DNA of 30,926 nucleotides from positions 1 to 30,926 of the IMG/VR virus record IMGVR_UViG_3300013005_000114. One strand, written 5' to 3'. This DNA comes from a virus. Below the pieces are notes generated by a model that had not been told where the DNA came from, did not search any database, and worked only from the letters and a program-made list of their open reading frames with translations. Of the stretch, positions 1-30,926 are shown piece by piece. Position 1 is the first letter of the stretch; the number at the start of each line of letters is the position of its first letter. The position numbers and the translations under genes are program-made.

Positions 1-1
1 T

Positions 2-295
2 TACTTCAATGGAAACAGCGAAGCTCAATTCACAGAGACTCACCCAATATTTGTAAAGCGTAATAACGAATATCGTGTAGTCGAGGCAGGTACAGTTCAA
101 GAGGGAGATATATTAATAAATATTAATATAGAAGAGCTATCGGATAAGAACCTAAATCTAGACAGGGTAATATCAGAAATATTAATTTCTAAAATAAATA
201 AAATTACTTTAGATATTAAAAAAGATGTTTATACATTTAGTTGTGACCCTCATAATTGGTATTTTGCAGGAAACATACTAACTCATAATAAATAG
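2..295 (+). CDS. C-terminal end of a protein closing with an intein-like Hint domain (5' partial)
   Basis: This frame is open from the window edge to a TAG stop, so only about 97 C-terminal residues are visible. Two Hint-fold landmarks are present: a TETHPIFV segment, matching the intein block with the conserved Thr-x-x-His, and the final segment VYTFSCDPHNWYFAGNILTHN followed by one Lys and the stop. In inteins and Hedgehog-type domains the His-Asn pair carries out Asn cyclisation at the C-terminal junction. Here nothing follows except Lys, so a normal C-extein with Ser, Thr or Cys is absent and protein splicing is not expected. The domain may cleave or modify its own N-terminal part, as bacterial intein-like domains do. 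The N-terminal part, and so the identity of the carrier protein, lies outside the window. A terminase is possible from position but is not shown. Confidence 0.7.
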   Translation, partial: YFNGNSEAQFTETHPIFVKRNNEYRVVEAGTVQEGDILININIEELSDKNLNLDRVISEILISKINKITLDIKKDVYTFSCDPHNWYFAGNILTHNK

Positions 296-313
296 ATAGG
301 ATGGTAAAAAATA

Positions 314-2164
314 ATGTCATATAAAATCAAAATATTAAAAGATCATCCTATAGGATTTTGGCAACTAGATGATGTAGCAGTAAATCCAACTTTTGACTTT
401 ACTGATATTTTAGATAAATATGATACATACCAAGATTTGATAGATGCGTATGAACAGTATGGAAACATTAATTATCTTGCAGAAGATAGTTCTGGGTGTG
501 CTAATTATGGATTATATGTGGGTGATTTTAATAATAATACAAAAAATTTTCCATTATCTCCTGGAGGAAATTACTCTATAGATATAACATCATCTAAAAG
601 TATAAATTTTCCAATAGTTAATGGTTATTATAAAAATAGCTCCCCTGGTGGCTTTGCTACAAAAGATTATGGGGACAATGATTTTACATTAGAATGTTGG
701 TTGTACCCAGAAATTATTACAAATTCTTTAACCACAATACTAGGTAACAGTACAAAAACGGTAGGAATATTTTATGAAAATGGGAATATAGTATTTAAAT
801 TAAATCAAGAATCTTTAGAGTATACTTTACCATTTATAAATAAATCTATGCATGTAGTCTGTGTATATTTAGTAACAGAAGCTCACATATACATAGATGG
901 TATTTTGAGGGTAAGCAAGTTAATATCCTCTAATCCTTTTACAAATACTGAAATATTACTAACTACTGGACCCACTCAGGACTTATCAGATAAATTTTTA
1001 ATAGACGATGTAGCTATTTATAGATATGGACTATCAAATACAAAAATACTAGAACATTATTCTATTGACAGTTTCACTAGCCCAGTACAAATATCTCAAG
1101 TAGATAATGGAGAGCTTTTTGAATTTTATGATACAGATATCAGCAAAGTTTTTTCTTACTCCTATCCATTAAATAGATCATGGCAAGAGTTAATAACAGA
1201 AGATTTGTATTATGATCAAACTAGTCAATACATTCAAATAAAAAAAGAAAATTCTACAGATAGCAAAGTTGTTGTTTTGCAAGACACTATATATTTGCCA
1301 GCGGCTACCACTATGAATTCTTCTAAAATAGATTGGTTTGGAGATAATGGGGTAGTTGTCGAGACTAGTTCAGATGGAGTAAATTATTCTACATGTACAA
1401 ATGGAGAATCTATACCTCAATACAAAAGTTCACAATTTTCTAGTAGCAAGGTTTTAAATATAAAAATAACAATAACTTCTGGAAATATATCTAAATATTT
1501 ACCAAAATTATATAATTTAAATATTAGCTTTTATAATAATCAAATTATGTATTCAAAAAATGGATCAAGTTATTTGTCAAAAATTCAAGACCTAGATTTT
1601 TATTTAGGGCAAAACGCATATCCAGTTATGTACAGGGATCCAAAAAATGGAATATTGGTACTAGAAAACTCTGGATTTAAAATTAACCTATCTGAATTAA
1701 AGCAGTCTGTAGAATTTTTTTACACCCCGTACTCTTTAAATAAAAGCCTGCTTGTTAGCTCTATTGTAAATGGCAGCGGGGCAGCCAGTGAATATTCATG
1801 GAATACAAATGGGTCAATTAATAAAACAAATATAGCCTCTATATATGTTAATGGGGTAGATGTATCTGCCCAAACCCTGATATCTAATATATTTAAGGTA
1901 AAGGGAATACATCATGTTATAATTAATTTTACAGCCCCAATATATGGCGTAGTAACAGTAAACCATAAATCATCTGGATCCGTCAAATCTTTATATCAAT
2001 ATATGTCATTTTATAAAGAATTACTAGATTATAATAAGATTATTAATCATTATGATTTATATACCTCTAGGCAGTCCTATCAAACCAGCGGATCTTCCAT
2101 AACCTTGTCCGAAAATTCAGTAAACCTATATAATAATGACTGGCTTGTGATACAAAACTCATAA
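314..2164 (+). CDS. LamG/concanavalin A-like domain protein, probable virion surface protein
   Basis: A 616-residue protein of no assigned enzymatic role. After an opening HPIGFWQLDD (residues 11-20), residues about 90-250 form a LamG-like jelly roll: SINFPIVNG, DFTLECWLYP, HIYIDGILR and the closing FLIDDVAIYRYGLS with a HY pair near residue 248. A weaker second jelly roll is suggested near the C-terminus, ending in a similar YNKIINHYDLY. LamG folds usually bind glycans or proteins, so a decoration or adhesion role is an inference. The gene lies 18 bases after the Hint-domain gene and before the portal, an unusual place for a fibre-like protein. The start ATG follows an AGGATGG-like ribosome site. 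Its codons end almost always in A or T, more strongly than in the capsid gene. Function is uncertain; the fold call is fairly secure. Confidence 0.75.
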   Translation: MSYKIKILKDHPIGFWQLDDVAVNPTFDFTDILDKYDTYQDLIDAYEQYGNINYLAEDSSGCANYGLYVGDFNNNTKNFPLSPGGNYSIDITSSKSINFPIVNGYYKNSSPGGFATKDYGDNDFTLECWLYPEIITNSLTTILGNSTKTVGIFYENGNIVFKLNQESLEYTLPFINKSMHVVCVYLVTEAHIYIDGILRVSKLISSNPFTNTEILLTTGPTQDLSDKFLIDDVAIYRYGLSNTKILEHYSIDSFTSPVQISQVDNGELFEFYDTDISKVFSYSYPLNRSWQELITEDLYYDQTSQYIQIKKENSTDSKVVVLQDTIYLPAATTMNSSKIDWFGDNGVVVETSSDGVNYSTCTNGESIPQYKSSQFSSSKVLNIKITITSGNISKYLPKLYNLNISFYNNQIMYSKNGSSYLSKIQDLDFYLGQNAYPVMYRDPKNGILVLENSGFKINLSELKQSVEFFYTPYSLNKSLLVSSIVNGSGAASEYSWNTNGSINKTNIASIYVNGVDVSAQTLISNIFKVKGIHHVIINFTAPIYGVVTVNHKSSGSVKSLYQYMSFYKELLDYNKIINHYDLYTSRQSYQTSGSSITLSENSVNLYNNDWLVIQNS

Positions 2165-2166
2165 TC

Positions 2167-2185
2167 TTGTCAATTGTCTTGACAA
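2167..2185. promoter_or_regulatory. Inverted repeat upstream of a promoter (operator or weak hairpin)
   Basis: TTGTCAA and TTGACAA form a perfect 7-base dyad separated by 5 bases, directly after the LamG gene stop and just before the promoter of the next gene. There is no U tract after it, so a strong intrinsic terminator is unlikely. An operator site or an mRNA 3' end hairpin are both possible. Confidence 0.35.
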
Positions 2186-2189
2186 AATA

Positions 2190-2218
2190 TGGACTTTGAC
2201 CACAAGTAATGGTAGAAT
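2190..2218 (+). promoter_or_regulatory. Sigma70-like promoter, extended -10, for the gene at 2228
   Basis: TGGACT (-35, 4 of 6 matches) and TAGAAT (-10) are 17 bases apart, with TG one base before the -10 box (extended -10). The -10 ends 9 bases before the ATG at 2228 and no Shine-Dalgarno sequence lies between, so transcription would start at or next to the start codon. Confidence 0.5.
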
Positions 2219-2227
2219 TAATACCTA

Positions 2228-2563
2228 ATGAATATTAAAAATGTTAATCAAAAAGTAATAGAGGAAACGACTCTAGGAATATACGTGTGGGAAATGCCAG
2301 ACGGAAGATGGATTGGCGATGACGATGGAAATTTTTTATCAATAACATCTAAAAAAGGTAATCGGTCAAAGATAGACTTGCTAGCCAGAGAAGTAAGATC
2401 ATTTGGAATATATGAAGGTCAGCCTAAATTTTTATCAGGTAGACGTAAAATTAATGATGAAGAACTTCAACACCAAAAACAAAGATTAGATTGGGGTCTA
2501 ACACCAGATCCGCTAGATATCGGCGTATACAAAGATTCAATTAAAAATGGAGGAAAGCCTTAA
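2228..2563 (+). CDS. Hypothetical protein upstream of portal
   Basis: A 111-residue soluble protein that I do not recognise. It has an N-terminal segment rich in Trp and Gly (YVWEMPDGRWIGDDDGNFL, residues 19-37) that looks like a small beta-hairpin module, followed by a basic helical part. No signal peptide, membrane segment or cysteine is present. Its stop overlaps the portal start in TAATG, so the two are probably translated together, and a role near the portal or packaging machinery is a context inference only. No ribosome binding site precedes the ATG; a promoter-like -10 box lies 9 bases upstream, so the message may be leaderless. Confidence 0.8.
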   Translation: MNIKNVNQKVIEETTLGIYVWEMPDGRWIGDDDGNFLSITSKKGNRSKIDLLAREVRSFGIYEGQPKFLSGRRKINDEELQHQKQRLDWGLTPDPLDIGVYKDSIKNGGKP

Positions 2564-4149
2564 TGGAATTTATTAATGATGATACAGAGTTTGTTCAAAA
2601 TATAGATATATCAAATTCTGCCGATTGGGTAAGATTTAATAGCAAAGAGGCTGCAATAGACAATGACCCATTTAATATCGGAGAATTAGAATTAAAAAAA
2701 GTTAATGGACTTAGCACTAATTTTAAACGAAAAATGTCTAGAGAGTTTTCAAAAAGATTTGTTGGTCAAGACGGAACTGGAACTCAACAAAATTTATTGC
2801 AACAAGCAGTTACTGGATATGCAATGTTCGACTTGGTCGAACCAGTTTATAACTTAGAATACCTTTCAAAAATTTATGAAATATCACCGTATAACTACGC
2901 AGCAATTAATGCAAAGGTTGCAAATATTGTAGGACTTGGATTCACATTTGTAGAAACGAAAAAAGCAAACGATGCCTTAGATAACATCTCAGATGAAAAA
3001 CAATTAGATAGAGCACGTAGAAAATTAAACAAACTTCGTCAAGATTTAGATACTTGGCTAGAAGAAACAAATGAAGAAGAGACATTTACAGAAACACTAA
3101 TTAAAGCCTATACAGATTTAGAGGCTACAGGAAATGGATTTATTGAAATTGGTAGAACTACTTCAGGTAATATAGGATATGTTGGACATATTCCAGCAAA
3201 GACTATGCGTGTTCGTCGTTTGCGTGATGGATTTATTCAATTGCTATACGGAAAGGCCGTATACTTTAGAAATTTTGGTGATCAAGAAACTCTTAATCCA
3301 ATAGCCGATGCAACAGATAGACCAAATGAAATTATTCATTTAAAGAAATATACACCAATGAATAATTACTACGGCCTTCCAGATATAGTCGCAGCACAAA
3401 CATCAATGGCTGGCAATGAGTTTGCTGGTAAATATAATTTAGATTATTTTGAAAATAAAGCAGTTCCAAGATATGTAATTACTGTTAAGGGCGCAAAGCT
3501 CTCACCAGAATCTGAAAGAAAACTATTGGAGTTTTTTCAAGTAGGGCTAAAGGGTAAAAACCACAGATCATTATATGTACCACTTCCACCAGACAGTCCA
3601 GACTCAAAGGTTGAATTTAAAATGGAGCCAATTGAGGCAAACTCTCAAGAGTCTTCATTTAATGTTTATCGTAAATCAAATAGAGATGAAATACTATTAG
3701 CTCATAGAGTTCCTATAAATAAAATAGGAGTTCCAGAGGGAATTAGTTTGGCGTCTGCTCGTGATGCAGATAAAATGTTTAAAGAGCAAGTATGTAGACC
3801 AGCACAAGATATTTTAGAGAAAAAGTTAAATAGAATTATTTCAGAAAAAACAGATGCATTAATGCTTAAATTTAATGAATTAACTTTAACAGACGAGGAC
3901 ACTCAGTCCAAAATTGATGAGCGATATTTAAGAATGCAAGTAATTACCCCAAATGAAGTTAGAATTAGAAAAGGTATGGTTCCTAGAGATGGCGGAGACG
4001 ATGTCGTTGATTTAAAGGCACAGGGAGCGGCAGAGCAAAGAGCCCAGGCTGGTAATTCCAGACAAAGAACTCAGGAGAGATCTGCAAATTCTCCCGATAT
4101 TTCTGGGGAGGCCAGAAATCCAAAAGGTGAGGGTAGAACCACAGCTTAA
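2563..4149 (+). CDS. Portal protein
   Basis: A 528-residue protein of the usual size for a phage portal, the dodecameric ring through which DNA is packaged and which joins head to tail. Residues about 93-128 (starting EPVYNLEYLSKIYEISPYN, ending NIVGLGF) match the conserved beginning of the PBSX-type portal family. Later parts include the wing and stem region with GNGFIEIGR near residue 200, HLKKYTPMNNYYGLPD near 265 and the late helix segment around HRVPINKIGVPEG. The C-terminal 50 residues are low-complexity and charged. The start is supported by a GGAGG site 8-9 bases upstream. It is followed by a terminator hairpin, then the protease, the standard order for HK97-like head modules. Family call is confident; assignment to a precise subfamily is not. 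Confidence 0.9.
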   Translation: MEFINDDTEFVQNIDISNSADWVRFNSKEAAIDNDPFNIGELELKKVNGLSTNFKRKMSREFSKRFVGQDGTGTQQNLLQQAVTGYAMFDLVEPVYNLEYLSKIYEISPYNYAAINAKVANIVGLGFTFVETKKANDALDNISDEKQLDRARRKLNKLRQDLDTWLEETNEEETFTETLIKAYTDLEATGNGFIEIGRTTSGNIGYVGHIPAKTMRVRRLRDGFIQLLYGKAVYFRNFGDQETLNPIADATDRPNEIIHLKKYTPMNNYYGLPDIVAAQTSMAGNEFAGKYNLDYFENKAVPRYVITVKGAKLSPESERKLLEFFQVGLKGKNHRSLYVPLPPDSPDSKVEFKMEPIEANSQESSFNVYRKSNRDEILLAHRVPINKIGVPEGISLASARDADKMFKEQVCRPAQDILEKKLNRIISEKTDALMLKFNELTLTDEDTQSKIDERYLRMQVITPNEVRIRKGMVPRDGGDDVVDLKAQGAAEQRAQAGNSRQRTQERSANSPDISGEARNPKGEGRTTA

Positions 4150-4154
4150 TTATT

Positions 4155-4178
4155 AGGCAACTAGTTATTTGCCTTTTT
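4155..4178 (+). terminator. Short intrinsic terminator after the portal gene
   Basis: AGGCAA and TTGCCT form a 6-base stem with an 8-base loop, followed directly by a run of T. The right arm doubles as the -35 box of the next promoter. The stem is short, so termination is probably partial. Confidence 0.55.
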
Positions 4179-4197
4179 ATGTATACAAAGATAAAAT
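4169..4197 (+). promoter_or_regulatory. Promoter overlapping the terminator, for the protease gene
   Basis: TTGCCT (-35, 4 of 6 matches) and TAAAAT (-10) are 17 bases apart. The -10 ends 7 bases before the ATG at 4205, which has no Shine-Dalgarno sequence, so the protease message would be leaderless. Confidence 0.5.
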
Positions 4198-4204
4198 TAA
4201 GCAT

Positions 4205-5509
4205 ATGAATATCGAAAAATCTTATTGGTCCAGTAATGGCGATGATATTAGTTTATCTATTCCTTTCACAAAAGTCAATCGTGAAAAGAGAACAGTTTCT
4301 GGTTTTGCAACACTAGACAACATTGATCAAACAGGAGATGTTGTAACCGCAGAAGCAAGCTTAAAAGCTTTTGAAGGTTTTAGAGGCAATATCAGAGAAA
4401 TGCATTCATCCAATGCAGTTGGCAAAATGGTTTCATTTAAACCAGAAACTTATTATGATACAAAATCAGGTGAATTTTATAATGGAGTATATGTAGATGC
4501 ATACATATCAAAAGGCGCACAAGATACCTGGGAAAAAGTTTTAGACGGAACTCTTCAAGGATTTTCAATTGGCGGAAAGATTGTAGATTCAGAAAACGAA
4601 GTAAATAAGTCTACAGGAAATCCAGTAAGATTTATTAAAGAATACTCATTGATAGAATTGTCAGTTGTAGATTCACCAGCAAATGAATTATGTAATATTT
4701 TATCTATTCAAAAAATGAATGGACAATTAATTTTTAAAGGAATAGCAGCAGATACCATTACGGAAAATATTTTTTATTGTGAAGATAGTGATTCCGTATT
4801 TATGTCAACAGAAGCAACCTACACCTCACCAGTAACTGGCAAACTAGCAAGTTTAATTGGCTGGGTAGAAACTAACGATGTTAACAAAGCAAAAGAAATA
4901 GATAAAATTCTTGCTTCATTTAAGAAGTCAAGATTTACGTTGCCTGAAACACAAATAGCAAAACAGGCAAACGCAAAAGGAGGTAATGAAGTGTCAGAAA
5001 ACACAGAAACAGTAGCAGTTGAAGAAACTGCTCCAGTAGAAGTTTCAATCCCTGCAGAAGCAGTAATTGAAAAAGCTGTTACAGAAGATGTAGTAGCAGA
5101 TGCTTCTGCCGAAATCGTTGAAAAAGCAGCAGACGTCTCAGAAGTCGTCGTTGATGAACCTGATTTTGCAAAAATGTTAGGTGACCTAAAAGGCTTTTTC
5201 TCAGAAACTCTAAGCAAGGCTTCAGAAGCAAATGCAGCACAAGTTACAACTATTAAAGAAACAGTTGAATCTTTTAGCAAGAGCGTAGAAGCCAGAATCT
5301 CAGAGTTGGCAGAACAACACTCAGAACTCAACAAAACTGTTGAGAACATCAAAAACACGATTGATGGTGTAGAAAAGCGTGTCGATGCAGTAGAATCAGA
5401 GACTGCAATTAAGAAGTCCTCAGACCTTGGCGGGTCTCAGGAAGTAAAAATCCAAAAATCAAAATGGAATGGTTCTTTCCTCGGTTCCGTAAACGAACTA
5501 TTTAAATAA
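4205..5509 (+). CDS. Prohead protease with C-terminal scaffold domain (XkdF-like)
   Basis: A 434-residue two-part protein. Residues about 20-180 resemble the XkdF-type phage serine protease (Peptidase_S78_2): VSGFATLDN, then REMHSSNAVGKM with the likely catalytic His67, GFSIGG with likely Ser121, and SVVDSPAN near 153-160. Such proteases cut the scaffold and capsid during prohead maturation. Residues about 263-434 are acidic and helical with a long coiled coil (ISELAEQHSELNKTVENI), typical of a capsid scaffold. A longer reading from a TTG at 4169 exists, but that codon sits in a terminator stem, so the ATG at 4205 is preferred; it lacks a ribosome site and has a promoter just upstream. A second in-frame start at 4991 should yield the scaffold alone. 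The major capsid gene follows at once. Confidence 0.85.
   Translation: MNIEKSYWSSNGDDISLSIPFTKVNREKRTVSGFATLDNIDQTGDVVTAEASLKAFEGFRGNIREMHSSNAVGKMVSFKPETYYDTKSGEFYNGVYVDAYISKGAQDTWEKVLDGTLQGFSIGGKIVDSENEVNKSTGNPVRFIKEYSLIELSVVDSPANELCNILSIQKMNGQLIFKGIAADTITENIFYCEDSDSVFMSTEATYTSPVTGKLASLIGWVETNDVNKAKEIDKILASFKKSRFTLPETQIAKQANAKGGNEVSENTETVAVEETAPVEVSIPAEAVIEKAVTEDVVADASAEIVEKAADVSEVVVDEPDFAKMLGDLKGFFSETLSKASEANAAQVTTIKETVESFSKSVEARISELAEQHSELNKTVENIKNTIDGVEKRVDAVESETAIKKSSDLGGSQEVKIQKSKWNGSFLGSVNELFK
4976..4993 (+). promoter_or_regulatory. Strong internal ribosome binding site and GTG start for nested scaffold
   Basis: AAAAGGAGG (4975-4983) is one of the best Shine-Dalgarno sequences in the window, lies inside the protease gene, and is 7 bases before a GTG that is in the protease frame. 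Spacing and strength are ideal for translation starts. Confidence 0.7.
4991..5509 (+). CDS. Nested capsid scaffold protein (internal start, same frame and stop as protease)
   Basis: Starting at the GTG, the product would be 172 residues beginning MSENTETVAVEE and sharing the C-terminus of the protease protein. It is acidic and Ala/Glu/Val-rich at first, then a coiled coil of about residues 70-145, ending in a basic tail (KIQKSKWNGSFLGSVNELFK), a layout common in phage scaffolds whose C-terminus binds capsid protein. The separate start is inferred from the strong ribosome site and the domain boundary. Nested protease/scaffold genes are well known, for example lambda C and Nu3. The arrangement would give many scaffold copies per protease fusion. 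It is not proven that this start is used. Confidence 0.7.
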   Translation: MSENTETVAVEETAPVEVSIPAEAVIEKAVTEDVVADASAEIVEKAADVSEVVVDEPDFAKMLGDLKGFFSETLSKASEANAAQVTTIKETVESFSKSVEARISELAEQHSELNKTVENIKNTIDGVEKRVDAVESETAIKKSSDLGGSQEVKIQKSKWNGSFLGSVNELFK

Positions 5510-5527
5510 AGGGTAGGTAAATAAATT

Positions 5528-6586
5528 ATGAGCAATGAATTATTAGAAAAGGCAATTGCAACTGGCACAACAGCCACAGGCACTTTTGCTTCAACAACTG
5601 GAGGAGAGGGAATTCACACAGGGTCAGAAAATGGCAATGGTGGATTACTTAATCCAGAACAATCAGCTCGATTTCTAGACTACATGTTCGACGCAACCGT
5701 AATTGGTAAAGTCGCACGTACCGTTAGAATGAAATCTGATACAACTGAAATTGATCGCATGGGCGTAGGCGAAAAGCTTATGAAGCTTGCGACAGAAGGA
5801 GATGACGCAAACAGTGGCAACTCTGCTGTGACATTCTCAAAAATTTCTTTGACAACAAAGAAGTTACGTCTAGATTGGGAACTTTCAACTGAGTCTCTAG
5901 AAGACAACATTGAAGGTGCAGATCTAGAAGATCATATTGCACGTCTGATGGCAACACAGGCTGGTAATGATATTGAAGACTTGGTTCTTAACGGAAACAC
6001 AGCTCTATCATCTGATCAACTTTACAAAGCATTTGACGGAACAGTTAAGCTTGCAAAAGCAAACGGTCACGTAGTAGATGCAGGTGGAGCCGCAATTAGT
6101 CGTGCTACATTTAATAGCGCATTAAAGGCACTTCCACGTAAGTACAAGCAACGTCGTACAGACCTTCGCTTCTTGTCAGGTTCAAACTTGATTCAAGATT
6201 ACTTATACTCAGCATCATTACTTGGTGCAGATGGATCAGCTAACCCACAAGATATCGCTTCAAGCGTTATCCGTGGAGGCGTACAGCCACTAGGCGGTCC
6301 AGCAGGATACGTAGCACCTTTCGCATTTGGTATTCCAATTGTTGAAGTTCCGCTATTAAGCGAGACACAAACTGGCTCATACTCAGGAGCAACAGGATCA
6401 CACGGTGACGTCCACTTGACATTCCCAAATAACGTAGTTATTGGTATCAAGCGTGATGTAACTGTATACCGATTCTTCTGGCCAAAGAAGGACTCAATCG
6501 AGTACACAATGTATACTCGTGTTGGCGTTCAAATTGAGCAAGCAGACGCTTGGGTAGTAGTAAAGAACGTTAAGATTGCTTCCTAA
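5528..6586 (+). CDS. Major capsid protein (HK97 fold)
   Basis: A 352-residue protein placed directly after protease/scaffold. The N-terminal part (LLNPEQSARFLDYMFDATVI, residues 38-57) leads into an E-loop-like segment with SKISLTTKKLRLDWELSTE and a spine-helix region EDHIARLMATQAGNDIEDLV, which is the usual pattern of HK97-type capsids of the phage major capsid family. Near the end, DVHLTFPNNVVIGIKRDVTVYRFF resembles the conserved P-domain strand set. A GGGTAGG site precedes the ATG. Codons ending in C (AAC, TAC, TTC, GAC) and CGT for Arg are more frequent than in neighbours, consistent with very high expression. A strong terminator follows, separating capsid from connector genes. Confidence 0.9.
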   Translation: MSNELLEKAIATGTTATGTFASTTGGEGIHTGSENGNGGLLNPEQSARFLDYMFDATVIGKVARTVRMKSDTTEIDRMGVGEKLMKLATEGDDANSGNSAVTFSKISLTTKKLRLDWELSTESLEDNIEGADLEDHIARLMATQAGNDIEDLVLNGNTALSSDQLYKAFDGTVKLAKANGHVVDAGGAAISRATFNSALKALPRKYKQRRTDLRFLSGSNLIQDYLYSASLLGADGSANPQDIASSVIRGGVQPLGGPAGYVAPFAFGIPIVEVPLLSETQTGSYSGATGSHGDVHLTFPNNVVIGIKRDVTVYRFFWPKKDSIEYTMYTRVGVQIEQADAWVVVKNVKIAS

Positions 6587-6604
6587 TTAGGAATTAATCT
6601 AAAT

Positions 6605-6634
6605 AAAAGCCCCCAATTAATCTTGGGGGCTTTT
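6605..6634 (+). terminator. Strong intrinsic terminator after major capsid gene
   Basis: AAAAGCCCCCAA and TTGGGGGCTTTT form a perfect 12-base stem with a 6-base loop, ending in a T run. It lies 19 bases after the capsid stop. Confidence 0.93.
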
Positions 6635-6659
6635 CATTTGAATTTAGTAATGATATAAT
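6631..6659 (+). promoter_or_regulatory. Promoter with extended -10 for connector genes
   Basis: TTTTCA (-35) and TATAAT (-10, perfect) are 17 bases apart, with TG one base before the -10. The -35 box overlaps the T tract of the preceding terminator. The ATG at 6685 follows with an AAGGAG site, so this message has a short normal leader. Confidence 0.6.
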
Positions 6660-6684
6660 TAAATAACTAGACTAAGGAGAATAT

Positions 6685-7080
6685 ATGTCATTTGAGACAT
6701 TAAAACTATCTGAGATAAAAAAAATAGCCGAAGACTTTGGCGTAGATATACAAACACTAAAAAGCAAGAACGATATTATTGCATCATTAGCTGAAGAGGG
6801 CGTGACATGGTCAATATATCAAAAGACTATTAAAGACATAGACGATAATAAAGAAGAGATTGAAGTTTTACCAAGATTTGATGCTAAAAAGAGTCAAGAT
6901 AAAGATTCAGTTTTAGTTAGAATGGAAAGAGCAAATCATAGATACGATGCTATGGGATTTACATTTACAAGTACACACCCATTTGTAGCAATGTCTGAGG
7001 AACAAGCTCAAGAAATTTTTGATAGGGAGGAAGGTTTTAGATTAGCCACACCAAAGGAAGTTCAGGACTTCTATAACTAA
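6685..7080 (+). CDS. Hypothetical protein with N-terminal SAP/Rho-N-like helical segment
   Basis: A 131-residue charged protein. Residues about 5-38 (LKLSEIKKIAEDFGVDIQTL, then a KNDII segment) have the helix-extended-helix look of SAP, LEM or Rho-N-like domains, which bind nucleic acid or act as small protein modules; residues 60-131 are a separate part with HPFVAMSEEQAQEIFDREEG that reads like a short conserved closing motif. In many phage head modules a gene at this place encodes a head protein or a connector partner, but I cannot assign the role. An AAGGAG site precedes the start. It is the first gene after the capsid terminator and its own promoter. Confidence 0.8.
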   Translation: MSFETLKLSEIKKIAEDFGVDIQTLKSKNDIIASLAEEGVTWSIYQKTIKDIDDNKEEIEVLPRFDAKKSQDKDSVLVRMERANHRYDAMGFTFTSTHPFVAMSEEQAQEIFDREEGFRLATPKEVQDFYN

Positions 7081-7094
7081 TCTAAGCCTTTAAT

Positions 7095-8090
7095 ATGGCA
7101 GAGATATACAAAGATACGGTAACACCAGTAAAAACTAAGATATTTTGGAATAATGAAATAGTTGATGCTGATAACGATTCAGTTACAGCTAGAATTTATG
7201 ACATAACCAATGATATTACTATTAGTCCGTCTATAAGCCCAGCAACAGTAATTTCTACAAGCACTGCTGATAAAGTAGAATCTGATATTGGAACGTATCA
7301 AGTATCACTGTCTAAGTTTTATACATCTAGAAATAGAAAATTTAAAATTGTATGGAGTTATCAAGTTGGCGGACTAAATGGAGATCATACAACCTATTTA
7401 GATATTGTAACTCCATATTGTAGCTTTGCCGAAGTAATAGATGATTTAAAAATTGGAAGCGATCCATCCGATCCTAAGTATAAAAATTATCATGATCTGT
7501 CCATGGCAGAAAAATATGCTCGTAAAATAATAGAAGATTTTACTGGGCAGAATTTTTATTTATATCAAGAAGAAGAAGTAATATACGGTAATGGATCAGA
7601 CATTCTTCCTATGCCTCATAAAATAAATCAAATACACAAATTATATGCAGACGACTTTTTGTTAATTGATAACTTATCTAGCCCTCAAGTAAATAACTGG
7701 GGGTACACACCAGTAATATCAGAAACTGGATTTGGTATTAGACTAGATAGAACTGAACTTATTGACAATACTGTATATGTAGCAAATGGAATGATACCGC
7801 CATCAATTAATGATTTGTACACAGGACAAGCTTTTAGAAAAAACGTTAGGTATAGAGTAGTTGGAACATTTGGTTGGGAATCTGTCCCAGATGAAGTTGA
7901 GCAAGCAGCAGTTCAATTAATTGGACAATATTTTGCAAAAGACAGAATGTGGACAGATAGATACTTAAAGAGCGTCTCAACATTTGACTGGGACTTTGAA
8001 TACTCAAGTAATGCATTTTCTGGAACTGGCTCTGCATATGTAGATAAATTACTTGCCCCGTATGTTATAACAAACATGGTGCTTATCTAA
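7095..8090 (+). CDS. Head-tail connector/adaptor protein with N-terminal beta domain
   Basis: A 331-residue protein. Residues about 1-110 are beta-rich (SVTARIYDITND, then FKIVWSYQVGG and TTYLDIVTPY) and look like an Ig-like or sandwich module. From about residue 110 the protein has SFAEVIDDLKI, MAEKYARKIIEDFTGQNFY, EVIYGNGSDILPMPH and VPDEVEQAAVQLIGQYFAKD, the pattern of gp6/gp15-like head-tail adaptors that bind under the portal. Such adaptors are usually near 100-200 residues, so the N-terminal domain is an addition. No clear ribosome site precedes the ATG, which lies 14 bases after the previous stop, so translation may be coupled. The stop overlaps the next start in TAATG. Position between capsid and tail terminator supports the connector call. 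Confidence 0.75.
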   Translation: MAEIYKDTVTPVKTKIFWNNEIVDADNDSVTARIYDITNDITISPSISPATVISTSTADKVESDIGTYQVSLSKFYTSRNRKFKIVWSYQVGGLNGDHTTYLDIVTPYCSFAEVIDDLKIGSDPSDPKYKNYHDLSMAEKYARKIIEDFTGQNFYLYQEEEVIYGNGSDILPMPHKINQIHKLYADDFLLIDNLSSPQVNNWGYTPVISETGFGIRLDRTELIDNTVYVANGMIPPSINDLYTGQAFRKNVRYRVVGTFGWESVPDEVEQAAVQLIGQYFAKDRMWTDRYLKSVSTFDWDFEYSSNAFSGTGSAYVDKLLAPYVITNMVLI

Positions 8091-8518
8091 TGATCGATAT
8101 CATGGAAGCAGTGCTATCCATGAAAATGGATATATATAAACAATTGGATGTACAAAACCCAGATACTGGGGCTATAATAAAAGAATGGAATTATTATAAA
8201 ACATTAGATTGTCATGCAAAAGGCGTAATAACAAACTCTGCAACAACAAGATCTGGGGACAAACAGATATTTAGTAATAAATATAACAACGAGCAGGTAA
8301 TTCAAGTACGCACCTCAGAAAGACTTACGGCTAGAGAAAAAATTACTAATATTAGAGATAGCAATGAAGAAGCAATTTGGACAGAATTAAACTATCCATC
8401 TGATACCCCAACTGTTTTTGAAATAATTGGAACGACCCCTATAACAGATCCATTTGGACAAGTTTTAGCATACAACTCAACATTAAAGAGATCGGAGAAC
8501 CAGCAAATTGGAATCTAA
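8090..8518 (+). CDS. Head closure (stopper) protein, putative
   Basis: A 142-residue protein whose middle and end, DIYKQLDVQNPDTGAIIKEW, then VIQVRTSERLTAREKITNIRD and a final FEIIGTTPITDPFGQVLAYN, fit the small beta-barrel head-closure proteins (SPP1 gp16-like), which have a dialing-type start, a binding-loop middle and a strand reporting position and value. The family assignment rests on this pattern and on gene order: adaptor, closure, neck protein, tail terminator. The start at 8090 overlaps the stop of the previous gene; a second in-frame ATG at 8102 is possible. It overlaps the next gene by 11 bases if that begins at TTG 8508. Confidence 0.65.
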   Translation: MIDIMEAVLSMKMDIYKQLDVQNPDTGAIIKEWNYYKTLDCHAKGVITNSATTRSGDKQIFSNKYNNEQVIQVRTSERLTAREKITNIRDSNEEAIWTELNYPSDTPTVFEIIGTTPITDPFGQVLAYNSTLKRSENQQIGI

Positions 8519-9296
8519 CGCAATGCTTCTCCAGGCTGCTTCTGGTCTTGAAAGATTAATGTATAATAAAAATCCAAAGGGGGCTATTAATGATAGCAAT
8601 GTGGCGCAAATATCAGCAGCCCTATATTACCAAGCTAATGTAATAGCCAAATTAAGCAATAGCAAAAAGTTTAAAAATTCTTTTAAAAAAATAGTATTTA
8701 CTCAAATAGAAAAAGATTTTGGAAATTATATAGATGCTCAGGCAAGAACAAAGCCTAAATCATTTCACCATGTATATGAATGGAAAAAGTCTGGAAATAA
8801 GAATGCTAGATTATTTAAGTTAACATCTATAGATTCTGAAGGAATATCGTTTAAAATTGATTTTGAATTCCTTATGTCTAAGTCATTAGTCCCAGCATCA
8901 AATAGTAAACGTAGACATGTATTTGCAGCAAAAGCTTCTATCATGGAAGCTGGAATGCCCCTTAAAATTGCTCCACGCCATTCTGAGAGGCTAGTATTTG
9001 AAGTTGATGGTAATACAGTGTTTATGCCTAAAGGTGCCTCAGTGACCGTTAAAAGGCCAGGAGGAACTAGTGTAATGAATCAATTTAAATTACAATATTC
9101 AAGATTCTTTAGTGGGGAATTAGTAAACAGCTCTATTAAAAAATCTGGATTTAAAGAACTATTTAATTCAGAGTCACTAAGGGCCCTAAGAATTCCAGCC
9201 ACAATCAGAACAGTTAAGTACTCATTTTCTCCAAATTTAATTAGATCAATGGCGGACGCAGCATCAGAAAAAGCATTTGGAGCGTCAATGATATGA
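8508..9296 (+). CDS. Neck/tail completion protein (HK97 gp10-like), putative
   Basis: A 262-residue basic protein. Residues about 50-130 include IEKDFGNYIDAQARTKPKSF, HHVYEWKKSGNKNARLFKL and FEFLMSKSLVP, like the tail-joining proteins often annotated HK97 gp10-like, although this one is longer than the usual 120-180 residues. The C-terminal part (GKGASVTV-like strand set, then a helical end) is unassigned. Start choice is open: TTG at 8508 has a GGAG 10 bases upstream and overlaps the previous gene, while ATG at 8523 has no site. The stop overlaps the next start in ATGA. The role is inferred from order between head closure and tail terminator. Confidence 0.65.
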   Translation: MESNAMLLQAASGLERLMYNKNPKGAINDSNVAQISAALYYQANVIAKLSNSKKFKNSFKKIVFTQIEKDFGNYIDAQARTKPKSFHHVYEWKKSGNKNARLFKLTSIDSEGISFKIDFEFLMSKSLVPASNSKRRHVFAAKASIMEAGMPLKIAPRHSERLVFEVDGNTVFMPKGASVTVKRPGGTSVMNQFKLQYSRFFSGELVNSSIKKSGFKELFNSESLRALRIPATIRTVKYSFSPNLIRSMADAASEKAFGASMI

Positions 9297-9805
9297 CAGC
9301 CAATTTTAAATTAGACGCTATGCTAGAAATAAGAAAATTCTTATGGGCAGAACTATTAGAAGCAAAGATATTTGATGAGGATGATTATTATAGCGATAAC
9401 ATAGGAAGTGCAATAGTCCCTATTATCCCAGTCCAACAGTCTCCAGAAATGAACCAATTTTTGAGTGGCAAAAAGCATATAATTTATGACAAGATTGGTC
9501 TTTCATATGAGGACAACTGGCTAATATGCTGTGAGCAAATTCTTTTTACAGTTTACTCCACAGATGTCTCAGAAATTAATGAAATAAGAAATTTTATGAC
9601 CGACCTATTTAGGAGAATGGATGACTCTGCAAAAGATGTAAATAGGTTTGAGTCCCTAAATAACAAGTTTAAATTCCATAGTATTTTTATAGCCGATATA
9701 TCCCCTACCGAACCATCTGAAGAGCTAAAAGGCTTCCTGTCAACAGACATTATTTTAGAGGCTAAATATTCAAGAATAACAGATCAAACTGGTCGATTCC
9801 TTTAA
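9293..9805 (+). CDS. Tail terminator protein, putative
   Basis: A 170-residue protein placed just before the tail tube gene. It has an N-terminal helix (LDAMLEIRKFLWAELLEA), a central strand set with NWLICCEQILFTVYSTDV, a helix with EINEIRNFMTDLFRRMDDSA and a final strand set ending LSTDIILEAKYSRI. This helix, sheet, helix, sheet order is typical for tail terminators (lambda gpU, SPP1 gp17), hexamers that cap the tail tube and bind the head. The sequence itself is too divergent for a firm family call. The start overlaps the previous stop (ATGA), showing translational coupling. A new promoter lies directly after the stop. Confidence 0.65.
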   Translation: MTANFKLDAMLEIRKFLWAELLEAKIFDEDDYYSDNIGSAIVPIIPVQQSPEMNQFLSGKKHIIYDKIGLSYEDNWLICCEQILFTVYSTDVSEINEIRNFMTDLFRRMDDSAKDVNRFESLNNKFKFHSIFIADISPTEPSEELKGFLSTDIILEAKYSRITDQTGRFL

Positions 9806-9806
9806 A

Positions 9807-9835
9807 TTGCTTTAGACCCCATTATGCCGTATTAT
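9807..9835 (+). promoter_or_regulatory. Promoter for the major tail protein gene
   Basis: TTGCTT (-35) and TATTAT (-10) are 17 bases apart, starting 2 bases after the tail terminator stop. It would give a 5' leader of about 75 bases before the ATG at 9917, the longest leader in the window, with an AGGAGG site near its end. Bases 9836-9916 hold no ORF and no strong hairpin that I can see. Confidence 0.5.
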
Positions 9836-9916
9836 AGGACATGAGGAAAGAAGCCTAGCCAGCTTGAACTTAAGATTTAAATATATATATATTGAAATAT
9901 AGGAGGAAACAAAACT

Positions 9917-10624
9917 ATGGCACAATCCGTAGGTAATGCAAAAAATATTCTCGTTGGTGCGTCACCACTGTTTTTATCAACAGTTGACGTAAACGATGCA
10001 GATTATATTGCTAACGCAGAAGCAGGTGTAGCGGTAGCTTCAGGTGCAACAACAGTTGGTGTACCAGCTTTCGCATCAGGAGTTTCATACACAACTTCAT
10101 TAAATGCAGTAGATCAGGAAGCAGGTAAGTTTGGATATCGTAACGTTGGTTTTACTAACAACGGTCTTCAAATTACTTACAACCCAACATACGATTCAGT
10201 AACCGTTGACCAATTGCTAGATACAGCTAAGCTGTTTAAATCTGCAATGGAGGTTATGATTGCAACAGAAATGTCAGAAGGTACTCTAGAAAACATTGTA
10301 GCGGTATTTGGACAGAATGCATCATCTTTATCAACATCAGGAACTGGACTAACTAAGAAAGACGTTTTAGGTCTTGAGGCAGGTTCCCTAGGAGCGGCTC
10401 CAACAGAGCGTCAATTAATTGCAGTAGGTCTAGCTCCAACAGCTAGCTCAACCGCATCAGAGCGTGTATATTATGCTCGTCGAGTATTGTCTGTACAACA
10501 GTCACAATTCTCACTTGCACGTACCACTCCAACCACATTCCCAGTAACATTCCGTCTTCTACCAGATGCTAACTACTCTGGCTCAGAATACGGTAAGATT
10601 ATTGACCGTGTGTTAACAGTTTAA
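9917..10624 (+). CDS. Major tail tube protein
   Basis: A 235-residue protein with no cysteine, rich in Ala, Ser, Thr and Val. It starts MAQSVGNAKNILVGASPLFL and contains a Gly/Asn-rich beta region (GYRNVGFTNNGLQITYNPTY), a helix (QLLDTAKLFKSAMEVMIATEM) and closing strands (ARRVLSVQQSQFSLARTTPT, then VTFRLLPDAN), a pattern fitting the tail-tube fold. Gene order makes the call: it follows the tail terminator and precedes the frameshifted chaperones and tape measure. Strong AGGAGG ribosome site, own promoter, own strong terminator and a codon choice richer in C-ending codons all agree with a very abundant structural protein. Confidence 0.85.
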   Translation: MAQSVGNAKNILVGASPLFLSTVDVNDADYIANAEAGVAVASGATTVGVPAFASGVSYTTSLNAVDQEAGKFGYRNVGFTNNGLQITYNPTYDSVTVDQLLDTAKLFKSAMEVMIATEMSEGTLENIVAVFGQNASSLSTSGTGLTKKDVLGLEAGSLGAAPTERQLIAVGLAPTASSTASERVYYARRVLSVQQSQFSLARTTPTTFPVTFRLLPDANYSGSEYGKIIDRVLTV

Positions 10625-10645
10625 TTTAATTAATTTAAATTATAG

Positions 10646-10671
10646 AGGCCCCCATTAATTTGGGGGCCTTT
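10646..10671 (+). terminator. Strong intrinsic terminator after tail tube gene
   Basis: AGGCCCCCA and TGGGGGCCT form a perfect 9-base stem with a 6-base loop and a short T run. It sits 21 bases after the stop and is built like the terminator after the capsid gene. Confidence 0.9.
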
Positions 10672-10675
10672 CTAT

Positions 10676-10704
10676 TTGTAGTGATAATACCATTATGTTA
10701 TAAT
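10676..10704 (+). promoter_or_regulatory. Promoter with extended -10 for tail chaperone and tape measure genes
   Basis: TTGTAG (-35) and TATAAT (-10, perfect) are 17 bases apart with TG one base before the -10. It begins 5 bases after the terminator T run and precedes an AGGAGG site and the TTG start at 10731. Confidence 0.6.
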
Positions 10705-10730
10705 AATTAAGACAATCCTAGGAGGATAAA

Positions 10731-11063
10731 TTGGCTACAACAGTATACGACGTAGAAGAAATTGAACTTCAAAATGGCTCAAAGGTAAAGCTAAAACCAT
10801 TGACTATTAAAGCCTTAAGAAAGTTCATGGCAGAAATTAAAAAAACAGAAACTTCGTCAGGAGAAGACGAAACACTTACAATTCTAATTACAGCATGTGG
10901 AATTGCAATTGAATCTCAGGTGCCAGAATTGGTAGCTGATAAAGATAAACTGGAAGATGCACTAGACATGCCTACCATTAATAGAATTCTAGAAGTATGT
11001 GGTGGAATTAAACTTGACGACCCAAACCTTCTAGCGGCAGCGGTTCTGGCTGGTCAGAACTAG
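10731..11063 (+). CDS. Tail assembly chaperone, short form (gpG-like)
   Basis: A 110-residue protein beginning MATTVYDVEEIELQNGSKVK. It has a short beta start (VEEIELQNGSKVKLKPLT), then helices (LTIKALRKFMAEIKKTE and MPTINRILEVCGG). Tail chaperones of this kind keep the tape measure soluble and guide tube assembly and are not part of the virion. The gene sits between tail tube and tape measure, the invariable place for the chaperone pair. The start codon is TTG, chosen because AGGAGG lies 5 bases before it and no ATG fits. The short form ends just after a slippery heptamer; most ribosomes would make this product. Confidence 0.85.
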   Translation: MATTVYDVEEIELQNGSKVKLKPLTIKALRKFMAEIKKTETSSGEDETLTILITACGIAIESQVPELVADKDKLEDALDMPTINRILEVCGGIKLDDPNLLAAAVLAGQN

Positions 11064-11389
11064 ATTTAGCCGCTTTATTAGGAGAAGTTTTTCTTTTAGG
11101 TAATTGGAAAAATTACGAAGAATTAGAAGAAAGCCTTTCAATGCCAGAACTGATACAAACATTTAAGGCAATGCAAAAAACTGAAGATGAGAAAAGAAAA
11201 TTCTTAGCATCTCTTCAGGGAGTAAACTTAAATGATGAACAAGAAAAAGAAGGTCCTACATTTGACGACATACGAAGAAGGGCTCTTGGAGTAAAAGCAA
11301 GCGGTAGTGATGTACTATCATTACAAGGAAGCTTTGCCTCAGAAGCAGGATTCGGAATAAACGCAGGTTTAGGATACTCTAAGGAGTAA
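10731..11389 (+). CDS. Tail assembly chaperone, -1 frameshift fusion (gpGT-like)
   Basis: Ribosomes that slip one base back at C CCA AAC (11021-11027) would join codons 1-99 of the short form to the frame running 11027-11389, giving 219 residues with no stop in between. The added part starts PSSGSGSGWSELDLAALLGE, continues through NWKNYEELEESLSMPELIQT and ends with a flexible acidic tail. Both WSEL and a MPELI segment are usual features of the gpT-like half. The T half has no start of its own with a good ribosome site; the ATG at 11141 lies well inside it. Frameshifted chaperones of this kind are conserved in long-tailed phages. The heptamer is in the proper zero-frame phase, which makes the call strong. 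Confidence 0.85.
11021..11074 (+). promoter_or_regulatory. -1 programmed frameshift signal with nested downstream stems
   Basis: CCCAAAC is read as C CCA AAC in the zero frame, so both tRNAs re-pair after a -1 slip. Five bases later AGGCGC-type pairing is possible: AGCGGC (11033-11038) with GCCGCT (11069-11074). Inside it GTTCTG (11043-11048) and CAGAAC (11055-11060) make a perfect hairpin with a 6-base loop. The zero-frame stop (TAG, 11061-11063) lies within the structure. Confidence 0.75.
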
Positions 11390-11400
11390 AATTATAGTAA

Positions 11401-14400
11401 ATGGCTGAAGAACAGATAGTCACCCGAATAGTCGCCACGTCCGACTTTTCAAATCTTATCGCAGATCTCGGTAAGGTATCTTCAGCCTTAACTAATCTTC
11501 AAACAAAATTAAACGCAACAAATAAGAATTTAGCAGCACAAGTTGCTGTAATGAATCGTTCTTTTGCAGACACACTTAGAAGCACTGGACAATTTTCCAC
11601 ACACTTTGTAAATTTAACATCTGATGTAGATAAATTTGGATCTCAATTAGACAAAGGCCAAATCAAATTAAAACAATTTTTTCAAGTATATCAAGGACAT
11701 TTAAAAACTAATGGCGGATTAATTAGACAATTAGCTCAACAACAAGTTCAGCTACAAAATGCAATTCTTCAACCTCTTGGCAAAAATGCCGAGGGTTTGA
11801 TGCAGTACAATGTTCACATTCCAACTGGCCTTGATAAGGTAAAAAGCAAAACAGCTTTAGCAAGACAAGAACTACAAATTATGAATCGTGTAGTTCAAGA
11901 AGGAGCAAACTCATTAATTAATTGGGGTAAGAATACCCAGTGGGCTGGTCGTCAATTAACCGTAGGATTAACTGTTCCATTAGCAGCATTTGGAGCTGCA
12001 TCTGCAAAAGCATTTCGAGAAGCCGATCAAGAGTTAACTCGTTTAACAAAGGTTTATGGTGGTTTAGCTGCTACATCAGCAAGTGATTTAGGCAAAATAA
12101 GAAAACAAGTTACTGAAACCGCATCTGAATTATCTAAAGCATACGGTTCTTCATTTAAAGAAACAATTGCATTAGGTGCTGACATTGCTGCAACTGGAAA
12201 GCAAGGTAACGAATTATTAGGCTCAATTAAAGAAACAACTCGTCTAGCAGTTCTTGGTGAAGTAGATAGACAAGATGCAATGAAGGCAACATTAGCAATT
12301 CAATCTGCATTCAAACAAAATACTGATGAACTAGCAGAATCAATTAACTTTTTAAACGCAGTTGAAAACCAGACATCAACAACTCTTAATGACTTAGTAG
12401 AAGCAATTCCTAAAGCTGGTCCAATTATTAAGGGTCTTGGAGGTAGCGTAGAAGATTTAGCATTGTATTTAACTGCAATGAGAGAAGGCGGAATCAATGC
12501 ATCAGAAGGCGCTAACGCTTTAAAGTCAGGACTTGCATCTTTAATTAATCCAACTAAAGTAGCAAAAGAAATGTTTGCTGGATTTGGAATATCATTAACT
12601 GACATTGTTCAAAAAAATGCTGGAAACACAACAAATACATTATTGGCATTACAATCAGCATTAGACAACTTAGATCCATTACAAAAACAACAGGCATTAG
12701 AACAATTATTTGGTAAATTCCAATTTGCTCGTATGAATGCTTTATTTGAAAACCTTGGAAAGCAAGGAAGCCAAACCTTACAAGTAATGGATTTAATGAA
12801 AGCAAGTTCTCAAGATTTAGCAAACATTGCTGGTCGAGAATTAAGTATGGTTACAGAATCCGCTTCTGGTAAGTACAGGAGAGCTCTTGAAGGATTAAAG
12901 GCAGATCTAGCTGTAGTTGGCGAACAGTTTTTAACAATAAATACACATCTAATAAATATTGTTAGTGGAATATTAAAATTTATAGATAAATTACCTGGAC
13001 CAATAAAAACAATTCTAGCTTTCTTTGGAGGACTTACTGCGGTAGCTGGACCACTTATTATGCTTACTGGTGTTCTTGCAAACTTCTTTGGTTATGTAAT
13101 TAAAGGTGCATCTCATTTTAGAGCTATGTTTAAAGGTGGAGAAGGCTGGAGACTCTTAACACCAGAAATACTTGCAGCAAATAAAGCAGGGTCACTTGCA
13201 GAACAAACATTTTATAGTGATGCTAAAGCAGCAGATATATTAAATCAAGCAATATCTAGACTGTCTGCTTCATATAATAAATTAGCAGCAGATGCATCAA
13301 ATGCAATAATTCAAACAAACCCAGGAGTATCTACTATGGGTGGAACAAATATTATTGCTGGACAAAGAGTAGTAAATCCTAATCACCCGCTTGTGGGAGA
13401 TGTAGGCACAAGAGCTGCTTCACACCATAACCCAAGAGCATTAATGAGTAAAGGACAAAGAGATGCTCAAACAATTCACTCTGTTACCCCAGGATCAATT
13501 GATGTAAATCAAAAAATAGGAACTGTTCCTCAAATATTTATGGCAGGGGATCTGCCAAAAATTGAAGGATTAACATCTTCAAGAGGGGCTTCTACGGGAA
13601 TAGTTGCTGGAGAAGCAGCAAAGTGGCATTCTCTAATGGGTACATTGTCTATGATGACAAAAAGAGAAGTTGCAGATTTAAAGAAAGAAATTGCTAGAAC
13701 AGGAACATTTAGCACAGAAATAAATACTACATTCGGACAGCTTCTTCCAGCAATGACAAAAATAACAACCAATGCAGCATCACAATCTGCATTAATTGTT
13801 CAACAACTACAAGCAGGAAAAATTACGTTAGATACTGCTCGTGCAAAAATTATTGCAATAAATTCACAGCTAGAAGCAATGATGGCGCAAACAACTGCTC
13901 AAGTTGCTGCAGATCTTGGAAGAACCGCTAATTTAACACAAGTTCCTTTAATTAATCAGCCAATAGTTGGACCTACAGGTAAAGCAAACATTAAAGAAAT
14001 CTTTAGACCAAATAGGCCAGCATCAAAAATCATAGATAAAATTGCAAGATCTCTTGGGGTAAGAACATACGGGGCAGGATATTCAACAGAAACAACAATG
14101 CCAAAGAAATTTGCAACAGGCGGAATGGTTGTTCCTGGGCCAAGATCAGACACAACAGATACTCAATTTATGAATTTGGTAGAGGGAGATATTGTATTAA
14201 ATAGAAAAGCATCAGATAATTTAATGGGTTACAATCAAGGTGGAAAAGTAGTACCAGCAATGGTAACTCCTGGAGAAATTATAATTAATAATCCAACACC
14301 ATCAGAATCTGAAATGCTACTAGCCTATAACAATCAATTTGCAGTTGGCGGCAGGGTTGTGGCTTCAAAAAATAATTATGGCTTGACAGGTCTTGGAAGA

Positions 14401-17400
14401 ATTGGAAGGCCTCGTGGAATAAGTAGATCTTCAGGATATGACACTCCAAGAATAAGATCTAGGGACGTCAGATCTTCTGTAAAAATTGGTAAAGTAGAAA
14501 TTCCTACAAGAGGAGCAAATACAGCTGCAGGGCTGGAAGCTAGTATATTAAATTCTAATAATCCACAAATGGCAGCACAAGTTGCATCACAATATGCTTC
14601 TACTATTACAAGGGCAACACATAATAGGGCTGGAACAATTCAGCAAAAAGATTTATCACCAGACTCTGAATTAGGAAAACTTTGGCAAAAAGCTAAACTT
14701 GGATCACTATATTCTTCAAGCGCAGTAACACACGCAACTCATGCAACAAGAGCAAGGATTGCTGGAGATGGAAGTAGATTTGTTAGTAGATATACCTATC
14801 AATATGATTCTTATGCAAATCAAAGATTAAAAACAGGGATACCAGTAAAAGATTTTATTTTATTAAATTCTAAACATAAAGGAAAATATAATGATCTTTT
14901 TGCAAGAACTGGGGTACCAAAAAAAGAATGGGCTAATTTAGAAAATAAAATAGACAAAGATTTGTTTTTAAAATATGGCAAAAACAACTCAACTATTAGT
15001 GATGATTTACCAGGTACCCTAACACTAGAAGATAGTTTTTCACCAGTAGTTGATGGTTCTATACTAGATTATTTTGGAAAAGATCAAGTTTCTAGACAAA
15101 GGGCAAAAGGCATTATTAAAGACCTTAAAGTCACCAACGTACTAAGAAGTAAAAAAACAACTGCTCAAGCTTTAAATTTAGGTGGAATGGTTGGAAAAGC
15201 TTTAGCTCCAAAATTTAAATCACAATTAAATAAAAAATTAGGTATTACATGGGGACAAGGATTAGCTGGAGACGGGCTTACAAACAATCCCCCAACTTCA
15301 GGATATGGAAACCTTGCTCTTCAAATTGGAATGGGTAAAAAATTATTTGGTGGATCTGGTTTAACTCCTAGAGCACAAAACTTAATGTACGATGCTTTAG
15401 CAAGCGAACTTGAACAAACAACTCCTGATACTTACCTAAAAGTTCAAGGTGTTAGAGGACCAAAATTAGCAAGAGCAATGGATCCAAGTCAAACAAACGG
15501 AATGTTATTTGGTGCCGCTTCTACAGTAGCAGGGCATCGTGGAATTAGTAAAAAAGATAGAGAGATACTTGCATTATGGTCTTCTGATCCATTTAAAAAC
15601 AATTATCCAAAAGGATTGCTCAGTAAAATAACTGAAAAAATGTTTGGATACAATCAAGGTGGAGCCGTTGGAGGAAAAGTAAAGCGTGGAAAAAATAATT
15701 ATGGAATACCGTCTGTTATGGGGAGTCTTGGAACAACAGCTGCTTATATAGGTGGCAGTACTGCTGGTGCATCATTGGGTCAAAAAGCTGGAGGAAACTT
15801 AGGATCTTTAGCTGGAATGATACTTGTTCCCGCCATACTACAATCTATTATGCAAAAGCTCGGCCAAGTATCTGCACAAGGAGCATCAACTGCTGGAATA
15901 CTTGGAAGGCTTGGACCTTTATTATCAAATCCATATATAGCAGCTGGTGCTGCAATAGTAGGAGTAACAGCAGCTTTAATTAAATTTAAAAAGAATCAAG
16001 AAGAATCTGCTAAGTTAAATCGATTAGCATTCTCTGGTGGCGTAAAACCAATTAAAGATTTTGATTCACAATTAAAGCAAGTTACAAAAACATTAGAGGA
16101 TACCAGAGCAAACGCAGCGTTATTGCATGCACAAATGAATACTGCTGGACTATCTGGTTTAACATTAACTATAAAACAATTTGCTGACTTAAGAGAAAAA
16201 GTAAAGTCTACGTATCCAGAATTAGTTAAATTGTTTAAAGAGACACCATCGGATAAATTAGTCACAGTTGCACAAGGATTAAAAGCTCAATTTGTTGCTG
16301 CTGGAGAGTCAGCATCACAAGCTAATGCAAAGATAGCTGCGTTACTTTCAGAATCTGGAAAGTCTGGTTTTATTCAAATAGTACTAGGAGATAAAGGGCT
16401 AGCTGGAATTACGAGTGCAAAAACTGCAATTGAATCTATGCTTGTTGCTATGTCTAAATTTACAGACAGCAAAGATAGGGCTGCTGGACTACTTCAAATA
16501 TTTTCATCAATGGGAGACTACATAGAAAATGCTACAGATAAATCTGTAGCGTTAAAAGAACAATATAATGCAATAGAAAAATCTGGACAAGGTAATGTAA
16601 AATTAACTCAAGATCTAATAGTTGAAATATCAAAAACTTCCCCAGGATTAGCTGAAATATTAAGCACATCAGATGATGTTGAAACGGCTTTGTCAAAATG
16701 GAGAATTGTTCTTGGCGGAGTTCAAAAAGATTTAAACGGATTAGATAAAGGACAATTAAAAAAACTTGCTTTTGCAGTAGAAGAAGTAACTAATAACTAC
16801 AATAAATTATTAGATGTTACAAGCAAAGAAGCTCAAGGAAATTCCTTAACTGGAAAAATGGCCAAAGACATTGACGCCTTTAATAAAAAACAAGCAACTG
16901 CAAGCAAAACAGCAATTCAAAATCTTGAAACTCAAATTAGCTTAAAGAATAAACAAATTGAACAAATTAAAAAAGAAGGCGATGAAAGAAAGAAAGCTTT
17001 AAGAGATCAGCAACAGTCTGAAGATATTAAGCTTCAAATACAGCAAGAGCAATTAAATTATCAAACAGCTCTTGCTAAAGGTGATATGGCTGGTGCCGCA
17101 CAAGCACAAATTAGTATTCAAAGACTTGTTGGAGCACAACAATTAAAGGTAGCAGAAGATGCAATAGACAAGGCAGTACAATCTAAGATTGATGCCCTGC
17201 AGGCACAAATAGATGTTTTAAATAAAAAATCTACAGCAGTAAGCAACGCAGCTTCAACAGCAAAGCCAAAAGAATCCCCACTTACAGGAATTTATCAACA
17301 AATTCAAACTGTCTACAAAAACAGGGCTTTAGAAAACATAACAGAAGAAGAAGCACTTACTCAATTAAATGATTTAATTAAAAAATTAGAAAGAACACCA

Positions 17401-18315
17401 GGAGGAAATAAATACTTAAAAGATTTAGGAGTAACAGGATCTGTTCAAAATATAACTCGTGAAGACGGTCAAACTACTGTTGGAAAAATAAACACAGAGT
17501 CTGTACAAGGAAATGCTTTATTAGGTGCTTTAAATAAAGGGTCAGAGGTTATAGCTGGTAAACAACTTTTAGTATTACAACAAATACTTGAAGTATTAAA
17601 AAATCAACCAGGTAAAACCTATACACCAACACAAAGTCAGACTCAAAATGCTGGTGCAACAACTGCAGCTGGCGGAACATACGCTGTAGGAACAATTCAA
17701 AATTATACAAATTCAGGAAGTATTAAATCTGCAGGAATAAAAGCACTTTCTGCTAGGGATACTGGTCATGCAACTGTTGGAAATAAAACCTATAAATTAT
17801 TTAAATATGGTGATAAAGCATATGGAATTGAAACACCAGGCGGAATGGTTTATGAATGGAATACTAATACCAATACAATAGGCACAACATTAATTGGTAA
17901 TGCTAGTTCTAAAAAATCTAATTTTGCAATGGGCGGATTTGTAAAGAAATATGCTACCGCAGGCATGGTGTCTGGACCAGGAACTGGAACCTCAGATTCA
18001 ATTCCAGCCATGCTTTCAAATGGTGAGTATGTAATAAGAGCAGCAGCAGTTCAATCAGTTGGAACTTCTTTCTTAGACGGAATTAATAAAATGTCAGCAG
18101 GCGGAATTGCAACTAAATACAGTATACCTAGAATGAATATGGGCGGAAGAGTTAATATGAGTGATGCTGGACATGCATCTACATCAAATGCTTTATACAA
18201 TATAAATGTTACACTTAATGGAACAGAATTAACAGCGGACGATGTTGCAAGAACAATTGAAGAAAGAATGAGAAGAATGCAATCAAAACAAGGGCCAAGT
18301 AAGGTAATAGCATGA
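11401..18315 (+). CDS. Tail tape measure protein
   Basis: A 2304-residue protein, the largest in the window, which sets tail length and fills the tube. Residues about 183-395 match the TP901-type tape measure core (QLTVGLTVPLAAFGAASAKA, ETASELSKAYG, then LALYLTAMREGGINASEGAN). Hydrophobic stretches that could act at the host membrane lie near 532-570, 1467-1488 and 1510-1531. Residues about 1836-1950 form a long Gln/Lys-rich coiled coil. Gly-Gly-rich motifs of the type GGMVVPGPRSDTTDT, with a later VEGDIVLNRKAS, near 905-950 and a related GPGTGTSDSIPAMLSNGEYV near 2185-2210 recur. At a few hundred nanometres by the usual 1.5 angstrom per residue, the tail would be long. The ATG follows AAGGAG at 14 bases, a little far. 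The stop overlaps the next start (ATGA). Confidence 0.96.
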   Translation: MAEEQIVTRIVATSDFSNLIADLGKVSSALTNLQTKLNATNKNLAAQVAVMNRSFADTLRSTGQFSTHFVNLTSDVDKFGSQLDKGQIKLKQFFQVYQGHLKTNGGLIRQLAQQQVQLQNAILQPLGKNAEGLMQYNVHIPTGLDKVKSKTALARQELQIMNRVVQEGANSLINWGKNTQWAGRQLTVGLTVPLAAFGAASAKAFREADQELTRLTKVYGGLAATSASDLGKIRKQVTETASELSKAYGSSFKETIALGADIAATGKQGNELLGSIKETTRLAVLGEVDRQDAMKATLAIQSAFKQNTDELAESINFLNAVENQTSTTLNDLVEAIPKAGPIIKGLGGSVEDLALYLTAMREGGINASEGANALKSGLASLINPTKVAKEMFAGFGISLTDIVQKNAGNTTNTLLALQSALDNLDPLQKQQALEQLFGKFQFARMNALFENLGKQGSQTLQVMDLMKASSQDLANIAGRELSMVTESASGKYRRALEGLKADLAVVGEQFLTINTHLINIVSGILKFIDKLPGPIKTILAFFGGLTAVAGPLIMLTGVLANFFGYVIKGASHFRAMFKGGEGWRLLTPEILAANKAGSLAEQTFYSDAKAADILNQAISRLSASYNKLAADASNAIIQTNPGVSTMGGTNIIAGQRVVNPNHPLVGDVGTRAASHHNPRALMSKGQRDAQTIHSVTPGSIDVNQKIGTVPQIFMAGDLPKIEGLTSSRGASTGIVAGEAAKWHSLMGTLSMMTKREVADLKKEIARTGTFSTEINTTFGQLLPAMTKITTNAASQSALIVQQLQAGKITLDTARAKIIAINSQLEAMMAQTTAQVAADLGRTANLTQVPLINQPIVGPTGKANIKEIFRPNRPASKIIDKIARSLGVRTYGAGYSTETTMPKKFATGGMVVPGPRSDTTDTQFMNLVEGDIVLNRKASDNLMGYNQGGKVVPAMVTPGEIIINNPTPSESEMLLAYNNQFAVGGRVVASKNNYGLTGLGRIGRPRGISRSSGYDTPRIRSRDVRSSVKIGKVEIPTRGANTAAGLEASILNSNNPQMAAQVASQYASTITRATHNRAGTIQQKDLSPDSELGKLWQKAKLGSLYSSSAVTHATHATRARIAGDGSRFVSRYTYQYDSYANQRLKTGIPVKDFILLNSKHKGKYNDLFARTGVPKKEWANLENKIDKDLFLKYGKNNSTISDDLPGTLTLEDSFSPVVDGSILDYFGKDQVSRQRAKGIIKDLKVTNVLRSKKTTAQALNLGGMVGKALAPKFKSQLNKKLGITWGQGLAGDGLTNNPPTSGYGNLALQIGMGKKLFGGSGLTPRAQNLMYDALASELEQTTPDTYLKVQGVRGPKLARAMDPSQTNGMLFGAASTVAGHRGISKKDREILALWSSDPFKNNYPKGLLSKITEKMFGYNQGGAVGGKVKRGKNNYGIPSVMGSLGTTAAYIGGSTAGASLGQKAGGNLGSLAGMILVPAILQSIMQKLGQVSAQGASTAGILGRLGPLLSNPYIAAGAAIVGVTAALIKFKKNQEESAKLNRLAFSGGVKPIKDFDSQLKQVTKTLEDTRANAALLHAQMNTAGLSGLTLTIKQFADLREKVKSTYPELVKLFKETPSDKLVTVAQGLKAQFVAAGESASQANAKIAALLSESGKSGFIQIVLGDKGLAGITSAKTAIESMLVAMSKFTDSKDRAAGLLQIFSSMGDYIENATDKSVALKEQYNAIEKSGQGNVKLTQDLIVEISKTSPGLAEILSTSDDVETALSKWRIVLGGVQKDLNGLDKGQLKKLAFAVEEVTNNYNKLLDVTSKEAQGNSLTGKMAKDIDAFNKKQATASKTAIQNLETQISLKNKQIEQIKKEGDERKKALRDQQQSEDIKLQIQQEQLNYQTALAKGDMAGAAQAQISIQRLVGAQQLKVAEDAIDKAVQSKIDALQAQIDVLNKKSTAVSNAASTAKPKESPLTGIYQQIQTVYKNRALENITEEEALTQLNDLIKKLERTPGGNKYLKDLGVTGSVQNITREDGQTTVGKINTESVQGNALLGALNKGSEVIAGKQLLVLQQILEVLKNQPGKTYTPTQSQTQNAGATTAAGGTYAVGTIQNYTNSGSIKSAGIKALSARDTGHATVGNKTYKLFKYGDKAYGIETPGGMVYEWNTNTNTIGTTLIGNASSKKSNFAMGGFVKKYATAGMVSGPGTGTSDSIPAMLSNGEYVIRAAAVQSVGTSFLDGINKMSAGGIATKYSIPRMNMGGRVNMSDAGHASTSNALYNINVTLNGTELTADDVARTIEERMRRMQSKQGPSKVIA

Positions 18316-18785
18316 GTACAATATCAATGCCAAGAGGATCAATTTTACAGATAAGAGGATATGACTTATCGCAAAATGGTGGAAATGGAACTCTTAAATA
18401 CAACAAGGTGACAGAGCACAATAGATCTGCATTTGATATTAGTACTGAAAGAATTGAAAAAAGCACAAGAATGGCTAATGGGTTATTAAGAAAATTTTTT
18501 ATTGCAGATAAGAAAATATTTTCTTTATCATGGGAAATGCTGCCATCATATAGAACTTTAACTGTAGACGGAGCTTGGGGAGCAGAAGATTTAAGGTCAT
18601 TTTACAATAGTGCAGAAGGACAATCTTCTTTTAATATAAGAGTTAATTTAGCAAAAAATGGTTCAAATCAAGAGTCTTCTGGTTATGAAGAATATGCGGT
18701 TGTATTTGGAGATTGCAATTTTTCTGTATCAAAAAGAGGACTTCAGCCATTTTGGAGTGTGTCATTAACCCTGGTAGAGGTTTAA
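18312..18785 (+). CDS. Distal tail / minor tail protein
   Basis: A 157-residue protein following the tape measure with an ATGA overlap. It opens with SMPRGSILQIRGYDLSQNGG and has a compact beta pattern: KFFIADKKIFSLSWEMLPS in the middle and a final VVFGDCNFSVSKRGLQPFW ending in VSLTLVEV. The order of strands, with a closing strand of the type found in tube-like proteins, suggests a tail-tip tube or Dit-like adaptor that links the tube to the hub. Small proteins in this position are generally called minor or distal tail proteins in long-tailed phages. The precise fold is not shown by sequence alone. The next gene begins immediately at the stop. Confidence 0.7.
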   Translation: MSTISMPRGSILQIRGYDLSQNGGNGTLKYNKVTEHNRSAFDISTERIEKSTRMANGLLRKFFIADKKIFSLSWEMLPSYRTLTVDGAWGAEDLRSFYNSAEGQSSFNIRVNLAKNGSNQESSGYEEYAVVFGDCNFSVSKRGLQPFWSVSLTLVEV

Positions 18786-20828
18786 ATGATAGCAGGATCA
18801 GAAAATTTAAAAACTTTATTATACAATAGTACAAATATTAAAATTAATTCTGGATGCTATATTGAATATAATATGAATACAATGTTAGATGGAGTTTCTG
18901 CTTCTAATAATATAGCAGACACATCTTATACTTCACAAATTGTAGACGCTATCGGGCAATCTACTTGGCCAAGCAGTAGGCCAAATCCATATAAAAAATT
19001 ATTTCCTGTAGACTCAATTGTCAAACCGTTCAGACCAGTAGCATCTGGAATTAAATATTTTATTTTAGAAAAACCAGTCGCAAACGGTGGACCAACAGAA
19101 ATACAAAAAAACACTTTTTCTAATTACAGATCAGTATCGTATCCAGAATCACAACCAAGAATATATTACCCAGGAGAAAGCACATATTATAAATACTGGG
19201 TAACCCCACAAAATACTGGTGTAAATATTACTATTAATTATTTAACTAATCTTACTCAATATGCATTAACAAATAAAATAGTTTTAAAGTTTGAAAGCAC
19301 ACACAGTCTTCCATCAACATATACGGTTAAAATAGTTAAGTCAAACAATACAGAAGAAACTATTGCTACTACACTTACAACACCAGCCAATGGTTTAGTT
19401 GAATTATATTACAATACAGGCACATGGTCTGCAACAGTACCGTCAGAGCCACAATATTTTGCTGATCCAATAGCCATCAAATCAATAACAGTTACCACTC
19501 CAAGCGCTGGATCTGGTAAGATAATAGGAGTAACCGAAGTATCGGCCAGGTGGATAAAAGATATTTCTTCAGATGTAGTATCATTTGAAATTAGCAAAGA
19601 GTCTTCATCAAGTTCAGAAGAGCTACTTCCAGTTGGAAAAATAACAGCAAACAGTATTAACTTAAATTTAGCTAAATATGATCAAGGCACCCTACAATAT
19701 ATTCCATACAATAGAAGTGTTGCTTTAAATTCATCTTTAATATATATGGACAAAAATGCAAAAATAATTCCATTTTTTAAAATATATCATTCAAATGGTT
19801 TAATAACAGAAGGTGAAGATAAATACGATAAAATTATCCAAGGTCAGTTTTATATAAATGAGTTTAGCATTTCTAATCAGGGAGAGGTCTCACTTACAGC
19901 CCTGGACTCAGCAAAATATTTAATGGAAGTAATATGCCCAGACATATTATGCGAATCCTATCCAGTCACTGCAATTATTAGAAGGCTATTAGATTCAGTT
20001 GGGTATACTAATTATAAATTTAATTTATCTGCTGGATCAGATTCTTCTGTTCCATTAATTAATTATTTTTGGACAGACGGATCAAAAACAGTATGGGAAT
20101 ACCTTCAAGAGTTGTGTAGAGATATCCAAATGAATGCTATTATAGATGAAAACAACGTATTACAATTTTATAGCAGAAACTATATGTATTCACGAACAAC
20201 AAAAGATTGGAATTTTTATCAAGAAGCAGTAGGAAGCTATTTGCCAAATATAATTGATTTTTCTAAAAAAGAAATGCCTTCTGCTAACCAAGTTAAAATA
20301 AGATGGAGTACTCCAACAACTAGTGAGTATTTACAATCATCAGACCCTTTGTGGCAATCCTCAGAGTCATTTATAATTGCTGGCGGACTTACAGAGTCAC
20401 TAAATGCTTCTGGTAATAGCAATATTGCAATTGATTTATCTGGACCCAGTGTATATAATAAATTAATATCTGGATTTAATTTTGAAGGATACTTTTTAGT
20501 AGACTCAGAAATTATTGAATACGATGCAATGGGGTATCAGTACATACCATCAGAAACAACAAACACCACGGTTACAGATGCAATTAACGGCACTGTTTTA
20601 AATAATGGAACGAACCCTGTAAACATATGGATAGAATCTGCATCTGATTTAAGTAAATATACTGCTTTATCAAAACCACCGACAGGCACAACTCTTCAAA
20701 TAAATATAAAACCAAATGGTAGATATAGAATTAAAACAAGAGGCGCTTTAGGAACTACTGCTGCTGCACATAATTATAGTGGCGCACCATCTTCAAGTTA
20801 TTCATGGACAGGGATTTTAATAGGATGA
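18786..20828 (+). CDS. Tail hub / tail-associated protein, N-terminal half
   Basis: A 680-residue protein. Residues about 100-255 are a beta-rich accessory region (PGESTYYKYWVTPQNTGVNI). From about 258 it follows the hub pattern: SSDVVSFEISKESSSSSEE, FYINEFSISNQGEVSLTALD near 355, then a helical segment PVTAIIRRLLDSVGYTNYKF near 390-408 and TVWEYLQELCRDIQMNAIID near 434-453 followed by NNVLQFYSR. This order is shared by phage hub proteins of the gp27/Tal type, which form the trimeric base of the tail tip. The expected C-terminal barrel is missing here and appears in the next gene. Start ATG touches the previous stop and has GAGG 6 bases upstream. A peptidoglycan-cutting domain is not evident. 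Confidence 0.75.
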   Translation: MIAGSENLKTLLYNSTNIKINSGCYIEYNMNTMLDGVSASNNIADTSYTSQIVDAIGQSTWPSSRPNPYKKLFPVDSIVKPFRPVASGIKYFILEKPVANGGPTEIQKNTFSNYRSVSYPESQPRIYYPGESTYYKYWVTPQNTGVNITINYLTNLTQYALTNKIVLKFESTHSLPSTYTVKIVKSNNTEETIATTLTTPANGLVELYYNTGTWSATVPSEPQYFADPIAIKSITVTTPSAGSGKIIGVTEVSARWIKDISSDVVSFEISKESSSSSEELLPVGKITANSINLNLAKYDQGTLQYIPYNRSVALNSSLIYMDKNAKIIPFFKIYHSNGLITEGEDKYDKIIQGQFYINEFSISNQGEVSLTALDSAKYLMEVICPDILCESYPVTAIIRRLLDSVGYTNYKFNLSAGSDSSVPLINYFWTDGSKTVWEYLQELCRDIQMNAIIDENNVLQFYSRNYMYSRTTKDWNFYQEAVGSYLPNIIDFSKKEMPSANQVKIRWSTPTTSEYLQSSDPLWQSSESFIIAGGLTESLNASGNSNIAIDLSGPSVYNKLISGFNFEGYFLVDSEIIEYDAMGYQYIPSETTNTTVTDAINGTVLNNGTNPVNIWIESASDLSKYTALSKPPTGTTLQINIKPNGRYRIKTRGALGTTAAAHNYSGAPSSSYSWTGILIG

Positions 20829-22504
20829 GTACGTATACATCAATTTTTGATCCAGGCATAGAGCCTTCCGAAACTGGCGCAATAATTACGGTAACAACAT
20901 ATCCAGGATTAAGTGATCCTACAAATTATAACGTTATAATAAATGAAATATTAGATAGCGGGTATACACAGATTCAAAATTTTGATGTTCCTTCAAACCC
21001 ACCAACATCAAGCAAATCTATTACTGTAACTGGCTTAAAAAGTGGAACTTCATATCAACTAGTTTTGGTGCCATCCTTAAATGGATTTGTGCCCGATAGT
21101 AGGTTTACTTGGAGAAAAAATTTTAGTACTACATCTAGTTACGGTGGGCAAACAGTTTCTTCAACAAGGCAAGATTTTAAAGTTAGTAAATCATACTTAC
21201 AGCTAGCAGTAACTGCTGCACAATATAAAAATAAACAGTCTGCAGTTTTTTATAGAAATTTTGACTCTTTAACAATACCAACTACTAAAACCGTATCTAC
21301 AACAAATGGAGATTCATATAATACTGGATATTTTTCTTTTGGAACAAGTTTAATAATGAAAGACACTTTAGAAAATACATTGCATGCTGGTGGAGTAGGA
21401 TTCTTTTTAAATGAAGCAGCAACATCTGGGTATTATATAATTATGGAGTCCACCTCCTCAGCGTCTGCAATCTTAGATAAAAAATCTGTAAGAATTGAAA
21501 AATGGATAGGTAACACTAAAACACCATTAAAAGAAGTTGGGACAAGAACTGAGTCTACTATAGAAGGAATATTTGGCGGAAGAACATATAATGTTGACGT
21601 TAAGGTTAAGGTAGATAATCAATCTGTTACCATTACTGCATTTATAAATGGTTACGGAATTACAGTAACTGATACTACATATAAAATAAATAATAAAATA
21701 GATAAATATAAATCAATAATTCTGCCTCCTAGCAAAAAAATTGGATTAGTTTGCACTAGAGGTGAAGTTGCCTTTGACTATGCATATGCCAATACCCTAA
21801 CGCCATTTCAGTATAACGACAGGCTTTCAGAATTAAATATATATCAAGGTCAATTTAATAACGATTTAATAAATGCATCATATGGCGATTTAATTTATAT
21901 GAGTAACTATCAAGCTGACGAGATAGCAGCAAATAACAAAAAGGCAGTAGCCGTAGACGAATTTGGAACAGTGGTAAGAGAAATTATTAAAAGAGACGTA
22001 TCCTTTAATAAAAGGCCAGCTTATCCAACAATGTGGAGTACTGGAATAAATCCTTTTGCAAAAATACTTGGCAAAAAGATTTCTAATTTTGGGTCACAAA
22101 TATTTGTTATGAATAATACTTCACAAACAATTCCGCTATCAAATGGAGCAGAAGCATCATTTCTTTTATTAGGAAACAGCTTAGGTAGTTCAGGAGATCT
22201 AGAGTATGTCACAGATGAGCTAAATGATTATGTAACAAAAGAACCAGCAGTATTTATTTCTAGTTGGTTGCAAAACGAATCAGATGTAAAATCTCTTGCT
22301 AATTGGATTAAATCAAATGTTATAAATAAAGGAAGAATTGTCAATATGACAATCTTTGGAAACCCTCTAGTTTCAGTCGGAGATATAGTCTCAATTAAAA
22401 ATACATACCAAGGACTTGCTGGAACAGAGAATTTTATTGTTACAGAAGTAAGACATTCATTTTCTGAAGGATTGGAGACATCAATTACCTGTAGAACCTT
22501 ATAG
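20825..22504 (+). CDS. Tail tip protein with Fn3-like, ConA-like and C-terminal hub barrel domains
   Basis: A 559-residue protein. Residues about 5-100 look like a fibronectin type III domain (SITVTGLKSGTSYQLVLVPS). Residues about 115-310 resemble a concanavalin A-like sandwich (GYFSFGTSLIMKD, GGVGFFLNEAA, RIEKWIGN). Residues about 330-559 include helical parts and end with NPLVSVGDIVSIKNTYQG followed by FIVTEVRHSFSEGLETSI, a close match in pattern to the closing barrel of hub proteins in which GD, a V-x-x-V strand and a final HSFS segment are typical. The ATG at 20825 overlaps the stop of the previous gene in ATGA and is preferred to the ATG at 20804, which has no ribosome site. The protein probably sits with the previous one in the tail tip. 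Confidence 0.75.
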   Translation: MSTYTSIFDPGIEPSETGAIITVTTYPGLSDPTNYNVIINEILDSGYTQIQNFDVPSNPPTSSKSITVTGLKSGTSYQLVLVPSLNGFVPDSRFTWRKNFSTTSSYGGQTVSSTRQDFKVSKSYLQLAVTAAQYKNKQSAVFYRNFDSLTIPTTKTVSTTNGDSYNTGYFSFGTSLIMKDTLENTLHAGGVGFFLNEAATSGYYIIMESTSSASAILDKKSVRIEKWIGNTKTPLKEVGTRTESTIEGIFGGRTYNVDVKVKVDNQSVTITAFINGYGITVTDTTYKINNKIDKYKSIILPPSKKIGLVCTRGEVAFDYAYANTLTPFQYNDRLSELNIYQGQFNNDLINASYGDLIYMSNYQADEIAANNKKAVAVDEFGTVVREIIKRDVSFNKRPAYPTMWSTGINPFAKILGKKISNFGSQIFVMNNTSQTIPLSNGAEASFLLLGNSLGSSGDLEYVTDELNDYVTKEPAVFISSWLQNESDVKSLANWIKSNVINKGRIVNMTIFGNPLVSVGDIVSIKNTYQGLAGTENFIVTEVRHSFSEGLETSITCRTL

Positions 22505-22521
22505 TTTTAAAATGGTATAAT
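22492..22521 (+). promoter_or_regulatory. Extended -10 promoter for the fibre gene at 22530
   Basis: A perfect TATAAT (22516-22521) has TG one base before it. The -35 region is poor (TAGAAC at 18-base spacing). The box ends 8 bases before the ATG at 22530, which lacks a Shine-Dalgarno sequence; the message would be leaderless. Confidence 0.5.
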
Positions 22522-22529
22522 AAAAAGAT

Positions 22530-23324
22530 ATGAATACTCCAAATAAAAGACTAAGTGTAAGTGACCTTAATAGAGGTCAAGTCTTTGTTCTTACCGATTC
22601 CAGCCCAGAAACAGTACTAGCATTTCCAGGCACATATTTAATATTAAAGGGAAGCGGAATAGATTACTCTAAATATTTAACCGCAAACTTGTATTCATCT
22701 GGGGCATCAGGCTATGTAAACGAAGATGGTGGCACATTAACGGACACTCCAACACTAGAAGATCTATTGGATATACCAGAGCTTTCAGATATAGAAAGTA
22801 TAACTTATGAACCATATTATGACATTGCAACAAAAGTTCAAAAGGTTAGAGCTATATTAAGAGTTAGAAATTCAAGCCAAAATAAAACTAATGTAGATGG
22901 GGTAGATGTTAGAATATCAAATCCTACTACAATTGTTCAAGTTGCAAGCAAATCATCTTTATCTGTTCCATTTGTTACTCCGACCCCCAGCGTACCTTCT
23001 GTATACTTTAAAAGAGATGGGACAAGAATTTCTTGGGGATGGGACAATGTTTCTGGACTTGGATCATATTCAAGTGTAAGATATGATTGGATAATAAGTT
23101 CATCAAGTGGATCATCCGCCACTGCTTTAAACAGTGGATCAAAAACTTACTCTACAACAAATTCAAATAATATTGGAAGTAGCAATGTTATAAAAACTTA
23201 TAGGGTAGACTCACGAGACGGAGACACATTAGCAACATCTTCATCTAGATGGCTCAGAGTAAAAGCTGTAGTAACAGGAACAAACGGAACGGAATATTCC
23301 TCTGCATATTCCACACCAATTTAG
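22530..23324 (+). CDS. Minor tail protein with C-terminal Fn3-like domain
   Basis: A 264-residue protein. The N-terminal 140 residues are not recognised but include LNRGQVFVLTDSSPETVLAF and a beta pair (KVQKVRAILRVRNSSQNKTN). Residues about 150-264 have the strand pattern of a fibronectin type III-like domain, with ISWGWDNVSG near 167 and SSSRWLRVKAVVTGTNGTEY near 240. Proteins of this kind are usually part of the tail tip or fibres. It begins a new cluster of fibre genes, apparently under its own promoter. Ser, Thr and Asn are very frequent, as in the next genes. Confidence 0.7.
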   Translation: MNTPNKRLSVSDLNRGQVFVLTDSSPETVLAFPGTYLILKGSGIDYSKYLTANLYSSGASGYVNEDGGTLTDTPTLEDLLDIPELSDIESITYEPYYDIATKVQKVRAILRVRNSSQNKTNVDGVDVRISNPTTIVQVASKSSLSVPFVTPTPSVPSVYFKRDGTRISWGWDNVSGLGSYSSVRYDWIISSSSGSSATALNSGSKTYSTTNSNNIGSSNVIKTYRVDSRDGDTLATSSSRWLRVKAVVTGTNGTEYSSAYSTPI

Positions 23325-23331
23325 GAGAAAA

Positions 23332-24459
23332 ATGATTAAAGGAACATATATATACTATCAAGACGGAAAAGAAATTGCCCGTTCTTCAAATGTTATTACA
23401 AAATTTGGTAAAAGATTTTTAACAAATACAATTGCTGGTAATGTATCTAATTTAAAAAAAGATATAGCGGTAGGAATTGATTATATATCTGCCACAGAAA
23501 ATGACACCAAACTTGGATTTGAATTCTACAGAGTGCCAGTATTTTTTGGATCATCTGACATACAGACAGTAGATGGAGCATCTACATATTCTGCAATTTT
23601 TAAAACATCTATACCACAAGATGTAGAGGGACATATTAATGAAATAGGTTTATATCCATCAACTCGTTCTTCTATAAATAATTTTGATAGTAAATTTTTA
23701 ACAGATTTTTCTAGCTATTTAGATTGGACTGACGAGGATTTATTTAAAGCAGATTTTTCTACTGACAATCCAAGAATAGGAAATAACTTAGTAGTAATGC
23801 AGTCAGACGGATCAGCATCAAATGAATATTTTTATAACATTTCACCAATTGATTTATCTGGGTATAGTGCAAATGATACTTTAAGATTAGCATACAACAA
23901 ATTAGATGCGAATTTAAGTTCTATTAAGATTAGACTTTATAGTTCTCCTACTCAGTATTTTCAGTATCAAATAAGCGCACCATCTAGCTTAGGACATACT
24001 ATTACAAGCGACATCCCAATGTCTTTAATTTTTGCTGGAGCAAGCGTGTCAGCACCAGACAAATCATCTATTAATAAAATTGGAATTACAATAACCCCAT
24101 CTGGAAGTTCTACTACATATGTTGGCTTTGATGGATTAAGAATTAACGATGAAGATACTTTTGATCCATTCTTTGGATTAATTAGTAGATCTGTTGTTAT
24201 TAATTCAACATCAATATCTGGAACATCTGGACAAAATACTATAACGGTTGGATCAATAAATAATTTATTTGTAGGACAACCAGTTTCTGGAACTGGAATA
24301 GCGTCTGACACATTAATTTCAAGTATATTAAATAATACGGTAACTCTTTCAAAAAATAATACTGCAACAGTGTCTGGTAGTGGATCTTTTTATGGAATTA
24401 AAAAAATTGCTGGTAGATCCTTGGATATAGAATATAAACTAGACCTAGACTGGAACTAA
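23332..24459 (+). CDS. Tail protein, putative fibre or tip component
   Basis: A 375-residue protein. Its N-terminus (KGTYIYYQDGKEIARSSNVI, then KFGKRFLTNTIAGN) resembles the attachment part of many phage tail proteins with the pattern GK-x-x-L-x-x-x-IAG. The middle is a beta sandwich-like region with IDLSGYSANDTLRLAYNKLD. A repeat-type strand segment near 300-345 contains VGQPVSGTGIASDTLISSIL followed by NNTVTLSKN, a motif often seen in phage and surface fibres. No catalytic motif was found. A GGAGAAA site precedes the ATG 7 bases after the previous stop, and the next gene begins 1 base after its stop. Identity as a virion component is supported by neighbours rather than by homology I can name. 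Confidence 0.65.
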   Translation: MIKGTYIYYQDGKEIARSSNVITKFGKRFLTNTIAGNVSNLKKDIAVGIDYISATENDTKLGFEFYRVPVFFGSSDIQTVDGASTYSAIFKTSIPQDVEGHINEIGLYPSTRSSINNFDSKFLTDFSSYLDWTDEDLFKADFSTDNPRIGNNLVVMQSDGSASNEYFYNISPIDLSGYSANDTLRLAYNKLDANLSSIKIRLYSSPTQYFQYQISAPSSLGHTITSDIPMSLIFAGASVSAPDKSSINKIGITITPSGSSTTYVGFDGLRINDEDTFDPFFGLISRSVVINSTSISGTSGQNTITVGSINNLFVGQPVSGTGIASDTLISSILNNTVTLSKNNTATVSGSGSFYGIKKIAGRSLDIEYKLDLDWN

Positions 24460-24460
24460 A

Positions 24461-26425
24461 ATGGCAGCATATCAAGATTTATTAAAAGACACCTCAGTTG
24501 CCGCAGAAAACGGTAATTATTTTGTCGTAACTATTACAGATCTTGAATTAAATACAAACTACCCAATTCAACTTAGATGGAAATATAAAGATGGAACATT
24601 TGGATTATGGTCTGCATCAAAAGTTTTAACTACTCCAGGAGAAACTCTTCCAGGAACTCCAGACCTACCAGTTGGCAGTGTAACTGCAGAGCCAGGTTTA
24701 ATTAAAATAACTTGGAACGGAAATGATGCAGCTGGCAGAGCAATTACAAATATAGATAGAATTGATATATATATTGATGGTTCTCCATTCGATGGAACAA
24801 AGCCAGCAGGAAGTTTTAAAGCTGCAGGCACACAAACAATTGCAGCACCAGCAGGAGAGTATGCAGTAGCATTATATGCTATATCAAATTATGGAAGTAG
24901 ATCTGCAGTAAGTTTACCAAGGTCAATATTGGTTCCAGCAGTTGGAGAAATTGTTTTATCTCCAGAAGATCCAGACACACCAATAGTAACTGCAGGACTA
25001 GCTTCTGTTATTGTTGAATGGAGCGGTAAAAGTTTAGATACAAATGGCGACCCAGTAGACTTTACTAAAGGTAGTTTTGCTGGAGCAAAAGTATTTATAG
25101 GAACAGCATCTAACTTTACACCAAGTAACGATAACTGGGTTCATACATTAAATTTTGCTAATGGCTCAAATAAAGTTTCAATAGGTGTTGGAACTATTAT
25201 TAATAAATCAACTAGCGCAACACTACAGTATGGAGTTCCATACTATATTAAAATAGATACAATAAATGCTAGTGGGGTTGCAAATGGACAACCAGTTTCT
25301 GCAGATGGAAATCCAATAACTGTATCTAAGCTACCAGCAAGCGAAATAAGCACGGGTACATTAACTGCAGATAATTCAATTACAGCAGGAGTTAGTAGCG
25401 GACAAAGAGTTGTTATATCTGGAAGCTCTTCCCCATTTATTATTTACGGAACAGACGGAACTACAAAATTATTAGAGTATTTAACAAGTGGAACAACTGG
25501 CACACTTGCAATAAAAGGATCTGGAACATTTACTGGAGATTTAGAAATAGGATCAGGCAACACAATATTTAAAGCCGTGCCAGCAACTGGAATCTGGTTA
25601 GGAAATGCTAACTATTTAAGCGCCCCATTCCGTGTATCTAATAGCGGATATATTACAGCAACATATGGTGATATTGGTGGATGGAATTTAGGAGAGTCTT
25701 ACTTACAAAACTCTACAGGAACTTTAAAGATAAATAGCGGAACAGATCCAAATATATTTTTAGGAAGTAGTTCTGGGTATCATTTTAGACTAACTCCCTC
25801 TTCTATATCTCATTATAATGGCGGATCTCCAACTGGTAAATTTACATTAACAGCATCTCCTGGAGCTGGAGACTCACATTTATCTATGTCTGGAAATATA
25901 ACTGGTTCAACAATTACAGGATCTTCTTTTACATTAGTAGAAGGAAGTACTGACAATGTATGGAATACTACAAAATTTAGAATTGGAGATTCAAATACAA
26001 AAATTGAATCTATAAATGCTACTGGAGTAATAACATTATATTCAGGAGTCTTACCAGCAGATATTACTAGCGGAGAAGAAGATGGTTCTGCATACAATGG
26101 ATATTTAGGTGGATCACAAATAGAATTAAGTACAGGTGGTTTAAAAATATATAATATTCCTACGCTAGGAAATGCTGTAACGGCAACATCAAGTTTATTA
26201 AATGGAAGTAGTGGTGTGCCAAGTACAAGTATCACAGATTATCAAAATCCCGCTTATCCTGCCAGTAAAGGATATGGTGCTGCCGCAAGACAAAGAATGG
26301 TTGTTGCAGATCCGTATAATAATAATATGTTAAAAAGAGGCCTTGGAGTTTATTACGGAACAAGAACGAATGCTCCTGGTGAAACAGTAGGAGTTGTTGG
26401 AGATCTATGGGTTAGCTGGGCCTAA
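24461..26425 (+). CDS. Modular tail fibre protein with Fn3-like domains
   Basis: A 654-residue protein. Residues about 20-60 and 64-165 fit Fn3-like domains (LELNTNYPIQLRWKYKDGTF, then IKITWNGNDAAGRAI). A third such region spans about 175-290 and ends with VPYYIKIDTINASGVANGQP. After this comes PASEISTGTLTADNSITAG, the transition motif found in many phage fibre C-termini, and beta-rich fibre segments with FRVSNSGYITATYGDIGGWN (near 390). The C-terminus ends QRMVVADPYNNNMLKRGLG and then GVVGDLWVSWA, a short closing tip. This is typical for a fibre attached to the tail tip. Its start lies 1 base after the previous stop, and its stop overlaps the next start in TAATG. Which glycan it would bind is unknown. 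Confidence 0.75.
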   Translation: MAAYQDLLKDTSVAAENGNYFVVTITDLELNTNYPIQLRWKYKDGTFGLWSASKVLTTPGETLPGTPDLPVGSVTAEPGLIKITWNGNDAAGRAITNIDRIDIYIDGSPFDGTKPAGSFKAAGTQTIAAPAGEYAVALYAISNYGSRSAVSLPRSILVPAVGEIVLSPEDPDTPIVTAGLASVIVEWSGKSLDTNGDPVDFTKGSFAGAKVFIGTASNFTPSNDNWVHTLNFANGSNKVSIGVGTIINKSTSATLQYGVPYYIKIDTINASGVANGQPVSADGNPITVSKLPASEISTGTLTADNSITAGVSSGQRVVISGSSSPFIIYGTDGTTKLLEYLTSGTTGTLAIKGSGTFTGDLEIGSGNTIFKAVPATGIWLGNANYLSAPFRVSNSGYITATYGDIGGWNLGESYLQNSTGTLKINSGTDPNIFLGSSSGYHFRLTPSSISHYNGGSPTGKFTLTASPGAGDSHLSMSGNITGSTITGSSFTLVEGSTDNVWNTTKFRIGDSNTKIESINATGVITLYSGVLPADITSGEEDGSAYNGYLGGSQIELSTGGLKIYNIPTLGNAVTATSSLLNGSSGVPSTSITDYQNPAYPASKGYGAAARQRMVVADPYNNNMLKRGLGVYYGTRTNAPGETVGVVGDLWVSWA

Positions 26426-28830
26426 TGTCAGCAAAAGCTTATGTTAAAGTTACCAGTGGTTTATGGAAACAGGTAAATAAAGTATATGTTAAAGTAACTC
26501 CTACATTATGGAAAGCGGTAAACAATGTTTACGTTAAAGTTACTTCTACTTTATGGAAAAAAACATTTAGTGGTTCAAATCAACCAATACAAATAACTAG
26601 GCCTACATTAACTGGAACTGGTAGAGTTGGTACAACAGTAACCAGATCTTCTGGAACATACAGCAATTATAATTCATTAATTACTAGAATATTTTATACA
26701 ACCGAAGTTGCAGAACAAGTATCAGCATCGACTACTGATCCTAGCGGTGGTAATATAACCGCTACAAATCCATATACAATTACCCAGTATGACGCAACCG
26801 TACCACAATATTATTTTTATGCAAGAGATGAAGTGCTTGGAGTAGATAATGAAACATACTATTATTACAGCACTCCACCAATAGAAGCAAACCTTCCATC
26901 TTTAGAAGACAATTTTAATAGAACTGTTGCAAGTGGTTTAGGTACAGCAAGTAGTGGATTTATTTACAGTGGACCGTCAAGAAGTAATGCTACATGGAGT
27001 GTAAATGGAAGTAGAGCAGTAAATAATTCTGGATCTTCTTATCCTATGAAAACAGTTGATTCTGTAAACAGTAATCAATCAGTTTCTGTTGATACTTTTG
27101 GTGGCGGTTTAGGAGTAGCAGTATGGGTAGACTCAACTTCTTCTTTTTGGTCAGTAGTACCAGATTATGAATATGTATCCGAACAAGCATTTAGTTATGA
27201 GTGTGATAGTAATATAACTTATGTATTAAATCCAGAAACAGAAGATTGTCCACCCTTAGCAACTTTAGGTTCAAATCCACAATCTCCTGGATATACATCT
27301 AACGATGTTGGATTAAGATGTAGTGCATGTACCACATCAACAACAAATGTAACAACTAGTCAATGTCCTACTGGAGAAATCTATGTTACTACATCAACCT
27401 GTCCAGATTTTGGATCATTGGGTGGAGATAGATGTACAGTATGTCAAGAAGTTTCAAGCACATCTTCTGTACTAACTTGTTCTGGGTCTAGCTCTGGGAG
27501 CTCTTGTCCAGGTACTGGAAGTAGTGTTGGACAAAGATGCAGCGCCTGTAATTCCACAGCAGTATGTACTGGATCACAAGTTTCTACATCTTGCCCAGAT
27601 ACTGGACCAAACGTAGGAGATAGATGTGGATCATGTTCTGGAGAACCAGAAACAGTTTCTGTATTAACCTGTTCTGGATCTGATAGCTCAACATCTTGCC
27701 CAGGTACTGGAAGTTCTGTAGGACAAAGATGTGGTGCTTGTAACTCTTTTGCATCATGCAGTGGTTCTACTACAACTAGTTCATGCCCAGATACTGGACC
27801 AAACGTAGGAGATAGATGTGGATCTTGTTCTTTAAACATAGACTCTTCTACATCAATAACTTGTTCTGGATCTGGATCTGGAGGATCTTGCCCAGGTACT
27901 GGAAGTTCTGTTGGGCAAAGATGTTCATCATGTAGTTCATCTACATCAACTTCAAATCTTTGTACTGGTTCTAGCAGCTCAACATCTTGTCCAGATACTG
28001 GACCAAATGCTGGAGACCGATGCGGTGCATGTTCTCCTAGCACTTCAACATCTTATTCATGTACTGGATCAGGTACATTTGCATCAACACAATCAACGGG
28101 AAGTTGTAACGCAAGTAGAGTAGGGCTGGCATGTTCATTTACTGGAACATCTGGAACTGGAGATAGGTTAAGATATAATTATACAATATGTCGAGCAAAT
28201 AGTACTACAACAAATAGTTATGCTGTAAGACAAAGTGTAACAACAACAACCTATAGCTGGTCAACAAATGAATCTCAAACCACAACAACAACAAGCTATA
28301 GCTATTCAGTTAGAGTACAAGCTTATAGTTATTCAACTAATGCTTATCAAAATCAAACAATAACATATTATACTTATGCAATTAGACAACAAGGATATAC
28401 ATGGTCAACAAATGCTTATGAAGATGTTACTACTATAACTTATAAATATAAAGTAAGACAAGATATTACAACTCAAGTAACTACAAAATACTATAATGCA
28501 GTAAAAGAAGTTAATACATTTAAATATACATATAATTCAAAAGTAAAAATGTACCAGTTTACTAGCGGAACTCCTACTTTAATTTCATCACAAACCGTAG
28601 CCACATTTACAGGTGAACCTGGAACCGCATATAGTACAATATATTACGTACCAATAACTAAAGTTTCTGCAACAACCCTAGGAGACTCAATTTCTGGAAT
28701 TGGGTGGGTTGGAGGACTTTCTGGAGCAGCAAATTATACTTATTCAGGGTCTAAGGGAACAGCTGTTGGAGTAATTGCAATGACAGCAACAGAAAATCAA
28801 GGTAGTACGTTAGACAATTTCTCAGCCTAA
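26425..28830 (+). CDS. Repeat-rich putative receptor-binding fibre protein
   Basis: An 801-residue mosaic protein. Residues 6-48 hold three tandem copies of a 15-residue unit built on YVKVT-x-x-LWK. Residues about 150-258 are a ConA-like region with DNFNRTVASGLGTASSGF. Residues about 275-536 are a cysteine-rich array of eight CP-x-TG-x(3)-G-x-RC-x(2)-C units. Residues about 597-700 hold a Tyr/Trp-rich repeat of 24 residues built on YSVRQ and WSTNAY. The rest (about 700-801) is a Gly/Ser-rich beta end. No enzyme motif is visible. The layout, and its place at the end of the fibre cluster, fit an adhesive or receptor-binding tail protein. The cysteine array implies many disulfides or bound metal, unusual for a protein folded in the bacterial cytoplasm. 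A promoter and a strong ribosome site start the next gene. Confidence 0.7.
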   Translation: MSAKAYVKVTSGLWKQVNKVYVKVTPTLWKAVNNVYVKVTSTLWKKTFSGSNQPIQITRPTLTGTGRVGTTVTRSSGTYSNYNSLITRIFYTTEVAEQVSASTTDPSGGNITATNPYTITQYDATVPQYYFYARDEVLGVDNETYYYYSTPPIEANLPSLEDNFNRTVASGLGTASSGFIYSGPSRSNATWSVNGSRAVNNSGSSYPMKTVDSVNSNQSVSVDTFGGGLGVAVWVDSTSSFWSVVPDYEYVSEQAFSYECDSNITYVLNPETEDCPPLATLGSNPQSPGYTSNDVGLRCSACTTSTTNVTTSQCPTGEIYVTTSTCPDFGSLGGDRCTVCQEVSSTSSVLTCSGSSSGSSCPGTGSSVGQRCSACNSTAVCTGSQVSTSCPDTGPNVGDRCGSCSGEPETVSVLTCSGSDSSTSCPGTGSSVGQRCGACNSFASCSGSTTTSSCPDTGPNVGDRCGSCSLNIDSSTSITCSGSGSGGSCPGTGSSVGQRCSSCSSSTSTSNLCTGSSSSTSCPDTGPNAGDRCGACSPSTSTSYSCTGSGTFASTQSTGSCNASRVGLACSFTGTSGTGDRLRYNYTICRANSTTTNSYAVRQSVTTTTYSWSTNESQTTTTTSYSYSVRVQAYSYSTNAYQNQTITYYTYAIRQQGYTWSTNAYEDVTTITYKYKVRQDITTQVTTKYYNAVKEVNTFKYTYNSKVKMYQFTSGTPTLISSQTVATFTGEPGTAYSTIYYVPITKVSATTLGDSISGIGWVGGLSGAANYTYSGSKGTAVGVIAMTATENQGSTLDNFSA
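26440..26571 (+). repeat. Three tandem 45-base units coding YVKVT-LWK repeats
   Basis: Units start at 26440, 26485 and 26530, exactly 45 bases apart. Each codes YVKVT, two variable residues and LWK; the first two also share VN and a Val. Coding repeats of the YVKV/WK type occur in other phage tail proteins. Confidence 0.85.
27247..28032 (+). repeat. Cysteine-rich coding repeat array, 192-base super-period
   Basis: Eight units end in RC-x-x-C. The first two are degenerate; the last six alternate two types, CPGTGSSVGQRC (starting 27505, 27697, 27889) and CPDTGPNVGDRC (27592, 27784, 27988). The first type repeats at exactly 192 bases. Two second-type copies share 41 identical bases (27592-27632 and 27784-27824). 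Confidence 0.9.
28219..28461 (+). repeat. Tyr/Trp-rich coding repeat, 72-base period
   Basis: YAVR, YSVR, YAIR and YKVR begin at 28219, 28303, 28375 and 28447; the WSTN, YSTN, WSTN elements at 28258, 28330 and 28402 are exactly 72 bases apart. Each unit would form a beta-hairpin-like layer. Confidence 0.8.
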
Positions 28831-28836
28831 TCGCTG

Positions 28837-28865
28837 TAGACAAATATACATAGATTATGTATAAT
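28837..28865 (+). promoter_or_regulatory. Promoter for the small-gene cluster
   Basis: TAGACA (-35, 5 of 6 matches) and TATAAT (-10, perfect) are 17 bases apart, just after the fibre stop. An inverted repeat, TATACATA / TATGTATA (28845-28852 and 28856-28863), covers the spacer and -10 and could be an operator. The next gene has an AAGGAGG site. Confidence 0.65.
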
Positions 28866-28885
28866 ATAAGAAACAAGGAGGAACT

Positions 28886-29116
28886 ATGCCAGAATTACCA
28901 CCAGTTAAAATAGCATTTATTATTGACGGAGAAGTAATAGATATTTTGCACACAGATGAAAGATTAGGTGCAATATTTACAAGCAATCCAATTATTAAAA
29001 ATGTTACTGGACAATTAATTACAGATGATGGAATTGTTCAGGTAGGATCTACTTATAATTCAGAAACAAATGAATTTGGTCCAAAGCCAGAAGAAATAAC
29101 AGAGCCAACGGAATAG
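28886..29116 (+). CDS. Small hypothetical protein
   Basis: A 76-residue acidic protein with a strong AAGGAGG site. It opens PELPPVKIAFIIDGEVIDIL, followed by HTDERLGAIFTSNP, and near residues 55-65 has GSTYNSETNEFGP, a short closing motif of the G-x-x-YN-x-x-T-x-x-F kind seen in small phage tail-related proteins. No membrane segment. The role is not known; the place directly after the fibre genes suggests tail fibre assembly or a small virion part, but this is only context. Confidence 0.75.
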   Translation: MPELPPVKIAFIIDGEVIDILHTDERLGAIFTSNPIIKNVTGQLITDDGIVQVGSTYNSETNEFGPKPEEITEPTE

Positions 29117-29118
29117 CA

Positions 29119-29394
29119 ATGTCACAAAAAACACCTTTTCAAATATGGAAAGAAAAAAATGCTGGGGATAAAGTTAGACCCTGGGATTTATTAAATCCAA
29201 AAATTGGAAGAGTAGATGATGATACATTTAAATATAGATATGAAAACCATTGTTTAAATTGTCCGTCATTAATTAAAGCAACAAAAACTTGCAAAAAGTG
29301 TGGATGCTTTATGACAGAAAAAGCAAAGCTTCCTCATGCTGGATGCCCTCTCGGAAAATGGGGACCAGTAACAGAGACTAAGGATGTTATTTAA
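29119..29394 (+). CDS. Zinc-ribbon-like small protein
   Basis: A 91-residue protein with six cysteines in the order Cys45-x2-Cys48, Cys58-x2-Cys61-x-Cys63 and Cys76, in the segments ENHCLNCPS, TCKKCGCFMTEKAKL and HAGCPLGKW. This CxxC...CxxCxC...C-P-x-x-KW pattern is found in a family of small phage and bacterial proteins of unknown role (similar to DUF6171) and would bind zinc. The N-terminal half (FQIWKEKNAGDKVRPWDLLN) is helical and Trp-containing. It is separated from its neighbour by 2 bases, and its stop overlaps the next start (TAATG). A DNA- or protein-binding job is possible, not shown. Confidence 0.8.
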   Translation: MSQKTPFQIWKEKNAGDKVRPWDLLNPKIGRVDDDTFKYRYENHCLNCPSLIKATKTCKKCGCFMTEKAKLPHAGCPLGKWGPVTETKDVI

Positions 29395-29618
29395 TGGATT
29401 TAGAAAAACAAGAAAAAATTGATATTATTAATGTGCACTTAAAAAGCATTGTAAATAATATTTTTAATATAAATATGTTAATTATTCAAGAGTCCGCAGT
29501 GACTCCAATTAATCAAGACTCAGTAGATGCTTTAGAATTACAGCTAGAAAATGCATTTGCAAAAAAACAAGCATTACAAAGCGAATTAGAAAAGGTAACA
29601 AATGAACCAGGAGAATAA
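29394..29618 (+). CDS. Small coiled-coil protein
   Basis: A 74-residue helical protein (DIINVHLKSIVNNIFNINML, then DALELQLENAFAKKQALQSE) without cysteine or a membrane segment. The C-terminal half has heptad-like Leu spacing. AAGGA precedes the start at 9 bases. Its function is unknown; the next gene begins 17 bases before its stop. Confidence 0.7.
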   Translation: MDLEKQEKIDIINVHLKSIVNNIFNINMLIIQESAVTPINQDSVDALELQLENAFAKKQALQSELEKVTNEPGE

Positions 29619-29790
29619 AGCAAGCTTAGTCATTACAGCGTTGCAACAAAGAATAGGTGAATTGGTGTCAAATTATGAAACTCAAATTGCAATATTACGT
29701 GCAGAAATTACACAACTTGTGGAAAAGGAAAATGCTAAAGATCAAGCAAAAGAAGAATACTCAGAGCATCTTAATAACCTCTCCGACTGA
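29602..29790 (+). CDS. Small coiled-coil protein
   Basis: A 62-residue protein, almost all helix (SLVITALQQRIGELVSNYET then AILRAEITQLVEKENAKDQA). An AAAAGG site lies 6 bases before the ATG, inside the end of the previous gene. Short coiled-coil ORFs of this type are frequent next to fibre genes in phages. It overlaps in another frame with the next gene, whose own start is unclear; a fusion of the two by a frame change is one explanation. Function unknown. Confidence 0.65.
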   Translation: MNQENKASLVITALQQRIGELVSNYETQIAILRAEITQLVEKENAKDQAKEEYSEHLNNLSD

Positions 29791-30136
29791 TTTCCCTTCA
29801 GGAATTGCTGTTAAAACAGACAAGGGTACTTACTGGATTAAAGACGGAAAGAGATACAAGTTGATATCTAAAAGAGCAGAGGAGTCTTGGTCTTTTACTA
29901 CAGTAAATGCTACAGAGTCTGCCTTATCTTTAATTAAGCAGTCTGGTAAATTAGGGTTTAGAGACGGCGCTTTGATCAAGAACATTGCAGATGGTAAAAT
30001 GTATTTAATATCGCAAAATAAAAAGCGTCATATTGTGAACCCAGATTCATTTTCTAAATATGGACTTAATAGGTCTAATATTGTAGAAGTAAGCGAATCG
30101 GAAATAAATTCACATGAATTAGGAGAAAATTTATAA
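29732..30136 (+). CDS. Cell-surface-type repeat protein, unclear start
   Basis: From the ATG at 29732 the product is 134 residues. The convincing part begins near 29790: DFPSGIAVKTDKGTYWIKDG, then KRYKLIS and a GKLGFRDGALI segment, ending with DGKMYLISQNKKRHIVNPDS, then KYGLNRSNIVEVSESEINSH. This last motif, Y-L-I-x-x-x-K-K-R-H-I followed by a helix and V-x-x-V-S, occurs in repeats of bacterial surface and wall-bound proteins, so the gene may encode a wall- or glycan-contacting part of the virion. The first about 20 residues overlap the previous gene in a different frame and are Lys/Gln-rich, as expected for a shadow. No ATG, GTG or TTG follows in frame before the domain, so either 29732 is used with a poor ribosome site or the true product is joined to the upstream coiled-coil gene. 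Confidence 0.6.
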   Translation: MLKIKQKKNTQSILITSPTDFPSGIAVKTDKGTYWIKDGKRYKLISKRAEESWSFTTVNATESALSLIKQSGKLGFRDGALIKNIADGKMYLISQNKKRHIVNPDSFSKYGLNRSNIVEVSESEINSHELGENL

Positions 30137-30561
30137 TGGCAGCAAATTGGAAAGTTGTAACATTTAATGAGGGTGCCCCATTTGACCCAAATGATTTAAA
30201 TCAATTACAAGATAATTTAACAGATGTTTTTACAAAATCTACAAGCTTATTAAATGCTACAAAAGACTCTAGCGGTAAAAATAGAGTAGCGGTCACAGAT
30301 CAAGGCACAGCATCAATAATATTAAAAGGCACAACTCCAGCATCCGTATCAGTAACATTTACTCCGTCATTTACAGCAGGTACAGATACTGGATTTGTTG
30401 CATCAATGGCACAGGCTTTAACTTCTACAACAGGAAATGTATCCGTATCGGCAGTTTTAAATACAGATAAAACAGGCGGAACAATATATGCGGTAAGCAA
30501 TAAAACAACCACTTCAACAATAAGTGTTAATTGGATAGCAACTCAACTTAAAACTATTTAA
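30136..30561 (+). CDS. Small tail/fibre-tip-like protein
   Basis: A 141-residue protein with an N-terminal attachment-like segment (WKVVTFNEGAPFDPNDLNQL, followed by QDNLTDVF), a form seen in many small phage tail proteins, then a beta-rich C-terminal part, ASVSVTFTPSFTAGTDTGFV and GTIYAVSNKTTTSTISVNWI, that resembles the compact tip domains of phage fibres. Cysteine-free, Thr/Ser-rich. Start overlaps the previous stop and has AGGAG 10 bases upstream. It is the last of the structural genes seen here. No enzyme motif. Confidence 0.7.
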   Translation: MAANWKVVTFNEGAPFDPNDLNQLQDNLTDVFTKSTSLLNATKDSSGKNRVAVTDQGTASIILKGTTPASVSVTFTPSFTAGTDTGFVASMAQALTSTTGNVSVSAVLNTDKTGGTIYAVSNKTTTSTISVNWIATQLKTI

Positions 30562-30564
30562 TGC

Positions 30565-30592
30565 TTGACAGGTTATAAGAATATGTTAAAAT
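30565..30592 (+). promoter_or_regulatory. Consensus -35 promoter before a mini-ORF and terminator
   Basis: TTGACA (perfect -35) and TAAAAT (-10) are 16 bases apart, with TG one base before the -10. The predicted start of transcription is at or next to an ATG at 30598. It lies just after the last structural gene. Confidence 0.65.
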
Positions 30593-30597
30593 ATAGC

Positions 30598-30624
30598 ATG
30601 TTCAATAAAGTCACGAAACCGTGA
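30598..30624 (+). CDS. Candidate leader peptide, 8 residues
   Basis: ATG at 30598 opens an 8-codon frame, MFNKVTKP, ending in TGA inside the following terminator hairpin. There is no Shine-Dalgarno sequence; the promoter would deliver a leaderless message. It may be chance, but the nested layout of promoter, ORF and hairpin is that of an attenuator. No run of a single regulatory codon is present. Confidence 0.3.
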   Translation: MFNKVTKP

Positions 30625-30631
30625 CTTTTTT
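30606..30631 (+). terminator. Intrinsic terminator or attenuator
   Basis: AGTCACG and CGTGACT form a 7-base stem with a 4-base loop (AAAC), followed by a run of six T. It is the only terminator in the window that lies just downstream of a promoter and before a gene, and it probably also ends transcripts from the structural genes. Confidence 0.8.
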
Positions 30632-30647
30632 AATTTAAGGATATTAA

Positions 30648-30926
30648 ATGTCTAATGATTTAAAGTGGATGCTGTCATCGGATCAGCAATTTCCATATCA
30701 AGATGATAAAATGATTGAGCTTTGGTTTAAGGTTATGAAGTGGTTTAAGCCAGATGTTGTAGACTATCTTGGCGACACAGATGATCAGGCCTGCTACAGT
30801 AGATTTACAGAAGGAAAGCCAACAGAGTTTTTAAAGGCATACAAGAATGACGACGTAACAAATGATTTAGAGTTAATGCTAAAAGACATGAAGTTTGAGG
30901 CAAGTGGTGCCCGTGAATTTTATGAA
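30648..30926 (+). CDS. Calcineurin-like metallophosphoesterase, 3' partial
   Basis: The first 93 residues are visible. SSDQQFPYQDDKMIEL is followed by MKWFKPDVVDYLGDTDDQ and then CYSRF, which matches the first two metal-site blocks of calcineurin-like phosphoesterases (D-x-H...GD-x-x-D). The first block carries DQQ in place of DxH; Gln in that place is known in phage members of the family. Such enzymes in phages are often DNA or nucleotide phosphoesterases; the substrate here is not known. AAGGA lies 6 bases before the ATG. It follows a terminator, so its transcription depends on read-through of the attenuator-like leader or a promoter not recognised. The C-terminal part lies outside the window. 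Confidence 0.75.
   Translation, partial: MSNDLKWMLSSDQQFPYQDDKMIELWFKVMKWFKPDVVDYLGDTDDQACYSRFTEGKPTEFLKAYKNDDVTNDLELMLKDMKFEASGAREFYE

Follow-up and report, generated by a model that had tools for sequence, protein, structure and literature searches.

A conserved promoter overlapped by predicted RNA hairpins at a probable operon boundary ahead of a phage phosphoesterase gene

Our analysis suggests that the intergenic region ahead of a phage metallo-phosphoesterase gene is probably an operon-boundary element, i.e. a promoter overlapped by RNA hairpins and working without a leader peptide. By comparison of relatives, the promoter and the structure of a hairpin directly downstream of it (hairpin 2) are conserved, most relatives also carry a U-tract behind this hairpin as well as an inverted repeat over the −10 element (hairpin 1), and a short open reading frame in the same place is not conserved; that the promoter is active, that transcripts terminate and what hairpin 1 does are what we infer from these patterns. 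A leader-peptide attenuator, which is a tempting way to read this region, appears to be wrong and is replaced by a conserved layout in which covarying hairpins lie over promoters at operon boundaries. The phage group that carries this layout is common in public viral contigs.

The window, by which we mean the whole stretch of DNA analysed, is a virus record of 30,926 nt (IMGVR_UViG_3300013005_000114; ~30.9 kb) that encodes portal, protease, capsid and tail genes, and all features given below with window coordinates lie on its + strand. At the tail end of this gene cluster, a small gene of unknown product (30136–30561; 141 aa; compared in relatives as well) has its stop codon, at 30561, 3 bases 5' of the −35 element, so that the promoter–hairpin element fills the entire intergenic gap. 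The phosphoesterase gene (30648–30926; phrog_221, 8.8e-16) runs off the window and encodes 271 aa in relatives. It stands 3' of tail-end genes in the three annotated stretches read, and in TunaTartare a DnaB helicase gene comes after it. Relatives of this gene in cultured phages belong to Rhodococcus, Streptomyces, Mycobacterium and Gordonia phages; a WhiB gene (PF02467) in a close relative of the window and the Rhodococcus, Streptomyces and Mycobacterium phages point to a host that is probably actinobacterial. Searching bacterial genomes with the phosphoesterase gave no confirmed relative and thus does not fix the host.

The promoter consists of a −35 element TTGACA (30565–30570), a spacer of 16 nt (30571–30586) and the −10 element TAAAAT (30587–30592), which is preceded by TG(t) at 30584–30586, the entire extended −10 TGtTAAAAT covering 30584–30592 and appearing as TGYTAMAAT with a spacer of 16 in relatives. 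Having hexamers within the 16–18 nt distance typical of σ70/SigA-type promoters, TGn in front of the −10 and conservation in relatives, it is predicted to be active as a promoter of host σA (σ70 type). To sample relatives, IMG/VR was scanned with the phosphoesterase and the two preceding genes, which resulted in 167 loci, most of them with a single match to the promoter pattern TTGAC..ATGYTAMAAT; de-duplication of the matching loci left 66 distinct sequences. In the loci read, the matches stand ahead of the phosphoesterase gene, and a slightly stricter pattern scanned against 16 large relatives is found once each in 8 of them and never twice. As the pattern itself fixed most promoter letters, including TTGAC, it is not these letters that are informative, but the single constant place and the sixth −35 base, which is A in at least 90% of the 66 relatives.

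Generic scans of the window show no overall enrichment of either promoters (39 versus 48.8 expected) or terminators (4 versus 5.2 expected). The best-scoring promoter of the window is the one ahead of the phosphoesterase gene, and no other strong promoter, either in the window or in the relative G010, has a strong hairpin plus U-tract after it. The decisive point, however, is conservation in 66 distinct relatives, from which we conclude that the combination of promoter and hairpin is not due to chance. Other ideas about this site were rejected: a bidirectional promoter based on the palindromic −10 (by eye, the reverse −10 lacks its last T in many relatives), an operator family with several copies (only one copy per genome was found) and a replication origin (the GC skew of G010 does not change direction at this site).

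Hairpin 2 (30607–30628) has a terminator-like 9-bp stem formed by AAAGTCACG (30607–30615) and CGTGACTTT (30620–30628) around the loop AAAC, spans about +8 to +29 relative to the predicted start site and runs into a T6 tract (30626–30631), which is followed by the ribosome-binding site AAGGA (30637–30641; AAGG is kept in most relatives). It thus has the structure of an intrinsic terminator, i.e. a stem of 9 bp followed by T6 in the window and a U-tract of at least five T in 53 of the 66 relatives. For the RNA from 30575 to 30635 the predicted fold, in which both hairpins form, has a z-score of −7.3. Every one of the 66 relatives has a hairpin of 5–11 bp whose first base falls between +3 and +12 of the predicted transcript; in their alignment, 96% of the cells of hairpin 2 are paired, compared with at most 58% in slid controls, and compensatory changes on both sides are found in eight of the nine pairs. 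The most variable inner pair (column 49-64) is U-A in 45, C-G in 15 and U-G in 5 relatives, with one cell unpaired, which is the pattern expected of a sense-strand RNA. The first-pass annotation had correctly recognized the consensus −35 with its extended −10, the perfect hairpin with six T and an ATG with an 8-codon frame ending inside that hairpin, and the order it had described, an odd one with a promoter placed before a terminator-like hairpin, is real and conserved in the 66 relatives.

On the phosphoesterase-gene tree the type of stem switches at least eight times and the U-tract, missing in 13 of the 66 relatives, at least four times. Besides GTCAC, the stems GTTGC, GCCAC and GGTCATG occur, most of them again with a U-tract, as well as GGCCATGA without one; mostly, the U-tract reappears after newly acquired stems. 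Judging from these switches, selection on hairpin 2 acts on its structure, usually on the U-tract and little on the sequence of the stem. Where an HNH gene is located immediately upstream, the hairpins are all weak, which speaks against the boundary reading that we favour below. A search of Rfam 15 with the element returned a chance-level match only (12.2 bits, with a gathering score of 40). In L093, as compared with L001, the element is nearly the same as that of the window and the phosphoesterase is far off on the tree, suggesting recombination at this point between the genes. In the relative L101 (3893–3957), the terminator stem GAGTTGC/GCAACTT could be spanned by an alternative pairing of GCGGGTA..TACCCGC, an arrangement that resembles a terminator/antiterminator switch.

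What does the short frame between promoter and hairpin contribute? It reads ATG TTC AAT AAA GTC ACG AAA CCG TGA (30598–30624; MFNKVTKP), with the ATG (30598–30600) starting at the sixth base after the −10 and the end at 30624 lying in the 3' arm of hairpin 2; it could possibly be 'leaderless', which requires transcription to start exactly at the ATG at 30598. In the attenuator proposed in the first-pass annotation, translation of these eight codons decides whether the terminator forms, and promoter, ATG, a stop within the stem and T6 do follow each other in the correct order, as in the leader-peptide attenuators of the trp type. Yet, the frame (MFN/YKVTKP) is present in only 4 of the 66 distinct relatives (L001, L008, L046 and L089), which is about chance level, with an ATG frame of up to 12 codons beginning in ~5% of random 5-nt slots of the window. 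L093, with an element otherwise nearly as in the window, has CATATT for CATGTT and hence ATA rather than ATG, and L006, L011 and L020 do not have the frame, even though their phosphoesterases are almost identical to that of the window and they are its neighbours on the tree. Moreover, both ends of the frame are explained by the hairpins: the TGA in the 3' arm comes automatically with a GTCAC stem, which always places TGA there, and the ATG, which exists only via one wobble base, belongs to that arm of hairpin 1 whose partner is the extended −10. There is no run of regulatory codons, and folding of the promoter-derived RNA in search of an antiterminator yielded no competing fold, but just hairpin 2 together with a weak AU stem located at the start codon; the element differs from the trp-type systems in its frame, which is not conserved and ends within the terminator stem itself, and in having no alternative fold. 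With its start not conserved and its stop built into the stem, the frame is, on this comparative evidence, a by-product of the hairpins and no real gene. The first-pass annotation had itself named conservation of frame and stem in relatives as the check, and a hairpin conserved without the frame as the outcome that would speak against a leader peptide; the stem, held by compensatory changes, passed this check, the frame did not, and an attenuator with a translated leader is rejected as extremely improbable.

In the reading that we consider probable, the host σA promoter would start a transcription unit whose first gene is the phosphoesterase and which probably runs on into replication genes, while RNA coming from the tail genes would meet hairpin 1, hairpin 2 and T6 and end there, with hairpin 2 plus T6 serving as an intrinsic terminator. 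In the promoter's own transcript, hairpin 2 would lie within the first ~30 nt and act as a 5' leader stem–loop, which probably halts some of these transcripts at about +36. Hairpin 1, present as RNA only in read-through transcripts, would help to end or process these. Against this reading stands that a terminator 30 nt past its own promoter should stop the phosphoesterase transcript as well, and such stopping may be either partial, with attenuation and a tiny RNA, or weak so close to a promoter. A tiny RNA of ~36 nt, resulting from termination at T6, is thus possible.

As a rival reading, the element could be a plain intrinsic terminator of the tail operon with a weak or unused promoter overlapping it just upstream. 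The 9-bp stem with T6, the U-tract in 53 of 66 relatives and the position at the end of the tail-gene cluster are what one would expect in this case, and a GC-containing stem with a U-tract at the end of a gene cluster is indeed what the element shares with Rho-independent terminators in general. However, only 8 nt lie between its stem and the point at which a conserved promoter is predicted to start transcription, and in the relatives this promoter stays at one place before the gene with unchanged spacing. In addition, the stem outlives the U-tract in several relatives, and sampled phages of other clades keep promoter and hairpin without a clear U-tract. In the set of Streptomyces phages compared, all 12 listed with an intergenic gap have a 10–14 bp short-loop hairpin before the phosphoesterase gene, and in 11 of them TTGAC(A/T)-17-TAnnnT is found just 5' of the hairpin, where it overlaps an HNH gene at its end (for the twelfth, Phredrick, the excerpt begins within the −35), with a clear U-tract in none of the 12. 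We therefore regard a plain terminator as unlikely. With the U-tract absent in 13 of 66 relatives and not clear in the Streptomyces phages, termination cannot be the sole role of hairpin 2, and its role as a leader stem–loop would stay in lineages without a U-tract. These lineages may terminate too, since a recent review, which also cites contrary data (PMC12288462), states that hairpins lacking a U-tract can be used by the mycobacterial polymerase.

Among other cultured phages, Rhodococcus phage Dorin has a hairpin and no clear promoter, NootNoot has no comparable strong hairpin in its 42-nt gap, and the element is absent from Weasels2, Grayson, Trina, NiceHouse, Wakanda, BillNye and Faust, in which the two genes are separated by hardly any gap. 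An HNH endonuclease gene adjoins the phosphoesterase gene upstream in L043, L048, L049, L065, L073, L076, L185, L187, L188 and L191; it is annotated as such in the Streptomyces phages, where its 3' end overlaps the promoter, and HNH-like by eye in the uncultured ones.

An alternative that does make use of the promoter is attenuation without a leader peptide, in which hairpin 2 halts most transcripts at ~+36 until a phage or host factor (an antiterminator, a NusG-type or an RNA-binding protein) permits passage, with the tiny RNA as a by-product. Promoter-proximal terminators under antitermination, where a promoter and then a terminator precede the genes, are represented by pR'-tR' of lambda with its Q protein and by the put RNA of HK022. 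Such control would be compatible with the conserved terminator, which lies close to the start site at a fixed distance and is present in a single copy ahead of the phosphoesterase gene. But in the element the terminator is only ~30 nt from the start site and no antiterminator was identified; several lineages have lost the U-tract, and there is no conserved protein-binding sequence besides the stem, the sequences of which are freely replaced. Peptide-free attenuation thus seems a minor, though real, possibility.

Hairpin 1 (30579–30603), the second constituent of the probable boundary element, is an inverted repeat over the −10, formed by GAATATGTTA (30579–30588), AAATA and TAGCATGTTC (30594–30603), with the −10 lying within its 5' arm and loop; both arms occur together only in RNA that arrives from upstream. 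The sequence that follows the −10 is more complementary to the −10 region than shuffled sequence is (p<0.05) in 45 of the 66 relatives, and promoter-region RNA of relatives has a median fold z of −2.0, with 0 for control stretches. About a third of the relatives do not have this downstream partner arm; a partner is found on the upstream side in 8 of these 21 relatives versus 2 of the remaining 45, a difference (Fisher p 0.001) that is suggestive as the rows are related. A strong pyrimidine–purine coupling (Fisher p 2e-6) exists between the T/C base of the −10 and the base it pairs with, with T-A in 21, C-G in 20, T-G in 5 and C-A in 3 cases in an anchored recount. An ungapped search had hinted at a strand bias of wobble pairs, with no C-A, which did not survive this recount, and with T-G 5 and C-A 3, hairpin 1 alone cannot settle whether RNA or DNA is the relevant form.

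A dyad over the −10 could also act at the DNA level, as an operator to which a phage repressor or activator binds; this has been proposed for the ESAS of cluster K mycobacteriophages, which are present in multiple copies with SAS at the start codon and for which the authors find little support for RNA pairing (PMC3203893, PMC11373665). This is the nearest published case: both have a SigA-like promoter with an overlapping imperfect inverted repeat, a variable spacer and a location 5' of actinobacterial phage genes. The precedent, the strong coupling of the arms and their likeness in sequence in most relatives all agree with an operator. However, the offset between the arms varies from 10 to 17 and the partner arm can stand on either side, and this variable spacing and side favour an RNA hairpin. 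Unlike ESAS, the element is present in one copy per genome (one match in each of 8 records, and a TGYTACA dyad that does not recur in G010) and includes a second hairpin with a U-tract, and the 13-bp SAS GGGATAGGAGCCC is not found at the start codon, where TTTAAGGATATTAA precedes the ATG. With another promoter having arms of unrelated sequence as well, an operator appears improbable.

This other strong promoter is located in G010 at 84744, with its −10 inside an 11-bp inverted repeat, and the arms at the corresponding promoters of other phages are of quite another sequence. It represents a second family in related phages, TTGACA-NAGCCGYAG..TGTATAAT..CTRCGGTTT (L181:4744-4800, i.e. G010:C1:84744, and loci L199-L293), in which the promoter lies inside a long covarying hairpin 5' of a WhiB-like gene region or a tRNA-Asn gene, with several copies directly 5' of the latter. 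When the IMG/VR collection was scanned with a pattern limited to the −35, the left arm and the −10, 117 stretches matched, with 59 distinct sequences in the loci read, and 56 of these 59 have a complementary right arm downstream of the −10, giving stems of 8–17 bp around the promoter. The left-arm letter left unspecified is paired as C-G in 30, T-A in 19, T-G in 8 and C-A in none of 57 cases, an asymmetry that fits a sense-strand RNA, and such RNA must have begun upstream of the promoter. Across 13 aligned pairs, pairing amounts to 93%, with double changes in six of them; the rows of this alignment were preselected by a right-arm filter, the unbiased test being the scan in which the right arm was left unspecified (56/59). 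Rfam returned nothing besides the tRNA for this family.

Hairpin 1 and the second family, i.e. promoters of the phosphoesterase and of WhiB/tRNA-Asn with unrelated sequences, might be recurrent cases of boundary hairpins that exempt their own transcripts: with the 5' arm upstream and the 3' arm downstream of the start, incoming RNA would fold and be ended or cut, and transcripts from the promoter itself, lacking the 5' arm, would pass. We propose this tentatively, as a possibility that falls short of being likely; if true, it would provide a simple insulation of neighbouring transcription units that takes up no space for a separate terminator. In phage T7, promoters coincide with RNase III processing hairpins, the promoter being embedded in a hairpin of a longer read-through transcript. 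The promoter of the element is of host type in contrast to that of T7, and the likeness lies in the embedding. A literature search that included promoter/terminator overlap and T7 RNase III sites found no exact precedent of the layout. The promoter and the terminator are ordinary parts, and the element seems to be a variant in which the conserved order of promoter and then hairpin, and a −10 inside a hairpin of read-through RNA, are new.

Further observations concern other parts of these genomes. A 284-aa protein ends in what looks like a reusable C-terminal module (L181:4543-4694; ..CWSGYKQVGMKEKNGRMVPNCVP), with matches to this stretch found at other places in the DNA of several relatives, separately from the remainder of the gene. 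Two near-identical strong terminators (GGCCCCC..GGGGGCTTTT; L178:7775-7804 and 11817-11844, i.e. G010:27775 and 31817) come after genes ending at 27757 and 31796, which likely encode the capsid and the major tail protein.
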